From Candidatus Latescibacterota bacterium (GTDB lineage: Bacteria; Latescibacterota; UBA2968): a stretch of DNA of 64,000 nucleotides. The notes under the pieces are model-generated. The model was given only the letters and a program-made list of their open reading frames with translations. It was not told the DNA's origin and searched no databases. Positions within the stretch are counted from its first letter, which is position 1. The number at the start of each line of letters is the position of its first letter. Below are positions 1 through 64,000 of this stretch, piece after piece. The position numbers were made by a program, and so were the translations under genes. The stretch is taken from NCBI GenBank assembly GCA_022821275.1, contig JAJEDY010000018.1, positions 1 through 64,000 on the forward strand. The letters run 5' to 3'.

Positions 1-97
1 TGTCATGCTGAGCGGAGTGAAACGGAGCCGAAGCATCTTTTCCACCTGTATTGGTAGGAGATTCTTCGCCTCCACTGCGTTACGGCTCAGAATGACA
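1..97. repeat. Palindromic dispersed-type repeat (REP/MITE-like)
   Basis: The left end TGTCATGCTGAG and right end CTCAGAATGACA are imperfect inverted repeats, and the pairing continues inward for about 35 bases per arm around a short loop near positions 41-55. Repeats beginning TGTCATNCTGAG and ending CTCAGNATGACA are familiar as short dispersed elements in several bacterial lineages. There is no coding capacity. The left boundary coincides with the window edge, so the element could extend further. It sits downstream of the gldG-like gene and could fold into a strong hairpin in RNA. Confidence 0.6.
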
Positions 98-149
98 GGC
101 GCATTATGCATTATATTGTGCCTGTGCGTAACATCAGTTACCCTTTGTC

Positions 150-3100
150 TCACCTCCGGCGTCTTATGCAGTAAAGAATGAAGACAAGAGGAGCGAGGCC
201 GACAACCAGAATGCGCCAGAGGATTTTCTGGTCGGGGAGCAAATAGGGAAAGCCCGGTGCGATTTTTCGGCGGGCTTGAAGGTCGGCAAATTGCGGGCCA
301 TGTGTGAGATAGGCCACGGCGTTGAGCAAGAACTGTTCGGGTTGAAAACCCGGCGCATAGAGATACTCGTTTTTGAACATTTCAGAACTGCCGATCAGCA
401 CCAGGTGGCCTTTGGGATTGGGCATAGGGTGTGTAAGTGTGAGATCTGGTGCATTGAATTCAGCTATGGGAAATGTGCCAGTCACGAGCAGTGCAAGAGG
501 CTGATGGCCCAAAAGAAGTGAATCTGGGAAAAATGCGGTTTTGGGCAACCATCCGCCCGACCAGTGGTATGCCCAGGTGCGGTCTGACGTGCTGATTAGA
601 GGGATTGCCGTTAGATTGTGCCTCTGCAACCGATGCAGGTCTGGCACAAAGCGATTGCCCCAAATAAAGAGCTGATCGCCGAGTTGTCGTGTAATGGGCA
701 ATGAGGTATCAAAATTTGGCGGAACAGCCCGGATGAGAAAGGGCAGAGCCACCTCTTGCGCGTCGTATTCGCGGACTGCGCGTCGGTAAATTTGCGTTTC
801 AAGGGCGAGGTGCGATCGGGTTTGGTCCATGAGCACTTCGCGCGCCTGTGCAATGCCCAGGGGTTCCAGATAGCGATTGAGGTCCTGGTATTGGGGCTGA
901 GGCCAGTACACGGTTTCAAAATCTCCACCTGAGTACTGGCGCTGTTGGATATTGTAGTGTTGTAGTGCCACAATAGCGCGCCCCCCTTGCGCGAGGTGCT
1001 GGCTCAAGAGGGCGATCATGGGGCTGGCATCTCGGCGCGGTTGCATCCAGATCACGAGGTCGGTTTGTGGCGGGAGATGGGGTGTGCGCGGATTGACATG
1101 GCTTACGTGGTATCCATAAGTACGCAAAAGCGTTTTTAGCTCGCTGAATACATCGGCACCTCTGGGAGGCGACAGGTGTTTCTGGCGATACTCATGCGCC
1201 TCGGCGGGGGAGAGGCGAGGCGGTTCAGCCACGAGGGCAATATGGGGTGTTTTTCCCGTGGATAGACGGCGGACGGCTGTTGCAAGTAAAAATTCGAGGT
1301 GATCGGTTGTTCGGTCATCTAAACGCGGGATGATCGTCGCGCTACCTGGGCGGTGCAACAAGAGACCGCTGATAACAGAACGTGAAATTTCCGTATCATC
1401 CCGCACGGTTTTTACCTGATAGGGATACAAGCCAATGCGATTGAGATAAGCTGTTGACAGGTCTTTTGGTCGCCGAATCGTGTAGTTTATGCCGAGGCTG
1501 TTGAGTCGCGCGATGGTCGTCATTTCTACTTTTTTTAATGCGGGTGGAATGTGTGCGCGAGTGGGGATGATCAAGTCGGCTTTGGGAATTTGATTCTGAA
1601 TCTGCTCCCGAGAAAATGGCAGGGGAGTATGTATTTTTTCGGCTGTGAGGTCGAGGAGTTGGCCCCACTGGTAGGACCAGAGGCGGGAGGCAATAATCAG
1701 CACCACTATCGCAAGACCAGTACGCAGAGACATATAACCAAAAGATACGCGCATCTGTCTGCTATAGTACAAGCATACGCCCAAAGTTAGCAGGATTAGG
1801 GGAATGATGAATACGACACAGACCCGCCAGACCACACGTGAAGTTGCGCTTAGCTGTGGTATTGGCGGCGATGATGGTCTTTTAACGCGACCGCGCACAA
1901 TGCGATCGTGGTCGGTGAATGTGCGCATGATTGTCTGTAGAAAGACGCGGTGCGCGTAGTTGGGTTGATTAAATATGCCATCGCGGAAAGGGGCAGACGT
2001 TGCGAGTACCAGAATTTCTCCTTTCCACGGATCTCTATGCTTGAGACGCAGCATCACATTTTGTTTACCTATTGTGAGTTTTTTCTTTAAGTAGTTGTTT
2101 GTAAATGGCTCTGTTGGAATGGGTTGTATATACGCATTATCCGTGGTTGTGCCCAGAATATCGATATGATAGCCCGCTTTGGATACCGTGCGCGGATCGA
2201 CTGTCAGGGCACCTGCAGATACAAAATTCAGCGCACCTCTGGCTGGTGATAGAAAACCTTTGAGGTCGTAAAAACCCGGCATAACGCGCAGATGAAAAGG
2301 GGCATTGATCTGATGAATTTCGTCATTTTCATCGCGAAATAAAATCGGTCCATGGCTCTGATCCATCAAAAGGTCGGCCTGTGGGCGTATTCCCAGAGGT
2401 GCCAGAATATTTTCCCAAATCGCGTTGGAATATGCGCGGTATGTTACTTCTCCAGTATCATTCACTGCGTAGGCGATGGAATATGGGCTACCGGCAAGCA
2501 CAACCGTGCGGCCTTTGTCAATCGCATTTTGAAGGACGCGAGGGTTAGCGGTTGCGGGGTCGATCCAAAAGATGATATCGGCATCTGATGGCATTGTATT
2601 GGAATCCGTGGGAACAATATCACCCCATTGACCGAGAAATTGTGTGAAGAGACCAAATCGCTGTGGCGCGAAAACCGCAATGATGGGGCGTGGGGGATGT
2701 GTGAGTGCTTTGATATGGGCGAGTATAAGGTGCTCGAGGTAAGGTATATCTGAGGGAACTATTTTAGGGATCAAAATTTCGGAGTGATCGCCATAAGCGA
2801 TGACGAGCGAAGACCAGACCGCTTGTTCGCTGTATTCGTCGCTTTGAATATCGCGTACATGAAAGGGAGCGGCTTTTTTCTTGATGGCGTAAGCGCGTCC
2901 AGATTCAGAGTCGGGATCCACAATGCGGTAATCTATGCGATCTGGAGCCAGTGCCATGATACGCACGAGAAGATTTTGTACGGGTGGTCTTACGCCCTTC
3001 AGATGCTTTGAAATATACGTCAGGGAAAGGGGCGATTCGAGTTTGGCATAAAAGGCTTGTGAATCGTCCGAAAGCGTTGCCGCCAGATACAAGCGCCCCG

Positions 3101-3212
3101 TGCTCTGATTTTCTAAAAGACGACCTGTGTAAAACACCAGGGCAAGAAGAAAAAGAAAGACCAGAAGAGATTTTATCCCACTATATGTGCTGTAGTTGCT
3201 TTTCATTTGCAT
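150..3212 (-). CDS. GldG-like ABC transporter auxiliary protein, internally duplicated
   Basis: A 1020-residue membrane-anchored protein of the GldG / ABC-type auxiliary family, expected to work with the ATPase and permease encoded just upstream. The family normally has one extracytoplasmic domain of about 500 residues. Here the plan appears twice. Half one (about 1-480) has a TM helix near 14-32, then IIFWIDP and LLMDQ motifs. Half two (about 490-1020) has matching VIWMQP and VLMDQ motifs at the same relative places. Further TM segments lie near 455-480 and 495-512, and a last one at about 1000-1015 is followed by a basic tail. The Met start leaves 52 bases to the permease gene, so co-transcription is likely. 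Substrate is unknown; in Bacteroidetes, GldAFG is linked to gliding and secretion, but no other gliding genes are seen here. Confidence 0.8.
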   Translation of the reverse strand: MQMKSNYSTYSGIKSLLVFLFLLALVFYTGRLLENQSTGRLYLAATLSDDSQAFYAKLESPLSLTYISKHLKGVRPPVQNLLVRIMALAPDRIDYRIVDPDSESGRAYAIKKKAAPFHVRDIQSDEYSEQAVWSSLVIAYGDHSEILIPKIVPSDIPYLEHLILAHIKALTHPPRPIIAVFAPQRFGLFTQFLGQWGDIVPTDSNTMPSDADIIFWIDPATANPRVLQNAIDKGRTVVLAGSPYSIAYAVNDTGEVTYRAYSNAIWENILAPLGIRPQADLLMDQSHGPILFRDENDEIHQINAPFHLRVMPGFYDLKGFLSPARGALNFVSAGALTVDPRTVSKAGYHIDILGTTTDNAYIQPIPTEPFTNNYLKKKLTIGKQNVMLRLKHRDPWKGEILVLATSAPFRDGIFNQPNYAHRVFLQTIMRTFTDHDRIVRGRVKRPSSPPIPQLSATSRVVWRVCVVFIIPLILLTLGVCLYYSRQMRVSFGYMSLRTGLAIVVLIIASRLWSYQWGQLLDLTAEKIHTPLPFSREQIQNQIPKADLIIPTRAHIPPALKKVEMTTIARLNSLGINYTIRRPKDLSTAYLNRIGLYPYQVKTVRDDTEISRSVISGLLLHRPGSATIIPRLDDRTTDHLEFLLATAVRRLSTGKTPHIALVAEPPRLSPAEAHEYRQKHLSPPRGADVFSELKTLLRTYGYHVSHVNPRTPHLPPQTDLVIWMQPRRDASPMIALLSQHLAQGGRAIVALQHYNIQQRQYSGGDFETVYWPQPQYQDLNRYLEPLGIAQAREVLMDQTRSHLALETQIYRRAVREYDAQEVALPFLIRAVPPNFDTSLPITRQLGDQLFIWGNRFVPDLHRLQRHNLTAIPLISTSDRTWAYHWSGGWLPKTAFFPDSLLLGHQPLALLVTGTFPIAEFNAPDLTLTHPMPNPKGHLVLIGSSEMFKNEYLYAPGFQPEQFLLNAVAYLTHGPQFADLQARRKIAPGFPYLLPDQKILWRILVVGLAPLVFILYCIRRRR

Positions 3213-3240
3213 CCAACTGCGGACTATTATTCCGAACTCA

Positions 3241-3276
3241 TCCGCGCCATCCGCGTCATCCGCATCATCCGCGATC
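3241..3276. repeat. Four 9-bp tandem repeats (TCCGCGNCA type)
   Basis: Four successive 9-base units of the form TCCGCGCCA, TCCGCGTCA, TCCGCATCA, TCCGCGATC lie between gldG and gldF. They run into the last codons and stop of the gldF-like gene (stop at 3265-3267), so the repeat helps form the C-terminus of that protein. Confidence 0.6.
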
Positions 3277-4026
3277 CCGTTTGAGAGACAGATCGTTCAT
3301 CCATAAAAAGAAGATACTTAGTAAGGAGAAATAGAGCACTGCAGGCAGAGCAATAATACCGCGGGTAAAGGCCCTGTAGTGCGGGGCTATGGAGAGCGAT
3401 TCATAGAGCAGGCTGCCGACGTGATATGCAGGAGCCAATCCATCGAGAATTTCAACCACTTTTTCGTGTCCGCTCAGGACAAATGCAAAACCCAGGAGTA
3501 CTGCGACGACATAAGCGACAATTTGGTCCCGCGTAAGCCCCGATGCAAACAGGCCAAATGAAAGAAAAAATGCGCCCAGGCAGAGCGCTCCCAAATAGGA
3601 TGAAAAGATCAGACCGAGATCCGGAGACCCAAGAAAGAGCAACATGAGAACGATGGGCGTGGTTCCCAACAGGACGATCAGGTAAAACACGAGAGCGGAC
3701 AGATATTTGCCCAGTACAATCTGGATGGATTGCAAGGGCATGGTCATCAATAATTCAATGGTGTGTTGCGAATATTCTTCGGCCCATGCACGCATGGTTA
3801 TAGCAGGAATAAATGGTATGAGAAAAAAGGGAAGCAGGTCAAAATAAGGCGCCATTTCGAGTACGCCATTGAGGAAAAAGGCGTTCATAAATGTCGAACA
3901 GGACAGAATGAGGAAAACCGAGGCATAGATATAGGCGATTGGCGTATCAAAATAGGCATTGATTTCGCGGGTAAAGATCACGCCAATGCCCCGCGCAAAG
4001 TCCTTTGGGCACAAGCGATCAGGCAT
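3265..4026 (-). CDS. ABC-2 type transporter permease (GldF-like)
   Basis: A 253-residue integral membrane permease of the ABC-2 family. About six hydrophobic segments are visible. It has the family hallmark MRAWAEEYSQHTIELLMTMP, which resembles the EER-x-x-GT-x-ELL motif of GldF and other ABC-2 permeases. I chose the Met at 4026 (MPDRLCP) because its ATGCCTGA overlaps the stop codon of the ATPase gene by 8 bases, a normal translational-coupling arrangement. A longer reading would start 14 codons earlier, inside the ATPase. It should form the membrane pore of the complex with the 4019-4762 ATPase and the GldG-like protein downstream. The gene end overlaps a 9-bp tandem repeat. Confidence 0.85.
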   Translation of the reverse strand: MPDRLCPKDFARGIGVIFTREINAYFDTPIAYIYASVFLILSCSTFMNAFFLNGVLEMAPYFDLLPFFLIPFIPAITMRAWAEEYSQHTIELLMTMPLQSIQIVLGKYLSALVFYLIVLLGTTPIVLMLLFLGSPDLGLIFSSYLGALCLGAFFLSFGLFASGLTRDQIVAYVVAVLLGFAFVLSGHEKVVEILDGLAPAYHVGSLLYESLSIAPHYRAFTRGIIALPAVLYFSLLSIFFLWMNDLSLKRDRG

Positions 4027-4762
4027 GCGCGATTTCTCCACAATTTTGCTGACGCACAAGATGGGCAAAAATGGCTTCGAGATCCCTGGATTGCCCCGTT
4101 TTTTGCGCCAGATTATCTATGCTGCCATCGGCTAATAAATTGCCCTGATGTATTATGAGTACGCGGTCAGATAGGGCAGCGACTTCATGTATAATATGGC
4201 TGCTAAATAAGATAATCCGATTTTCGCTAAGGGATTGGATCAAGTCTCGGAATGCCAGAACTTGCAGGGGATCAAAACCGTGTGTGGGTTCATCGAGCAG
4301 GAGAATAGGCGGGTCGTGGATGAGGGCAGCCCCTACCCCGATACGCTGGCGAAATCCCGTGGAACACTGGTCGATGCGTTTGTAAAGATGGGGGGAGAGG
4401 CCGCATATATCGACAACCCAGGCGAGTTTTTTGTCGAGTATATTGCCAGAAAGTCCACGCGCTTTGCCGCAAAATCTCAAAAATTTATCTACGCGCATGG
4501 CCTGATAAAGCGGTGTGTCGCCGGAGAGGTAGCCGATTTTGCGGCGTATAGACAACGGGTGAGTCACCACGTCGAGGCCATCAATTATGATTTTGCCCGA
4601 AGTGGGTAAAAGATAGGTCGCCAGCATTTTGAGCACGGTACTTTTGCCCGCACCATTGGGCCCCACAAATCCGACAATTTCGCCAGGCGCGAGCGAAAAG
4701 TTGATGTTTTCAACGGCCCTGATTGAACCGTACCATTTTGCGACGTCTGTGACTCGAATCAT
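4019..4762 (-). CDS. ABC transporter ATP-binding protein (GldA-like)
   Basis: Cytoplasmic ATPase subunit of the GldAFG-like exporter, 247 residues from the Met of MIRVTDVAKWYG. It shows Walker A GPNGAGKS, Walker B ILLLDEPTHGFDP, and a switch histidine in LFSSHI. The signature region reads STGFRQR rather than canonical LSGGQ, as is common in the CcmA/GldA branch. An in-frame extension to 4903 would add 47 residues without family character, so I prefer the shorter start, although no convincing Shine-Dalgarno lies before it. First gene of the minus-strand operon, divergent from the BrkB gene. Confidence 0.87.
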   Translation of the reverse strand: MIRVTDVAKWYGSIRAVENINFSLAPGEIVGFVGPNGAGKSTVLKMLATYLLPTSGKIIIDGLDVVTHPLSIRRKIGYLSGDTPLYQAMRVDKFLRFCGKARGLSGNILDKKLAWVVDICGLSPHLYKRIDQCSTGFRQRIGVGAALIHDPPILLLDEPTHGFDPLQVLAFRDLIQSLSENRIILFSSHIIHEVAALSDRVLIIHQGNLLADGSIDNLAQKTGQSRDLEAIFAHLVRQQNCGEIAHA

Positions 4763-4932
4763 AGGAGGGTAGGGAAAATCAATATTAACATCTGAATTTG
4801 GGGTTGGAAAGGGTGAACACAAGGGGTATATTGGCACAAATTTGTGATATACGACTTCAAAGTTGAGTGCCTTACGGCGGACACTATCGTCCTGCCTACG
4901 CACTTACGCTTCTATTACTAACTATTAAATCT

Positions 4933-5889
4933 ATGGCCAAACAAATAACAAAAAAAGGCTTTTGTGCCTACTATCTGGGCGGTTTGTTTGTCAGGATGAG
5001 CGATAATAACCTCTTTTTACTCTGTGGCGGCCTGGCTTTTGCCACTCTTTTGTGCCTTGTGCCTCTGGTCTTTCTGGTCTTCTTTGTACTTGAAGCCATA
5101 CTGGACGTGAGGGCGATAGCTCACCTGGTCAATCAAACGGTGGATGTACTCATCCCATATCCAGAAGAGGCCAGATATCTGAAGGAGATTTTATCTGTGC
5201 GCGTCTCAGGCGTCATGACCTTCAAGGAGGCTTATGGGGTTTCGGGTTTGCTGATTTTGATAGTATGCGCCAGTAGCCTGTTCAGCAGCATGAGAACCCT
5301 GCTCAATGCGGTCTTTAAGGTCGAGCACAGTTTTGAACTGAAAGAGGGCGAGATAGACCAGGTCACTGTGGAACGAATAAAAGATATGGGTACCCCAGGA
5401 CGCTGGGTAAAATTCTTGCACGGAGTTTTGCCAATAGCAGTGGGCAAACTGAAGGATCTCACTATGGTACTCCTGGTAGTGTATATTTTTCTTCTATTAG
5501 TCCTCTCACTGCCCATCCTATCTGCCGTCATCGACATCGCTCCGTCTCTGATCGCCTATGTGACCTACTTCTACGATCTCACCTCCCTCGCCCTGATTTT
5601 TGCCGTATTTCTGGGGCTATACTGGCTGGTTCCACATCAGAAAATCCAGATAAAGATGCTCGTTATAGGTGCTTTTTGGGCTGCTTTACTGTGGAAAATT
5701 ACCGAATGGATCTTTGGCTATTATCTGAGTCACTTCGCATCTATATCGTATCTGTATGGGGCTTATGTTCTGCTGGTAGTCGTGGCCTTGTGGATATACT
5801 TCTCGGTAATCATTTTTATTATAGGCGCTCAGATCGCCCAACTCTGCCGCGAAAGGCAGACTGTTGATCTCCAAAGTTCTTTATTTTAA
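4933..5889 (+). CDS. YihY/BrkB family inner-membrane protein
   Basis: A 318-residue polytopic membrane protein of the YihY/BrkB family (often misnamed ribonuclease BN). Six hydrophobic segments can be traced. Family traits include an early LAFATLLCLVPL helix, the YLVP-like YWLVPHQKI stretch in the second half, and YLYGAYVLLVVVALWIYFS near the C-terminus. The start is taken at the Met of MAKQITKKGF; an open frame reaches 22 codons further up, but that part lacks family character. The molecular function of the family is not settled. The gene is single and ends at a strong bidirectional terminator. Confidence 0.82.
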   Translation: MAKQITKKGFCAYYLGGLFVRMSDNNLFLLCGGLAFATLLCLVPLVFLVFFVLEAILDVRAIAHLVNQTVDVLIPYPEEARYLKEILSVRVSGVMTFKEAYGVSGLLILIVCASSLFSSMRTLLNAVFKVEHSFELKEGEIDQVTVERIKDMGTPGRWVKFLHGVLPIAVGKLKDLTMVLLVVYIFLLLVLSLPILSAVIDIAPSLIAYVTYFYDLTSLALIFAVFLGLYWLVPHQKIQIKMLVIGAFWAALLWKITEWIFGYYLSHFASISYLYGAYVLLVVVALWIYFSVIIFIIGAQIAQLCRERQTVDLQSSLF

Positions 5890-5891
5890 AA

Positions 5892-5929
5892 AAAGAAGCC
5901 GAGTTTTTTTTTAAAACTCGGCTTCTTTG
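5892..5929. terminator. Bidirectional intrinsic terminator
   Basis: A 16-base perfect stem (AAAGAAGCCGAGTTTT pairing with AAAACTCGGCTTCTTT) around a short T loop, with A-rich and T-rich flanks on both sides. It lies between the convergent BrkB gene and the first TonB-dependent receptor and can serve both. Confidence 0.9.
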
Positions 5930-5945
5930 TAACGGCTTACAACAC

Positions 5946-8615
5946 TTAAAGATCGAAATTGTAACTGGCTTTTGCGTACAGGAATGTGCCGCCAAAACCA
6001 TAAGGGCTGTACTCGCCGAATGGCCTGCCCACTATGGGGCCAGGGTTGACGCCTTCTTCGATATTATTGGGCTCGACATCGAGAATATTCTGAATGCCAG
6101 CGGTTATTGTCGTTCCATTGCCAATCGAGAGGCTGGACTCGATATCGACCAAAAATGCGTCTCCAAAGACTTGATGCCCCACGCTCCACTCATCCCAGGA
6201 ACCGTAATAATTGACGCGCCCCAATGCACTCCAATAAGGCGTTATGGGTTTTGACAGAGTCAAATTTCCTCGGTGTCTGGGAAGGCCCTTTTCCAATAGC
6301 GTGATGCGCTGTTCGTCGAGAAGGGCTGGGTCGTGTTTGGTCACTTCGGTGTTGGTGTAGTTATACGCGATACTCAGTTCGCCATAACACCACACTGGTG
6401 CCGTGAGAACGAAGTCAATACCCTGGGTTTTCGTTTCAAAGTCGTTGGTAAAGAACGCGAATTCCTGGAGGTTTCTCGCATTGATGCCCGTAGCCTCCAA
6501 CTGGTCAATTTGTTGCGGTGTAAGTGCCTTGTCGCTGGAGGTAGTCATGCGATCTTTCACTGAAATATTGAAATAGTCTATCGTTACATTGAGTGGGGCG
6601 ATATTGGTATCGACGGGATAAACGTGCTTCGTGAAAATAAGGCCAGCCGAGATATTGACGGACTTTTCCGGTTTAAGCCCTTCGCCGCCTACCAATGCCG
6701 CTGCGGGATGGATAGAGGGAATCGTGCCTCTATTGACCAGAATAAAATTGCCTGCGTCATCTTCGCCAAACTCGGTCGTGACATTAAAGGCATTTTGCTG
6801 CCCCGGCGAGGGCGCTCTAAAGCCCGTGCTAAAACTGCCGCGCACTCTCACATTTTCATTTACTTCGAAGTTGGTCGCCAGCTTAAAATTGGTCGTGGCA
6901 CCAAAATCCTCGAAGTTTTCAAAGCGCAGAGCCGCACCGAGCAACCAGTTCTCCTGTGGATTAAATTCGGCGTCTGCATAAATCGCCCAGTTGGAGCGGC
7001 TCCAACTCCCGGAGGCAATATCGCCGAAACCGGGGAATCCGTTGGAAGCCGAGCTAAATCCCTGACTCGCCAGCGGACCTATTTCAAAAGACTCGCGCTG
7101 TCCGGGCACAACTTCAAAGTTTTCAGTGCGATATTCAAGACCTGAGGCAAAGAAGAATTCCTCGCTAAACGGATAGGTGATATCGAAGTTGAAATTGGTA
7201 TCCGTCTGGATATAGTCTCCGGGATTAAATTCTGTCGGGGTATTGGGACCGAGAGAGGCGTTCACCGTATTGAAAATGAAGAAATCGGAGTGGTGTCGGC
7301 CATAAGATGCGCTGAGATCCCATGTCAGCAGCGACCGCGTTCCCCTGATACCCGCTAAAAAGGCACGATCTACCGTATTTCCGCCAAATCGGGGGGTAAA
7401 ACCACCGGGAAAGAGTTCCTGGAATGTGAACAAATTGGGATCGTCGAAAACCTGTTTTAAGGCCACCGGATCCGGCACTGAACAACTTATGGGTACCACG
7501 GGAACATCGCCACCGCTCATGTTGCCAACGAGCAATGTCGCTGTCAGCGTGCCGTTTACGCCATGGACAATACCCAGTTTCTCCGCTTCGGCCTGAGTAT
7601 AATAGTCCGTGCCGTCCCACATCAATACGGGTCCCTGATATACGGCACCGCGCGTATTGGGATTTCGGAAGTAGAAACCACCCTCAACTTCCTTGCTCGC
7701 ATAGTTGCCATGCCCGTAAAACTCGATATTCTCGTTAATATTAGCACCGTAATTGGCAAAAATTTTCAGGTCGTCTCTAACAAAGGGTTGCCCCCAGTTT
7801 TGTGCGGGATCCTTCACATGGGTATTGCCAACGCGTATCAAACGCGCGGCATCGTCGCGTTGAACAGCTCGGTCAGTTTCATCCGTATTGCCGTATTCCA
7901 CGCTGAGGTTGATCCAGGTATCTGGCGTACCCAGGCCGATATTGCCAGCCAGGGCGTAAGTGCCTCCGTCCCCTTGCCGGAAAATACCGGGTTTGATTTC
8001 AATAGAGCCGCCTTCGTAATTGTCTTTGAGTTCAAAATTCAACACGCCTGCAATAGCGTCAGAACCGTATTGCGCGGATGCGCCATCGCGCAGGACTTCC
8101 ACGCGCTTGAGGGCAATACTCGGGATAGCGGATATGTCTGGCCCCTGTGCGGCATTGGAGAGACCATTGCCCAGCCAGTAAATCACGGAGGCGCGGTGGC
8201 GGCGCTTGCCGTTGACGAGTACCAGCGCGTGGTCAGGTGCCAGTCCTCGCAGATTGGGCGGTCGCACGACGGTTGCCGCATCGCTGATCGGCTGGAGGTT
8301 GACATTGTAAGAGGGTACAACATTTCTCAGCAAGTCCTGTACATCGCTACCGCCTTGCTTAACGAAATCTTCGCCGGTAACCACATCGATGGGCACGGCA
8401 GATTCAGTGACAGAACGCGGTTGTGCGCGGGTACCGATAACCACCAGTTCTTCGAGCACGACCACTTCTTCGAGTATGTCTGTGAGTGGGGGTAAGGCTG
8501 CTGTCGTGTCCGCGTCTTCGGTACGCGGTGCTTCCTGTGATACGGCAGTGCCACTCATTGCAAGCAGGGCCCCCATGCCAAGAGCGAGAGACTTAAAAGG
8601 GGATTTATGTAGCAT
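5946..8615 (-). CDS. TonB-dependent outer-membrane receptor 1
   Basis: An 889-residue outer-membrane receptor that should import a ligand using energy from TonB (a tonB gene lies at 37450-38136). The Met at 8615 is preceded by AAAGGAG; the frame stays open for 31 more codons upstream without signal-peptide character. A signal peptide ends near SGTAVSQ. An acidic stretch with EELVVIGTRAQPRS acts as a TonB-box-like lead, then a plug domain (about 55-170) with VEVLRDGASAQYGSDAIAGV, then the barrel. The protein ends in NFDL, not in the usual aromatic residue. It is a close paralogue of the receptor at 8783-11509 and the same motifs recur throughout. Substrate cannot be told from sequence. Confidence 0.9.
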   Translation of the reverse strand: MLHKSPFKSLALGMGALLAMSGTAVSQEAPRTEDADTTAALPPLTDILEEVVVLEELVVIGTRAQPRSVTESAVPIDVVTGEDFVKQGGSDVQDLLRNVVPSYNVNLQPISDAATVVRPPNLRGLAPDHALVLVNGKRRHRASVIYWLGNGLSNAAQGPDISAIPSIALKRVEVLRDGASAQYGSDAIAGVLNFELKDNYEGGSIEIKPGIFRQGDGGTYALAGNIGLGTPDTWINLSVEYGNTDETDRAVQRDDAARLIRVGNTHVKDPAQNWGQPFVRDDLKIFANYGANINENIEFYGHGNYASKEVEGGFYFRNPNTRGAVYQGPVLMWDGTDYYTQAEAEKLGIVHGVNGTLTATLLVGNMSGGDVPVVPISCSVPDPVALKQVFDDPNLFTFQELFPGGFTPRFGGNTVDRAFLAGIRGTRSLLTWDLSASYGRHHSDFFIFNTVNASLGPNTPTEFNPGDYIQTDTNFNFDITYPFSEEFFFASGLEYRTENFEVVPGQRESFEIGPLASQGFSSASNGFPGFGDIASGSWSRSNWAIYADAEFNPQENWLLGAALRFENFEDFGATTNFKLATNFEVNENVRVRGSFSTGFRAPSPGQQNAFNVTTEFGEDDAGNFILVNRGTIPSIHPAAALVGGEGLKPEKSVNISAGLIFTKHVYPVDTNIAPLNVTIDYFNISVKDRMTTSSDKALTPQQIDQLEATGINARNLQEFAFFTNDFETKTQGIDFVLTAPVWCYGELSIAYNYTNTEVTKHDPALLDEQRITLLEKGLPRHRGNLTLSKPITPYWSALGRVNYYGSWDEWSVGHQVFGDAFLVDIESSLSIGNGTTITAGIQNILDVEPNNIEEGVNPGPIVGRPFGEYSPYGFGGTFLYAKASYNFDL

Positions 8616-8716
8616 AAAAAACTCCTTTGTGTGATGAACACGGAGGAGATATGCGGTTTTGGACTGTACACATCCCGGCTTATTAAAAAATAAATCAACG
8701 TTGCCCAAAGTGCCAG

Positions 8717-8751
8717 AAAAAAAAGCCGCGTTTTTTAACGCGGCTTTTTTG
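8717..8751. terminator. Intrinsic terminator between the two receptors
   Basis: AAAAAAGCCGCGTT pairs with AACGCGGCTTTTTT around a TTTT loop, with A and T tracts on either side. It follows the stop of receptor 2 on the minus strand and separates the two paralogues into units that may be transcribed separately. Confidence 0.88.
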
Positions 8752-8782
8752 TGATTGGATGAACAATCCTTTGAACAACGAC

Positions 8783-11509
8783 CTAAAAGCCGAAGTTGTA
8801 TTTGGCGTACCAGAACGCGCCACTAAAACCAAATGGGCTGTACTGGCTGTACAAATGACCCGAACCGCTCGTCGCACCTGGATTGATGTCGGGATAGATA
8901 TCGAGGATATTCTGAGCACCAACGGTTATCCTTGAGTGGTCGGCAATGGCGTAACTAACTTCGGCGTCCAGTATCCATTCGTCGCCATAAATGAAGTCGT
9001 CTTCTTGATCGTACCACGAACTGTAATACCGGAGGCGACCCAGTACCTCAAACATATCGTTCAACGGTTTGACCACCGTCAGATTCCCTCGGTGTTTGGG
9101 CAGAGCCCCTTGTATTTCTCGAATCCTTTGATCATCCATGGTTGCTGGATTGTGTTTGGTCACTTCGGTATTCGTCAAGTTATACGCCAGACTCAGTTGA
9201 CCATCACACCACACCGGAGCCGTGAGAACGACGTCAATACCCTGGGTTCTGGTGTCAAAGTCATTGATGAAAAACTTGAAATTCGTAATAAAATTCGCAG
9301 CCGTGATACCCGCCTTGAGCAGTTCATCAACTTCTGATTGGGTCAAGGAGAAATTCTGCGAGAGCGTCAGGCGCCCCTTCACCAGGATGTGGAAATAATC
9401 CACCGTGATGTTGACAGGTGGGATACCGGTATCCACGGGAAAAACGGGAACTTCAAAAACAATACCAGCCGAGATATTGGTCGATTTTTCTGGATCGAGC
9501 GGCTCACCGCCCTTGGATTCTGCGACGGGATTGTTTGACGGAATTGTGCCATCATTTGTCAAATCACCGATTGCGGGATCGAAGATCGTGGATACGTTAA
9601 ACGCATTTTGCTGTCCGGGCGTGGGTGCTCTGAAGCCGGTGCTAAAACTGCCGCGCACTTTTGTATTCTCGTTAAGCCCGTAATTGGTCGCCAGCTTGAA
9701 ATTGGTCGTGGATCCAAAATCATCGAAGTTTTCAAAGCGCAGCGCAGCACCGAGCAACCAGTTCTCCTGCGGATTAAATTCGGCGTCTCCATAAATTGCC
9801 CAGTTGGATCGGCTCCAGGTGCCTGCGGCAATTTCACCAAACCCCGAGAACCCGTTGGACGCGACAGTAAATCCATACTCTGCCAGCGGGCCTTTTACCC
9901 ATGATTCTCGTTGCCCCTGCACGATTTCAAAATTTTCTGTGCGGTATTCAAGACCGGCGGCAAAGAAAAATTGCTCGCTGAACGGATATGTGATATCGAA
10001 GTTGAAATTGGTATCTGTCTGGATATAGGTTCCAGGATCAAAATACGGTGCATCTTCGTGACTGGGATCAACTTGTGGTCCATTGGGCCAGGGTTGGTTG
10101 GGACCCAGGGAGGCATTGACGGTATTGAATATGAAATAATCGGCTTCGTTGCGTCCATAAGATGCGCTGAGATCCCACGTCAGCAGCCCTTGCGATCCCT
10201 TGATACCCGCCAGAAAGGCGCGGTCATCCATAAACGCGCCAAATCGGGGTGTGAAGCCACCGGGAAAGAGTTCCTGGAATGTGAACCAATCCGAGTTGTC
10301 GAAAACGCGTTGTAAGGCTGCTGCATCCGGCTCACTGCAGCTAATGGCCACGATGAACTCCTGGGGAATTCTAAGACCAGTATCTGCGGAAGGTTCGAAA
10401 ACCTGACTCAGATTGCCTGTGAGTAATGTCGCTGTCAGCGTTCCGTTTACGCCATCGACAATACCGAGTTCAGCAGCTTTGTCCGGATGATAATAAGTGG
10501 TGCCGTCCCACATCACTACGGGTCCCCTGAATACGCCACCTCGCGTATTGGGATTTCGGAAGTAGAAACCGCCCTCGACTTCCTTGCTCGCATAGTTGCC
10601 GTGCCCGTATAATTTGACATTGTCGTTGATGTTAATACCGTAGTTGACAAAGAGTTTCAGATCGTCTCTAATGTAGGGTTGCCCCCAAATTTGTGCGGGA
10701 TCTTCCACCCGGGTATTGCCAACGCGTATCAAACGCGCGGCATCGTCGCGTTGCACGGAACGATCGGTTTCATCCTCGTTGCCATATTCCGCGCTGATGT
10801 TGACCCAGGCATCTGGGGTACCCAGACCGATATTGCCAGCGAAGGCATAGGCGAAACCATCGCCTTGCTGAAAAATGCCGGGCTTGACCTCAAAAGAACC
10901 GCCTTCGTAATTGTCTTTAAGCTCGAAATTCAACACACCGGCAATAGCGTCAGAGCCGTACTGTGCTGATGCGCCATCGCGGAGGACTTCCACGCGCTTG
11001 ATAGCAATAGAGGGGATAGGAGCTATGTCTGGTCCCTGTGCGCCATCGGCGACACCATTGGTTATCCAGTGAATAACGGCGGCGCGGTGGCGGCGCTTGT
11101 TATTGATGAGGACCAGCGTGTGATCTGGAGCCAGACCCCGCATGCTGGGCGGACGCACAACGGTTGAGGCATCGCTAATCGGGTTCGTATTCACGTTGTA
11201 AGAGGGCACCATATCTCTCAGAAGATTTTGTACATCCGTGTCGCCTTGCTTGACAAAATCTTCGCCCGTAACGACATCAATGGGCACAGCGGACTCGGCG
11301 ACAGAACGCGGTTGTGCGCGTGAACCAATAACCACCAACTCTTCGAGTATGACCACTTCTTCGAGTATGTCTGTGAGTGGGGGTAAGGCAGTTGTATCCG
11401 CGGTTTCTGTACGCGGCTTTTCCTCTTCCTGTGATATGGCAGAGCCACTCATTGCAAGCAGGGCGACGAGGCCAAGCGCGAGAGACTTAAAATGAAACTT
11501 GTGCAGCAT
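8783..11509 (-). CDS. TonB-dependent outer-membrane receptor 2
   Basis: A 908-residue receptor paralogous to the neighbour at 5946-8615. The start at 11509 has AAAGGAG upstream, and the N-terminal MLHK-SLALG signal peptide is almost identical to that of receptor 1. It contains the TonB-box-like EELVVIGSRAQPRS, the plug signature VEVLRDGASAQYGSDAIAGV and the matching KEVEGGFYFRNPNTRG segment. An extra stretch after TGNLSQ (about 20 residues) and longer loops distinguish it. It ends with YNFGF, the usual terminal aromatic for barrel assembly. The pair looks like a tandem duplication that has diverged mainly in loops, which suggests related but different ligands. Confidence 0.9.
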   Translation of the reverse strand: MLHKFHFKSLALGLVALLAMSGSAISQEEEKPRTETADTTALPPLTDILEEVVILEELVVIGSRAQPRSVAESAVPIDVVTGEDFVKQGDTDVQNLLRDMVPSYNVNTNPISDASTVVRPPSMRGLAPDHTLVLINNKRRHRAAVIHWITNGVADGAQGPDIAPIPSIAIKRVEVLRDGASAQYGSDAIAGVLNFELKDNYEGGSFEVKPGIFQQGDGFAYAFAGNIGLGTPDAWVNISAEYGNEDETDRSVQRDDAARLIRVGNTRVEDPAQIWGQPYIRDDLKLFVNYGININDNVKLYGHGNYASKEVEGGFYFRNPNTRGGVFRGPVVMWDGTTYYHPDKAAELGIVDGVNGTLTATLLTGNLSQVFEPSADTGLRIPQEFIVAISCSEPDAAALQRVFDNSDWFTFQELFPGGFTPRFGAFMDDRAFLAGIKGSQGLLTWDLSASYGRNEADYFIFNTVNASLGPNQPWPNGPQVDPSHEDAPYFDPGTYIQTDTNFNFDITYPFSEQFFFAAGLEYRTENFEIVQGQRESWVKGPLAEYGFTVASNGFSGFGEIAAGTWSRSNWAIYGDAEFNPQENWLLGAALRFENFDDFGSTTNFKLATNYGLNENTKVRGSFSTGFRAPTPGQQNAFNVSTIFDPAIGDLTNDGTIPSNNPVAESKGGEPLDPEKSTNISAGIVFEVPVFPVDTGIPPVNITVDYFHILVKGRLTLSQNFSLTQSEVDELLKAGITAANFITNFKFFINDFDTRTQGIDVVLTAPVWCDGQLSLAYNLTNTEVTKHNPATMDDQRIREIQGALPKHRGNLTVVKPLNDMFEVLGRLRYYSSWYDQEDDFIYGDEWILDAEVSYAIADHSRITVGAQNILDIYPDINPGATSGSGHLYSQYSPFGFSGAFWYAKYNFGF

Positions 11510-11587
11510 AGCAAAACTCCTTTGCGTTGAAAACGAGGGAGAATGGCAGTTTTGGACTTTAAGCAGTCCAGCGGTCCTATTTATATA

Positions 11588-11616
11588 AAAATAACCTTAC
11601 TGATACTATTCGTCAA
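11588..11616 (-). promoter_or_regulatory. Candidate sigma-70 type promoter for receptor 2
   Basis: On the minus strand a TTGACG -35 (11611-11616) is followed after 17 bases by a TATTTT -10 (11588-11593), about 80 bases upstream of the receptor 2 start codon. This is a visual match only. Confidence 0.35.
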
Positions 11617-11776
11617 CTTATATCTGCTATGTGTCAAAATCTGCCGGGGAAAATTGTAAGGCATCAAACAAACGTATGTATCTGCTAATTTGCAATTAAG
11701 AGCTTATTTATTTATATTTCTAAGTTCGTGTATTGAGGCGAAAGATCCACCAGATTCACCTGAAGGAGGTTGTGTT

Positions 11777-11938
11777 TTGAAGTCCAGCTATGTAAATAAA
11801 GACCTTGAGGAAACCAGACGCCTACTTACGCAGGTGAGGCGGGGGGGCAAGCGAAGCAAAAAGGCGCGTAAGAAATTAGAGGCCAAAGGCATCAGATATT
11901 ATACATCTGAAGAAGCCGAAAGTCTCGGTATTGAATAA
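11777..11938 (+). CDS. Small basic protein of unknown function, TTG start
   Basis: I propose a TTG start at 11777 because a full AGGAGGT lies 7-12 bases upstream, whereas the upstream Met at 11690 has no ribosome site and would place that AGGAGG inside the gene. The product is about 53 residues: a highly basic helical stretch (about 10-32, rich in RR, KR, KK) followed by YYTSEEAESLGIE. I do not recognise the family. A hairpin terminator begins right at the stop codon. The short charged build would fit a nucleic-acid-binding or ribosome-associated protein, but that is a guess. Confidence 0.5.
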   Translation: MKSSYVNKDLEETRRLLTQVRRGGKRSKKARKKLEAKGIRYYTSEEAESLGIE

Positions 11939-11975
11939 AAAAGAAAGGCCTGCGAAAGCGGCCTTCTTTCTTTTT
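11938..11975 (+). terminator. Terminator or leader hairpin before mobA
   Basis: GAAAGGCC and GGCCTTC arms around TGCGAAAGC form a GNRA-capped hairpin followed by TTTCTTTTT. It closes the small gene at 11777 and abuts the mobA start codon, so the mobA message must begin within or read through it. Confidence 0.65.
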
Positions 11976-12575
11976 ATGAACTGCTCTGGAATTATCCTAA
12001 CAGGTGGCGAAAGCAGGCGAATGGGAAAGCCCAAGTGCAGCTTGCCCTTTGGCGATGAAACCCTGCTTCAGCGAAGTGTCAGAAATCTGAGAGGCGTTGT
12101 TTGTCCCATTGCGGTCGTGGGTGCGCCCGGACAAAACTCGCCAGACATCTCCCATGTTTTATCTATATGTGATCCCGTTGCCAATCAAGGTCCGTTAATG
12201 GGACTCATGACAGGATTAAAACATGTCGAAGGCGTCTCTGAATGGGCGCTGGGAATGGGTTGCGACATGCCATTTATCAGTAGTGAATTGATCCAATGCC
12301 TCAAATCATACAGGACAACAGAGGCAGAAATCGTCATTCCTCGTATAGATGAGCAGTTTTATCCACTGTGCGCGCTTTATCGAACTGCTCTCTGGCGAAA
12401 GGCCAACACACTACTCGAAAAAGGGGAACGGAGGCTTTTGGCACTCGTAGATGTATGCCGAGTTCAGATTGTTGAACGGGACGCACTCGCGCAGATCGAT
12501 CTCGATCTCCGGTTTCTGATGAATATCAATACGCCTCAATGTTATCAGAGTGCTCTTGAGTTGGCCGGTTTGTAA
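11976..12575 (+). CDS. mobA: Molybdenum cofactor guanylyltransferase MobA
   Basis: A cytoplasmic nucleotidyltransferase of 199 residues that joins GMP from GTP to molybdopterin to give the guanine-dinucleotide cofactor. The N-terminal GTP-binding loop ILTGGESRRMGKPK is diagnostic, followed by the DxxP-like MGCDMPFIS motif that holds the metal-binding Asp. I chose the Met of MNCSGIILTGG; a longer frame from 11931 runs through the terminator hairpin and is implausible. No clear Shine-Dalgarno is visible. fdhD, another molybdoenzyme maturation gene, begins at 63714. A MobA-like NTP transferase for another substrate is the main alternative. Confidence 0.82.
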   Translation: MNCSGIILTGGESRRMGKPKCSLPFGDETLLQRSVRNLRGVVCPIAVVGAPGQNSPDISHVLSICDPVANQGPLMGLMTGLKHVEGVSEWALGMGCDMPFISSELIQCLKSYRTTEAEIVIPRIDEQFYPLCALYRTALWRKANTLLEKGERRLLALVDVCRVQIVERDALAQIDLDLRFLMNINTPQCYQSALELAGL

Positions 12576-12667
12576 GATTTGGCAGACGGGTCGCTAACGG
12601 TTGACGATGTTCTTTTTTCGCGTATATTGCCGCGTATCCATTTACTTATCACCAAGGAGTTATCGCG

Positions 12668-12970
12668 ATGGCTATTGAAGACAAAACCCTGCTGACCGAA
12701 GATGAGATTCGCGCAGAAGTTGCTGGTCTCGAGGGATGGGAATATCTGGAGAACACAAAAGAATTACAGCGCGTTTGGCATTTTGAAAAATTTGTGCCAA
12801 CTATGGCTTTTGTACGCAGGCTGACGGAGATTATGGATGAAAACAATCACCATTCGGACATCAGTCTCAACAGCCGAACAAAGACCCTTACAGTCACGGT
12901 GACGACCCACAGCGAAAATGCCGTCACCCGCGCAGATATCGATTTTGCAGGGGCAGTAAATCGAGGATAG
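12668..12970 (+). CDS. Pterin-4a-carbinolamine dehydratase (PCD/DCoH)
   Basis: A 100-residue enzyme that dehydrates 4a-hydroxytetrahydrobiopterin and so regenerates pterin cofactor. The active-site signature ENNHHSDI (residues about 58-65) matches the family E-x-x-x-HH-P/S motif, with the following strand and THSENAVTRADIDFA tail also typical. The length is normal for the family. AAGGAG stands 8 bases before the ATG. No phenylalanine hydroxylase gene is nearby; in such genomes PCD-like proteins are also proposed to act in molybdopterin metabolism, and mobA lies just upstream. Confidence 0.88.
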   Translation: MAIEDKTLLTEDEIRAEVAGLEGWEYLENTKELQRVWHFEKFVPTMAFVRRLTEIMDENNHHSDISLNSRTKTLTVTVTTHSENAVTRADIDFAGAVNRG

Positions 12971-12988
12971 AAAATCATTGGAGGCAGG

Positions 12989-14341
12989 ATGAAGGTGAAT
13001 GTCAATATTCAGCCTGGCGATCTGAAAGTCAGGCTGAATCGTTTTTTTCAATTGGCTGCACAGAAAATTCGCAGTATCGATTCGACCTGGGATCCGGGCC
13101 GGGGAACGCCGGTATTTACCGCAGGTGGCAAATACACCACGCGCGGGTGGACCGAGTGGACACAGGGATTTCAATTTGGATGCGCCATTCTGGGATATGA
13201 AATTACGGGTGAGAAAGACCTCCTACAGATTGGACGCAAAGGCACGGTAGAGCGCATGGCGTCTCATGTGACGCATGTTGGGGTACACGATCACGGGTTT
13301 AACAATGTATCGACCTATGGCAATTTGCGGCGATTAATGCGAGAAGGTATCATGCCAGAAAATGAGTGGGAGCAGCACTTTTATGAACTCGCTCTCAAAG
13401 CATCTGGCGCGGTTCAGGCTGCGCGCTGGACAACGATTGGCGATGGTAAAGGGTATATTCATTCGTTTAATGGACCGCATTCCCTGTTTTCAGATACCAT
13501 AAGGTCGTGTCGCGCATTGGCTGTGGCACACGATCTCGGGCACGTTTTGATGGGGGAGAATGATCTCGCAATTTCGTTGCTCGAGCGCTTAATTCATCAC
13601 GCAGAGACGACCGCTGAGTTCAATGTGTATTACGGCGAGGGGCGCGATCAGTACGATGTGCGGGGACGGGTTGTACACGAGTCCATTTTTAATGTCAACG
13701 ACGGCAATTACCGCTGTCCGAGCACCCAACAGGGTTATTCACCGTTTTCGACGTGGACCCGGGGGTTGGCCTGGATTGTGACGGGCTATGCCGAATTACT
13801 CGAATATGTGGCACACCTGTCGGATGACGCGCTCGATCACTATGGCGGCAGAGATACAATCAATGACTGGATGCTCAAAGCCGCTTGTGCAACGGCAGAT
13901 TATTATATCGACCGTATCACGTCTGCCGATGGTATTCCGTTTTGGGATGCGGGTGCGCCGGGCCTGGTTAAGGGCTATGGCGAAAAAATGTCGGACCCCT
14001 ACAATACAAGCGAACCCATGGATAGTTCTGCTGCTGCCATTGCAGCGCAAGGGCTTTACCGTTTGGGCAAGTATCTGGGCGATTCGCGTTATCGGCAGGC
14101 TGCATTAACCGTGGCCCATACGCTATTTGGCGCGCCCTATTTGTCCCTGGACGAAGAACACCAGGGTCTTATTCTCCATTCTATTTATCACAATCCCAAT
14201 GGGTGGGATTATGTGCCCAGTGGACAAAAAATCGCCTGTGGAGAGTCTTCGATGTGGGGAGATTATCACGCGATGGAATTGGCGGTTTTGCTCCAACGGG
14301 AGATGGATAACGGGCCGTATCTAACATTTTTTGATCAATGA
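12989..14341 (+). CDS. Glycoside hydrolase family 88-like protein (unsaturated glucuronyl hydrolase)
   Basis: A 450-residue (alpha/alpha)6-barrel type protein resembling GH88 hydrolases, which remove unsaturated uronic acid from oligosaccharides made by polysaccharide lyases. Family-like segments are HVGVHDHGF, the WTRGLAWIVTGYAEL segment (compare S-x-W-x-RGQAW), DSSAAAIAAQGLY and GESSMWGDYHAMEL near the end. I see no signal peptide, so it is probably cytoplasmic. An AGGA-like ribosome site (TTGGAGG) precedes the start. Its stop overlaps the next start (ATGA), so it is co-translated with the DUF547 gene. The exact substrate and the catalytic Asp pair need alignment to confirm. Confidence 0.78.
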   Translation: MKVNVNIQPGDLKVRLNRFFQLAAQKIRSIDSTWDPGRGTPVFTAGGKYTTRGWTEWTQGFQFGCAILGYEITGEKDLLQIGRKGTVERMASHVTHVGVHDHGFNNVSTYGNLRRLMREGIMPENEWEQHFYELALKASGAVQAARWTTIGDGKGYIHSFNGPHSLFSDTIRSCRALAVAHDLGHVLMGENDLAISLLERLIHHAETTAEFNVYYGEGRDQYDVRGRVVHESIFNVNDGNYRCPSTQQGYSPFSTWTRGLAWIVTGYAELLEYVAHLSDDALDHYGGRDTINDWMLKAACATADYYIDRITSADGIPFWDAGAPGLVKGYGEKMSDPYNTSEPMDSSAAAIAAQGLYRLGKYLGDSRYRQAALTVAHTLFGAPYLSLDEEHQGLILHSIYHNPNGWDYVPSGQKIACGESSMWGDYHAMELAVLLQREMDNGPYLTFFDQ

Positions 14342-15123
14342 ATAAAGTTATTACCTTTATAATCGGCCTCTTGTTCGCTGGATTCGCGTCTCAAAGCAGA
14401 GCCGAGACATTTGATTATGCGCCGCTCAACCGCACGCTCGGGCGCGTTGTAGATGCAAAGGGTCGCGTGGATTACGAGGCTGTGAAAACAGATGCTGATT
14501 TACAGGCTTTTGTAAAACAAATCTCGGAGATCAGTCCCGATACGCATCCCGCGCTCTTTCCCAGTCGCGCAGACAGTCTTGCCTTTTGGATCAATGCGTA
14601 CAACGCCTGTGTGCTTGCGGGGGTCTCAAAAGCCTATCCCATTGCTTCTGTCACCGAAATATCGCCAAATTTTGGTTTTTTTAAAATACATCGGTTTGTC
14701 GTTGGCGGGCGTCGGTTCACATTGGATCACATCGAGCACGAGATTATTCGCCCTCAGTTTGCCGATCCGCGCATTCACGCGGCAATCAATTGTGCGGCAC
14801 TGGGTTGTCCGCGTTTGCTAAACGAAGCATTTATCCCCGATAAATTGGATGACCAGCTCAATTCGGTTATGCAGGACATGATTCGCAACCCCATGCACGT
14901 CCAGATCAATCGGGAGACGGGGGTTGTGAATCTTTCTGCGATTTTTGATTGGTTTTCTTCTGACTTTACGTCTTATGTACAGGCGCGTGAGGCCGGTGAG
15001 ACCGTGTTGGATTATGTCTCTCTATTTTTATCGAAAGACGAGATCCTGTATTTACGAAATCACCCCGATCTTCAAATTGTATTTTTAAACTACGATTGGT
15101 CTTTGAATAACCAGAAAAAATGA
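14338..15123 (+). CDS. DUF547 domain protein, exported
   Basis: A 261-residue protein with an N-terminal signal peptide (cut near QSRAE) followed by a DUF547 domain. Family marks are AFWINAYNACVLAGV, the FTLDHIEHEIIRPQF segment and the AAINCAALGCPRL motif with its two Cys. The function of DUF547 is unknown; its fold is sometimes compared to thiol-peptidase or transglutaminase-like proteins. It overlaps the GH88-like gene upstream and the phosphoglucose isomerase gene downstream by 4 bases each, which implies tight co-expression of an exported protein with two cytoplasmic enzymes. Confidence 0.83.
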   Translation: MNKVITFIIGLLFAGFASQSRAETFDYAPLNRTLGRVVDAKGRVDYEAVKTDADLQAFVKQISEISPDTHPALFPSRADSLAFWINAYNACVLAGVSKAYPIASVTEISPNFGFFKIHRFVVGGRRFTLDHIEHEIIRPQFADPRIHAAINCAALGCPRLLNEAFIPDKLDDQLNSVMQDMIRNPMHVQINRETGVVNLSAIFDWFSSDFTSYVQAREAGETVLDYVSLFLSKDEILYLRNHPDLQIVFLNYDWSLNNQKK

Positions 15124-16808
15124 ATATCTCAGATACACAAATGTCTTTGGGCACGTTCCAGTCAGCAGTTGATCGCGCTTTGATAACATGGTCGAAAAAT
15201 GGCAATACGGCACGGCTGTGGCGCGGCGATGCCTCACTCTGGTCGGGGGCAGATGAATCCAACTGGCTGGGATGGCTCGATATCGCGTCTCAAATGCGCG
15301 ATCGTGCAGGTGCCCTGTGCGCTTTTGCACAGCAGGTGCGCGATAAGGGGATAACGGATATCCTGCTTTTGGGAATGGGCGGTAGCAGTTTATGTCCCGA
15401 GGTGCTGGCGATGACTTGTGGCTCTCGGGAGGGTTGGCCCAGGTTACATGTGCTGGATTCTACTGTGCCCGCGCAGGTGCAGCGATTTGCCGATGCCGTA
15501 AATTTGGAGACGACCCTTTGCATTGTCGCCAGCAAATCTGGAACGACGACCGAGCCCCACGCATTTTGCGAGTTCTTCTGGAAAAAAATGCAGGGAACTA
15601 TTGGCGATGCGGCGGGTCAGAATTTTATAGCTATAACAGATCCGGGTTCTGATTTAGAAACGCTTGCCAGAGAAAGAGAATTTCTGTCTATTTTTTACGG
15701 CTTGCCAGAAATTGGCGGGAGATTTTCCGCACTTTCAAATTTTGGCATGGTGCCCGCGGCATTGATCGGCATTGATGTGCGAGCGTTTTTAGAACGCGCT
15801 GTGGCGATGGGTAGGCGATGCAAATTATCGGATGACCAGAATCCCGGTCTCTTGTTGGGCCTTATTCTGGGCGAGTTGGCAAAGTCCGGGCGAGATAAAG
15901 TGACGCTTGTAACCTCTCCCAAATTGTGGGATTTGGGTGCGTGGTTGGAGCAACTTTTAGCCGAAAGTACGGGAAAAAATGGTCGGGGTCTCATACCTGT
16001 TGATTTAGAGGAGATTGCCACGCCCGATATGTACGGTGAAGATCGGGTATTTGTCTATATCCGACTAAAAGACGATGCGAACGCTGAACAGGATGCAGGT
16101 ATGGAAAATCTGCGAGCGGCTCATTTTCCCGTTATTCAGATCAATATGGCAGATTTATCAGGTCTGGGAGCAGAATTTTTTCGGTGGGAATATGCAACTG
16201 CGGTCGCTGGCGCGGTTTTGAATATCAACCCCTTTGACCAACCCAATGTGCAGGAGAGCAAGGATTTTACGGCAGAATTGACGCGGGCATTTGAAAAAGA
16301 GGGGATATTGCCGGTTCAAACGCCATTTCTTATTGATGATGATGTCCTGATTTACGCCGATGTAGCCAATGCACAGACGTTGGGAACAATTGAAAACCTC
16401 AATAGTTGTATTGCTGGGCTACGCAATCAAATTCGGGCAGGCGATTATGTCGCTTTGTGCGCTTATCTCGATATGAATGATGACATTGTTGCTGTTCTAC
16501 AGGCTCTGAGGCATCGAATACGCAATGTCTATCGGGTGGCTACTACATTGGGATTTGGTCCGCGGTTCTTGCATTCTACGGGGCAATTGCACAAGGGGGG
16601 AGCGAACAACGTGGTGGTCTTGCAATTGACAAGTGACGACGTGACAGATGTGAATATTCCTGGACGAGCGTTCTCTTTCGGCATCCTCAAACAATCACAG
16701 GCTCTCGGCGATGCCCATGCTCTTTCGAGTCGAAAAAGACGGGCGATTCGCATTCATTTTAAGACAGATGTTATTGCTGGCATCCAACGGGTGAAGCGAG
16801 CGGTATAG
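15120..16808 (+). CDS. pgi: Glucose-6-phosphate isomerase
   Basis: A 562-residue cytoplasmic enzyme interconverting glucose 6-phosphate and fructose 6-phosphate. It has the sugar-phosphate isomerase motifs LLLGMGGSSLCPEV, ASKSGTTTEP (phosphate-binding loop), GGRFSALSNFG and the late HSTGQLHKGG, which carries the catalytic His. It resembles the isomerase half of the fused transaldolase/PGI proteins, but no transaldolase domain is attached. The ATG overlaps the DUF547 stop (ATGA). The last codons approach the arsS ribosome site, so the gene is the third of a four-gene run. Confidence 0.9.
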   Translation: MNISDTQMSLGTFQSAVDRALITWSKNGNTARLWRGDASLWSGADESNWLGWLDIASQMRDRAGALCAFAQQVRDKGITDILLLGMGGSSLCPEVLAMTCGSREGWPRLHVLDSTVPAQVQRFADAVNLETTLCIVASKSGTTTEPHAFCEFFWKKMQGTIGDAAGQNFIAITDPGSDLETLAREREFLSIFYGLPEIGGRFSALSNFGMVPAALIGIDVRAFLERAVAMGRRCKLSDDQNPGLLLGLILGELAKSGRDKVTLVTSPKLWDLGAWLEQLLAESTGKNGRGLIPVDLEEIATPDMYGEDRVFVYIRLKDDANAEQDAGMENLRAAHFPVIQINMADLSGLGAEFFRWEYATAVAGAVLNINPFDQPNVQESKDFTAELTRAFEKEGILPVQTPFLIDDDVLIYADVANAQTLGTIENLNSCIAGLRNQIRAGDYVALCAYLDMNDDIVAVLQALRHRIRNVYRVATTLGFGPRFLHSTGQLHKGGANNVVVLQLTSDDVTDVNIPGRAFSFGILKQSQALGDAHALSSRKRRAIRIHFKTDVIAGIQRVKRAV

Positions 16809-16820
16809 AGAGGATTGAAT

Positions 16821-17819
16821 ATGGCATTGGCAGCAATGGACTTGATGCAAATTGTGTGCGACGAAAACAAGACTGATTTTGCGAGCAAACTGCGCGATGA
16901 GCAATTGGAACTCACGCGCAACCGATTGGATATTTTGCAGGTCAATGTCGGCAAGTTGTGCAATCAAGCCTGTCACCACTGTCATGTGGATGCCAGCCCG
17001 ATCCGCACAGAGATCATGACCCGAGAGACGATTGTCCACATCCTGTCATTTCTCGAAACATCCAATATTCAGACGGTTGACATAACGGGGGGCGCACCTG
17101 AGTTGATTCCAGATTTTCGCTATTTTGTCGAACAAATACGCAAGCAAGGTCGCCGCGTAATGGTGCGTTGCAATTTAACAGTGATCTTTGAAATCGGGCA
17201 AGAAGACTTGCCTGAATTTTATCGCGAGCACGAGGTTGAATTGGTGTGTTCGCTGCCGTGTTATCTCGAAGAAAATGTGGATGAACAACGGGGACGCGGT
17301 GTTTTTACGAAGAGCATACGTGCATTGCAGATTCTCAATGAAATTGGATATGGACGACCTGATACGGGATTGGAACTCCATCTGGTCTATAATCCCGTCG
17401 GCGCGTCTTTACCTCCACCACAGGCCGAACTCGAAGCCGATTATAAAGAAGAGCTAAAAGCCCGCTACAACATCGATTTTAATAAACTCTACACCATTAC
17501 CAATATGCCCATTAGCCGATTTGAGGAATTTCTGAAACGCCGGGGCATTTACGACAGCTATATGCAGACTTTACAGGATAATTTTAATCCACATACTCTC
17601 GATAATTTGATGTGTCGCTCCCTGATTAGCGTTGGATGGCAGGGTGAGGTTTACGATTGTGATTTTAATCAAATGCTCAATATGCACACTTTTGGGCGCG
17701 AAGTCAAACTCTGGGAATTGACAGTTGAAGACCTGATCGGATGCGACGTGCGGGTGCGAGACCATTGCTTTGGATGCACTGCGGGTGCGGGCAGCAGTTG
17801 TGGGGGAGAGCTTGTGTAG
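16821..17819 (+). CDS. arsS: Arsenosugar biosynthesis radical SAM protein ArsS
   Basis: A 332-residue radical SAM enzyme. The cluster motif CNQACHHCH (C-x3-C-x2-C) is at about residues 47-55, followed by DITGGAPEL, and a Cys-rich tail CFGCTAGAGSSCGG ends the protein. This tail and the N-terminus are typical of the ArsS/rSAM-SeCys family, which attaches a 5'-deoxyadenosyl group during arsenosugar synthesis; some members carry selenocysteine, but here all positions are Cys. AGAGAGGA precedes the ATG at 16821; an in-frame TTG at 16815 is less likely. An arsM methyltransferase, expected in this pathway, is not within the window. Confidence 0.88.
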   Translation: MALAAMDLMQIVCDENKTDFASKLRDEQLELTRNRLDILQVNVGKLCNQACHHCHVDASPIRTEIMTRETIVHILSFLETSNIQTVDITGGAPELIPDFRYFVEQIRKQGRRVMVRCNLTVIFEIGQEDLPEFYREHEVELVCSLPCYLEENVDEQRGRGVFTKSIRALQILNEIGYGRPDTGLELHLVYNPVGASLPPPQAELEADYKEELKARYNIDFNKLYTITNMPISRFEEFLKRRGIYDSYMQTLQDNFNPHTLDNLMCRSLISVGWQGEVYDCDFNQMLNMHTFGREVKLWELTVEDLIGCDVRVRDHCFGCTAGAGSSCGGELV

Positions 17820-17821
17820 AA

Positions 17822-17850
17822 GTGTGAAGGATGAAGTGTGAAGTGTGAAG
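17822..17850. repeat. Short AGTGTGAAG/GATGA tandem repeat
   Basis: The motif GTGTGAAG occurs three times (with one GATGAA spacer) within 30 bases immediately after the arsS stop codon. It is a low-complexity spacer with no obvious function. Confidence 0.5.
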
Positions 17851-17876
17851 GACCACTGAAACTCAATCGCTACGAG

Positions 17877-17905
17877 AGGGCACCGAGATAGGTGCCTTTT
17901 TATTT
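17877..17905 (+). terminator. Intrinsic terminator after arsS
   Basis: GGGCACC and GGTGCC arms around GAGATA are followed by TTTTTATTTT. It ends the PCD-GH88-DUF547-PGI-arsS run and slightly overlaps the 3' end of the convergent DUF255 gene. Confidence 0.75.
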
Positions 17906-20188
17906 TATATTCACTGCTACGCGCTGTGTCTGTGGTGACAGGCATCGCGTACTGTCGCATGCTTGATATGTGAGTAGTAGCGAGAGGGTTTGCGGTCGGG
18001 CTTTGAAGGATAGGGTGAGGGGTATATTGAGGCTGTCTTTATAAACGGCAATGGCACGCTCGGCAAAGGGGAATTGTAAGTCTTCTGCTGGAGGATAATC
18101 TATTTGGATGATTTTAGCACTGTCTGTGTCCAGTGAGAGGCTGGTGGGAATCAGATAATCGTCAGTCGAATTGGATGCTTGAATATGCCAACCCGAAGCA
18201 ATATTCAGACGCACATCCACCTTGAGGATATTCGCGCTATCAGACGGCAAGGCTATCGCGGACGCAGTGACGAGACTATCGGGTGAAAAGATGGGAGAGG
18301 ATGCCATCGTTGTGCCGTGAATAAAGTGCAGGAGAGCACCGGGCGTATTCTCTGCAAGGGGGGCGAAGCTGTTGGTAAGCGCAAGGGCGCGTTGGGCATA
18401 CAGGGGGTTTTGTGTCAATGTCCGAAGTTCCCACAAAACGTGCAGGGCAACGGCATTGCCAGAGGGCAGGGTGCTATCGTAAAAGCTCTTGGTACGCACG
18501 ATCATCTCATTTTGACTTTGCGTGAGAAAATATCCGCCATCTGTCGTATCCCAAAATGCGGTGTGCATCCGTTCTGCAAGCGATAGAGCGTCCTGGAGAT
18601 AGCGGGCAGAATGCGTTGCGCGATAGAGATGGAGGAGGCCGTCAATTAAATAGACGTAATCTTCCTGATAGGCTTCGCCTTTGCGCTGTCCTTTGCGATA
18701 GATGCGATACAGGTCGCCGTCTGCATTGCGAAGGTTGTTGTGGATAAAATCGGCGGCTTTTTGTGCGGCGTTCAGGTATTCGTCTCGGGTGAGAACTTCA
18801 TAGGCGCGGGCATACGCGCCTATCATGAGGCCATTCCACGCTGTGATAATTTTGTCGTCGAGGAGAGGGCGGGGGCGTTGGGTGCGAGCGTTAAAGAGTT
18901 TTTCTTTTAGTGGGGATAGACGCGCGTGCAGGGTTGTGGTGTCGATTTGATGGCTGGCAGATAGCGCGCTGTCTGTATCGGTTTTATAAATGACGCCGGT
19001 TGAGCCTTCGGGCAGTGGCTCAAGTGCGTAACACGAGAGAAAGAAGTCGGCATCTTTCTTCAGGGTCTGGCGAATGTCTTGCTCTGTCCAGGTGTAATAC
19101 GCGCCTTCTTCTGCTTCGGTTTCTGCGTCAAGAGCAGAGTAAAATCCGCCTTTAGAGTCTGTCATTTCGCGCGAAACAAAGCCCAGAATTTCCTCTGCCG
19201 CAATGCGATAGGCCATTTTATTGGTAATCTGATAAGCGCGGAGAAAATTGTGGGCGAGGAGGGCCTGATTGTAGAGCATTTTTTCAAAGTGCGGCACGCG
19301 CCATTGTGCATCCGTTGCATAGCGATGAAAACCACCGCCGAGGTGATCGCGGATGCCGCCCAGTGCCATGTGATGCAGTGTTTGTTCGACCATATCGAGG
19401 TATTCTGCCTGAGGATCTTGTCGATAGGCCGTCAGCAACAGGTTGAGCGCGTGATCGGGCGGAAATTTTGGGGCTGTACCCAGGCCGCCGTTGATGGGGT
19501 CAAACCGTTTTTCTATGTGGTCTATCGCCTTGCCGAGCAGGTCTTCTCCCGTTTTTTCTGAAACAGTGCGTGTCGTGTGAATGCGCGCGATAGATTGCGA
19601 TATCTGTTCGGCCTGTTTTTCGAGTTCCTGCCTCTTTTCCTGCCATGCCACATGCAGTGCCTGAATCACGCGTGGGAATCCCGGACGCCCGTGTGAATCT
19701 TCGGGAGGAAAGTACGTACCGGCAAAAAAGGGTTTGAGGTCTGGTGTGAGAAAAACAGAGTTGGGCCATCCGCCGTGCCCGGTCATAAGTTGGGTGGCCG
19801 TCATGTAAATGTCGTCGATATCGGGGCGTTCTTCTCGGTCAACTTTGATATTGACAAAAAACTGATTCATCAAGTGGGCAATATCCGGATCAGAAAAGAC
19901 CAGCCGTTCCATCACATGGCACCAATAGCAACTCGAATATCCCACGGATAGAAAGATCGGTTTGTCCTCGCGGCGCGCTTTTGCAAGTGCTTCTTCACCC
20001 CAGGGATACCAGTCAACGGGATTGTGTGCATGAAGGCGCAAATAAGGGCTTAGTTCCCGGCTGAGGCGGTTTTGATGCGCGGGGGAGGGCGTAGTAGGAT
20101 TGTCTGAAGAATAAACGCCCCACCAATAACCCGCAGCAATGGCGAGGAGAATGATGGAGATGAATAGGAGGCGTTTGGCGATTGCCAT
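17900..20188 (-). CDS. Thioredoxin-like DUF255 (YyaL/SPATA20-type) protein fused to a DsbD N-terminal-like domain
   Basis: A 762-residue protein with an N-terminal membrane anchor (about 5-25), then a DUF255 thioredoxin-like domain marked by [11 protein letters not shown] (C-x2-C) and [10 protein letters not shown], then an (alpha/alpha)6 barrel-like middle with HYATDAQW-like [20 protein letters not shown], and a C-terminal segment of about 110 residues containing [14 protein letters not shown], which resembles the DsbD alpha (N-terminal) domain. Cytoplasmic YyaL-type homologues usually lack both the anchor and the DsbD-like end. The start at 20188 follows GAGGTG, which overlaps the stop of the aminotransferase gene 12 bases upstream. 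A redox role outside the membrane is inferred. Confidence 0.85.
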
Positions 20189-20200
20189 ATCATTAGCACC

Positions 20201-21433
20201 TCAAGCAGCAAACGCGCGTTTGATTTTGGCGACAGCTATTAAAATATCGTCCATGTCTTCCCGTTCACCCAGCAGCATGTTTTGCAAGAACCAGACACTG
20301 GAGGCGCATATTGCTTCCACGTGGGGACACGGCAAACGGCGAATCAGGTGTGGATGTCGATCCATCGCGGTTTTGAGGCCGCCTTCATCGGTTAAGGGCC
20401 GCTGATAACCAGGTGTGCAGGGAATGCCTTCGGCCTGCAAGGCCGCGATAAATTCATCGCGTGTTTTCCCTCCAAATGCTTCGCTGTTGTAGCGCATCAT
20501 ATACAGGTGATAGCCGTGCTGCGTGACCCAGGGATGCCATCGCGGTGGTTCTAATCCGCCAATTTCGTCCAGGCCCTTGCTGAGATAAGCCGCATTTTTA
20601 TTGCGTAAATCGATTTGTGGTTCGAGTTTGGACAGTCGTTTTAATAAAATGCCTGCCAGATACTCAGAAGTGCGATAATTCCACCCCAGGCGGGGATATT
20701 CCCATCGCTCACCCTCAGGGCGTCTGCCCACATCGCGAAATGCCCATGCCCGATCTCTGAGGTCCCGATCATTGGTGAGAAGACATCCGCCTTCGCCTGA
20801 AGTCAAGTTTTTGCTCGACTGAAAGCTAAATGCGCCCACATGTCCCAGAGAACCCACTTTGCGACCTTTGTGCTCGGCCCCATGCGCCTGAGCGCAATCT
20901 TCGATGACTTTGAGATTGTGCTTACTGGCAATGTCATTGAGTGCATCCATGTCTGCCGGGTGCCCGCCCAGGTGAACGGGAAGGAGCGCGACGGTTTGAT
21001 CCGTGATGGCAGCTTCGGCGGCTTCGGGCGACATGGTAAAACTCACCGGATCAATATCGACCAGAGCCAGGGAGCACCGCACCGAGAGGGGGGCGCTTGC
21101 AGTGGCTATAAAAGTGTAGTTGGGAATGATAACTTCGCCGCCATCGACGAGGCCATCGAGGTCGAGCGCGGCGGATAGTCCAGCCGCAATAGATGTCGTT
21201 CCGCTGGGCATCATCACGCCATAAGCCGCATCGCAATAGGCGGCAAATGCCTGGCCAAATCGGTGCCCTACAGGTGCGGGAAGACCTTCGGTTTGACCGA
21301 GATAGACTTCTTTGAGTGTGGGCGCGATTTCTTCATCCCATTCCCGTTCGGTGTTATCCGGCCAGGTCGGCCACGGCGACACTTTGGTATCGCGCACGGG
21401 AACACCACCATCTATTGCGAGTGTTTCTGACAT
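20201..21433 (-). CDS. DegT/DnrJ/EryC1/StrS family PLP aminotransferase
   Basis: A 410-residue PLP enzyme of the sugar-aminotransferase family. Seen are the conserved VIEDCAQAHGA (cofactor-ring Asp and Gln), FSFQSSKNLTSGEGG with the Schiff-base Lys, and the LGWNYRTSEYLAG segment. The N-terminus MSETLAIDGGVPVR is common in family members linked to dehydrogenase-type sugar metabolism (AHBA/StsA-like). AAGGAG precedes the start. It is the first gene of a two-gene minus-strand unit with the DUF255 protein. The sugar or cyclitol substrate cannot be told, and no nucleotide-sugar genes are close by. Confidence 0.88.
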   Translation of the reverse strand: MSETLAIDGGVPVRDTKVSPWPTWPDNTEREWDEEIAPTLKEVYLGQTEGLPAPVGHRFGQAFAAYCDAAYGVMMPSGTTSIAAGLSAALDLDGLVDGGEVIIPNYTFIATASAPLSVRCSLALVDIDPVSFTMSPEAAEAAITDQTVALLPVHLGGHPADMDALNDIASKHNLKVIEDCAQAHGAEHKGRKVGSLGHVGAFSFQSSKNLTSGEGGCLLTNDRDLRDRAWAFRDVGRRPEGERWEYPRLGWNYRTSEYLAGILLKRLSKLEPQIDLRNKNAAYLSKGLDEIGGLEPPRWHPWVTQHGYHLYMMRYNSEAFGGKTRDEFIAALQAEGIPCTPGYQRPLTDEGGLKTAMDRHPHLIRRLPCPHVEAICASSVWFLQNMLLGEREDMDDILIAVAKIKRAFAA

Positions 21434-21565
21434 GTAAAGCTCCTTGTTGGATATATTGGAGGCAACGCGCCTTGACCCATAGTCAAGCGGGGTGTATATT
21501 AAATTTGTTACTCAAGGTACGATTTATAGATTGATTGTCAAGTTATCAAGAGAGGATGATTGACG

Positions 21566-24427
21566 ATGAACCTCGCAGGAATGTTGATGCAAAAAATTGA
21601 GGGCGAAGTGCGGTTTGATAAGATGTCGCGCATTCTTTACAGTACAGATGCGAGCATGTATCAAATTGAACCTGTTGGCGTTGTTTTGCCCAAACACAAA
21701 CAGGATGTTTTGCAGGTCATCAACCTGGCCAATGAACACGATGCGCCGCTCATTCCCCGTGGCGGTGGCACCGGGCTTGCCGGCGGTGTGGTGGGAAGCG
21801 GTATTGTGATGGATATGTCGAAATACATGAATCGCATTCTCGACTTCAATGCCGAAGAAGGTTGGGTCAGGGTCGAACCTGGCGTAGTGCTCGATGAACT
21901 CAATGCATTTCTCAAACCGCACGGATTGCAATTTGCGCCCGATGTGGCGACCAGCAGCCGCGCCACAATCGGGGGGATGGTGTCCAACAATTCTGCGGGC
22001 GCGCATTCGGTTATTTACGGCAAGACCATAGATCACGTTTTAGAACTCGATTTGATCTTATCCGATGGCACAGAAATAACGGTGGGGGAGTTAGACGAAC
22101 CTGCAGTGCAGCAAAAATGCGAGCAACAAGACCTCGAAGGTCAAGCGTATCGGGAGGTCATCCGCATAGCGAGGGAGAATGCAGAAGAGATTGAGCGGCG
22201 ATATCCAAAAATTTTGCGGCGGGTCGGTGGATATAATCTCGATGAATTTATCAAAAAACAGCCATTTAATCTCGCGCGCATGGTCATTGGGTCCGAGGGT
22301 ACTCTCGCGACAGTTGTCGAGGCAAAGCTCAAAGTAATCTCTCTACCCCAGGCTAAGGTGCTGGGCATTGTTCAATTTAACGACCTGATTGCGTCTATGA
22401 AGGCTGTTGCGCCGATCTTAGAAACAGCTCCTTCAGCAGTAGAGCTAATCGATAAGATGATTCTCGATCAGACCAAAGGATCTATGGAGTTGTCCAGAAT
22501 GCGTTCGTGGGTGCAGGGCGATCCAGAGGCTGTATTGGCAGTTGAATACTACGGAGATACAGAGGGTGAGCTGGTTTCTAAGCTGGGCGAACTCGAGGTC
22601 GTTTTGGGCAATCTAAATCTCGAATATACTTTTTCCCGTGCTATTTCCGATGTCGAGCAGGCCAATGTTTGGAATGTGCGCAAAGCGGGGTTGGGTTTGC
22701 TCATGGGGGTAAAAGGGGATTCTAAACCCATCGCTTTTGTCGAAGACGCTGCTGTACCGCCAGAAAGGCTACCCGATTATATTTCTGAGTTTGGAGCTTT
22801 GGTGAAATCGCTCAACACGCGCGCGGGTTATTATGCACACGCCAGCGTGGGCTTGCTACACGTTCGGCCGATGGTCAATCTCAAAGAGGCCGATGAGATC
22901 TCAAAAATGCGCTTTATTGCCGAATCCGTGCGCGATCTGGTGATGAAATACGGCGGTGCCGTAAGCGGAGAACACGGCGATGGCCTGGTTCGGAGTTGTT
23001 GGAATGAAACGTTCTTTGGCACGACGCTTTACGAAGCTTTTCGAGAGGTCAAACGCGCTTTTGACCCCAAAGGACTGATGAATCCCGGAAAAATTGTCGA
23101 TGCGCCGATGATGACCGAAAATTTGCGTTATGGGGCAGACTATCGCGCAAACGAGATAAATACCCACTTCGATTTTTCTGCCGATGGAGGATTTCACCGC
23201 GCCGTTGAAATGTGCAATGGGGTGGGTGAGTGTCGCAAAAAGCTGGTGGGCACAATGTGCCCGTCTTATATGGCAACGCTGGAAGAAGAACATTCGACGC
23301 GAGGACGGGCAAATGCGCTCCGAGCCGCGATTTCGGGACGGTGGGCAGGGGGGCTTACGGATCATCGCATCAACGATGTCCTCGCGCTTTGCCTGGAATG
23401 TAAGGCCTGCAAAGCCGAGTGCCCGTCCAATGTGGATATGGCGAAAATCAAGTATGAATTTAAGGCGCATTATTACGCCAAACACGGGCGACCTTTGCGG
23501 TCTATTTTATTTGGCAATGTGGAATTGATGGGCAAACTCGGATGCCTCGTCGCACCCCTTGCCAATCGTTTGTCCAGGACGGGTATTTCAAAGTGGATGA
23601 TGAAACGCCTTGGAATCGCGCCTGCGCGGTCACTGCCGCCATTTGCGCGTCAGACATTTACACACTGGTTTGCCAGCCGCAACGCCCCTTCAAAAAATAA
23701 ACGCGTCGTGCTTTTTGCCGATACGTATATGACCTACAACTATCCCGAAATTGGCAAGGCAGCTACAGCCTTGTTTGAAGCGGCGGGTTATGAGGTTATT
23801 TTGGCCGTAAAGCGATGTTGTGGGCGTCCGATGCTTTCGAGCGGTTATATCGATCGCGTAAAAGAAAACGCCCTGTTTAATATTGAGACGCTCTATCAAT
23901 ATACCGAACAGGGGTATCCCATCGTGGGCTTTGAACCTTCGTGTGTTTCGATGTTCACGGATGAATACGGCGATTTAATTGACGATCCGCGCGTGCGTGC
24001 CGTAGCCGACAATATTTACACGTTTGAAGCATTTGTGCAGGCGTTTTCCGAACGGGGCGAATTTTCCGTGCCTTTTACCGATCTAAAAAAAGACATCTTG
24101 CTCCACGGCCATTGTCATCAGAAGGCCCTGTGGGGGATGGGACCGTCTGAGGCCGCGTTGGGAATGCCCGAGGGCTTTCGCGTGACGCCCATTCAGTCGG
24201 GTTGCTGCGGCATGGCGGGTTCTTTTGGATATGAAGCCGAGCACTACGACGTATCGCTCAAAGTGGGCGAGTCGCGGCTGCTTCAGGTGGTTCGCGACGC
24301 AGATGACACAACCGAAATTGCCGCGGCAGGGTTGTCGTGCAGGCAGCAGATCGCACACGCCACGGGGCGCACTGCCCGTCATCCCGCCGAGGTACTGGCC
24401 GACGCCCTGGATAAGGAAAATACGTAA
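21566..24427 (+). CDS. FAD-linked oxidase / Fe-S oxidoreductase fusion (GlcD-GlcF, D-lactate dehydrogenase type)
   Basis: A 953-residue fusion that oxidises a 2-hydroxy acid such as D-lactate or glycolate and passes electrons via FAD and iron-sulfur clusters. Residues about 1-450 are an FAD_binding_4 plus FAD-oxidase C domain, with PRGGGTGLAGG and SGEHGDGLVRS. A ferredoxin-like segment CLECKACKAECP follows at about 610, and the rest carries CCG motifs (RCCGRPM, SGCCGMAGSFGY) of the cysteine-rich CCG domain. It lacks a visible first full C-x2-C-x2-C-x3-C before CLECKACK, where VGECRKKLVGTMCPSYMA may serve. ATG 21566 and TTG 21560 are both possible after AGAGAGGA. Confidence 0.88.
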   Translation: MNLAGMLMQKIEGEVRFDKMSRILYSTDASMYQIEPVGVVLPKHKQDVLQVINLANEHDAPLIPRGGGTGLAGGVVGSGIVMDMSKYMNRILDFNAEEGWVRVEPGVVLDELNAFLKPHGLQFAPDVATSSRATIGGMVSNNSAGAHSVIYGKTIDHVLELDLILSDGTEITVGELDEPAVQQKCEQQDLEGQAYREVIRIARENAEEIERRYPKILRRVGGYNLDEFIKKQPFNLARMVIGSEGTLATVVEAKLKVISLPQAKVLGIVQFNDLIASMKAVAPILETAPSAVELIDKMILDQTKGSMELSRMRSWVQGDPEAVLAVEYYGDTEGELVSKLGELEVVLGNLNLEYTFSRAISDVEQANVWNVRKAGLGLLMGVKGDSKPIAFVEDAAVPPERLPDYISEFGALVKSLNTRAGYYAHASVGLLHVRPMVNLKEADEISKMRFIAESVRDLVMKYGGAVSGEHGDGLVRSCWNETFFGTTLYEAFREVKRAFDPKGLMNPGKIVDAPMMTENLRYGADYRANEINTHFDFSADGGFHRAVEMCNGVGECRKKLVGTMCPSYMATLEEEHSTRGRANALRAAISGRWAGGLTDHRINDVLALCLECKACKAECPSNVDMAKIKYEFKAHYYAKHGRPLRSILFGNVELMGKLGCLVAPLANRLSRTGISKWMMKRLGIAPARSLPPFARQTFTHWFASRNAPSKNKRVVLFADTYMTYNYPEIGKAATALFEAAGYEVILAVKRCCGRPMLSSGYIDRVKENALFNIETLYQYTEQGYPIVGFEPSCVSMFTDEYGDLIDDPRVRAVADNIYTFEAFVQAFSERGEFSVPFTDLKKDILLHGHCHQKALWGMGPSEAALGMPEGFRVTPIQSGCCGMAGSFGYEAEHYDVSLKVGESRLLQVVRDADDTTEIAAAGLSCRQQIAHATGRTARHPAEVLADALDKENT

Positions 24428-24444
24428 ATACACGGGAGAAAATA

Positions 24445-24957
24445 GTGGACTTAAAAAGAATTATTCGCGATGTGCCCGATTTTCCCAAAGCGGGCATTCT
24501 GTTTAAAGATATTACACCTCTGCTCGGCGATGCAGACGCGCTTCGCGCGACCATAGAACAACTTGCGCGACCCTATCGCAATGGGGCTGTCGATCTCGTG
24601 GTGGGAATCGAGTCGCGGGGTTTTATTTTTGGGACTGCACTCGCGCGCGAACTCGGCGTGGGCTTTGTGCCGATCCGCAAACCCGGCAAGCTACCGGCAG
24701 ACGCGATTTCTGCGGAATACGAATTGGAATACGGAACAGATAAGATTGAGATACACACAGACGCTATAGCCGCGGGACAGAGGGTCGCACTCGTCGATGA
24801 TTTGCTGGCAACCGGCGGCACAATGGCTGCGGCGTGTCAGCTCGTATCTGAACTCAAAGGAGAAATTGTCGGTATCTCCTTTGTCATTGAATTGGACTAT
24901 TTAAACGGGCGCGAAAAACTTGAGGATTGGCCGATTCACACCCTGATTCACTATTGA
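24445..24957 (+). CDS. apt: Adenine phosphoribosyltransferase
   Basis: A 170-residue purine-salvage enzyme that makes AMP from adenine and PRPP. The N-terminus IRDVPDFPKAGILFKDITP, the GIESRGFIFG loop and the PRPP motif VALVDDLLATGGT are diagnostic, and the length is normal. The start is GTG at 24445 with GGGAGA upstream. It follows the GlcD-GlcF gene by 17 bases, so the two may share a transcript. The tRNA-Arg gene begins 16 bases after its stop. Confidence 0.92.
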   Translation: MDLKRIIRDVPDFPKAGILFKDITPLLGDADALRATIEQLARPYRNGAVDLVVGIESRGFIFGTALARELGVGFVPIRKPGKLPADAISAEYELEYGTDKIEIHTDAIAAGQRVALVDDLLATGGTMAAACQLVSELKGEIVGISFVIELDYLNGREKLEDWPIHTLIHY

Positions 24958-24972
24958 CATTATCAATAATGT

Positions 24973-25045
24973 GCCCCTGTAGCTCAGAGGATAGAGTAGC
25001 GGATTCCTAATCCGTTGGGCGCAGGTTCGAGTCCTGCCAGGGGCA
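24973..25045 (+). tRNA. tRNA-Arg (anticodon CCT)
   Basis: A complete 73-base cloverleaf can be drawn: 7-bp acceptor GCCCCTG/CAGGGGC, D arm GCTC/GAGT, anticodon arm GCGGA/TCCGT with loop TTCCTAA, a 5-base variable loop and T arm GCAGG/CCTGC with loop TTCGAGT. The discriminator is A and CCA is not encoded. Its 3' part is repeated at 32462-32486, marking it as the likely integration site of the accessory DNA that follows. Confidence 0.95.
25020..25044 (+). other. Left attachment-like repeat (attL) within the tRNA-Arg 3' end
   Basis: The last 25 bases of the tRNA (T arm and 3' acceptor strand) match 32462-32486 at 24 of 25 positions, with a perfect 19-base core TTCGAGTCCTGCCAGGGGC. This is the standard signature of tRNA-targeted integration. 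Confidence 0.7.
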
Positions 25046-25089
25046 CTTTTTTAGAAATACATTCCTTTAACGCAGCTAAGGATTGACTG

Positions 25090-25281
25090 ATGAAACGCGT
25101 TCTGACCATATCCAAATTTGATCCAAATGAGAAAGCATGCGATCATACGCGACATCTCACAGGTGATGAACGGGTATCCCTCCTTGAGCAACTACGCCGA
25201 GAAATGTCTAAGGTAAGCCATCGTGAATATCCAAAAAGACTTCGAAGAGTTCTTACAATTGCTAAACGCAATGGGGGTTGA
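25090..25281 (+). CDS. Small protein upstream of a nucleotidyltransferase relic (possible antitoxin-like partner)
   Basis: A 63-residue protein, MKRVLTISKF then HTRHLTGDERVSLLEQLRREM and a basic end YPKRLRRVLTIAKR. Small proteins of this plan (two strands flanking a helix with L-x-x-E-R-x-x-L/I-L) are often found directly before, and overlapping, a nucleotidyltransferase gene in accessory regions. Here the downstream partner starts inside this gene at 25223 but is broken. It is the first gene after the tRNA insertion site. Functional assignment is by context only. Confidence 0.5.
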   Translation: MKRVLTISKFDPNEKACDHTRHLTGDERVSLLEQLRREMSKVSHREYPKRLRRVLTIAKRNGG

Positions 25282-25300
25282 ATGGACTTGCTCCGTACCA
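25223..25300 (+). pseudogene. Nucleotidyltransferase relic (N-terminal fragment only)
   Basis: From the GTG at 25223 the frame reads MNIQKDFEEFLQLLNA, the usual opening of MNT-like nucleotidyltransferases that continue with a glycine-rich GGYAV motif. After NAMGVEW the sequence no longer resembles the family and no GGxxV or DxD motif follows before the convergent antitoxin gene at 25414. I read this as a truncated remnant. The boundary at about 25300 is approximate. Confidence 0.45.
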
Positions 25301-25413
25301 AAAAGCGATGCTGTTGCCGAATTCCGAATTTCTGCCTCGATGCAGCTAAACATAAGGGTTTACAGAAACAGCATCGTTTCTATGGACAGATTCCGCTATT
25401 CAGTCCGCTACTT

Positions 25414-25728
25414 TTACACGACCTCTTGTTGCCCTTCCACTGGTACGAAATTAATCTCAACCCTTTGATTCAATGCGACAGCGATTCTTTGAAGCATCGT
25501 GAGTGAATGTCCTTCATAATCTGCATCCTCAAGGCGGGCAATAACCGGTTGTTTGGATCCGATTAATTCTGCCAATTCAGTCTGCGTCAAGCCTGCCGCC
25601 TTTCTGACTTTATATATTAGACGAGCAACTTCTGCATTGACTGTCTCATCTGCAATCATCTGTTGCAATTCTTCATCATTCCCTGTTACATCATTTAGGA
25701 TTCGATTTGCATCTCTTGTCTTAGCCAT
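25414..25728 (-). CDS. HigA-like antitoxin (XRE-family HTH)
   Basis: A 104-residue protein with an N-terminal acidic helix region and a helix-turn-helix of the XRE/Cro type (about 38-95). The HTH stretch is VRKAAGLTQTELAELIGSKQ then ARLEDADY. Its start overlaps the toxin gene stop by 8 bases (toxin first, antitoxin second), the usual HigBA order. It is expected to neutralise the toxin and repress the operon. Confidence 0.85.
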   Translation of the reverse strand: MAKTRDANRILNDVTGNDEELQQMIADETVNAEVARLIYKVRKAAGLTQTELAELIGSKQPVIARLEDADYEGHSLTMLQRIAVALNQRVEINFVPVEGQQEVV

Positions 25729-26107
25729 TGGTCACGTCTCCTTCAAACAAATGCTGATCAGGATTTGCTTCAAAAACTCTCTTCCGCTCCACTGCGCGAT
25801 CCAAATCTCTGCGTGGTATTTGATCGTCCTTCGTTATGGCGTGAGCTAACACGCTGGCTTCCTGCCCATAAAAAAAGTATAGAATTCGATAATTTACTCG
25901 ACCTCGTCGAATACGTAATTCATAAATCCCTTGATCTAAATAATCTGCAAGCGGTCGTCGCAGTTCATGGCCAAGTTGAGACAACATACGAATCCGAGCA
26001 ACGCATTTCGCGTACCCCTGACGATCCGTCCGCTTCAGTTCTTTCAACCAGTCCAATACCGGAATCCGATTTCCGTCTTTATAAAAGAAAACGCTTATCT
26101 CTGGCAT
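25721..26107 (-). CDS. HigB/RelE-like toxin (phage Gp49-like family)
   Basis: A 128-residue type II toxin of the RelE superfamily, Gp49-like branch (COG4679-type), expected to cut mRNA on the ribosome. Family features are FYKDGNRIPVLDWLKEL at the start, LGHELRRPLADYLDQGIYELRI in the middle and RILYFF then HAITKDDQIPRRDLDRA near the end. I selected the Met of MPEISVFFYKD; an in-frame Met 8 codons upstream (26131) is possible, and neither has a strong ribosome site. It lies on the tRNA island. Confidence 0.85.
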   Translation of the reverse strand: MPEISVFFYKDGNRIPVLDWLKELKRTDRQGYAKCVARIRMLSQLGHELRRPLADYLDQGIYELRIRRGRVNYRILYFFYGQEASVLAHAITKDDQIPRRDLDRAVERKRVFEANPDQHLFEGDVTNG

Positions 26108-26131
26108 CCGCCTACTCACAATATGAACCAT

Positions 26132-26648
26132 CTAAGTTTGTATAACAATATTATTATAAAAATGACTCTGAATGTCAATGGCCAAATCTGGAGTTATTCC
26201 GTTTAGGTGGATATTTAGGGCTTGTGTATCAAGCCTGTGATTGATGCTGCTTGCCGTATAGAATCATTACGGCACATGCTTCATAGGCCATCGGCTATGT
26301 TCGCCATTATCGCTCCACGCTATTAACAATTTTTAGCTCTTGCCTCGGCCTGTTCACGCCTTACCAGCACCCTCAGATGCCCAGCCTGCAAGGTATATTA
26401 AAAAGCCTGGACAGACAAGAAAAATGAGTGTAATTTTCAACGCTCAATAACCACAAATCCTTCAACGGAACAGACTTTGCAATAAAAAAGGAAAGAGATG
26501 CCCAAAACCAACGAAATCGCCTTCAATGTTCGGCTATTAGATGTACTACAGACCAAGTATCCAAATTTCACCTAACCATACCGGGAAGTCCCGATGAGTC
26601 GATTGTAAATCTGAAGGATCAATTTGAGAATATCTAAGGAGTTAGAAA
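26132..26648. other. Gene-poor 517-bp stretch in the island
   Basis: No full gene is visible. The only coding-like patch is 26498-26575, where AGGAAAGAG precedes an ATG and a 25-codon frame MPKTNEIAFNVRLLDVLQTK then a stop; it looks like the surviving N-terminus of a lost gene. A GATCAATTTGAG-type tract and AAGGAG at 26636-26641 lead into the first PhyH gene. The rest appears to be decayed sequence. Confidence 0.5.
26498..26575 (+). pseudogene. N-terminal gene relic (25 codons)
   Basis: An ATG with AAAGGAAAGAG upstream opens a frame of 25 codons that starts MPKTNEIAFNVRLLDVLQTK and then hits TAA. The fragment is well formed (good ribosome site, amphipathic helix) but too short for a domain; I take it as the stub of a larger gene removed during island turnover. 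The original family is not recognised with certainty. Confidence 0.35.
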
Positions 26649-27701
26649 ATGGAACAGGAATTTCAGGAGCGTGTCGTAAAGATAGAGCCTCCAAAACGTC
26701 ACTTCGTACTTCTGATTTCACCTGACGGTTCTATGCTCGGCCTTGATGAAAGTAGCGAACTCGCCTTGCACGACGAAGCCGACGATCGCGTGATCTGGGA
26801 TCGCACACCAGAAGGCATAAAGCACGTGGCAACCGGTAAAGATGTATCCACCGATATCGATGAGGATGTCTGCACATTGTCTGTCGGTTCAGACGAGATG
26901 ACCTTCACCACCTATCACGGCCCTGAAAAATTGCCGTCTGAATATCTCGAACACTTAAAGCGCGAAGGGTGGGTCTGTCTGACCTGTATTCTGCCACCAG
27001 ACATTTTAGAAGATATGGAACGCGTCGCCGGTACAGATCGTTACGAACACCTGGAAATGAACACCGACATACCCAGGATCTGTCAGAGTGTCTCTGTTGC
27101 CAGAGCATCCATTGAGCCCATCTCCATTTGGTTGGCCAGACAGTATATGGGAGCCCGCGATTTACACCTCTCGCATCCACCCGGTTTTAGAATCGAGTAC
27201 CCGGATGATGGCAAAAGAAAACTGGGCGGTTGGCACTCTGATTTTCCCTATTCGGCGTCAACCGGTGGCAATGAGCCTCCCGACAGAAAGGGACCCATTA
27301 AGGCCATGCAACGCAATGTCTGTGTGTCTGACTTTACCAAGATTCGCGGTGCAACAGCATTTAAACTGGGCTCACATCTATCAGACACACCCCCACCACC
27401 AGAGTGGAACGACACACAAGCGAGTCGCTTTCCCTATCACGGCCCTGAAGCCGATGTGATAGAAGCGCCCGGTGGTAGCGTCATCCTCTACGATGCCAGG
27501 ATGTGGCATCGAGCAGGCATCAACCGCAGCCAGCAGAAAAGATCTGCAATGCTACAATCGTTCCAAGCACCAGATGTTCTGCCCAAAAACGACACCACAG
27601 CCACGTATGAACGCCTCGTGGAGAGTCCCATTTTCAATGAACTAAATGATAGAGAACAGAAGGATATAACAGCACTGCTGACCAATACAGTGGAAAAATG
27701 A
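26649..27701 (+). CDS. Phytanoyl-CoA dioxygenase (PhyH) family protein, long form
   Basis: A 350-residue protein whose residues about 90-320 look like a PhyH-type Fe(II)/2-oxoglutarate dioxygenase. The metal facial triad can be proposed as H-x-D in GGWHSDFPY and the distal His in ARMWHRAGINRS, whose Arg would hold 2-oxoglutarate. The first 85 residues are an extra N-terminal domain not usual for PhyH. AAGGAG precedes the ATG. Its stop overlaps the sulfatase start (ATGATGA arrangement), so the two are translationally coupled. Bacterial PhyH proteins hydroxylate many small molecules, so phytanoyl-CoA itself is not implied. Confidence 0.8.
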   Translation: MEQEFQERVVKIEPPKRHFVLLISPDGSMLGLDESSELALHDEADDRVIWDRTPEGIKHVATGKDVSTDIDEDVCTLSVGSDEMTFTTYHGPEKLPSEYLEHLKREGWVCLTCILPPDILEDMERVAGTDRYEHLEMNTDIPRICQSVSVARASIEPISIWLARQYMGARDLHLSHPPGFRIEYPDDGKRKLGGWHSDFPYSASTGGNEPPDRKGPIKAMQRNVCVSDFTKIRGATAFKLGSHLSDTPPPPEWNDTQASRFPYHGPEADVIEAPGGSVILYDARMWHRAGINRSQQKRSAMLQSFQAPDVLPKNDTTATYERLVESPIFNELNDREQKDITALLTNTVEK

Positions 27702-29929
27702 TGGAATCAAATTTTCGTGGCAAGATAGGCATCTCCTACAAGGATTCAGAGCCAGATTGGCTTTCCCCCCCATCGTCAGACGGCGCTCCAAACGTCCTTG
27801 TGATTCTTCTGGATGATACCGGATTCGGCAATCTGGGTTGCTATGGTTCGACAATCGAAACACCAAACATGGACGCCCTCGCAGCAAACGGGTTGCGGTA
27901 CAACAATTTTCATGTCACGCCCCTATGTTCCCCGACCCGAGCATCTCTGTTAACCGGTCGCAACCACCATGCCGTTGGTATGTCGACGATTGTCGATGGC
28001 GGTGATGCTGGGTTTCCCAACCGTCGAAGTCGCGTGAGCCGACACGCGGCAACCCTGGCAGAGATGCTGAGCGAAGAAGGCTTCGCCACCTTTGCCCTGG
28101 GCAAATGGCATCTCAACCCCAGTACACAAAACTCAGCTGGTGGATCTCGCGAAGAATGGCCATTACAGCGCGGGTTCGATCGCTTCTACGGATTCTTACC
28201 CGGTGCAACCGACCAGTTTTATCCAGAACTGACCTATGACAACCACCCTGTATCGCCCCCAAAAACGCCTGAAGAAGGTTATCACCTCACAGAGGATCTG
28301 GTAGATCACGCCATCGAGTTTGTCAATGACCTCAAGGCCATGCGTCCCGAAACACCGTTCTTCATGTACTTCGCGCCCGGTGCTATGCATAACCCACATC
28401 AAGCGCCAAAAGAATACATCGATAAATACAAAGGTCGTTTTGACGAAGGGTGGGACGTTATCCGTGAGCGCTATTTTCAAAAGCAAACCGAACTTGGGAT
28501 TATCCCTGACGGCACGCGCCTGCCACCCAGGAATCCCGGCGTACAGCCCTGGGAAACACTGAGCCAGAATGAAAAGAATTTCGTGTGCCGGCTGCAGGAA
28601 ACATGGGCAGGTTTCCTCGAGCATACGGATGCACAAATCGGACGACTGATCGAACATCTGCGCGCTATTGATCAACTGGATAATACACTCCTGATACTCA
28701 CCGCCGACAACGGCACCAGCCAAAACGGTGGTCCTTACGGTGTTATGAACATTGGTCCAAGTCCCCTGCGCAATGCCGCAAATAATGGGCAGACCGTAGG
28801 CGGGAAAACCGGTCGCGCTTTACCAGAAGAAGATTTCGATGCCATACAAGAAAAACTGGATGACATCGGGAGCCCGCACAGCTACACCGATATCCCCTGG
28901 GGTTGGGCGCAGGTGGGCAACACACCCTTGCCATGGTACAAGCAGGATACACATGCGGGCGGTGTACGCGTGCCGATAATCATTCACTATCCCCCAGCTA
29001 TAAAAGATGCTGGCGGTGTAAGGGGACAGTTCCACTTCGTTTCAGATCTCACACCAACAATACTTGAAGTACTCAATTTACAACCTCGGTCGTGCTACCG
29101 TGGATACGATCAGATGCCTATTACGGGAACGAGCATGGCCTACACTTTTGACGACAGAGATTGCCCTACGCAAAAACCTGTTCAGTATTTTGAAATGATG
29201 GGCAACCGTGCGCTCTGGCTCGACGGCTGGATGGCCGTTACCAGACACGACCCAGACGACGATTACAATGATGACGAATGGGAATTGTATTATCTCGATG
29301 AAGATTTCTCGCAATCCAATAACCTCGCAAAGGCCGAGCCAGATCAACTGAAAAAGCTGATTGAAAGATGGTGGGTAGAAGCCGGACGCTATGGCGTCTT
29401 GCCTCTGCGCTCTGGGCTGCCACCGCGCCCCACCACTGCGGAACCCGATTCGCTGACGTATCATTTTGTTCCGCCAATGGCTCGCATTGCATCAAAACAA
29501 TCGCCCGCACTGGAACAGGGAAACTGGTCATTAACTGCCGAAGTTGAGATCCTGCCAAAAACCGAAGGCGTCATCTATGCCCAGGGAAAATCCCTCGATG
29601 GATTTTCTTTATTCATACAGAATGGCACACTGTGCTTTGTGTATAACGCGCTGGGTCAAACAATCTCAGGTCGTTCCACAACGACGCTTCCCAATGGTCG
29701 TATTACCGTGGGCGCTGCGTTCAAACCAGCCGACGATGGCACGGGAACCATCACGCTCACGGGAGATGGCGAGACAATCGGTTCGATCCAAATTCCAGAC
29801 GCCACACGCAGGTCAAAGATGCGCGGTGTAGAAGTCGGTCGCAACCGACATTCACCTATCGCGGGCGTTTCACCTTTTGAATTCACTGGCGTTATCCATT
29901 TTGTAGATATATGCGTAGAACTCAGGTGA
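27698..29929 (+). CDS. Type I sulfatase (arylsulfatase family)
   Basis: A 743-residue alkaline-phosphatase-fold sulfatase. The metal-binding ILLDDTGFGNLG near the start and CSPTRASLLTGR, whose Cys is converted to formylglycine, are diagnostic, followed by GKWHL and TADNGTSQNGG. The last 150 or so residues (after about 590) form an extra beta-rich, lectin- or laminin-G-like region with FEFTGVIHFVDI. No signal peptide is apparent at MMESNFRGKIGISYK, so it may be cytoplasmic. A formylglycine-generating enzyme gene is not in the window. It lies between two PhyH genes and a TPP enzyme. Confidence 0.92.
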   Translation: MMESNFRGKIGISYKDSEPDWLSPPSSDGAPNVLVILLDDTGFGNLGCYGSTIETPNMDALAANGLRYNNFHVTPLCSPTRASLLTGRNHHAVGMSTIVDGGDAGFPNRRSRVSRHAATLAEMLSEEGFATFALGKWHLNPSTQNSAGGSREEWPLQRGFDRFYGFLPGATDQFYPELTYDNHPVSPPKTPEEGYHLTEDLVDHAIEFVNDLKAMRPETPFFMYFAPGAMHNPHQAPKEYIDKYKGRFDEGWDVIRERYFQKQTELGIIPDGTRLPPRNPGVQPWETLSQNEKNFVCRLQETWAGFLEHTDAQIGRLIEHLRAIDQLDNTLLILTADNGTSQNGGPYGVMNIGPSPLRNAANNGQTVGGKTGRALPEEDFDAIQEKLDDIGSPHSYTDIPWGWAQVGNTPLPWYKQDTHAGGVRVPIIIHYPPAIKDAGGVRGQFHFVSDLTPTILEVLNLQPRSCYRGYDQMPITGTSMAYTFDDRDCPTQKPVQYFEMMGNRALWLDGWMAVTRHDPDDDYNDDEWELYYLDEDFSQSNNLAKAEPDQLKKLIERWWVEAGRYGVLPLRSGLPPRPTTAEPDSLTYHFVPPMARIASKQSPALEQGNWSLTAEVEILPKTEGVIYAQGKSLDGFSLFIQNGTLCFVYNALGQTISGRSTTTLPNGRITVGAAFKPADDGTGTITLTGDGETIGSIQIPDATRRSKMRGVEVGRNRHSPIAGVSPFEFTGVIHFVDICVELR

Positions 29930-29994
29930 GAAACTAAACCAACGTCAAAGTTCTGCGTCCCATCACCAGCAGAAGACCATAGGAGGAGACCCCA

Positions 29995-31668
29995 ATGCCC
30001 CAAATGACAGGTGCACGATTTCTCGCAGAAACCGTGCATGGCCACGGAATAGACACCGTCTTTTTTATGCCCTACATCGCGCCCCGAGCATTGATGGAAA
30101 TGGAAAATCTCGGCATGAAACGCGTGCAAACCCACGGAGAAAAAGCCGCCGCGTACATGGCCGATGCGTATGCGCGCGTCAGACGCGGTCCAGGTCTTTG
30201 TATGGCCCAATCCGTTGGTGCCGTTAACCTCGCTGCTGGTCTTCAAGACGCCTATCTTGCCTGCTCGCCTGTTATCGCAATCACAGGCAAAGAAAGCCAT
30301 GTCAATCAGCTCCGCCATGCCTATCAGGAAGTCGATCACCGAAACCCGTTTTGTGCAGTTACAAAATACACCGCTGATGTCCACGCCGTCGATCTGTTGC
30401 CCGTGTATTTGCGGCAGGCTTTTCGATCAGCCACCACAGGCACACCCGGTCCCGTACATCTCGATCTACAAGGTCTTGCCGGTCAAGTCGTCGTTGAAGC
30501 CGAAGCCGATTTTGAAGTCGTCATCGAATCTGCCTTTTCCCAGATTCCACCTTTTCGCCCAACTGCCGAACCCGAATTGATCACCGAAGCCCTCAGCCTT
30601 CTTTCTCAAGCCAAAAAGCCGATCATCATGGCCGGTGGCGGTGTGACCACATCCGATGCCAGTGCCGAACTCATCGCCCTTGCCGAGAAGCTTTCTATCC
30701 CCGTTGCCACATCCCTCAATGCCAAAGCCATGTTTCCCGCCGATCACGAACTCGCTATCGGCACACCCGGTTCATACTCACGCGCCTGTGCCAATCAGGC
30801 CATGTTTGAAACCGATCTGGTTTTCTTCATCGGCAGTCATACGGGCGGGCAGGTTACCAATGGGTATAAAGTGCCGCCACAAGGCACGCCCATCATTCAA
30901 CTCGACATCAATGCCGAAGAATTGGGTCGCAACTATCCCCTCACCCTCGGCCTTCAAGGCGACGTGCGAAACACATTGCGCCTCATGATTGATCAGGCCA
31001 GCAAAGCAGAGCCTCGCACCCAATGGATCGCCCGCATCCACGAACTCGTCAACGCATGGAAAGAAGACATGGCCAAACATGTCAACTCCGACACCGAACC
31101 CATGCGTCCCGAACGCCTCTGCAAAGAACTGTCTGACTTTCTTCCTTCCGATGCCATACTCGTCTCCGACACAGGACACTCCGGCATCTGGACCGGCACC
31201 ATGCTCGACTTCAAATATCCCACACAATCTTATATCCGCTGTTCTGGTTCACTCGGCTGGGGTTTCCCGGCAGCCCTCGGTGCCAAATGCGCCGCACCAG
31301 ACCGTCCCGTCATTTGCTTCACTGGCGATGGGGGCATCTGGTATCACATGACCGAACTCGACACCGCCATGAAATCCGAAATCAACACCGTCACCGTCAT
31401 CAACAACAACCATTCGCTGAACCAGGAACAAGGTGGTGTAGAACACACCTATGGCGGTCGTACCAAAGGCTCTGACGAACTCTGGCTCTTCCCAGACGCA
31501 GACTTTGCCAAAATGGCCGAAGCCATGGGATGCTTTGGCATCACCGTCAACAAAATCAGCGAGCTGCAAAGTGCTCTTGAGCAAGCCCTCAACGCAGACA
31601 AACCCGCCGTCGTCGATGTCAAAACCCATCTCGAAGGCATTGCTGCAAAAGCCTGGATGCCAGCCTAA
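29995..31668 (+). CDS. TPP-dependent enzyme of the acetolactate synthase / 2-hydroxyacyl-CoA lyase superfamily
   Basis: A 557-residue thiamine-diphosphate enzyme. THGEKAAAYMADAYAR contains the catalytic Glu that activates TPP, the central domain has the MAGGGVTTSDA fold, and FTGDGGIWYHMTELDTA with the later NNNHSLNQEQGG is the TPP/Mg-binding motif. GGAGGAG lies before the ATG. The superfamily includes acetolactate synthase, sulfoacetaldehyde acetyltransferase, oxalyl-CoA decarboxylase and 2-hydroxyacyl-CoA lyase; which one applies is open, but the flanking PhyH genes favour a lyase role. No acetolactate synthase small subunit is present. Codon choice is strongly C-ending (GCC, CTC, ATC, ACC), unlike most genes outside the island. 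Confidence 0.85.
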   Translation: MPQMTGARFLAETVHGHGIDTVFFMPYIAPRALMEMENLGMKRVQTHGEKAAAYMADAYARVRRGPGLCMAQSVGAVNLAAGLQDAYLACSPVIAITGKESHVNQLRHAYQEVDHRNPFCAVTKYTADVHAVDLLPVYLRQAFRSATTGTPGPVHLDLQGLAGQVVVEAEADFEVVIESAFSQIPPFRPTAEPELITEALSLLSQAKKPIIMAGGGVTTSDASAELIALAEKLSIPVATSLNAKAMFPADHELAIGTPGSYSRACANQAMFETDLVFFIGSHTGGQVTNGYKVPPQGTPIIQLDINAEELGRNYPLTLGLQGDVRNTLRLMIDQASKAEPRTQWIARIHELVNAWKEDMAKHVNSDTEPMRPERLCKELSDFLPSDAILVSDTGHSGIWTGTMLDFKYPTQSYIRCSGSLGWGFPAALGAKCAAPDRPVICFTGDGGIWYHMTELDTAMKSEINTVTVINNNHSLNQEQGGVEHTYGGRTKGSDELWLFPDADFAKMAEAMGCFGITVNKISELQSALEQALNADKPAVVDVKTHLEGIAAKAWMPA

Positions 31669-31707
31669 ATCGTTTAATCATAAACATCATTTTTTGGAGG
31701 AGCAACA

Positions 31708-32454
31708 ATGTCAATTGAGCAATTACAAAAAAATGGCCTAACCGGTCCTTTTGAGTTGGCAGACAAATCCCTCGTCGATGCCGTATGTGAGGTCGGGATA
31801 GAACTACAAGCGCTACAACGCCAGGAAAATATCGTGCGCCAGTTGGCAGGACAAGAACCCCAATTTAGAACGAAGATCGATAGACACATGGAATTCAAGG
31901 TGATGAGAGACCTCTGTCTCGATGACAATGTGAAGTCCGTGGTGTCCGAACATTTCGGCAACGATCTTTTTATCTGGGGTAGCGTTTTTCAATTGAAATC
32001 TGAAGGCGTGTCAGAAAATATATGGCACCACGATCGCGCATACGAAAACGGTCGCGATCAAGTCAATCTCTATGATACCAGCAACCACTTCACGGTTCTA
32101 TTTGCGTTGACCGACATTGGGTACGGTGCTGGCCGCATCGAATATGTGAAGGGATCTCATCAACCCATTGATGGATGGAACAGAGATATGCGATTTGTAA
32201 AAGAAGTGCCAGAACTCGTCCATGATAGGATCGGCACACTCACAATGGAAAGAGGCCAGTTCACGGTGTTTCATTCTCAAATCATGCATCGCAGTCTGCC
32301 TTTTGAGTATGGCGAGCCAAGAATCTCATTGGCTGTAAGACTCGCGAGGAAGGGCACACAAATCCCCGATTATTATCCACAAAATCCAAATCCGGCCGCA
32401 GAAACACAAGGGATCGCCCGTTTCATCCCTTCAGCAACATTTGATTTTAATTAG
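31708..32454 (+). CDS. Phytanoyl-CoA dioxygenase (PhyH) family protein, short form
   Basis: A 248-residue Fe(II)/2-oxoglutarate dioxygenase-like protein. The metal-binding H-x-D is in IWHHDRAYE, followed by the GAGRIEYVKGSHQ loop typical of PhyH proteins, and the distal His is in FHSQIMHRSLP with an Arg in GEPRISLAVR for the cosubstrate. GGAGGAG stands 8 bases before the ATG. It is last in the four-gene cassette and its stop is 7 bases before the right attachment-like repeat. It is only distantly similar to the longer PhyH protein at 26649, so it is not a recent duplicate. Confidence 0.82.
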   Translation: MSIEQLQKNGLTGPFELADKSLVDAVCEVGIELQALQRQENIVRQLAGQEPQFRTKIDRHMEFKVMRDLCLDDNVKSVVSEHFGNDLFIWGSVFQLKSEGVSENIWHHDRAYENGRDQVNLYDTSNHFTVLFALTDIGYGAGRIEYVKGSHQPIDGWNRDMRFVKEVPELVHDRIGTLTMERGQFTVFHSQIMHRSLPFEYGEPRISLAVRLARKGTQIPDYYPQNPNPAAETQGIARFIPSATFDFN

Positions 32455-32461
32455 AATCAGT

Positions 32462-32486
32462 CGCAGATTCGAGTCCTGCCAGGGGC
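32462..32486 (+). other. Right attachment-like repeat (attR), partial tRNA-Arg 3' end
   Basis: This 25-base stretch repeats the tRNA-Arg T arm and 3' acceptor strand (24/25). It is followed by G-CCA, i.e. a discriminator G with encoded CCA, unlike the tRNA at 24973 where A-CT follows. No 5' half of a tRNA precedes it, so it is not a working tRNA gene. Confidence 0.7.
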
Positions 32487-32491
32487 GCCAA

Positions 32492-32917
32492 TCAGTCTCT
32501 GACGATGTTGTATTTCTTTAGCTTTCGGTACAGAGTCGCCCGACTAATACCCAGTGCCTGGACGGCCTGGGTAATGTTGTTGCCCGTGGCTTCGAGCGTG
32601 TAAATCAGGGCTTGTCGCTCGATTTCAGCCAGTGGTAGCATCGCCAGTGGTGCCGAGGGATCTCTTTCCAAAGTAATGGCCGGCGATAGCTGAGACGGCA
32701 GGTTGCCTACTTGTAGCACCTCGGTCGTCTCTAACAGCACGGCGCGCGCTATAGCGTTCTCCAATTCGCGTACGTTGCCCGGCCAATCGTACTGCAGCAG
32801 CAGGCGCAGGGCAAGGGTGGAAATGCCGCTTATGGATTTGGAGGCCTGGGCAGTGTACTTCTCGAGAAAATGCCTGGCCAGCAGGGGGATATCTTCACGC
32901 CGATCTCCTCTTGCTGG
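32492..32917 (-). pseudogene. C-terminal fragment of an NtrC-type sigma-54 activator
   Basis: On the minus strand the frame reads RREDIPLLARHFLEKY, then the WPGNVRELENAIARA segment of AAA+ sigma-54 activators, then a Fis-type helix-turn-helix ending with ALGISRATLYRKLKKYNI. The central ATPase (GAFTGA motif) and receiver domain are missing, and an in-frame stop lies at 32918-32920 just before RGDRRED. The gene is therefore a broken remnant. Its stop codon is 6 bases from the right attachment repeat. A Met inside the fragment (32764) could start a 90-residue DNA-binding peptide, but expression is doubtful. Confidence 0.7.
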
Positions 32918-33358
32918 CTATCGCACACCGGTGCGGTAGAGCGGTAGAATAGCTTTGGCTCCTCGCCAGCACCGGTCGTTTCCACCACATTGTCGTCATT
33001 GGGCGGAGAAATTTCCTCCAGGTCGCCCAGGTCGGGTTCCCGGAATTGCTCTTTGAAGTCCCTGGGCGGATCCCTATATCACGGTAGCTGGGCAATTGTG
33101 TTTCAACAAGCTGCCAGTGGTGAGGGTATGCTATGGATACGGGAGGGAGATAAAAACAGAGAGGGTAGTCCTGTCATTGTCGGCTGATGTGACGTGGTGT
33201 GACATTGGCCACCTCCCTTTGGGCTACCCTCTCCAAGCATGTTCTGAGAAGACAATACGTGGATGGCTACTACAAGAATAGAAAACAGTAAAATGACACT
33301 GTTCCTCTTTATCAAATTTGTGTACGTCTGCACGTGGATTGCTAAAAGGAGGTGACCT
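32918..33358. other. Decayed DNA between the NtrC relic and a small membrane gene
   Basis: No intact gene is supported. Minus-strand frames carry protein-like patches (KEQFREPDLGDLEEI near 33000-33050; HWQLVETQLPSYRDIG near 33080-33120) in different frames, as in a frameshifted gene. The arms GAGAGGGTAG and CTACCCTCTC form an inverted repeat around 33159-33235. A 76-codon minus-strand frame ending at 33103 starts with a hydrophobic helix but becomes low-complexity, and I do not call it. Confidence 0.45.
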
Positions 33359-33583
33359 ATGCCCGATATTTTCCCTGTGTATGCTTTCCTTTCTTATCTG
33401 TGTGCGCGTTCTGCGCCAGATGGTAGTGTTTTGAGAATTGTGTTTTACTGTTTTGCAGTTCTTTCTGGCTTCGCCTTTGGTTGGTTGTCTCGACCTGAAT
33501 GTTCGTTACCTCATCGAAGACCGAATATACGCACCGTCATCAATCACCAAATCCTTCACAAAAAGCCCAACGATCTTCTCTAA
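33359..33583 (+). CDS. Possible small membrane protein, unknown
   Basis: A 74-codon frame with an excellent ribosome site (AGGAGGTGA, 6 bases before the ATG). The product has one or two hydrophobic segments (about 3-15 and 25-45) and a basic tail. The stop lies inside a hairpin (33564-33594) which could be a terminator, so the true 3' end would be unusually tight. I do not recognise a family. It may be genuine or a survivor of decayed surroundings. Confidence 0.4.
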   Translation: MPDIFPVYAFLSYLCARSAPDGSVLRIVFYCFAVLSGFAFGWLSRPECSLPHRRPNIRTVINHQILHKKPNDLL

Positions 33584-33600
33584 ACCGTTGGGCTATTCCT
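33563..33600. terminator. Hairpin, probable terminator
   Basis: AGCCCAACG pairs with CGTTGGGCT around a 13-base loop; ATTCCTAATT follows on the plus strand and a TTTTTGTG tract lies on the minus strand. It is placed between the small gene at 33359 and the convergent SDR gene and could serve the SDR transcript better, given the T run. Confidence 0.55.
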
Positions 33601-33635
33601 AATTCGGCAACAGCATCAAAACAGGGCAACTCCAA

Positions 33636-34403
33636 TTAGACGCCAGTGGTCAAGAGACCGCCATCCACTGGTAGGGAGGCACCGGTAATATTACCGGCCG
33701 CGGGCGAACAGAGAAAGGCAACGGCTCGTCCGATATCCTCAGGGGTGCCACGGCGCTCCAGAGGGATATTGGCTTTGAGTTCGTCGGACACGCTGCCCAC
33801 AGACGGGGCCTGAGTGTCAAAAACATGGCTCAGGTCCATGTAACCCGGCATTACGGCGTTGCAGCGGATATTGTGGGAACCCAGGTCCACAGCCATGCTC
33901 TCGGTGAGACGCAGAACACCGGCTTTGGCCACTCCGTAGGCCGTATCCTCGGGCCATGCGCGGTAGGCATGGACCGAAGATGTACTGACAATGCAACCTC
34001 CCTCGCCCTGTTGTACCATAATGCGGGCGGCTTGCTGGCTGCAAAGAAAAAAGCCTTTGAGACACACGTCCAGGGTCAAATCCCAGTTTTCTTCGGTGAT
34101 TTCGAGGAAGGTAGCCCCGCTTCCGGCATAGGGATTGTTAACCAGGATATCAAGGCGATTAAAACGTGCGATGAAGGCGGTGAACATCGCTTCTACCTGT
34201 GCTCGGTCGGATATATCAGCCTGAAAGAAGTCGGCTTCTCGCCCCTGATCCCGGATCAGTTCCAGGGTCCTGTCGGCATCGGCATCTCGTTCCAGATCAT
34301 TGATGCCTACATCACAGCCTGCCTGAGCCAGAGCAAGGGCAATTCCGCGACCGATATTGCGGCGTCCACCTGTGACGAGAGCCTTTTTCCCATCGAGTGA
34401 CAT
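33636..34403 (-). CDS. SDR-family oxidoreductase (FabG-like)
   Basis: A 255-residue short-chain dehydrogenase/reductase of the classical type. Cofactor loop TGGRRNIGRG, the LVNNP variant of NNAG, catalytic Ser in VSTSSVHAY and Y-x3-K in YGVAKAG are visible, and the C-terminal SLPVDGGLLTTGV is typical. GGGAG lies ahead of the start. The NNPYAG variant replaces the usual NNAG. The substrate is unknown. It is a lone gene, divergent from the CYTH-CHAD-ParA operon. Confidence 0.9.
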   Translation of the reverse strand: MSLDGKKALVTGGRRNIGRGIALALAQAGCDVGINDLERDADADRTLELIRDQGREADFFQADISDRAQVEAMFTAFIARFNRLDILVNNPYAGSGATFLEITEENWDLTLDVCLKGFFLCSQQAARIMVQQGEGGCIVSTSSVHAYRAWPEDTAYGVAKAGVLRLTESMAVDLGSHNIRCNAVMPGYMDLSHVFDTQAPSVGSVSDELKANIPLERRGTPEDIGRAVAFLCSPAAGNITGASLPVDGGLLTTGV

Positions 34404-34620
34404 AGTGCGATCTCCCTTTTGGTGTAGTAGTACAAGATTGTTATTTCAAATTTCAATATACGTCAAAAACGGTGCGATGCGATAGAGAAAGCATGGCTAC
34501 ATCAAATATCATCTTAAAAATTGCTTTCAATGATGAGGTTTGTTATCATTAATTACTCCCTGATTCGTGGGGATAAAGCATCCTGTTCTGCTTTTCACAT
34601 CTGGGAACTCGCGTTTTGTC

Positions 34621-35097
34621 ATGACAAAAGAAATTGAGCGAAAGTTTTGCGTGCAAAAAATGCCGGATCTGACGGCTTGTAAGGGAGTGGAAATCTCACA
34701 GGGCTATCTCTCGGTAGGCGAGGATGGCACGGAGATTCGGCTGCGTCGTAAAGGCGAGCAATTTTATCAGACCGTGAAACAGGGCAAGGGCGTGCAACGG
34801 ACGGAAGTTGAGGTGGAATTGAGCCGAGCGCAATTTGATAGCCTTTGGCCTTTAACTGAGGGCAGGCGAGTCGAAAAAGTGCGTTATGAGATGGCCGAAG
34901 GGATATGGACAATAGAACTGGATGTGTACCGCGGCCACCTGCAGGGTCTGGTAGTGGTTGAAGTCGAGTTTGAGACGGTAGATGAAAGTTCGCGCTTTGT
35001 CCCGCCACTCTGGTTTGGTCGAGAGGTGACCAATGATGACCGTTACAAAAATGCGGTCCTCGCACATAGGGGTACGCCCGATGATCACGCGCAGTGA
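34621..35097 (+). CDS. CYTH domain protein (triphosphate tunnel metalloenzyme family)
   Basis: A 158-residue protein with the CYTH signature EIERKFCV at its N-terminus, then EIRLRRKGEQFYQTVK, the VEVELSRAQF segment and a final VVVEVEFETVDES. These alternate charged strands line the tunnel that binds triphosphate or polyphosphate with divalent metal. I start at the Met of MTKEIERKF; an 18-codon upstream extension is unlikely. Its 3' end overlaps the CHAD gene by 17 bases. Confidence 0.88.
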   Translation: MTKEIERKFCVQKMPDLTACKGVEISQGYLSVGEDGTEIRLRRKGEQFYQTVKQGKGVQRTEVEVELSRAQFDSLWPLTEGRRVEKVRYEMAEGIWTIELDVYRGHLQGLVVVEVEFETVDESSRFVPPLWFGREVTNDDRYKNAVLAHRGTPDDHAQ

Positions 35098-36607
35098 AAC
35101 TTATGTTTTGAGTGAACCACATGGACGAGATGTGGTCGAACAACTCGCGCTCGAGCGCTTGCTACCTGTATCTGAGATAGTGAAGACGGTGCGGTATTTC
35201 GACACGTTTGACTGGCGTTTGTATCAGAAGGGACTCGCGCTGATACAAGCGGGAAATGCAGTGTATTTACAGCGAATTTCAGATGGTGAATACCCCTTGC
35301 AAGATCAGATCGAAATGAAACAACACATAGAAGGCCGCTTCTGGTGGATGTTCCCAGAGGGCGAGTTGCGCGATACATTGCGGAGTGCGCTCTCTGTTCG
35401 GGCGCTATTACTTCGGGCGCAGGTAAGGCAGAAGGTTTGTGGATTTGGCGTTTTGAATGCAGATGAAAAGACGGTTGTTCGGCTATTCCTCACGCATACC
35501 AGCGCAGAAAACAGACATGTTGCGACTTTGGCTTTGCGAAGCGTGCGGGGATATGAGCGCGATTTTGAGAATTTGCGCCGTCGTTTCCGAAAATTGGATG
35601 TTGCACATGTGGCAGAAGATGTATTTGAGCGCGTGATGAATCTCGCGGGGTGCGTGCCGGGAGATTATTCTTCAAAACTCAATCTCAACCTGAATCACGA
35701 GGCGAGTGGCAGGGAGGCAACATGTGAAATTTTGAAATGCCTGCACGATGTGATGCGCCAAAATGAAACGGGCATTCGAGCGGATTGGGATACGGAATTT
35801 CTGCACGATTTTCGAGTTGCGATTCGGCGCACGCGGTCTGCACTGACTCAAATCAAAGGCGTTTTGTCCGAAGATGCTGTAGCACATTTTAAGGATGCGT
35901 TTCGGCAATTGGGCAGATCGACCAATCGGTTGCGCGATCTGGACGTGTATTTACTTGAAGAAGAGGCTTATCGCGCGATGTTGCCCCAATCGCTGCAACC
36001 CGGGCTGGATGCCGTGTTTTCGCGCTTAAAAAGCGAGCGCCGGCGTGCCCTTAGCGACATGGTGCAGGTCCTCGATAAACCCGAATATCTGAACTTGATG
36101 GATTCATGGGCGACTTTTTTGCGGGGCGAACAGTCTCGAGGAGGAAAGGACTCCGCTGTACCTGCTATAGCCCTTGCGCAAAAATTTATTTTTAAGCGTT
36201 TTAAGCAGATTCTCAAAAAAGGCCAGGCGATTGGAGACCATACGCCCGACGAGGCGTTGCACGATTTGCGAATCGACTGCAAAAAACTGCGCTATTTATT
36301 AGAATTTTTTGCCTCGCTTTTTCCCAAAGATAAGATGGGTAAACTCATCGGGTATATGAAGAAATTACAGGACAATCTGGGAGATTTTAACGATTTATCG
36401 GTACAACAACAGGAATTGATGGCTTATTTGAATGAGGTATTGCCCCGCAGCCGGCGTGCGGATCGCCTGCTTTGTGCCGCAGCTATTGGCGGTCTTATTG
36501 CGCGTTTGCACGACCGGCAGCAAGCTGTTCGGCGCGAATTTGCCAGTGCGTTTGCCACATTTTCGGGAAAGAAAAATGTCCGTTTGTACCGCGATTTATT
36601 TCGATAG
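35081..36607 (+). CDS. CHAD domain protein (polyphosphate-binding) with degenerate CYTH-like N-terminus
   Basis: A 508-residue protein. Residues about 1-190 look like a worn CYTH fold, and about 230-500 form the helical CHAD domain with two HD-x-R-V/I repeats: LHDFRVAIRRTRSAL and LHDLRIDCKKLRYLLEFF. CHAD domains are known to bind inorganic polyphosphate and to target proteins to polyphosphate granules in some bacteria. I take the Met of MITRSETYV as start; an upstream in-frame Met would overlap the CYTH gene more. It is followed after 9 bases by a ParA gene. Confidence 0.87.
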   Translation: MITRSETYVLSEPHGRDVVEQLALERLLPVSEIVKTVRYFDTFDWRLYQKGLALIQAGNAVYLQRISDGEYPLQDQIEMKQHIEGRFWWMFPEGELRDTLRSALSVRALLLRAQVRQKVCGFGVLNADEKTVVRLFLTHTSAENRHVATLALRSVRGYERDFENLRRRFRKLDVAHVAEDVFERVMNLAGCVPGDYSSKLNLNLNHEASGREATCEILKCLHDVMRQNETGIRADWDTEFLHDFRVAIRRTRSALTQIKGVLSEDAVAHFKDAFRQLGRSTNRLRDLDVYLLEEEAYRAMLPQSLQPGLDAVFSRLKSERRRALSDMVQVLDKPEYLNLMDSWATFLRGEQSRGGKDSAVPAIALAQKFIFKRFKQILKKGQAIGDHTPDEALHDLRIDCKKLRYLLEFFASLFPKDKMGKLIGYMKKLQDNLGDFNDLSVQQQELMAYLNEVLPRSRRADRLLCAAAIGGLIARLHDRQQAVRREFASAFATFSGKKNVRLYRDLFR

Positions 36608-36616
36608 GGAACGCGT

Positions 36617-37357
36617 GTGAGTATCTTTGCGCTGTATAGCATGAAAGGTGGCGTGGGGAAGACCGCCGCTGCTGTGAATCTCGCTTATGAAGCGGTGCGT
36701 TCTGGTGCGACCGCATTGCTGTGCGATTTAGATCCACAGGGGGCTGCGGCTTTTTATTTTCGAATTCGCGCAAAGAAAAAGTTTGGACGCAAGCGTTTCT
36801 TGAAAGGCGGCAAGCATTTAGAAAATAATATTCGGGGAACGGACTTTGAAGGTCTGGACTTATTGCCTTCTGCCATGTCTTTTCGCAATCTGGATTTGGG
36901 GTTGGACGATCGGACGAAAAACAAAAGCTATTTGAAACGTCTGTTGACGCCGATGCGGAAAGAGTACGATTATATTTTTTTGGATTGCCCGCCCAATCTG
37001 ACGCTCCTTGCCGAGCATGTTTTCAGAGCAGCCGATTATGTGATTGTTCCGTGTATTCCGACAACGCTGTCGATGTTGACACATCAAAAGTTGATGGACT
37101 TTTTTAAAAAAAATGGGTTGAAGCGCAAAAAATTGGTGTCGTTTTTTTCAATGGTTGAACAGCGCAAGACAATGCACAGGGAAATGATCGCACAGGTGGG
37201 CGAGCGCAAGGGGAAATTTCTGAGCGCGCAAATTCCGTACACGACGGATGTAGAGAGAATGGGATGGGCGAGACAACCGGTGGCATGCTTCAAACCGCGT
37301 TCAAAGGGAACTCTGGCATATCGAGAACTGTGGACAGAATTGCAAATGCTTGGATGA
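36617..37357 (+). CDS. ParA/MinD-family ATPase
   Basis: A 246-residue cytoplasmic ATPase with a deviant Walker A YSMKGGVGKTAAAVN (P-loop with signature Lys), CDLDPQGAA and FLDCPPNL motifs. ParA proteins move cargo by patterning on the nucleoid. The start is GTG 9 bases after the CHAD gene. No ParB gene or parS site is seen beside it, so a cargo other than DNA is plausible; with CYTH and CHAD neighbours, polyphosphate granules are a reasonable candidate. The operon ends at a strong terminator. Confidence 0.87.
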   Translation: MSIFALYSMKGGVGKTAAAVNLAYEAVRSGATALLCDLDPQGAAAFYFRIRAKKKFGRKRFLKGGKHLENNIRGTDFEGLDLLPSAMSFRNLDLGLDDRTKNKSYLKRLLTPMRKEYDYIFLDCPPNLTLLAEHVFRAADYVIVPCIPTTLSMLTHQKLMDFFKKNGLKRKKLVSFFSMVEQRKTMHREMIAQVGERKGKFLSAQIPYTTDVERMGWARQPVACFKPRSKGTLAYRELWTELQMLG

Positions 37358-37400
37358 GTGGTTGCGATGCCTTACCAGGCGCATATACGCGTTTAAAATA

Positions 37401-37440
37401 ACCAACCCCCCGATAAACTTGTCGGGGGGTTGGTGTTTGC
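37401..37440. terminator. Bidirectional terminator between parA and tonB
   Basis: ACCAACCCCCCGA pairs with TCGGGGGGTTGGT around an 8-base loop, followed by GTTTGCGTTCG on one side and TTTTAAACG-like bases on the other. It separates two convergent genes. Confidence 0.85.
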
Positions 37441-37449
37441 GTTCGTAAA

Positions 37450-38136
37450 TTAGTTGGTAATTCGGAAACGTATGGGTATGACGAGATAGACTTTAACAGG
37501 TCTATCATTTTGACGGGCTGGCTTAAAACGGTATTGATTAACGGACTGAAGGGCCGCTTTGTAAAAAATTTCTTTGCCTTTGACAGCCAAGGCCTGTTCG
37601 ACTACTCCGGCTTTGTCAACCAGTATTTTCAAGTGAACGGTGCCTTCAATACCCGCCTTGAGGGCGACCGGGGGATATACTGGTGCTACGCGATGGATGA
37701 GCACGGGTTTTTCTTCGACCATGAAATATTCGAGTATCTCTTCTTCTGGTTCCTCTATTGCTGCGGTCTCGACTGGGGGAGGTGGCACATGGAGATCAAC
37801 CTTATCGAAATCGAGATCTGTGGTTTCAATAGTAACGTCGTCGGGAATATCCTCGCTTTCGGTTGCAATGGGAATAGACGGCCGTGGCGGTGGCGGCGCA
37901 CGGTGAATCTGCTGTGTTTCCGGTATATCGACGGTCTCGATGATGATGGTTTTGCGCTCTATTTTGCGCGTACCGGCTGTGAATGTGGGAAACATCATCC
38001 CCACGCCCACATGCAAGACGAATGCAATCACCATGCTGATGCGGAATATACTCTTATAAGTGCGTTTGAGATCACAGGCTGGATTTTTAGTACGCGGAAT
38101 TTCAGGCGTAATCCACTGATCTGATTCTTTGTTCAT
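37450..38136 (-). CDS. tonB: TonB family energy transducer
   Basis: A 228-residue protein with a short cytoplasmic lead, one TM anchor (about 30-50), a proline/acid-rich periplasmic linker (PPPPRPS, VPPPPVE) and a C-terminal TonB domain with VAPVYPPVALKAGIEGTVHLK and the late VNQYRFKPA motif. It couples the proton motive force to outer-membrane receptors such as those at 5946-11509. No exbB or exbD gene is next to it. The gene is single, and 219 bases separate it from the divergent envelope operon. Confidence 0.9.
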   Translation of the reverse strand: MNKESDQWITPEIPRTKNPACDLKRTYKSIFRISMVIAFVLHVGVGMMFPTFTAGTRKIERKTIIIETVDIPETQQIHRAPPPPRPSIPIATESEDIPDDVTIETTDLDFDKVDLHVPPPPVETAAIEEPEEEILEYFMVEEKPVLIHRVAPVYPPVALKAGIEGTVHLKILVDKAGVVEQALAVKGKEIFYKAALQSVNQYRFKPARQNDRPVKVYLVIPIRFRITN

Positions 38137-38367
38137 AGTTCTTCTCGGCAGAAAGAATTGCGGGCTTATGTGATTGAGCTTTCGGCTTGCTTTGCTGGCT
38201 ACTGGAGCCGCTTATACTTACCTGTTTATAAATTTTAACATCACCGTAATGGAAAGGCAAGGTATTTTTGCAAGCCCTTGTTCGACAAAACTACTTGTTT
38301 ATTCATAGTTCGTATCAATATATTGAAGACAGTTGATCAATGATCTACTCTTCTCGTGGTCAAAACA

Positions 38368-39924
38368 ATGAAAAATCGCTTCCTTCATTTGTTATTTGTG
38401 TCTGCTATCGGTATTCTGGCCGGATGTTATAACCCCCAACGCGATCTGAGTATAGATCCATACAATACACCGCTCATCCATATTCTTGATGCCTCCTTTA
38501 ATATTGAGGATTCAACAACAGGAGTAGTCGTTGTGCAGTGGGAGTATCTCGGGCAGAAGCGCGTTGAGAATTTTGTCCTCCAGCGTCGAGATAATATTTC
38601 CGGTTTTAGAAATATCGAGCGCACCTCCGGCGCCGATGCCCAGGGCAGATACGCGACCGTGGGGGCGTTCCGAGACTACAAACCATTCGCTGGCGAGCCC
38701 CTGCAATACCGCGTGGTTGCCGAACATAGCGAGGGTGGTCTGGTGAGTACTTCTGCAGTTGAAATCCCTATCCCCGGTGCTGGTTTGCGCGAAGTTCGGC
38801 GCGACCCCACTGCTCTTGCCGTGCAACTCGTTTGGCATAATGAGGGAAACGAGGCAAAAAGGTATGAAATTTTGCGGACGCCTGAAGGCGGCGATAAAAA
38901 GGTGATTTCCGTCATAGAAGCCTGGGAGGGGGAGACCTCCTTTTGGGATCGGTCGATTTCTGACAATCGCCCTTATACTTATGCCATAAGGTCTTTCTAT
39001 TTTATTGCAGGGTCTGGTATTTCCTTGCAGGACGTGAGTCTCACGAGCCGCAGTGTGCGCATGCAATTTTATCGCGAGGCAGGACGACACATCGTGGAAA
39101 CTCTGAGCGGTGCAAACGAGCGCATGCGGCTTTCAGCATCTGATTCCGATGGCGAAGCCGACATGCTCGCCCTGATTGTTCGCCCCAACCAGATTTCGCT
39201 TTCTCGCCTGCGGCATACCCTGAGTGTCGATATTTCCAATACGCTATCGCGCCACCTTGTCGGAACTTCTTTTCCGCGACTGAACGACCTCTTGCCGCAA
39301 TCGGTAGATCTGGCTGGACCTTCGCTTGAGGGGCGAGGTGCTCTTCAACGCGCTTATATCGGCGGTCTGGACCGGTCCGGGCGCGTTGTAGTAGCAGGTA
39401 TCGAACTGGTGAATAATAGCACGGTGTGGCGCATTCCCGACAATTGGGTAAGTGCGTCTTCACAGGTGCGGCTGGCTCAGGATACTCAACAACGAGTTTA
39501 TATTGCGACCGGTGGGCGATTGCGCGTCTATTCTGCCGCGGGTTCTCCTGTGGGTGCTTTAGATCTCCCAAATGGAAACCCCGTAGATATCGCCGTTCAC
39601 AATCGTGTTATCTGGATTGCACGGGCAAATGGGATTCAACGAGGCGTTTTGCACTTTTCTGGAGAAGCGATCAGCAATATCGCGTGGGAAGATGTGCTAC
39701 ATCCAGAGATCGAGCCGCGCGCTTTAACGCTCAATGCTGCGGGGCAGATTTTTGTAATGGAACGCACGCAGATACGCGTGTTTCGAGCAAATGGAGAAGA
39801 TCTTCTATCGTGGACATCGCCTGCAGGCATATTCTCATCCGGTGATCTGACGATCGGCAGATCGAGCCCAAATCTCTTACATCTTTCAGATGATAGTGGG
39901 GGGGTCATAACGTATGTACCGTAG
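38368..39924 (+). CDS. Lipoprotein with fibronectin III-like and propeller-like regions
   Basis: A 518-residue lipoprotein: signal peptide with lipobox ILAGC at about residue 20. Residues about 35-230 contain two fibronectin type III-like units (VVQWEYLGQKRVENFVLQRR; LVWHNEGNEAKRYEILR). The last 200 residues have repeating strand motifs (RVYIATGGRLRVYSAAGSPVG, IFVMERTQIRVFRANG) like an incomplete beta-propeller of the NHL/6-bladed type. Start at the ATG at 38368; GTG at 38356 is also in frame. I do not recognise a named family. The 3' end overlaps the next gene by 11 bases. Confidence 0.72.
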   Translation: MKNRFLHLLFVSAIGILAGCYNPQRDLSIDPYNTPLIHILDASFNIEDSTTGVVVVQWEYLGQKRVENFVLQRRDNISGFRNIERTSGADAQGRYATVGAFRDYKPFAGEPLQYRVVAEHSEGGLVSTSAVEIPIPGAGLREVRRDPTALAVQLVWHNEGNEAKRYEILRTPEGGDKKVISVIEAWEGETSFWDRSISDNRPYTYAIRSFYFIAGSGISLQDVSLTSRSVRMQFYREAGRHIVETLSGANERMRLSASDSDGEADMLALIVRPNQISLSRLRHTLSVDISNTLSRHLVGTSFPRLNDLLPQSVDLAGPSLEGRGALQRAYIGGLDRSGRVVVAGIELVNNSTVWRIPDNWVSASSQVRLAQDTQQRVYIATGGRLRVYSAAGSPVGALDLPNGNPVDIAVHNRVIWIARANGIQRGVLHFSGEAISNIAWEDVLHPEIEPRALTLNAAGQIFVMERTQIRVFRANGEDLLSWTSPAGIFSSGDLTIGRSSPNLLHLSDDSGGVITYVP

Positions 39925-40690
39925 TCTATTTGTCTGGGTGTTGTTTTGTCTGGCGATGGGTTCGGCATGGGCGGATGACCAAAAAATTGTCGAAAAAGCA
40001 CAGACCGCCTATCGCGCAGGTGATTATGCCAGCGCATTTGAGACGCTCTCTCATCTTCCGAGCCTGTTGGGCGTGGTGCCTTTGTTCGATAGACCGCAAC
40101 AGAGCCAGAGAGCCGAGATCTTTTTTGATCTGGGGCGCATTCACATGGCGTCTGGCGATACGATTCGTGCGCATCTGGTACTTGTCGAGGCATTTCACCT
40201 GGATCCAGAGGCCAACAAGGGGATTATGGACATACCCCCGGACCAGGCACTTGCTGATACGCGGGCGTTGCTTCTGAGCATGCGCCGCAAAACGTTGCGA
40301 CAAACGCTTGGAGAAACCACATTTTGGGGTGCTACGGGCCGCTCGCTTCTCTTGCCGGGGTGGGGACAGTTGTACCGCGGACACAAAAAACGGGGATATG
40401 TCTTTATGGGGACTTCCGCAGTACTCGCTGCGGCCTGGCTCGTGGCCGATATATCCTATCGCAGTTCATATAATACCTATCGCGGTACGCGCTTGACTGA
40501 TTTGCAATTGGGTCAACCCGTATCCGGCACGAATTCCGATGCGTTTACCCAAAACTTTGAACGCGTGCAATCTCGCGCTGGGCGAGCCAATCTCGCGCTG
40601 GGTTTGCTCGCTGCGATCTGGTTATCCAATGTATTGGATCATCTGGTAATCGGGCCCGCTCAGGTTACCCTGTCGGTACCCATAAATTGA
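39914..40690 (+). CDS. Exported TPR-like protein with DUF5683-type membrane domain
   Basis: A 258-residue protein: signal peptide ending near SAWAD, a helical TPR-like section (about 25-110), and a membrane-spanning section with GRSLLLPGWGQLYRGHKKRGYVF, the hallmark of DUF5683-type domains found in Bacteroidetes-related genomes. Two TM helices lie near 155-175 and 225-240. It sits in an operon between a lipoprotein and the GWxTD protein, so a role in envelope assembly is likely, but the exact function is unknown. Confidence 0.75.
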   Translation: MYRSLFVWVLFCLAMGSAWADDQKIVEKAQTAYRAGDYASAFETLSHLPSLLGVVPLFDRPQQSQRAEIFFDLGRIHMASGDTIRAHLVLVEAFHLDPEANKGIMDIPPDQALADTRALLLSMRRKTLRQTLGETTFWGATGRSLLLPGWGQLYRGHKKRGYVFMGTSAVLAAAWLVADISYRSSYNTYRGTRLTDLQLGQPVSGTNSDAFTQNFERVQSRAGRANLALGLLAAIWLSNVLDHLVIGPAQVTLSVPIN

Positions 40691-40705
40691 GAAAGGCCGA
40701 GTTTG

Positions 40706-43700
40706 ATGCCATTGCTGAGGCGAAAAATGTCCTATCGGATATATTTCTATGTACTGGTTGCGTTGCTGTCACCTGTCAGCGCTTTTTCTCAGCCGCCAGC
40801 CACCTTCCGATTGGCAATCGCGCCCTTTTATTCTCCTTATAATAGCGATTACGGCGTCTATATGGCCGATCGTATCGCCTACGAACTCCATCGCCGCGCT
40901 TATGTTCCCGCTCTGGGAAGGTCGCGTTTTGTTTTAATAGAAGCCGATGTACCAATGGGGGAGATAGATCAGACAGATAGTCAGCTTTCTTCCGAGCTAC
41001 ACGAGTTCCTTAGCAACAGGGTTCCCGCCACCTATCTTTTGACGGGTTCTGTCGCGTTTACGGGGATTTATTTGCTCAAACTCAAACTCATTGATCTCCG
41101 GACAGGTACGATTGTCTGGACTGGCGATGTGCGGGACAATCCGGCATGGGTATGGACGCGAGCGCATCGAACTATGGGGGAGATTCCCGCTACCGCAGTG
41201 CGGTTTTCGCTCGGATTTGCCGAAGAGGAAACACCTGTACCCGCACCAGAGGCCGAGCATTTGCCACATCATATTCTCATGCAACCGCTCCATACTACGG
41301 ATTATTTGCCGCTTGCTGCCGATTGCGAAATGCACCTCAAAAATGCGATTCAGCGCGATGGGTTGTTTTCTCTCGTACCAGGGGCATTAAAGGGGAAACA
41401 GGGGCGTGAGCGGTTTTCTCGCATCAGTCCCGATTTGCGCAGAGAGGCATCAGAAACAACGCTTGCGGAGGCCATCTTGACGGGGAGTTTACTCGTTCTG
41501 GGAAAAGATGGCGCCACGGACAATATCGGCCTGGTGTTGCGTTTGATTGAAGTAGAGACCGGGCAAATTCTCTGGATGGGATCTTCAACTGGACGAAGGG
41601 TCTGGAGATGGGACAAAATGGCGGATATCATATCTGCAACCCTGGGACGGCTCGGTGAAGATCTTTCGCAGTACGGGGCAGGAGCCGCAGAAACGCAGAT
41701 TGCAGCGTTACGCGACCAGGCAACAGACGGGGAATCGTGGAGTGCTCTGGGACATGCCTATCTCGAGCGGGGATTGCTCAAACAAGCTGAAGAAGCATTT
41801 GAAAAAGCCATGATCTTTCCCGACGCACAGGCACGGGCACGCGCGGGAAAAGGGCTGGTACTGCTAAGGCGAGGAGGACATTTCGGTGACGGCGTGCAAG
41901 CACTGAGATCTGCAATCCGATCTGATCCAGATTATCTGGATGCGTACAGCTTTTTGGCACAAGCTCTTCTCGATCAGGGAATGATCGATGGCGTGAAAAT
42001 TGCCGAAAATGCCATCCGTCGTGATTCGACATATCTCCCGCCATACCGCGTTCTGGGCGATTGGTATGCCGATAGTGAAGACCACCAAAGAGCACGGGCA
42101 TTTTACCAGACGTATTTGACGCGCGATCCCGACGATGAAGTCGCTGTGCGGCTGGGCAGAAGTCTGTTGCAGTTAAAAAATTATAGAGATATCGACCGCT
42201 TTATCGCACCCATCGCACGCGAAAAAACCGAAGCTTCGCATTTGTTGCCAGTTATGGCAATCAAAGCACTGCGGGTGAAGCGCTACGAGGAATCGACCCA
42301 ATTGTTCGAGCGATTCCTCGCGCAAATTGATGCGCGTGAACGACAGCTTTACGACGATATTCGGGTACTGTTGTCAGAAGAGGAAATAGCGATTTACCAC
42401 GCGCTTGGCGATACGGAAAAGAAAAAGTATGTGGCGCGTTTTTGGCGTGCCAAAAATCCGAATTTATCCAACACGTACAACGAGCGGCAACTGGCGCACT
42501 ACGAACGGGTCTGGATGGCGCGCTGGGCATTTGGACGGGAAAATTATCCCTATGATCGGCGCGGTGAAGTCTATATCCGCTACGGTGAACCCGATTACCG
42601 CGCCCGCTCTGGATGGATTTCCTCGCTACCTTCAACGCGCGTGCAGGAAGTAAAGGAAAAGGTGTATCGAGAATTGTATCGGGATCCCAATGATAGTGAA
42701 TTGATTGGTCCAGTTTTTCCCATTCGGAGCGATCGCGGATTTGCTGCCGAGCGCGCAAGCAATGTGCTCGATACGCCAGATCAGGATTCTTTTGGCCCGA
42801 TTGAGAGAAGCCGTGTGGAAACCGCTCGCAGCGACCCCTCTCAGGAAGCGTATGCGCCTGTCACCACGCAACATGACCGCAGTATCGTGCCCTGGGAGTC
42901 GTGGGTCTATACCGAGATAGATGGCGGTATGGTTATCGATTTCACACGCGAATTGGGTGGCGTATCCGGGTTTGATTTCGCTCCCATACCGCCCATACCG
43001 CCCACTATGCTCAGAGACAATATTCGCATTGCAGAACACGCCCCGGCAATTCGCTACAAAAACGCCACAGTGAACCATCCCGACGAATTTCGCAAAGCAC
43101 CTCGTTTGTCGCTGGGCACTTTTTACTTTGACCTGGCGAACTTTCGAGGCAGTGCAGACAAAACCCGCGTGGATGTTATGTATGTCATACCGCTTGAACA
43201 TTTACTCGCCGTTACAGATGGGCAACACCCCCAGGTGGTACTCGAACACGCAGTCGCACTGGCCGATTCAGCATATCATATGGTGTATCGAAACGCGCAA
43301 AAAGAACAACATTTTGTAGATACTTCAAATGTCTCCACTCGAGAAGTCGTGGGTATCACGCGCCAGGACATACCCGCCGGGATGTATCATCTAACACTGA
43401 CCATTACCGATGTTATGACCGCACGGCAAGGTGTACTCGCACTTGATGTAACAATTGATGACTACAGTAAAGAACAGCTTCATATCAGCGACCTTATGCT
43501 TGTTAAAAGTTTATCGGATACGCTACGCGATGCGCGATTTCGACGGGGAAGGTGGCAGGTCGTTCCCAATCCTCGGAGGATCGTTCGTGCGCCCAATCCA
43601 CTCGCATTTTATTGCGAAGTGTACAATTTGGCAAAAGACGAGTTTGGACAGACCCGCTATCGCGTGACAACCGCAGTCAAGGCAGCCGAAACAGAGCAGA

Positions 43701-43900
43701 GGCGTACGCCGGGCACTGTTGAACAACCCGAGATCGCGCTTTCTTATACACAGGTGGGCAATAGCGATTGGGAGCGTCTGCCCCTTGAAGTCCATCTCGA
43801 ACACGCACAGGCAGGACAAAATCGTCTCTTTGTGATTATTGAAGATCTCGTTTCGGGAACACGAGTGGCAAAGGATACTTTTTTTCAGTATATTCGGTGA
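40706..43900 (+). CDS. GWxTD-type envelope protein with TPR repeats
   Basis: A 1064-residue exported protein. After a signal peptide (cut near FSQP) come two beta-rich regions (about 30-320) each carrying IVWTGDVRDN- or ILWMGSSTGR-like motifs as in FlgO/CsgG-like proteins, then a TPR array (about 340-500), then the GWxTD region RRGEVYIRYGEPDYR (about 620-640). In this family the usual GW-x-TD is replaced here by YPYDRRG. The C-terminal 300 residues are beta-rich. ATG 40706 follows GAGAAAGG. GWxTD proteins are common in FCB-group and Acidobacteria-type genomes, but their function is unknown. Confidence 0.78.
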   Translation: MPLLRRKMSYRIYFYVLVALLSPVSAFSQPPATFRLAIAPFYSPYNSDYGVYMADRIAYELHRRAYVPALGRSRFVLIEADVPMGEIDQTDSQLSSELHEFLSNRVPATYLLTGSVAFTGIYLLKLKLIDLRTGTIVWTGDVRDNPAWVWTRAHRTMGEIPATAVRFSLGFAEEETPVPAPEAEHLPHHILMQPLHTTDYLPLAADCEMHLKNAIQRDGLFSLVPGALKGKQGRERFSRISPDLRREASETTLAEAILTGSLLVLGKDGATDNIGLVLRLIEVETGQILWMGSSTGRRVWRWDKMADIISATLGRLGEDLSQYGAGAAETQIAALRDQATDGESWSALGHAYLERGLLKQAEEAFEKAMIFPDAQARARAGKGLVLLRRGGHFGDGVQALRSAIRSDPDYLDAYSFLAQALLDQGMIDGVKIAENAIRRDSTYLPPYRVLGDWYADSEDHQRARAFYQTYLTRDPDDEVAVRLGRSLLQLKNYRDIDRFIAPIAREKTEASHLLPVMAIKALRVKRYEESTQLFERFLAQIDARERQLYDDIRVLLSEEEIAIYHALGDTEKKKYVARFWRAKNPNLSNTYNERQLAHYERVWMARWAFGRENYPYDRRGEVYIRYGEPDYRARSGWISSLPSTRVQEVKEKVYRELYRDPNDSELIGPVFPIRSDRGFAAERASNVLDTPDQDSFGPIERSRVETARSDPSQEAYAPVTTQHDRSIVPWESWVYTEIDGGMVIDFTRELGGVSGFDFAPIPPIPPTMLRDNIRIAEHAPAIRYKNATVNHPDEFRKAPRLSLGTFYFDLANFRGSADKTRVDVMYVIPLEHLLAVTDGQHPQVVLEHAVALADSAYHMVYRNAQKEQHFVDTSNVSTREVVGITRQDIPAGMYHLTLTITDVMTARQGVLALDVTIDDYSKEQLHISDLMLVKSLSDTLRDARFRRGRWQVVPNPRRIVRAPNPLAFYCEVYNLAKDEFGQTRYRVTTAVKAAETEQRRTPGTVEQPEIALSYTQVGNSDWERLPLEVHLEHAQAGQNRLFVIIEDLVSGTRVAKDTFFQYIR

Positions 43901-43981
43901 TTCGTCTATTCGCTCGTTTTTTTGGGCTGATTGATTGACAGAAATGCGTGCTTTGCTTAAGTTTGCCTGAAGGAGAGAAAA

Positions 43982-44329
43982 ATGGAAAAGCCTGATTTTA
44001 GCGAAGATGAACGCATATTGGCCGTTTTGACGGACAATACCGATATTGAAGCATTTAGCAATCTGATGGAACACGCTCATGAACAGGGGATCAGTGCGGC
44101 TGATTTTATTCGCGAAGAACCCAGGCGCACCTCTCGAAAGCGGATTCGCAAGCTCTGCCTGAAAAATCGCAAGCGGTCCCTGCAGGTGATGTTCCAATCC
44201 ATTATCAAATCGCTGTGGGATCGCCCTGTTACTGATACTTCGGCAGTCGAATCCCTATATGGGATGCCTTCACAATTTGGCAAACCCCACCGCAATGGTC
44301 ATACCAACAAAGGGAATAAGGGTGAATAA
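43982..44329 (+). CDS. Small helical protein, unknown
   Basis: A 115-residue protein with GGAGAG six to nine bases before the ATG. It is helical and charged, with a basic central region (RRTSRKRIRKLCLKNRKR, about 48-66) and a low-complexity polar tail. It starts a plus-strand run that continues with another small gene, ruvX, mltG and pcrA. The basic patch would fit nucleic-acid binding, but I do not recognise the family. Confidence 0.6.
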   Translation: MEKPDFSEDERILAVLTDNTDIEAFSNLMEHAHEQGISAADFIREEPRRTSRKRIRKLCLKNRKRSLQVMFQSIIKSLWDRPVTDTSAVESLYGMPSQFGKPHRNGHTNKGNKGE

Positions 44330-44498
44330 TCCATTGATCCTTCGGGCACATATTGACGAAATAGAAGCCCTTAGAGACGATTTGCTGCCCTATGCAAAAT
44401 GCGGACAGGTCGATGCACGCAAACTCGCGGTTGCCCTCCACAAAGTCGCAATGGAAAAACGCGATCGCTTGCGAGGCCATACCGATGGGCAACCCTGA
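44322..44498 (+). CDS. Small protein, unknown, GTG start
   Basis: A 58-residue protein from a GTG whose GTGAATAA overlaps the stop of the preceding gene by 8 bases, with AAGGGAATAAGG upstream. It reads MNNPLILRAHIDEIEAL then a short helix and KVAMEKRDRLRG. An in-frame ATG at 44298 would lie within the upstream gene and is less likely. The tight overlap with both neighbours (ruvX begins 2 bases after the stop) supports a real gene. Function unknown. Confidence 0.6.
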   Translation: MNNPLILRAHIDEIEALRDDLLPYAKCGQVDARKLAVALHKVAMEKRDRLRGHTDGQP

Positions 44499-44500
44499 TT

Positions 44501-44911
44501 ATGGCGCGTATTCTATCCGTTGACTTCGGGAGACGACGAATTGGGCTTGCAGTATGCGACGAATTGCAAATTTCGGTCCGGGGCTTACCCACGCTCAAAG
44601 TCCAAAATTTCAATGATGGTGTCGCGCAGGTTGCACAGGTCGCAAAGGACGAGGGCGTTGGGGAAGTGGTTATTGGCTTGCCCTTAAACATGGATGGCAG
44701 TTGTGGGGAGATGGCGCGTGCTGTGGCAAATTTCGCATCTCAACTCGCTGTTTTGTGCAACATGCCGGTTCGCACGTTTGATGAACGGCTTTCATCGGTG
44801 GGTGCACAGCGCGAGTTACATGCCATGCAGGCAAAGAAACGCAGGGGAAAAATAGATCGCATGGCTGCTGTATTAATTCTCGAAACCTATTTGCAGCACA
44901 AAGGGAGATAG
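44501..44911 (+). CDS. ruvX: Putative pre-16S rRNA nuclease / Holliday junction resolvase RuvX (YqgF)
   Basis: A 136-residue RNase H-fold nuclease: SVDFGRRRIGLAVCD with the first catalytic Asp, VIGLPLNMDGS, and FDERLSSVGAQRELHAM with a further acidic site. The late DRMAAVLILETYLQ is typical. The family matures 16S rRNA and has been proposed as a resolvase. The Met at 44501 is right for the family although it has little ribosome-site support. It is coupled with upstream small genes and mltG downstream. Confidence 0.92.
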   Translation: MARILSVDFGRRRIGLAVCDELQISVRGLPTLKVQNFNDGVAQVAQVAKDEGVGEVVIGLPLNMDGSCGEMARAVANFASQLAVLCNMPVRTFDERLSSVGAQRELHAMQAKKRRGKIDRMAAVLILETYLQHKGR

Positions 44912-44916
44912 CCCTC

Positions 44917-45942
44917 ATGAAACGGTTTCTCTTTATTTTCAGTATTGCGCCAATTGTGGGCGTTTTGGTTGCTTGCACGGGGATTTTTATTTTTAATCAG
45001 CCAACGGGCGTGGGGAAGAAGGAGGTCGAGATTCGACATGGGGCAACCGTAAAACAAATCAGCCAACAACTCTACCAGAAACGCCTGATCCGCAGCCCGC
45101 GCTTGTTGCAGATTCTCGCGCAGCTCAATGGGAGCAGTCGCCGCCTGAAGGCTGGCATTCATCCCCTCGACGGTCAGATGACGACTTGGGAGGTTTTGCT
45201 CGAGTTAGAGCGCTCACGCGATGTCACGCAAAATGTTACGATCCTCGAGGGGTTAGAAAAAACGAAAATTGCGGCGATCCTATCTGAGGAAATGAATCTC
45301 GACCAGAAAAAATTGCTGTTGCTGATGAACAGTGCCGCTTTTTGCAAAACCCTTTCCGTACAGGCCAAAGACCTGGAAGGCTATTTATTCCCCGAAACCT
45401 ATAATTTTCCGATAACAGCGTCAGAACAACAGGTCTTGCACAGGATGGTTGAGCATTGTCGCGCTGTTTTTGATGAGCGCCTTCAGAGCCGTGCTCGTGA
45501 ACTCGAAATGAGCATTCACGAGGTGATCACCCTCGCATCTATTATCGAAGGGGAAACCAGTTGGGATTCTGAGCGAGATACGATTGCGGCGGTCTATCAC
45601 AATCGCCTGAAAAAAGGCATGCGCCTGCAAGCCGATCCCACAGTGCAATATGCGCTTCCCGGTGAACCTCGGCGATTATTTTATAAGGATTATAGCTACG
45701 ATTCACCCTATAATACCTATCGCCAGGCGGGGCTTCCACCCGGGCCGATTAACAATCCTGGACGCGCATCTATCGAAGCTGCACTTTTTCCCGCTGATGT
45801 CAATTATTTGTATTTTGTCGCTACCGGCAAAGGCGGCCATATCTTTACACATTCTTTGCAAGAGCACCAGGCTGCAAAAAAAAGGACCGCGTCTGTACGA
45901 AAAAATACCTGGCAAAAAAAGAAACAGGTAACAGGGGATTAG
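44917..45942 (+). CDS. mltG: Endolytic transglycosylase MltG
   Basis: A 341-residue inner-membrane anchored enzyme that cleaves nascent peptidoglycan and ends glycan strands. It has an N-terminal TM helix (about 5-25), a LysM-like small domain, then the YceG domain with LEGYLFPETY, catalytic Glu in LASIIEGET, and RLQADPTVQYAL and PYNTYRQAGLPPGPINNPG. Length and order are standard. It lies 5 bases after ruvX, a frequent pairing. Confidence 0.93.
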   Translation: MKRFLFIFSIAPIVGVLVACTGIFIFNQPTGVGKKEVEIRHGATVKQISQQLYQKRLIRSPRLLQILAQLNGSSRRLKAGIHPLDGQMTTWEVLLELERSRDVTQNVTILEGLEKTKIAAILSEEMNLDQKKLLLLMNSAAFCKTLSVQAKDLEGYLFPETYNFPITASEQQVLHRMVEHCRAVFDERLQSRARELEMSIHEVITLASIIEGETSWDSERDTIAAVYHNRLKKGMRLQADPTVQYALPGEPRRLFYKDYSYDSPYNTYRQAGLPPGPINNPGRASIEAALFPADVNYLYFVATGKGGHIFTHSLQEHQAAKKRTASVRKNTWQKKKQVTGD

Positions 45943-45970
45943 AGGCCTCGGACACCACGACAATGAATTT

Positions 45971-48136
45971 ATGTCAATTCTCGATGGATTAAATGATGCA
46001 CAACGCAAGGCTGTACAGGCCGTAGATGGTCCTGTGCTCATTCTCGCGGGGGCCGGATCTGGCAAAACGCGCGTTTTGACGCGGCGCATCGCCTATCTAC
46101 TGAGTGAATGTGGTGTTGATCCGCGTCAGATTCTGGCGATGACCTTCACCAATAAGGCCGCAGGAGAAATGCGCGAGCGCGTCGAAGACTTGCTTCATCG
46201 CTCGTGCAAAACCATGTGGATCGGTACGTTCCACAGTTTATGTGCGCGTCTTTTGCGGTCACAGGCCGAACGGGTGGGATTGAGATCCAACTTTACGATT
46301 TACGATACAACCGACCAACTCGCACTTTTGCGACGGGTTATTGCCGACGAGGAACTTTCTGAACGCGATTTTCCAGCGCGTTTGATTCGCACGCGGATCA
46401 GTCAGGCAAAAAATCAGATGGTGGGAGTCGATGTATTTGCCCAGCGAGCGAGCACATTTCGGGAGCAAATAATCGCGCGGATTTTTCGCCACTATCAGGA
46501 TGCTCTAAAGCAGAACAATGCCGTTGACTTTGACGATTTGCTGACATTGAGTGTGGAGTTGATCCGCGATCACGAAGATGTGCGCCAAACTTATCAGGCG
46601 CAGTTTTCACATATTTTAATCGACGAATATCAAGATACCAATCGTCCACAATACCTTTTTGCGCGTTATCTGGCTGAAGTGCATCAAAATATATGTGTTG
46701 TTGGCGATGACGATCAGAGTATCTATGCCTGGCGCGGCGCAGATATTCGCAATATTCTCGACTTTGAAGCCGATTATCCCAACGCGTTTGTCGTGCGCCT
46801 GGAGCAAAATTACCGTTCCACGCAGGTTATTCTGGATGCGGGCAATGCCCTGATTCGCAACAATGCGGGGCGCAAAGGAAAAGAATTGTGGACGGATCGC
46901 GCTCGGGGTGAAAAAATCCGTTTAAAAAGATGTGCCGATGATACAGAAGAAGCCCGCTGGATCGCCGGCGTAGCACGAGACTTTAAGCGCGAGCATACCT
47001 ACCGGGATATGGCGGTGCTCTATCGCACGAATGCACAGTCTCGCGCCCTTGAAGAAGGTTTTAGACGCGCCAATATTCCGTATCAAATCGTGGGTGATGT
47101 GCGATTTTACGAGCGCAAGGAAGTCAAGGATGTACTCGCATATCTCAAATTGGTGGTCAATCCGCGCGATTCCATCAGTTTTTGGCGCGTGATTAACACG
47201 CCGCGCCGCGGCATTGGGGCGACATCTGCTGGACGGCTCGATGAGTTCGCTATGCGCGAGGGACTTGCGCCCTATGAGGCACTTGCACACCTGGACAATA
47301 TTGATACTATTCCTAAGCGCACAGCCGACGCGATGCAGCGTTTTTACGACATGGTCGAGGAATTTCGCGTGGATATGGAGACGATCCCTGCGGATGAACT
47401 CGCGGCAAAAATTGTCGATGAAACAGGATATTTGGGCGATTTTGAGAAACTTCTGCCAGAAGAACAGATGTCGCGGAGAGCGCATGTTGCGGAATTGCTG
47501 ACAGATATTCAGATTTTTGTCGAACAGTCGGACGATGTCTCTTTAGAGGCGTATTTGCGGAAAGTATCGCTGGTGACAGACGTGGATCAGTGGGAAAACG
47601 CCGCGGATGCGGTCACGCTGATGACTCTGCACAGCGCTAAGGGGCTGGAATTTCCCATTGTTTTTGTCGCCGGCTTGGAAGAAGGGCTGTTTCCTATTTT
47701 GCGACCTGCTGGCGATGAGGACAATATGGAAGATGCATTAGAAGAGGAACGCCGCCTTTTTTACGTGGGCATTACCCGCGCCCAGGATCGGCTCTTTTTG
47801 TCCTATGCGATGCGAAGACAGCGATACGGCGGTGCGGTGACCTGTTCAGCCTCGCAGTTTTTGTCCGAGATTCCCGAGGATCTGCTCGATGTCGGTTTTA
47901 AGATTAGCGAGATCAGCAGAGTTCCAGGCCGAAAATCGGGCAGAAAACCCGCTCGCCGGGTCAACCCGGGAGAACCGTTTTTAATGAATGTCGGATCGTG
48001 GGTTGTACATCCCGCATGGGGCCGAGGACAGATTCAAGATCGCTCGGGAACGGGACAAACTGCCAGACTCAAAGTGCGATTCGACGGCGGGACCAAAACC
48101 CTCATGGTCAAATATGCTAACCTTCAACCGGGGTAA
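45971..48136 (+). CDS. pcrA: ATP-dependent DNA helicase PcrA/UvrD
   Basis: A 721-residue SF1 helicase acting in repair and replication-fork maintenance. The canonical motifs are present: the N-terminal LNDAQRKAV (Q motif), ILAGAGSGKT (Walker A), ILIDEYQDTN (motif II), VGDDDQSIYAWRGA, VRLEQNYRST and VTLMTLHSAKGLEFP. The C-terminal 60 residues carry the VVHPAWGRGQI tudor-like RNAP/DNA-binding end typical of PcrA. The ATG follows mltG by 28 bases. Confidence 0.94.
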   Translation: MSILDGLNDAQRKAVQAVDGPVLILAGAGSGKTRVLTRRIAYLLSECGVDPRQILAMTFTNKAAGEMRERVEDLLHRSCKTMWIGTFHSLCARLLRSQAERVGLRSNFTIYDTTDQLALLRRVIADEELSERDFPARLIRTRISQAKNQMVGVDVFAQRASTFREQIIARIFRHYQDALKQNNAVDFDDLLTLSVELIRDHEDVRQTYQAQFSHILIDEYQDTNRPQYLFARYLAEVHQNICVVGDDDQSIYAWRGADIRNILDFEADYPNAFVVRLEQNYRSTQVILDAGNALIRNNAGRKGKELWTDRARGEKIRLKRCADDTEEARWIAGVARDFKREHTYRDMAVLYRTNAQSRALEEGFRRANIPYQIVGDVRFYERKEVKDVLAYLKLVVNPRDSISFWRVINTPRRGIGATSAGRLDEFAMREGLAPYEALAHLDNIDTIPKRTADAMQRFYDMVEEFRVDMETIPADELAAKIVDETGYLGDFEKLLPEEQMSRRAHVAELLTDIQIFVEQSDDVSLEAYLRKVSLVTDVDQWENAADAVTLMTLHSAKGLEFPIVFVAGLEEGLFPILRPAGDEDNMEDALEEERRLFYVGITRAQDRLFLSYAMRRQRYGGAVTCSASQFLSEIPEDLLDVGFKISEISRVPGRKSGRKPARRVNPGEPFLMNVGSWVVHPAWGRGQIQDRSGTGQTARLKVRFDGGTKTLMVKYANLQPG

Positions 48137-48192
48137 ACCCACTTCTTTGAGCAAGGCCGTAAAACGCTGATCGACAGATAAAGGAAGTTCCC

Positions 48193-49134
48193 ATGAACAC
48201 GCGACGCTATCAATTTCGCCTGAGCGGCCTTCGAGAGAACAAAGGCTGGATCAAAGTGACAACGCTTCAGTGCTCTCTAAATGCCCTTGTCAAGACAGCG
48301 GAGTGTGCCACTCGTCTGATGTTCACTGGCGAAGGTAGTGGTAGGGGACCAAGACCCAGATGGCTGAATGCAGCCCTCGACTTCACTCTCAAGGAAGAAA
48401 AACTCGGCTCAACCACTTTGGAGATTGAGGCACCCCAACTTGGCGAGACAGCCTACACCCAATTTGCTCAACAAAATTTCTGGCGTGAACAGCTAACTTG
48501 GCAAGATACCGCTGTTGATCTCGCCGCGCTGTCGGTTCAAGAAGCCCTGGAAGCGACCTCTTCAGGTGACTACTTTGACAGAGCCGTTCTCAGCGCGATT
48601 CTCAAATTCCGGCAGCCTACGGGAAATGCTGATATCAGCTACCATTTGATCCCTCAAGAATCTGATTATGGGGAATTCACCCTTAATGCGTCCGTTTGTA
48701 ATCGGATTGAAGAAAGGCTGAAAAGTCTTCCCCCCCCAAGGGCATTCATCATCAGCGGCTGGCTCGAAGAAATCAAACATGATAGCAGTCGCTTTTTTCT
48801 TGACTTGAGTGATGGCAGGAAAATGTTTGGTCGCCTACAATCTGATCAACTCGATGTTGAGGCGTTGCGTCCGTTGTGGGGCAAGCGTGCTACTGTTCAA
48901 GGCATGATCCACTTCAAAGCTAATGGTCAACCTCGGCTAATCGAAGCTCATCGACTTAGACCCTATCAAGACAGAGATGCCCTATTTGAAGAACTTCCTC
49001 CTACCGAGATGCCCAGGTCCCGAGGCTTAACACCGAAACAAGAAAAGCAGGCTCGATCTTTCAATGTTCTGAGTTTATGCGGCACATGGCCCGGTAATGA
49101 ACCTGTGGAAGAACTTCTGGCGCAACTGGATTAA
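48193..49134 (+). CDS. Unknown protein preceding a PIN-domain gene
   Basis: A 313-residue protein not recognised as a known family. It has no signal peptide or TM segment. The N-terminus YQFRLSGLRENKGWIKV suggests a beta-rich domain, and residues about 185-270 (FIISGWLEEIKHDSSRFFLDL through GMIHFKANGQPRLIEAHRLRPY) look like an OB-fold or tudor-like beta barrel. AAGGAAG precedes the ATG. The stop is 12 bases from the start of the PIN-domain gene, so the pair probably acts together as an antitoxin-toxin or defence unit. This is context inference. Confidence 0.6.
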   Translation: MNTRRYQFRLSGLRENKGWIKVTTLQCSLNALVKTAECATRLMFTGEGSGRGPRPRWLNAALDFTLKEEKLGSTTLEIEAPQLGETAYTQFAQQNFWREQLTWQDTAVDLAALSVQEALEATSSGDYFDRAVLSAILKFRQPTGNADISYHLIPQESDYGEFTLNASVCNRIEERLKSLPPPRAFIISGWLEEIKHDSSRFFLDLSDGRKMFGRLQSDQLDVEALRPLWGKRATVQGMIHFKANGQPRLIEAHRLRPYQDRDALFEELPPTEMPRSRGLTPKQEKQARSFNVLSLCGTWPGNEPVEELLAQLD

Positions 49135-49146
49135 GCCTTGAATATC

Positions 49147-49614
49147 ATGAGCGACTTCTTGCTGGATACCGGTCTGTTGTTGGGATTTTGTCGATCAGCA
49201 CCTTGGGCTCTCCAGGCGCGAACGGTACACAGTCTTGAAGATCCGGAAACGATGGTCTTTACGTCGGTTGTCTGTCACGGCGAGTTGCTATCACTTGCTG
49301 AAAAGTTCGGCTGGGGAAGAGATAGACGAACCCAACTCCAGGAAGTCAGGGCGACGATACCAGTGATCGACATCAATAATGAATCTATTTTGGAAGCCTA
49401 CGCGCAAATCGACGCCTGGACACATGGTACCTCCATCACGTCTCCTGATAGCACGCCGCCACCTAAGCCAGCTATTCCGATGAAGCAGAACGACCTCTGG
49501 ATTGCGGCCACAGCACACGTTAGCGATGCTGTACTGCTATCAACAGACAAAGACTTCGAACACCTCAACGATGTGTGGCTTAAGTTCGTCTATATCGATC
49601 AAAAACCTATTTAA
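49147..49614 (+). CDS. PIN-domain nuclease-like protein
   Basis: A 155-residue PIN-fold protein. Acidic active-site residues can be proposed in FLLDTGLLLG (first Asp), HGELLSL (Glu), QNDLWIAATA (Asp) and LLSTDKDFEHL (last Asp), the standard VapC-like pattern. An insertion with THGTSITSPDSTPPPKPAIPMK precedes the third motif. PIN nucleases of this type cut RNA as toxins. The ATG at 49147 is 9 bases after a TTG that would also be in frame. It is followed by a DUF262 gene. Confidence 0.82.
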   Translation: MSDFLLDTGLLLGFCRSAPWALQARTVHSLEDPETMVFTSVVCHGELLSLAEKFGWGRDRRTQLQEVRATIPVIDINNESILEAYAQIDAWTHGTSITSPDSTPPPKPAIPMKQNDLWIAATAHVSDAVLLSTDKDFEHLNDVWLKFVYIDQKPI

Positions 49615-49671
49615 AACTACTTGATTTCCGTATATCTTTCTGTTTTTAACCTGCTCTTGAGAAAGTATGAC

Positions 49672-51466
49672 ATGAAAATTTCTACCATCCTTGATCACAT
49701 TGACTCCGGTCACATGGCCTTGCCCGAATTTCAGCGAGGATACGTCTGGAACCGCGAACAGGTACGTGGGCTCTTTTACTCCCTTTACAGGCGACATCCG
49801 GTGGGCGGGCTGTTGGTTTGGGCGACCGAAGGAATGGATGCCGCGCATCGGGGCGATAGCTCACTGGCACCGGGCATCGTGAAGTTGCTTCTCGATGGGC
49901 AGCAACGTATGACTTCGCTTTATGGCGTGATGCGTGGCCACCCACCGGCTTTCTTTGATGGTAATGAGCAGAGTTTTACGGGACTTCAATTTCATCTGGA
50001 GGATGAGACTTTTGAGTTCTATCAACCGGTAAAAATGAAGGGCGACCCGCTATGGGTGGATGTAACCAAGCTCATGCAGGCGGGCAATGACGGCCTTGGT
50101 GGATTCATAACGACGCTCAGCACGAACAATGAATATGCGGAAAAGGTCGGAGACTACATCAGTCGATTGGGAACGCTTCTTGGTATTGCTGAGATTGAGT
50201 TGCATATCGACGAGGTCACTGGAACAGACAAAACTCCCGATGTCGTCGTGGATATATTCAATCGCGTGAATAGCGGTGGGACGAAGCTGTCTAAGGGCGA
50301 TCTGGCCCTCGCTAAAATTTGCGCGGAATGGCCTGAAGCACGCGACACTATGAAAGCCACCCTACAGGAATGGAAGAATGCCGGATACGATTTTACACTC
50401 GACTGGCTGCTCCGTTCAGTCAACACGGTCCTAACCGGCGAAGCGAGGTTTAACCACCTGTATGACAGGGGCGTACTGGATATCCAAGACGGTCTGAAAC
50501 GGGCTACAAAACATATCAATACCTGTCTGAACATGATTGCAGGGCGACTTGGTCTTGACCATGATCGAGTCTTTTTTGGACGCTTCGCTATACCAGTCAT
50601 GGTACGTTATTTGGATCAGAAACAAGGAAAGATCAGCGCGGAAGAGCGCGATAAGTTGCTGTTTTGGTATGCCCAAGCCGGAATGTGGGGCCGTTTCTCC
50701 GGGTCGACGGAAAGTGCTATTGATCAAGATCTGGCGACACTTGCAGAAGGTAACCTTGACAAGTTGCTTGAGGAACTGCGTTTGTGGAATGGTGGACTTC
50801 GCATCGAACCAGGGCACTTCACTGGCTGGAGTCTTGGTGCACGATTTTATCCCGTGCTCTACATGTTGACCCGCCCTTGACCGCCTACCTGTAGAGTACT
50901 TCGCCGAGGTTGAGGATCGGTATCCAGGCGCATTGACATCGCAATGGATTCCTGACGATCACAACCTCTGGGAGATCGAGAACTACTTTGACTTCCTCGA
51001 GGCGCGAAAGGAGCTTTTGGCAAAAGAGGCAAACCATCGGTTTGCGGAACTTCTACACGGCGAGACGAATTTTCTGGATGCTTCACCAGCCGCAATTGCA
51101 ACCCCTTCGGTTATAGCTGACACTGTTACTATCATTCCGGTGCCTACTGGCGGCATTGCCACAGAGGAGGAAGAACTTGAGGTTGAAGCCATCAACAATT
51201 GGTTAGAAACACAAGGGCTGCCGCGCGGTCAGATCAACTTCGAGCTGTCTGATGAGATCACAGGCGAGCAACGTGCTGTGCTTGACCTTGCCTGGCCCGA
51301 TGGTCTTCAGCCTGGCTTGACTATTCCAGTAGCGGTTCTGCTGAACGAACCAAATGAAGTCCTGTCCATCGCTAGCGCGGCGGGGTATCGTTGCTTTCCG
51401 ACAAAGGATACTTTCTGCGCTTACGTCAACGCCGAGATACTGGGAATTGATGCGGAAGCCGCCTAA
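49672..51466 (+). pseudogene. DUF262 (GmrSD-like) gene broken by an internal deletion that removes the HNH nuclease motif
   Basis: The first part (49672-50880, stop after YMLTRP) has the DUF262 ParB-like N-terminus: MALPEFQRGYVWNREQVRGL, LLDGQQRMTSLYG, FNRVNSGGTKLSKGDLALA. From 50885 the next frame (+1) carries the C-terminal part of the same family: LPVEYFAEVEDRYPGALTSQ, WKIENY-like LWEIENYFDFLEARKELL and a 100-residue tail with LDLAWPDGLQPGL. The usual 50-60-residue segment between them, holding the VHHIFPK-type HNH motif, is absent. The junction lies between TTGACCCGCC and TTGACCGCC, so slippage between short repeats can explain the loss. The DUF1524-type nuclease half is thus disabled. 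50933-51466 may still be translated from an internal start. Confidence 0.8.
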
Positions 51467-51482
51467 AGCTTCAACCGTATTG

Positions 51483-51517
51483 TTGACAAATTACAATTTT
51501 ATATAGAGAATTATAAT
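51483..51517 (+). promoter_or_regulatory. Possible promoter before gatC
   Basis: A perfect TTGACA and a perfect TATAAT lie in an A+T-rich patch 80-115 bases upstream of gatC, but the spacing between them is 23 bases, not the usual 16-18. It may be a weak or activator-dependent promoter or a chance pairing. Confidence 0.3.
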
Positions 51518-51597
51518 GGGTCAAAGGCTTGAGATAGACCGCTATCTCTAAGGAACTTACTGTATCCCAGACCGTTAATCGCTGAAAGCTAAAAATT

Positions 51598-51882
51598 ATG
51601 GTTTCAAAAGATGATGTACGAAAAGTGGCGCAACTTGCGCGCCTGGATTTCGCGCCGGAAGAAGAGGCGCAACTAACCGAAGACTTGAACCACATGCTCG
51701 AATACGTTGCGGCGCTTGATCAACTCGATACAACAGAGGTCTCTCCAACAGCGCATGTACTCCCCCTGGAAAATGCGTTTCGGGACGATGTCATGGGACA
51801 GTCATTGGATCGGTCGGACGCGCTGGCTAATGCCCCACTTTCAGGGCATGGTCACTTCCGCGTCCCCAAAGTGATCGAATAA
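51598..51882 (+). CDS. gatC: Aspartyl/glutamyl-tRNA amidotransferase subunit C
   Basis: A 94-residue subunit that holds GatA and GatB together for conversion of mischarged Glu-tRNA(Gln) or Asp-tRNA(Asn). The VSKDDVRKVAQLARLDFAPEE N-terminal helix and the AHVLPLENAFRDDV and HFRVPKVIE end are diagnostic. gatA and gatB are not adjacent. The gene is followed by a hairpin and then pyrG. Confidence 0.93.
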   Translation: MVSKDDVRKVAQLARLDFAPEEEAQLTEDLNHMLEYVAALDQLDTTEVSPTAHVLPLENAFRDDVMGQSLDRSDALANAPLSGHGHFRVPKVIE

Positions 51883-54238
<2,356 letters not shown>

Positions 54239-54258
54239 AGAATATCAGACATTATTTT

Positions 54259-55548
54259 ATGTTGCGAACAAAACTCCGGGGCTTTCTCGGAGTTTTGTTT
54301 ATATGCGCCTGCTCGGAGGTAAATGCCGAGCAAAAGCTCAGTGCTGATTGGGTGGAAACGCTGCTCTTGAACGACCAGACGCAGCGCAATTACCGCGGGG
54401 GCGTGGTATATGAAGACAGCTTGCGCCAACTCACTGTAAAAGCCGATTCTGCACATGTACGCGTTGGAGATGCGATTTATCTTTTTGTACATCAAGTGAG
54501 CTATAAAGACTCGGTGAGGGAAATTCGCGCTGATACACTCGTGTTTCAAGACCGCGAAGACCGCGCGATATTTCGAGGACACGTCTTTCTAAGCGATGAT
54601 CAACGCACGCTTGAGGCGCATACCGTGCAGTTTTTAAGCGAAGAGGACTCGCTTATTGCCGAGGGTGATGTCAGCCTTATGTTGCCCGAAGGTCGAAGTC
54701 TTCGCGCTTCCCAATTGCGCTACGATTTGATCCGGGAACACGGACACTTACAGGGCCAGACGCAGTTACAGGTGGTGGGAGAACAAGGCGATACCCTCAA
54801 GGCACAGTCCGATTCCATTGCTTTTGTCAATCGCGGGCGAGAACTATTGCTCAATGGCAACCTCATCTTGCGTCAGGGACACACGCGCGGTAAAGCTTTG
54901 TCTGGCACGTATGTGGATTCTGCAATCGTCCTTTCTGGTAGGCCCTCAATTACCTGGACCAATCCCAGTAGGCGCGATTCCGTTTCGTTACAAGGCACAA
55001 AAGTTTTCATGGATCTATCCGAACAGACCATCAACACGCTGGTGCTTTCGGATAGCACACGCATCCATGCAATGGCCCTTGCCAATGGCCATGCACAAAA
55101 GATACACTCAGATTCTGCTCGGATTGTCTTTCGTGACGAGACCCCGCAGCGTATGCACGCCTGGGGAAATGTGATACTCAATCTGAGCGAGCGAGATACG
55201 TCGCGGGCGATGCTGTCTGGAGGCGATCTCAAACTGGCCTATAGAGATGGGAAATTGGATAGTTTGACGCTATCTGGCGACTGTATTGGTTCTTATAGTG
55301 CCCAGGATAGCTTATCGGAAAGCCGCCTGAAGGGTAAAGAGTGTGTGTTGTGGTTTTCCAACGGCGAGTTAGCCCAGATGGCGATTTCCAATGAAGCGCA
55401 TTGCACACGAATCACGCGAGATAGCGACGATGTGACGGTTTCAGGGGATTATCTCCTTTTGAAATTTACCCCCGGGCAGTTGTCATCTATCCGAGCTGAG
55501 GGAGCTGTGCGAGGACACTATACCGCAGAATTGGAGGAAGCGCAGTGA
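54259..55548 (+). CDS. lptA: LptA/OstA-like periplasmic LPS export protein, extended
   Basis: A 429-residue protein with a signal peptide (Cys-ending, VLFICACS), then a series of beta-jellyroll strands of the OstA type: LSADWVETLL, FRGHVFLSDDQRTLEAH, LIAEGDVSLMLPEGRSLRAS, LLLNGNLILRQGHTRGKALSG and GNVILNLSERDTSRA. Standard LptA proteins have about 180 residues, so this is more than twice as long. A GTG at 54235 that overlaps the lptC stop is an equally possible start. It is the second of a pyrG-lptC-lptA-lptB set. Confidence 0.8.
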   Translation: MLRTKLRGFLGVLFICACSEVNAEQKLSADWVETLLLNDQTQRNYRGGVVYEDSLRQLTVKADSAHVRVGDAIYLFVHQVSYKDSVREIRADTLVFQDREDRAIFRGHVFLSDDQRTLEAHTVQFLSEEDSLIAEGDVSLMLPEGRSLRASQLRYDLIREHGHLQGQTQLQVVGEQGDTLKAQSDSIAFVNRGRELLLNGNLILRQGHTRGKALSGTYVDSAIVLSGRPSITWTNPSRRDSVSLQGTKVFMDLSEQTINTLVLSDSTRIHAMALANGHAQKIHSDSARIVFRDETPQRMHAWGNVILNLSERDTSRAMLSGGDLKLAYRDGKLDSLTLSGDCIGSYSAQDSLSESRLKGKECVLWFSNGELAQMAISNEAHCTRITRDSDDVTVSGDYLLLKFTPGQLSSIRAEGAVRGHYTAELEEAQ

Positions 55549-56270
55549 ACCTGCGAGCCGAGGGGCTGGTTAAAAAATACGCACGGCGCCTGGTGGTCAA
55601 TCAGGTCAACCTGATTGTCAATCCCGGTGAAATTGTCGGCCTATTAGGGCCTAATGGTGCGGGAAAAACCACCTGTTTTTATCTTATTGTCGGCGCAATT
55701 TCGTCCAATGCCGGACACATTTTCTTAGGTGATCGGGACATCACTGCATTGCCGATGTATCGCCGCGCACGCCTGGGCATTGGTTATCTGGCACAGGAAT
55801 CTACCGTTTTTAGAAAGATGACTGTACTAGAAAATGTGCTGTCCGTGCTCGAATACGAGAAAATGGGTAAGGCCGAACGGTTAGATCGCGCCCATAAGGT
55901 ATTGGATGATCTGGGAGTTGGGCATTTAGCGCACCAACGCGCAGATAGCTTGTCGGGTGGCGAAACGCGTCGACTGGAAATCGCGCGGGCACTTTCCCGA
56001 GATCCTCTTTTTATGCTGCTTGACGAACCTTTTGCCGGAGTGGATCCGCGTGCGGTTGAAGATATTCAAAATATTATTGCCGAACTGAAACGCCTGAATA
56101 TTGGGGTTTTGATTACGGATCACAATGTGCGAGAAACTCTGGCAATCACAGATCGCTCTTATTTGCTCTCCGAGGGAAAGATTATCCTATCAGGTACATC
56201 CCAGGCATTGGCCGCAAGTGACGAAGCGCGGCGCATTTATCTGGGGGACCGGTTTCGCCTCGATTCGTGA
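55545..56270 (+). CDS. lptB: LPS export ABC transporter ATP-binding protein LptB
   Basis: A 241-residue cytoplasmic ATPase that powers extraction of LPS. It has GLLGPNGAGKTTCFY (Walker A), SLSGGETRRLEIARAL (signature), LLDEPFAGVDP (Walker B), and the switch His in ITDHNVRETL, a stretch that is near-invariant in LptB. GTG start overlaps the lptA stop (GTGA). lptF and lptG are not next to it. A MOSC gene and rpoN follow, and lptB-rpoN pairing is widely conserved. Confidence 0.94.
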   Translation: MNLRAEGLVKKYARRLVVNQVNLIVNPGEIVGLLGPNGAGKTTCFYLIVGAISSNAGHIFLGDRDITALPMYRRARLGIGYLAQESTVFRKMTVLENVLSVLEYEKMGKAERLDRAHKVLDDLGVGHLAHQRADSLSGGETRRLEIARALSRDPLFMLLDEPFAGVDPRAVEDIQNIIAELKRLNIGVLITDHNVRETLAITDRSYLLSEGKIILSGTSQALAASDEARRIYLGDRFRLDS

Positions 56271-56358
56271 ATGGGTAAAAAGGGTTTACATTCCTCTCCG
56301 TTATTTGTTATTATTTAATGTTATCTTTTTTCTTTATTCAATACTGATGAGGACAAGA

Positions 56359-56913
56359 ATGAAACATGTAACAATGGCAGAACTGGAAGCGGGACTAAAA
56401 AATATTCGTCAGTCGCCCACAGATACGGGCGTGCTGGCGTTGATTGTGCGACGACCGCAAGTTGAGGCGCGGGAGGTTCTGGAAGTAGGGGAACTCGATC
56501 TGGTTGAAGGACTCGTGGGCGACAACTGGAAAACACGCGGTAGTTCTCTGACCGCAGATGGGTCGGCTCATCCAGACATGCAACTCAACATCATGAACGC
56601 CCGTGTGATTGCCCTATTGGCATCCCAAAAGGATCGTTGGGCACTGGCGGGAGATCAGTTGTATATGGATCTCGATTTGAGTGCAGAGAATGTGCCACCA
56701 GGTACGCGGCTCAGTCTGGGAAAAGCGGTGATTGAGGTGACAGATCAGCCTCACACCGGCTGTAAAAAATTTGCTGCGCGTTTTGGGTTGGACGCACTGA
56801 AATTTATCAGTTCTCCCGTGGGCAAACAGCTTCAGTTGCGCGGAATCAATGCGAAGGTCATTCGCTCTGGCGCGATACGGATTGGTGATACTGTGGAGAA
56901 AATTACGCTATGA
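56359..56913 (+). CDS. MOSC domain protein
   Basis: A 184-residue protein with a MOSC beta-barrel (molybdenum cofactor sulfurase C-terminal). It contains the characteristic Cys in QPHTGCKKFAARFG, preceded by DLDLSAENVPPGTRLSLGKAVIEV. MOSC proteins carry or transfer sulfur on a Cys and bind molybdenum cofactor in some enzymes. The Met at 56359 follows GAGGACAAG; another in-frame Met lies 12 bases before. Its stop overlaps the rpoN start (ATGA). It splits the common lptB-rpoN neighbour pair. Confidence 0.87.
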   Translation: MKHVTMAELEAGLKNIRQSPTDTGVLALIVRRPQVEAREVLEVGELDLVEGLVGDNWKTRGSSLTADGSAHPDMQLNIMNARVIALLASQKDRWALAGDQLYMDLDLSAENVPPGTRLSLGKAVIEVTDQPHTGCKKFAARFGLDALKFISSPVGKQLQLRGINAKVIRSGAIRIGDTVEKITL

Positions 56914-58397
56914 TTGGGCTTGATCATACACAATCCCAGATGCTCCAGCAAAAACTGGCGCCGCAACTTATCCAATCTTTGCGCCTGCTCCAAATGCCAA
57001 CTCTGGAATTAGCAGAGTTAATTCAACAAGAATTGGAGATCAATCCGCTTCTGGAAATTGAAGAAGACACCTCTCTGGATTTAGAACAAGAAGAGCCCGA
57101 AGCAGAGCCGGATGACGAAACCGAGTACGAAGACCGGGATGAAGCCCCTATAGAAGAGTTGGAATTTGAAGAAGCTAATTTAGACACACTCGATACAGAT
57201 ATATTTGATGAACAAGACTGGGACCACTACTTAAATGAAGCGGGATATGCCAGCCCACGCGAAGAATTTGAATCCATTGAAGACCGGCACAACGATAGAA
57301 CCACTCAAAGAACGCTTCGAGATTCACTTTTAGAACAGGTAGCAGTCACGGACCTTTCACCGGGTGATCGCATCATCGCCGAATACTTAATTTGCAATAT
57401 TGACGAAGATGGGTTTTTGGGATGTTCTACAGGGGAAATAGCTGATGAGATCGGGGTTAATCGCGATAAGGTGGAACGCGTTTTGGACATTATCCAGACA
57501 TTTGACCCGATAGGTGTTGGTGCACGAAACCTTCAAGAGTGCTTGTTGATTCAGTTAAAAGAAAAAAATATAACAAATGGTTTGGTTACAAAGGTGGTAC
57601 GCAGTCACCTCGACGACTGGATCAACCGTCGGTTTAGCCAGATAAGCCTGGCACTCGACACGGATGTTGATGATATACGCTTTGTAGAGGAAATCCTCGC
57701 ATCGCTTAATCCCAAGCCCAATATTGAGCCCGAACCCACATTGAATCTCAATCACGTTATTCCCGACCTCGAAGTCCAAAAGATCGATGACGAATACGTT
57801 GTTTCTCTAACGGATCGCACATTGCCCGAATTGCGTATTAATCCAGTTTATAGCACCTTGCTCGGGCAATCGGATAAATCGGGACGAAATGATCCAAAAT
57901 TGCGAAAGACCAAACAATTTGTCGTTGAAAAACTCAATTCTGCTCGCTGGTTCATCAATGCGATTCACCAAAGACGCACAACCATGTTAAAGGTCATGCG
58001 ATGTATTGTAGAAAATCAGGTTGAATTTTTTGAGCGAGGTCCTGGTTTTCTCAAGCCTATGGTACTTCAAGAAGTAGCAGACAAGGTGCGTATGCACATT
58101 TCGACCATCAGCCGCGTGAGCAATGGCAAATACGTGCAAACACCGCATGGCGTTTATGAGTTGAGATATTTTTTTGATGGCGGATTGCGTCGATGCGATA
58201 ACGTCGATATTTCTGCCAGAAGTGTAAAAGAAAAAATTGCAATGTTCATTCGCGATGAAGACGTACAGAATCCGCTGAGCGATCAACACATATCAGATAT
58301 GCTAAGAGAAGAAGGCATTAATATCGCGCGGCGCACGGTAGCCAAATATCGGGGTCAACTCAATATCAGTTCCGCGCGGCTGCGAAAGGCGCTTTAG
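56910..58397 (+). CDS. rpoN: RNA polymerase sigma-54 factor
   Basis: A 495-residue sigma-54. Region I (QKLAPQLIQSLRLLQMPTLEL) binds activators, region II is acidic (about 45-100, EEDTSLDLEQEEPE), and region III has the core-binding and HTH parts (SRVSNGKYVQTPHG). The RpoN box ARRTVAKYR that contacts the -24 element is complete near the end. A consensus sigma-54 promoter stands at 59478-59493, 1.1 kb downstream. The start overlaps the MOSC gene by 4 bases. Confidence 0.96.
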   Translation: MIGLDHTQSQMLQQKLAPQLIQSLRLLQMPTLELAELIQQELEINPLLEIEEDTSLDLEQEEPEAEPDDETEYEDRDEAPIEELEFEEANLDTLDTDIFDEQDWDHYLNEAGYASPREEFESIEDRHNDRTTQRTLRDSLLEQVAVTDLSPGDRIIAEYLICNIDEDGFLGCSTGEIADEIGVNRDKVERVLDIIQTFDPIGVGARNLQECLLIQLKEKNITNGLVTKVVRSHLDDWINRRFSQISLALDTDVDDIRFVEEILASLNPKPNIEPEPTLNLNHVIPDLEVQKIDDEYVVSLTDRTLPELRINPVYSTLLGQSDKSGRNDPKLRKTKQFVVEKLNSARWFINAIHQRRTTMLKVMRCIVENQVEFFERGPGFLKPMVLQEVADKVRMHISTISRVSNGKYVQTPHGVYELRYFFDGGLRRCDNVDISARSVKEKIAMFIRDEDVQNPLSDQHISDMLREEGINIARRTVAKYRGQLNISSARLRKAL

Positions 58398-58435
58398 AAC
58401 GAATCTACGATAGTAGTTAGGTGGTAGGGCGGGGT

Positions 58436-58467
58436 TCGTCTATTCGTCTATTCGTCTATTCGTCTAT
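58436..58467. repeat. Four perfect TCGTCTAT octamers
   Basis: TCGTCTAT is repeated four times in tandem between rpoN and a minus-strand gene, ending TCGCTTC. The related sequence TTCGTCTATTCGCTC also occurs once at 43904-43918 after the GWxTD gene, so the unit appears to be dispersed at gene ends in this genome. Confidence 0.7.
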
Positions 58468-58472
58468 TCGCT

Positions 58473-59249
58473 TCAGTCTGTCTGCTGAGTGCTGATTTCA
58501 TCTTCTGAGATCTTGTGTACACTTTTGGGATTGAAGGTCTGCTGGGTATTGATGCGAAGTGCAACTTCAATTCGCCCGCCAGTTAGTACAAAAAACTGAA
58601 TCAGAAACCCGCCGCCTTGCATGGTTTCAACCTGGTAAGCGTCGGTGTCTAATCCGTCGAGCAATTGGGGAAGGGTGGTTTCAAATCGGGAGTGTTGTGT
58701 AATATTGGGAGGCAACGCCATAATCAGGGTTCCCGGTTCCGTATTGAGATAGCCTCCGATGCGCTGTCGCGTGCTAACCATGTAAGAAATAATCCTGCAG
58801 GCATAATCGAATTCATCGCCGCCATTTCGATCTGGTGGCACGATGCCCCAGGTCAGGTGGTGGATAAAGGGATTGCCGTATCCCTGCCCGAGCATCTGAT
58901 CAAGCGCGGGTTGGTCAACGGGATGAACCACTGCGACATAGTGGAACCAGCCGCGTGCAAGAGCAGGATGCCCGAACGGCAAGCCCGATGGCACATTGAT
59001 ATAATCCTGTTCATCGACAGGAGAGGGATAGCACCTGGTGTCCCAGCCCGCAATATAACCCATTGTTTTTAGAGGTCCCGCTACGAGGCACGGAGGATCT
59101 GTAAAGATCGCCGCGTGATCCATGTTGGGATACAGTTTGACGCCAGCATCAGAAATTTTTTCGGCGACCAGCAAGGCTTCTTCAAAGCGTTCAGGCGCAT
59201 TCTCGATTTGGAGAACTGCGTGAAAGTCTTCGGGTAATCTACAGTCCAT
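58473..59249 (-). CDS. Unknown protein, possibly VOC-like
   Basis: A 258-residue cytoplasmic protein from the Met of MDCRLPEDFHAVLQ, with AGGAGG 9 bases upstream; an open frame further up lacks a ribosome site. It has VAEKISDAGVKLYPNMDHAAI, a His-rich run FHYVAVVHPVDQPAL then NPFIHHLTWGI, and GRIEVALRINTQQTF near the end. The paired strand-His patterns recall vicinal-oxygen-chelate (glyoxalase) proteins, but I cannot assign a family. It is a single gene between rpoN and the sigma-54 promoter. Confidence 0.6.
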   Translation of the reverse strand: MDCRLPEDFHAVLQIENAPERFEEALLVAEKISDAGVKLYPNMDHAAIFTDPPCLVAGPLKTMGYIAGWDTRCYPSPVDEQDYINVPSGLPFGHPALARGWFHYVAVVHPVDQPALDQMLGQGYGNPFIHHLTWGIVPPDRNGGDEFDYACRIISYMVSTRQRIGGYLNTEPGTLIMALPPNITQHSRFETTLPQLLDGLDTDAYQVETMQGGGFLIQFFVLTGGRIEVALRINTQQTFNPKSVHKISEDEISTQQTD

Positions 59250-59477
59250 AGTCTCATCCTCCTGTTGGTTAGGCGATGTAATCAATAACACGTTTTTTCC
59301 ATATACGTCAAGCATAAATGAATCCCGGTCACTTTGGTGGCCGGTTTTTTTTTGAAAAATTTGATTCACCCATTGCTGAAAAATTGAACAATTCGTTCCC
59401 CAATGCTATTTCGTTATACAGACCTCCAGGAACGTAACTCACTGTTTTAAAGACTCTTGCGATATTTTTCTCAATTC

Positions 59478-59493
59478 TGGCACGCGATTTGCA
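59478..59493 (+). promoter_or_regulatory. Consensus sigma-54 (-24/-12) promoter
   Basis: The sequence TGGCACGCGATTTGCA fits TGGCACG-N4-TTGCW exactly, with 10 bases between the GG (-24) and GC (-12) pairs. A start of transcription about 12 bases after GC would fall near 59504, which supports 59530 rather than 59500 as the coding start of the downstream gene. rpoN itself is 1.1 kb upstream. Confidence 0.8.
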
Positions 59494-59529
59494 AATGTCA
59501 TGATCAAAAAAACATTGCGAGAGGTCAAT

Positions 59530-62500
59530 ATGATGAGATACTGGATTATCGCTGTGATGTTGGGAGTGCTTCTGGAACCCGCTGAAGCGGCTGTCGTGAT
59601 CAACGAGGTCCTTGCAGATCCTCCATCGGGAAATAGAGGTGATGCCAATAGAGATGGAACTCGCCACAATAATGCGGACGAATTTGTAGAAATACTGAAT
59701 ACTGGATCGGATACTATTGCGATAGGTGGATGGCAATTGTCAGACCGCAAACCCGGATCAAAAGGGCCGTACACTTTTCCCCCAGACATCAAAATTGCTC
59801 CGGGTGAATACATCGTTCTTTTTGGCGGTGGAGATGAGGTAAAAATTAAAGCTGAATTTGAGGGCCAGGTCTTTGTCGATGATGGCAGTATCGGTGGAGG
59901 ATTGAGCAATTCGGGAGACGCAGTGTTTTTGATCGATCCGACTGCAAACGATACAATTACAAGCGCAGAATGGGGAAAAGAGGGAGGTAAGGATCAATCT
60001 CTGGTGCGGTATCCCGAAGGAACTGGCAGGTGGGTATTGCACAGTGCCTCCCCTGGCAAAGGGGTGTTTTCGCCGGGCAAACCGCGGTCGCTTTTTGATA
60101 AGCTCGAGTCTCTGCCCGAATATTTGGACCTGATAGAAGGAGAATCCATTTCGCTGATCCCTGCGATCTATAGCTACGAGACTGGGGAAACAAGGCGGAT
60201 AGAGGATGAGGTTTTATGGGTATCGTGGGATACCACTATCGCGAGGATCGAACAGGGCGAGAAGGTGGTTGCAGTGCGTCCAGGTGAGACAGAAGTCGGA
60301 TTTTTCTGGCGGGGTCGAGAAAGTCTTCACACACATCTAAGGGTATTGGAAAAGGAAAAACCGGCATTGGTGATCTCAGAGGTGTATCCCAATCCCGCCT
60401 GGAGCGATGCAGGTGATACCAATGGCGACGGGGTGCGACACACCTATCAGGATGAGTTTGTTGAAATAGCGAACCAGAGCGAGCATCCCATTGACATTAG
60501 TGGCTATTTCCTCGGCGATGACGATGCCTCAGTAGATCGCCTATTTCGATTTCCCGACAACACAGTGCTCGATACGCAAGCAGTCGCTGTACTTTTTGGA
60601 GGAGGGGAAATACCGGTTAGTAGCAGGGTTTTTGCCGATGACGGTCGTATTGGCGACGGCCTGTCCAATTGGAGCGATACCGTGCAATTATTGGCACCCG
60701 ATAGCAGCACAGTAGTCGCCTCAATGGTCTATGAGCGCTCTACCAGAGGCGTATCCTTTGCCAGAGATGACGATGGCAATTATCTGTTACACAATCAGAT
60801 ATACGAAGATGAGCCTGCTTCTATCGGACGCTTAAAACCTGGAGATGATCCGATTGAGCCTGAAGGATTGACCGATACATTGACTGTTCCGGATGGTATC
60901 GTATTTTCCGAAATCCTGATGCTACCCGAACAGGTGGATGCCAATAACGATGGCATTGTCGATCAGCATGCAGATGCTTTTGTCGAATTGACCAATATTG
61001 GTGTTGATACCCTCGACTTGAGCGGATGGCTACTCGGCGATGACGATATCATTGTCTCTAAGTTTTTCTCTTTTCCCGATAATGTCTTGCTCTTACCCGG
61101 TGGTTATGTCACCATTTTTGGCGGAGGAACGCCCCTGGGCATCTCTGGCACTGTCTTATCCGCCGAGGGACGCATTGGAAATGGACTCAGTAGCGGTGGC
61201 GATGTCGTCCACCTGATCATGTCCGATGGTAAGACCGTGGCGCGGTCTATGCGCGTACCAAAAGCTACACCAGACGTTTCATGGCTGTTTTCGTCCGATG
61301 AGCCTCCAGAGTTACATCCCAAAATCCCCGGCAGGCACGCGATGTCGCCCGGCACATCATCGGACGGACAAAAAGGGCCTTCCATAGATACAGCAAACCG
61401 AGATACACGCGACACACAACCTCCCAAAGACCTGGTGATCTCTGAAGTCTATCCCAATCCCGCCGCAGGCGATGCAGGCGATACCAATGGCGATGGGGGG
61501 CGACACACCTACCAGGATGAGTTTGTCGAGATAGCGAATTTGGGCGTGCATTCTATCGATATTGGTGGCTATTTTCTCGGTGATGACGATGTACCTGTGG
61601 AAAAACTTTTTCGATTCCCCGATAGCACAGTGCTCGATACGCAAGCAGCCGTAGTGCTCTTTGGTGGGGGGGATATGCCAGTTAGCGAGCGAATATTTGC
61701 CGATGACGGTCGCATTGGTGATGGCCTGTCCAATGGCGGTGATACTGTGCAGTTACTGGCACCAGATGGAAGTACAGTGGTCTCTAAAATGACGTATGAG
61801 AACGCGCGACAGGGCATATCCTTTGCGAGAGACGATAACGGCAATTATCTATTACACAATGAGATATACGAAGGGGAATCTATCTCTATCGGACGCTTAG
61901 GGCATGGAGATGATGCAATTGACCCCAAAGGATTGACAGTCCCCAACGGTCTGGTATTTTCCGAAATCCTGATGTTACCCGAACAGGTGGATGCCAATAA
62001 CGATGGAATTGTCGATAAGCATACAGACGCTTTTGTCGAATTGACCAATATCGGTGTCGATACCCTCGACTTGAGCGGGTGGCTACTCGGCGATGACGAT
62101 ATCATTGTCTCCCGATTCTTTCCCTTTCCCGATGATGTCTTGCTCGTGCCCGGTGGTTATGTCACCATTTTTGGCGGAGGAATACCCGTGGGCATTCCAG
62201 GTACTGTCTTATCTGCTGAGGGACGCATTGGAAATGGACTGAGTAGCGGTGGCGATGTCGTCCACCTGATCATGCCCAATGGTAAGACCGTGGCGCGGTC
62301 TGTGCGCGTGCCAAAAGCCATACCAGACGTTTCATGGCTGTTGTCGCCCAATGAGCCTCCACAGTTACATCCCAAAATCCCCGGTAGGCACGCGATGTCG
62401 CCTGGCACATCATCAATTTTGGAGGTGCAAGCAGACACTCTGGTTGGGGCGGAAAAACCCATTGTTTTTGATGATGGAGGCAAGGAAATAGAGTGGGGCA

Positions 62501-62760
62501 TTTACCCGGCACCCAATCCTTTTAATACTGCAACTGTGTTGGGTTTTTATACTGCAGGAGGCCCTGTTGATGTGACCATATATAATATCCTGGGACAACC
62601 TATCAGACGATTGGTTCAACAGCATTTGCCAGCCGGATATTATCGGCATATATGGGATGGTAAAAATGACTCTGGAGTATCTGTGAGTTCTGGAATTTAT
62701 ATCGTCCTTCTCAAAGACAAAGAAGCGACATTTACACAGCGCGTCGCGCTCTTGAAGTGA
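59530..62760 (+). CDS. Large secreted protein with five lamin-tail domains and an FlgD/T9SS-like C-terminus
   Basis: A 1076-residue exported protein: signal peptide (cut near AEA) and five lamin-tail-like (LTD) units with the pattern I-S-E-V-x-x-N-P, DEFVEI, GGYFLGDDD and VVLFGGG. Each unit has an embedded D-x-N-x-D-G calcium-type loop (GDANRDGTRHN, GDTNGDGVRHT, VDANNDGIVDQ, GDTNGDGGRHT, VDANNDGIVDK). Units 2-3 and 4-5 are near-copies. A short Ig-like spacer lies at about 200-270. The last 90 residues (YPAPNPFNTATVLGFYT through SGIYIVLLK) match FlgD-Ig/type A sorting domains used for secretion. The start at 59530 has GAGAGG upstream. Controlled by the sigma-54 promoter. Confidence 0.82.
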   Translation: MMRYWIIAVMLGVLLEPAEAAVVINEVLADPPSGNRGDANRDGTRHNNADEFVEILNTGSDTIAIGGWQLSDRKPGSKGPYTFPPDIKIAPGEYIVLFGGGDEVKIKAEFEGQVFVDDGSIGGGLSNSGDAVFLIDPTANDTITSAEWGKEGGKDQSLVRYPEGTGRWVLHSASPGKGVFSPGKPRSLFDKLESLPEYLDLIEGESISLIPAIYSYETGETRRIEDEVLWVSWDTTIARIEQGEKVVAVRPGETEVGFFWRGRESLHTHLRVLEKEKPALVISEVYPNPAWSDAGDTNGDGVRHTYQDEFVEIANQSEHPIDISGYFLGDDDASVDRLFRFPDNTVLDTQAVAVLFGGGEIPVSSRVFADDGRIGDGLSNWSDTVQLLAPDSSTVVASMVYERSTRGVSFARDDDGNYLLHNQIYEDEPASIGRLKPGDDPIEPEGLTDTLTVPDGIVFSEILMLPEQVDANNDGIVDQHADAFVELTNIGVDTLDLSGWLLGDDDIIVSKFFSFPDNVLLLPGGYVTIFGGGTPLGISGTVLSAEGRIGNGLSSGGDVVHLIMSDGKTVARSMRVPKATPDVSWLFSSDEPPELHPKIPGRHAMSPGTSSDGQKGPSIDTANRDTRDTQPPKDLVISEVYPNPAAGDAGDTNGDGGRHTYQDEFVEIANLGVHSIDIGGYFLGDDDVPVEKLFRFPDSTVLDTQAAVVLFGGGDMPVSERIFADDGRIGDGLSNGGDTVQLLAPDGSTVVSKMTYENARQGISFARDDNGNYLLHNEIYEGESISIGRLGHGDDAIDPKGLTVPNGLVFSEILMLPEQVDANNDGIVDKHTDAFVELTNIGVDTLDLSGWLLGDDDIIVSRFFPFPDDVLLVPGGYVTIFGGGIPVGIPGTVLSAEGRIGNGLSSGGDVVHLIMPNGKTVARSVRVPKAIPDVSWLLSPNEPPQLHPKIPGRHAMSPGTSSILEVQADTLVGAEKPIVFDDGGKEIEWGIYPAPNPFNTATVLGFYTAGGPVDVTIYNILGQPIRRLVQQHLPAGYYRHIWDGKNDSGVSVSSGIYIVLLKDKEATFTQRVALLK
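60368..62414 (+). repeat. About 1-kb internal tandem duplication in the lamin-tail gene
   Basis: Nucleotides 60368-61362 and 61434-62414 align with long runs of identity and encode LTD units 2-3 and 4-5. The right edge of each copy is AGGCACGCGATGTCGCC. The 71-base spacer between them codes for a polar linker. This suggests a recent duplication of a two-domain block. Confidence 0.75.
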
Positions 62761-62810
62761 GACTTATTCTACATCTTACCTTTTACCCTACAGAAGGGAG
62801 GTGAAACAGG

Positions 62811-63092
62811 ATGGCACAACCCGAAATCACATTTCGTCATGGTCTATGTAGTGCTTCGATTTTTGAAAATGAATACAAGCGCGGTGAAGAATCTTTCACT
62901 GTACGCACGGTTTCATTTCAGCGAAGTTATTTGGACAAAGAAGGGAATTGGCAAACCACCAATAGCTTGAAGGTGAACGACATTCCCAAAGCCGTATTGG
63001 TGTTGAATAAAGCGTATGAGTTTTTGACATCAAACGGTCAGACTGATGCAGACGCAGACGATGCGGCTGCAATAACAGATGGACAGACTTGA
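62811..63092 (+). CDS. Small conserved protein of unknown function
   Basis: A 93-residue protein with an excellent AGGGAGGTGA ribosome site. The sequence (RHGLCSASIFENEY, then VRTVSFQRSYLDKEGNWQTT and KVNDIPKAVLVLNKAYEFL) follows a plan found in a widespread family of small proteins with the same QRSYKD-like motif, sometimes near mobile elements; its function is not established. The acidic low-complexity tail (DADADDAAA) is extra. It follows the lamin-tail gene and ends at a hairpin terminator. Confidence 0.7.
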   Translation: MAQPEITFRHGLCSASIFENEYKRGEESFTVRTVSFQRSYLDKEGNWQTTNSLKVNDIPKAVLVLNKAYEFLTSNGQTDADADDAAAITDGQT

Positions 63093-63157
63093 GGAATTGT
63101 TTGTCACCGGCTCGCTGTACAGTCCTGATAGAATTGAGTTTCAGCCTGGTGATAAAG

Positions 63158-63192
63158 AAAAAAAGGTTCAGCTATTAGCTGGACCTTTTTTG
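63158..63192 (+). terminator. Intrinsic terminator
   Basis: AAAAAGGTTCAGC pairs with GCTGGACCTTTTT (one mismatch-type pair) around TATTA and runs into TTTTTTGTG. It closes the small gene at 62811; the A tract on the other side also allows use from the minus strand after the IHF gene. Confidence 0.8.
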
Positions 63193-63263
63193 TGTACCGA
63201 TTGTGACAAAAACGTTTGCATATTGTGACTTATTCCATTTCCAGAAATATAATTAAACAACAT

Positions 63264-63560
63264 CTATACATCCAAAGGCTCGTGCAATGCTTTCTTGATC
63301 AGAACACCAGCTTTGAAATAGCTCTTTCGCCGCGCAGGAACATAAACAATCTCGCCTGTGCGGGGATTGCGTGCAGCGGGTTTCGGTCTGGTCGGCTTGA
63401 TGCCCAGCACACCAAACCCCCTGATTTCGATTCGATCACCGGCGATCAGGTTTTCGCGCATCGTGTTAAATAGTGTATTTACAATCTCATAAGCGAGTTG
63501 CTTTTTGATTCCCAAACGATCAGAAATTTTTAACGCGATGTCTTTTTTTGTCATTGTCAT
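63264..63560 (-). CDS. HU/IHF family DNA-bending protein
   Basis: A 98-residue nucleoid protein that bends DNA. The start at 63560 has GGGAGGA 5 bases upstream. The family signature GDRIEIRGFGVLGIKPTRP and the arm RNPRTGEIVYVPA are complete; the RxP-type RPKPAARNP is closer to IHF than to HU. IHF assists sigma-54 activation by looping, so it may have a link to rpoN and the 59478 promoter. A single gene. Confidence 0.92.
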   Translation of the reverse strand: MTMTKKDIALKISDRLGIKKQLAYEIVNTLFNTMRENLIAGDRIEIRGFGVLGIKPTRPKPAARNPRTGEIVYVPARRKSYFKAGVLIKKALHEPLDV

Positions 63561-63713
63561 TCGGTCCTCCCATCTCACATACATTCTCGAGGCATTGGCT
63601 AATATAGCCCTAAACATCTAAGATGCAAGACAAAAATGATCGTAATACCAAATTGAAAAATTGCTTTTGCTCTATATGTCGCTTATTTTAACATCGTTAG
63701 CGAGGATAAATCT

Positions 63714-64000
63714 ATGCGGCGGGCAAAACCAGAAACCAGCGTAATACACCGCGTCACGCGATATGATGGCTCTATTGGCAAATCCGCGGATGATGTGCTG
63801 GTCGTAGAGGAACCACTTGAAATTCGCGTTGCAGGAGAATCCGTTGCCGTGACCATGCGAACGCCGGGAGATGACCGCGCCCTTGCGCTGGGATTTTTGT
63901 ATGGCGAGGGCATCATTCGCGAAATTGGCGATGTCGGACGTGCGGAACACTGTGGACGCCCGGGAACTCCTGAGTATGGAAATGTTATTGATGTTCTTCC
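63714..64000 (+). CDS. fdhD: FdhD, formate dehydrogenase sulfurtransferase (N-terminal part)
   Basis: The window cuts this gene after 95 codons. From the ATG at 63714 (GAGGATAA upstream) the frame reads [42 protein letters not shown], with long identity to the FdhD family: EEPLEI, MRTPGDD and [10 protein letters not shown]. FdhD passes sulfur from IscS to the molybdenum cofactor of formate dehydrogenase. The C-x-x-C site lies beyond the window edge. mobA in this window fits the same pathway. Evidence is by eye from a partial sequence. Confidence 0.85.

Follow-up and report, generated by a model that had tools for sequence, protein, structure and literature searches.

A variable PhyH, sulfatase and ThDP-enzyme locus beside tRNA-Arg(CCT) in a Latescibacterota bacterium, and its possible role in the catabolism of a sulfated compound

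Genes at the locus

The window (the whole stretch of 64,000 nucleotides that was analysed) contains four forward-strand genes downstream of tRNA-Arg(CCT), listed with their surroundings in Table 1. They encode a PhyH-type dioxygenase (PhyH1), an S1 sulfatase, a ThDP-dependent enzyme and a second PhyH (PhyH2). The preliminary description had assigned the four genes in the same way, and the open reading frames and Pfam scores agree: all are over cut-off, with 35.6 bits for PhyH1 against a PF05721 cut-off of 22. An AG-rich Shine-Dalgarno-like stretch precedes every start codon except the overlapping start of the sulfatase gene. This overlap is real and is 4 nt long (ATGA, 27698-27701), but it joins the sulfatase start to the PhyH1 stop, and not, as had been described, to a PhyH start. 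The strong use of C-ending codons reported for the ThDP gene is likewise confirmed, as its C3 of 0.443 exceeds that of every other among 26 long ORFs, whose median is 0.264.

Table 1. Features of the locus and its flanks.
Feature	Position	Strand	Basis
tRNA-Arg(CCT)	24973..25046	+	ARAGORN; same tRNA upstream of locus in relatives
Left copy of att-like direct repeat (25-nt tRNA 3' end)	25020..25044	+	CGCAGGTTCGAGTCCTGCCAGGGGC
HTH antitoxin-like gene (104 aa)	25414..25728	-	Sequence; homologue adjoins SDR in G007
HigB/RelE-like toxin gene, Gp49 family (136 aa)	25721..26131	-	PF05973, 56.6 bits
PhyH1, Fe(II)/2OG dioxygenase with ~95-aa β-rich N-terminal extension (350 aa)	26649..27701	+	PF05721 at 182-300
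S1-type formylglycine sulfatase, AtsA-like (743 aa)	27698..29929	+	PF00884, 206.6 bits; motif C77-S-P-T-R81
Scar of ~670-nt deletion; NIPSNAP gene gone	29930..29994	+	Comparison with relatives
ThDP-dependent enzyme, uncharacterised family (557 aa)	29995..31668	+	TPP_enzyme N/M/C; own 100/100 clade; family residues
PhyH2, Fe(II)/2OG dioxygenase (248 aa)	31708..32454	+	PF05721, 45.9 bits
Right copy of tRNA-Arg 3' end (24/25 nt)	32462..32486	+	Repeat comparison
Broken remnant of sigma54-type (Fis-HTH) regulator	32487..33300	-	Translated fragments in several frames
SDR oxidoreductase, right flank of locus in genus	33636..34403	-	PF13561; right flank in G001, G006, G007

Judged from the sequences, the catalytic residues of all four enzymes are intact. 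These are H196, D198, H287 and R298 in PhyH1, where they are invariant, H107/D109, H194 and R205 in PhyH2, C77-S-P-T-R81 in the sulfatase, and the catalytic E49, GDG 444-446 and NN 471-472 in the ThDP enzyme. Both PhyH proteins thus retain the HxD...H iron ligands of their family. Since the HxD motif of PhyH2 is intact, this protein is of the hydroxylase rather than the halogenase type, and a role as a halogenase is ruled out (45.7 with the chlorinating-enzyme model, against a cut-off of 226.3).

The long N-terminal extension noted earlier in PhyH1 does lie outside the recognised domain, and its residues 1-97 match no Pfam family. Residues 19-90 are mostly strands in the structure model, which is poor elsewhere (mean pLDDT 37.9), so that only this β-rich N-terminal domain is usable. 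A fold search with the domain gave no significant match (FGF-like β-trefoils, E 0.1 or more). In family and in Fe/2OG ligands, PhyH1 and PhyH2 resemble other PhyH-like dioxygenases, including demethylases (PMC12709175) and the expanded poribacterial set (PMC3909097), from which they differ in the extra domain of PhyH1 and in the restriction of PhyH2, among 46 relatives, to the genus of the host. Many PF05721 proteins are 2'-O-methyl nucleoside demethylases, and the family is not specific for acyl-CoA (PMC12709175).

The sulfatase has the C/S-x-P-x-R motif of formylglycine sulfatases, and its best PDB match is the P. aeruginosa arylsulfatase 4cxk (4.9e-72). It resembles the AtsA-type S1 arylsulfatases in this motif (CxPxR) and in its scores of 244-246 bits to 4cxk/1hdh, but has an extra C-terminal region of about 150 residues. 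No signal peptide is evident in it.

Variation and mobility within the genus

Longer forms of the locus occur at this tRNA-Arg site in seven relatives from the genus. The fuller loci contain up to four sulfatases, a Gfo/Idh gene, a NIPSNAP gene, a third PhyH, a xylose-isomerase-like TIM barrel gene, a 3-oxo-tetronate-kinase-like gene and a class II aldolase. The kinase and aldolase recall the pair that acts in tetronate catabolism (3-oxo-tetronate kinase OtnK and class II aldolase decarboxylase OtnC), but both fall below curated cut-offs, the kinase only just (328 bits against 350) and the aldolase by a wide margin, and here their neighbours are sulfatases, PhyHs and a ThDP enzyme. The copy in the window is the most reduced version of the locus. 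It has no kinase, aldolase or NIPSNAP gene, and the region corresponding to 5727-6399 of G007, where NIPSNAP lies, is missing between positions 29937 and 29938. With these genes lost, its pathway may be incomplete.

The gene content is mosaic. Order and transcriptional direction are the same in six genomes (G000, G001, G005, G006, G007 and G010), while G009 has no ThDP gene and G003 keeps the ThDP gene without PhyH1 and has PhyH2 in another locus. The four genes therefore do not form a conserved unit, nor are they a conserved bacterial counterpart of peroxisomal α-oxidation. Counterparts of PhyH1 (42-46%), a sulfatase (~90%) and a 253-aa gene (~80%) recur in a paralogous locus, where they are accompanied by a galactonate-dehydratase-type enzyme that exceeds its cut-off (327.6 against 311) and by Gfo/Idh and sugar-isomerase-like genes.

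DNA of the island is mostly 94-99% identical between species, whereas in most of them the flanks reach only about 87-91%, a contrast consistent with exchange. The tRNA 3' end is directly repeated on the two sides, and the 19-nt core of the repeat is expected 0 times by chance; the right copy is absent from the relatives' loci examined. Inspection of the ORFs from 25047 to 32461, with HMM scans of the five main genes there, brought no recognisable integrase to light, and the locus contains no transporter. A binning artefact is ruled out, because the cassette is also present in the single-contig 6.53 Mb chromosome OX638329.1 (G007). The named relatives of the host, a Latescibacteria-like bacterium, are mostly sponge-associated.

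The ThDP enzyme and its neighbours

In the tree the ThDP enzyme belongs to a clade of its own (support 100/100), whose members are 65-78% identical and are spread over several phyla. Its nearest relatives there are a protein from an Achromobacter plasmid (same 100/100 clade, about 48.5-48.6% identity) and PRK06112-type proteins annotated as 'acetolactate synthase catalytic subunit' (same 100/98 clade, about 34%). We know of no function for either. The enzyme differs from them in family-specific active-site changes, which include QS-VGA in place of SGPGA, H451, N470 and Q477.

A PhyH gene lies directly downstream of the ThDP gene, on the same strand, in three separate contexts, and the PhyHs concerned show little or no recognisable relationship to each other. 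The recurrence of unrelated PhyHs at this position makes a partnership of oxygenase and ThDP enzyme plausible. Relatives of the ThDP gene elsewhere adjoin genes for an SDR, a Zn-alcohol dehydrogenase, a 3HCDH-type dehydrogenase or a sugar-acid-dehydratase-like protein, and the Achromobacter homologue sits among TauD dioxygenases, an SMP-30/gluconolactonase gene, SDRs and a tricarboxylate-type transporter. In most Poribacteria and Chloroflexota no sulfatase or sugar-acid genes adjoin the ThDP gene, so that sulfated sugars may have nothing to do with the reaction it encodes.

Possible functions of the locus

Our preferred reading, held tentatively, is that the four genes are what remains, in reduced form, of a modular catabolic locus subject to horizontal exchange, which would serve the CoA-free breakdown of a sulfated compound resembling a sugar acid. 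The sulfatase, taken to be cytosolic, would desulfate a small compound taken up by the cell, for which a sugar acid or a related polyhydroxy acid is the likeliest candidate. The PhyH enzymes might then oxidise the desulfated product at a C-H bond, by hydroxylation or O-dealkylation, and the ThDP enzyme could cleave or decarboxylate the C-C bond beside the resulting carbonyl. In fuller loci, the 3-oxo-tetronate-kinase-like enzyme and the class II aldolase would complete the breakdown. The nature of the substrate, the sequence of reactions and the non-involvement of CoA are our inferences; the companion genes of the fuller loci point to sugar-acid rather than fatty-acyl chemistry. Weighing against this reading are the genes lost from the window copy, the scores of kinase and aldolase below their cut-offs, the ThDP genes of most Poribacteria and Chloroflexota with their different neighbours, and a locus that contains no transporter.

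The locus links the PhyH and sulfatase families to one highly conserved, uncharacterised ThDP enzyme found in several phyla. Each of the genomes checked, that of the host and those of Poribacteria, has at least a hundred PhyH genes, and its sulfatase genes number from tens to more than a hundred. We found no paper that explains this abundance, and none on PhyH together with sulfatase in sponge symbionts or Latescibacteria, where a looser search gave background only. The ThDP enzyme is a concrete protein whose partners can be named, and its substrate could account for some of the metabolism of these uncultured bacteria.

It is also conceivable, though on balance unlikely, that a gene-swapping hotspot has gathered enzymes sharing no pathway. 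The host has at least 150 PhyH and at least 150 sulfatase genes in 5.66 Mb, which makes PhyH-sulfatase pairing commonplace, and the variation between species described above, with genes missing or moved in G009 and G003, fits such a gathering. Against it are the order and direction repeated in six genomes, the 24 same-strand PhyH-sulfatase neighbours observed in place of 5.2 expected, and the different PhyHs found 3' of the ThDP gene.

Two further readings draw on α-oxidation. In the first, which we consider rather unlikely, no CoA is involved: a PhyH would hydroxylate an acid or sugar acid beside the carbonyl, and the product would be cleaved by a hitherto undescribed family of ThDP lyases that is widespread among bacteria associated with sponges, different lineages having recruited different PhyHs.

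The second, which is improbable, is the CoA-dependent module suggested in the preliminary description, in which PhyH would 2-hydroxylate an acyl-CoA and the ThDP enzyme would release an aldehyde and formyl-CoA. That description had named firm grouping with AHAS or Xsc as the main argument against itself; AHAS grouping is rejected (AU p 0.017) and the Xsc score is below cut-off, and to this extent, as in the recurrent ThDP-PhyH adjacency, the proposal stands. The 3HCDH-type dehydrogenase that neighbours the ThDP gene in G011, G019 and Alphaproteobacteria would fit it too. The enzyme shares the ThDP fold and catalytic Glu with HACL/OXC, and HACL/HACS are the best Foldseek matches to its model (E 1.7e-39), but AHAS (1.2e-38) and Gcl (2.1e-38) are nearly tied, and the fold search does not separate them. 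Grouping with OXC/HACL is neither shown by the tree nor rejected (p 0.37), but the enzyme forms a separate clade, identity is 23-27% and only 3 of 45 signature columns match, so that the tests run do not place the enzyme in HACL/OXC. Moreover, a motif scan directed at acyl-CoA ligases found no AMP-binding motif, either in the window or in any of the neighbourhoods retrieved, and PhyH proteins need not act on acyl-CoA.

A sulfoacetaldehyde-acetyltransferase-like enzyme acting on an organosulfonate to free sulfite, while the sulfatase deals with sulfate esters, is very unlikely. The tree does not show a grouping with Xsc, nor is one rejected (p 0.29); the sulfatase adjoins the gene in the window, and, judged by sequence only, its neighbours include sulfatase-like genes in G013 and CysD/CysN-like genes in the Alphaproteobacteria L075, L084 and L099. 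However, the Xsc equivalog model gives 242.6 against a cut-off of 676.4, 14 of 120 Xsc signature columns match, and no phosphotransacetylase was recognised beside the ThDP gene, unlike in the Rhodococcus xsc reference. An ordinary acetolactate synthase can be rejected with little hesitation: although its models give the best NCBIfam scores, all are below cut-off (338.8 against 538.35), the AU test opposes the grouping, no AHAS small subunit was recognised nearby, and the host genome contains a closer AHAS candidate (L005).

The cassette and its tRNA-Arg setting

The four reading frames of the cassette lie where the preliminary description placed them, and each protein type is matched by Pfam. 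By sequence, all four proteins have retained their catalytic residues. The overlap reported earlier is present, as a 4-nt ATGA, but it joins the PhyH1 stop to the sulfatase start and is not at a PhyH start. The strong use of C-ending codons claimed for the ThDP gene was borne out, its share of 0.443 being the highest among 26 long ORFs of the window (median 0.264). In PhyH1, residues 1-97 match no Pfam family, and a weak structure model has eight strands in residues 19-90.

Positions of the features discussed
Feature	Sequence	Position	Strand
tRNA-Arg(CCT), 25-nt 3' end	window	25020-25044	
PhyH1	window	26649-27701	+
Sulfatase (743 aa)	window	27698-29929	+
ThDP enzyme	window	29995-31668	+
PhyH2	window	31708-32454	+
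Repeat of tRNA 3' end	window	32462-32486	
Regulator remnant	window	32487-33300	-
Achromobacter ThDP locus (L178)	L178, from plasmid CP150726.1	5309-10659	

The genome (5.66 Mb, 101 contigs) belongs to a Latescibacteria-like lineage, its nearest named relatives being mostly Latescibacterota MAGs. The cassette is a short way 3' of a tRNA-Arg(CCT) gene, whose 3' end is repeated with one mismatch immediately after PhyH2. This direct repeat encloses the cassette and, in its left part, a HigBA-like toxin-antitoxin pair. Such a repeat pair is usually the mark of an integrated element. No integrase was recognised between the two copies, and the tRNA 3' end is in single copy at the other loci of the genus examined. 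Next to the right copy is what remains of a broken sigma54-type (Fis-HTH) regulator; no counterpart was seen at the relatives' loci examined.

PhyH matches in the genome number at least 154, and sulfatase matches at least 150. A same-strand sulfatase domain lies within 600 nt of 24 PhyH genes, against 5.2 expected from random placement (about 4.6 times expectation; largest of 500 random draws, 13), an enrichment to be read as indicative, since the null ignores operon clustering. The pairing in the cassette is one among many. PhyH abundance is already known in Poribacteria (PMC3909097).

The locus in related genomes

Versions of the locus occur in seven other genomes of the genus (G001, G003, G005, G006, G007, G009 and G010; genes outside the window are longest-ORF calls). 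The fuller locus, with genes missing in some genomes in brackets, reads PhyH1, (TIM-barrel isomerase), (Gfo/Idh), (487-aa sulfatase), 743-aa sulfatase, (747-aa sulfatase), NIPSNAP, ThDP, PhyH2, (PhyH3 or 451-aa sulfatase), (OtnK-like kinase, class II aldolase), (253-aa gene). The order PhyH1-sulfatase-ThDP-PhyH2 is found in the window's genome and in G001, G005, G006, G007 and G010, interrupted by at least the NIPSNAP gene in all carriers but the window, where a deletion of ~670 nt took out most of that gene. In G009, PhyH2 comes straight after NIPSNAP, with no ThDP gene at this site. G003 retains the ThDP gene; its tRNA site lacks PhyH1, a 75% copy being on another contig, and its PhyH2 is in a second locus, the paralogous one described below. 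No ThDP match at E 1e-80 or better was found in G002 or G004, and the only one in G008 is a 69% homologue elsewhere. Because gene content varies in this way, the proposed four-gene linkage is common within the genus but not obligatory; most of the genomes are MAGs, and presence or absence near contig ends (G002, G003, G009) is uncertain. Identity between species is mostly 94-99% in the island segments, against roughly 87-91%, in most of the species, in the apt/tRNA flank; in G002, whose contig ends in the flank, flank identity reaches 94-97%.

The same genomes carry a paralogous locus (L206, on contig 65 of the window's genome, L207, L208 and L125), which shares relatives of PhyH1, the sulfatase and the 253-aa gene with the main locus. 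It contains PhyH1-like, sulfatase, galactonate-dehydratase-type, Gfo/Idh, sugar-isomerase-like and arylsulfotransferase-family genes, and no ThDP gene.

Family and neighbours of the ThDP enzyme

Relatives 65-78% identical to the enzyme are spread over Poribacteria, Chloroflexota, Pseudomonadota, Verrucomicrobiota, Spirochaetota, Deinococcota and other Latescibacterota; along a partial gene of G013 identity is 83%. In a 45-protein tree they form a 100/100 clade with a 48.5% Achromobacter plasmid protein, next to PRK06112-type proteins. The alpha-oxidation-like module first proposed would be at odds with an enzyme placed firmly among the acetolactate synthases, and that grouping was rejected (p 0.017). 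The tree did not show the family joined to OXC/HACL (p 0.37) or to Xsc (p 0.29), and the test rejected neither grouping; long branches make the deep order unsafe. Signature columns matched by the window protein are 3/45 for OXC/HACL, 4/36 for AHAS and 14/120 for Xsc, and the canonical SGPG loop is replaced by QS-VG, with one residue deleted. The AlphaFold model (mean pLDDT 77) has HACL/HACS structures as its top matches, with AHAS and Gcl trailing by little more than tenfold in E-value.

Of the 170 places in which the family was detected, the best 80 supplied the neighbourhoods described here. Most in Poribacteria and Chloroflexota have no obvious catabolic partners. Elsewhere the gene adjoins or lies near Zn-alcohol dehydrogenases, SDRs (in Poribacteria, Alphaproteobacteria and Chloroflexota) and 3HCDH-type dehydrogenases (in G011 and G019, and another one in Alphaproteobacteria). 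Putative sulfatase-like genes are nearby in G013, and a sugar-acid-dehydratase-like enolase-superfamily protein, below cut-offs, in Betaproteobacteria bin200. In three alphaproteobacterial loci (L075, L084, L099), candidate CysD-/CysN-like genes for sulfate activation lie a few kb upstream of the ThDP gene; these loci also have a solute-binding protein gene, a 3HCDH-type dehydrogenase and two SDRs. The names given to the CysD/CysN-like genes, the G013 sulfatase-like genes and several dehydrogenases come from reading the sequences, and only some of these genes were scanned as well.

A same-strand PhyH gene follows the ThDP gene by 22-57 nt in three contexts: the window's genus; G008, together with the second ThDP locus of G009, where PhyH is directly downstream; and Poribacteria L028/L032 with Verrucomicrobia L078. 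L030/L031 have a PhyH of this last type as well, about 1 kb downstream of the ThDP gene. The three PhyH types have no significant mutual similarity by blastp (weak matches only, best E 8e-4). As PhyH makes up roughly 3% of genes (estimated from the matches in the window's genome over an assumed ~5,300 genes), three out of about nine independent contexts exceeds expectation, but the statistic was chosen post hoc.

Possible substrates

Sugar acids are pointed to by the putative OtnK-like kinase (328 bits, below the cut-off of 350) and class II aldolase of the fuller loci, and by the galactonate-dehydratase-type gene of the paralogous locus, which is over its cut-off. PhyH proteins are not acyl-CoA-specific: removing the methyl group of 2'-O-methyl nucleosides is the activity of many of them (PMC12709175). 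A motif scan of the window and the fetched neighbourhoods gave no acyl-CoA ligase motif. The evidence best supports a CoA-free breakdown of a small sulfated compound resembling a sugar acid, a pathway whose steps, order and substrate we infer, with the window copy as a reduced remnant of the locus.

The Achromobacter plasmid offers a lead to the substrate of the ThDP family, its host being named and sequenced. Its 48.6% ThDP homologue is near genes for TauD-family dioxygenases, SMP-30, SDRs and a tricarboxylate-type transporter.
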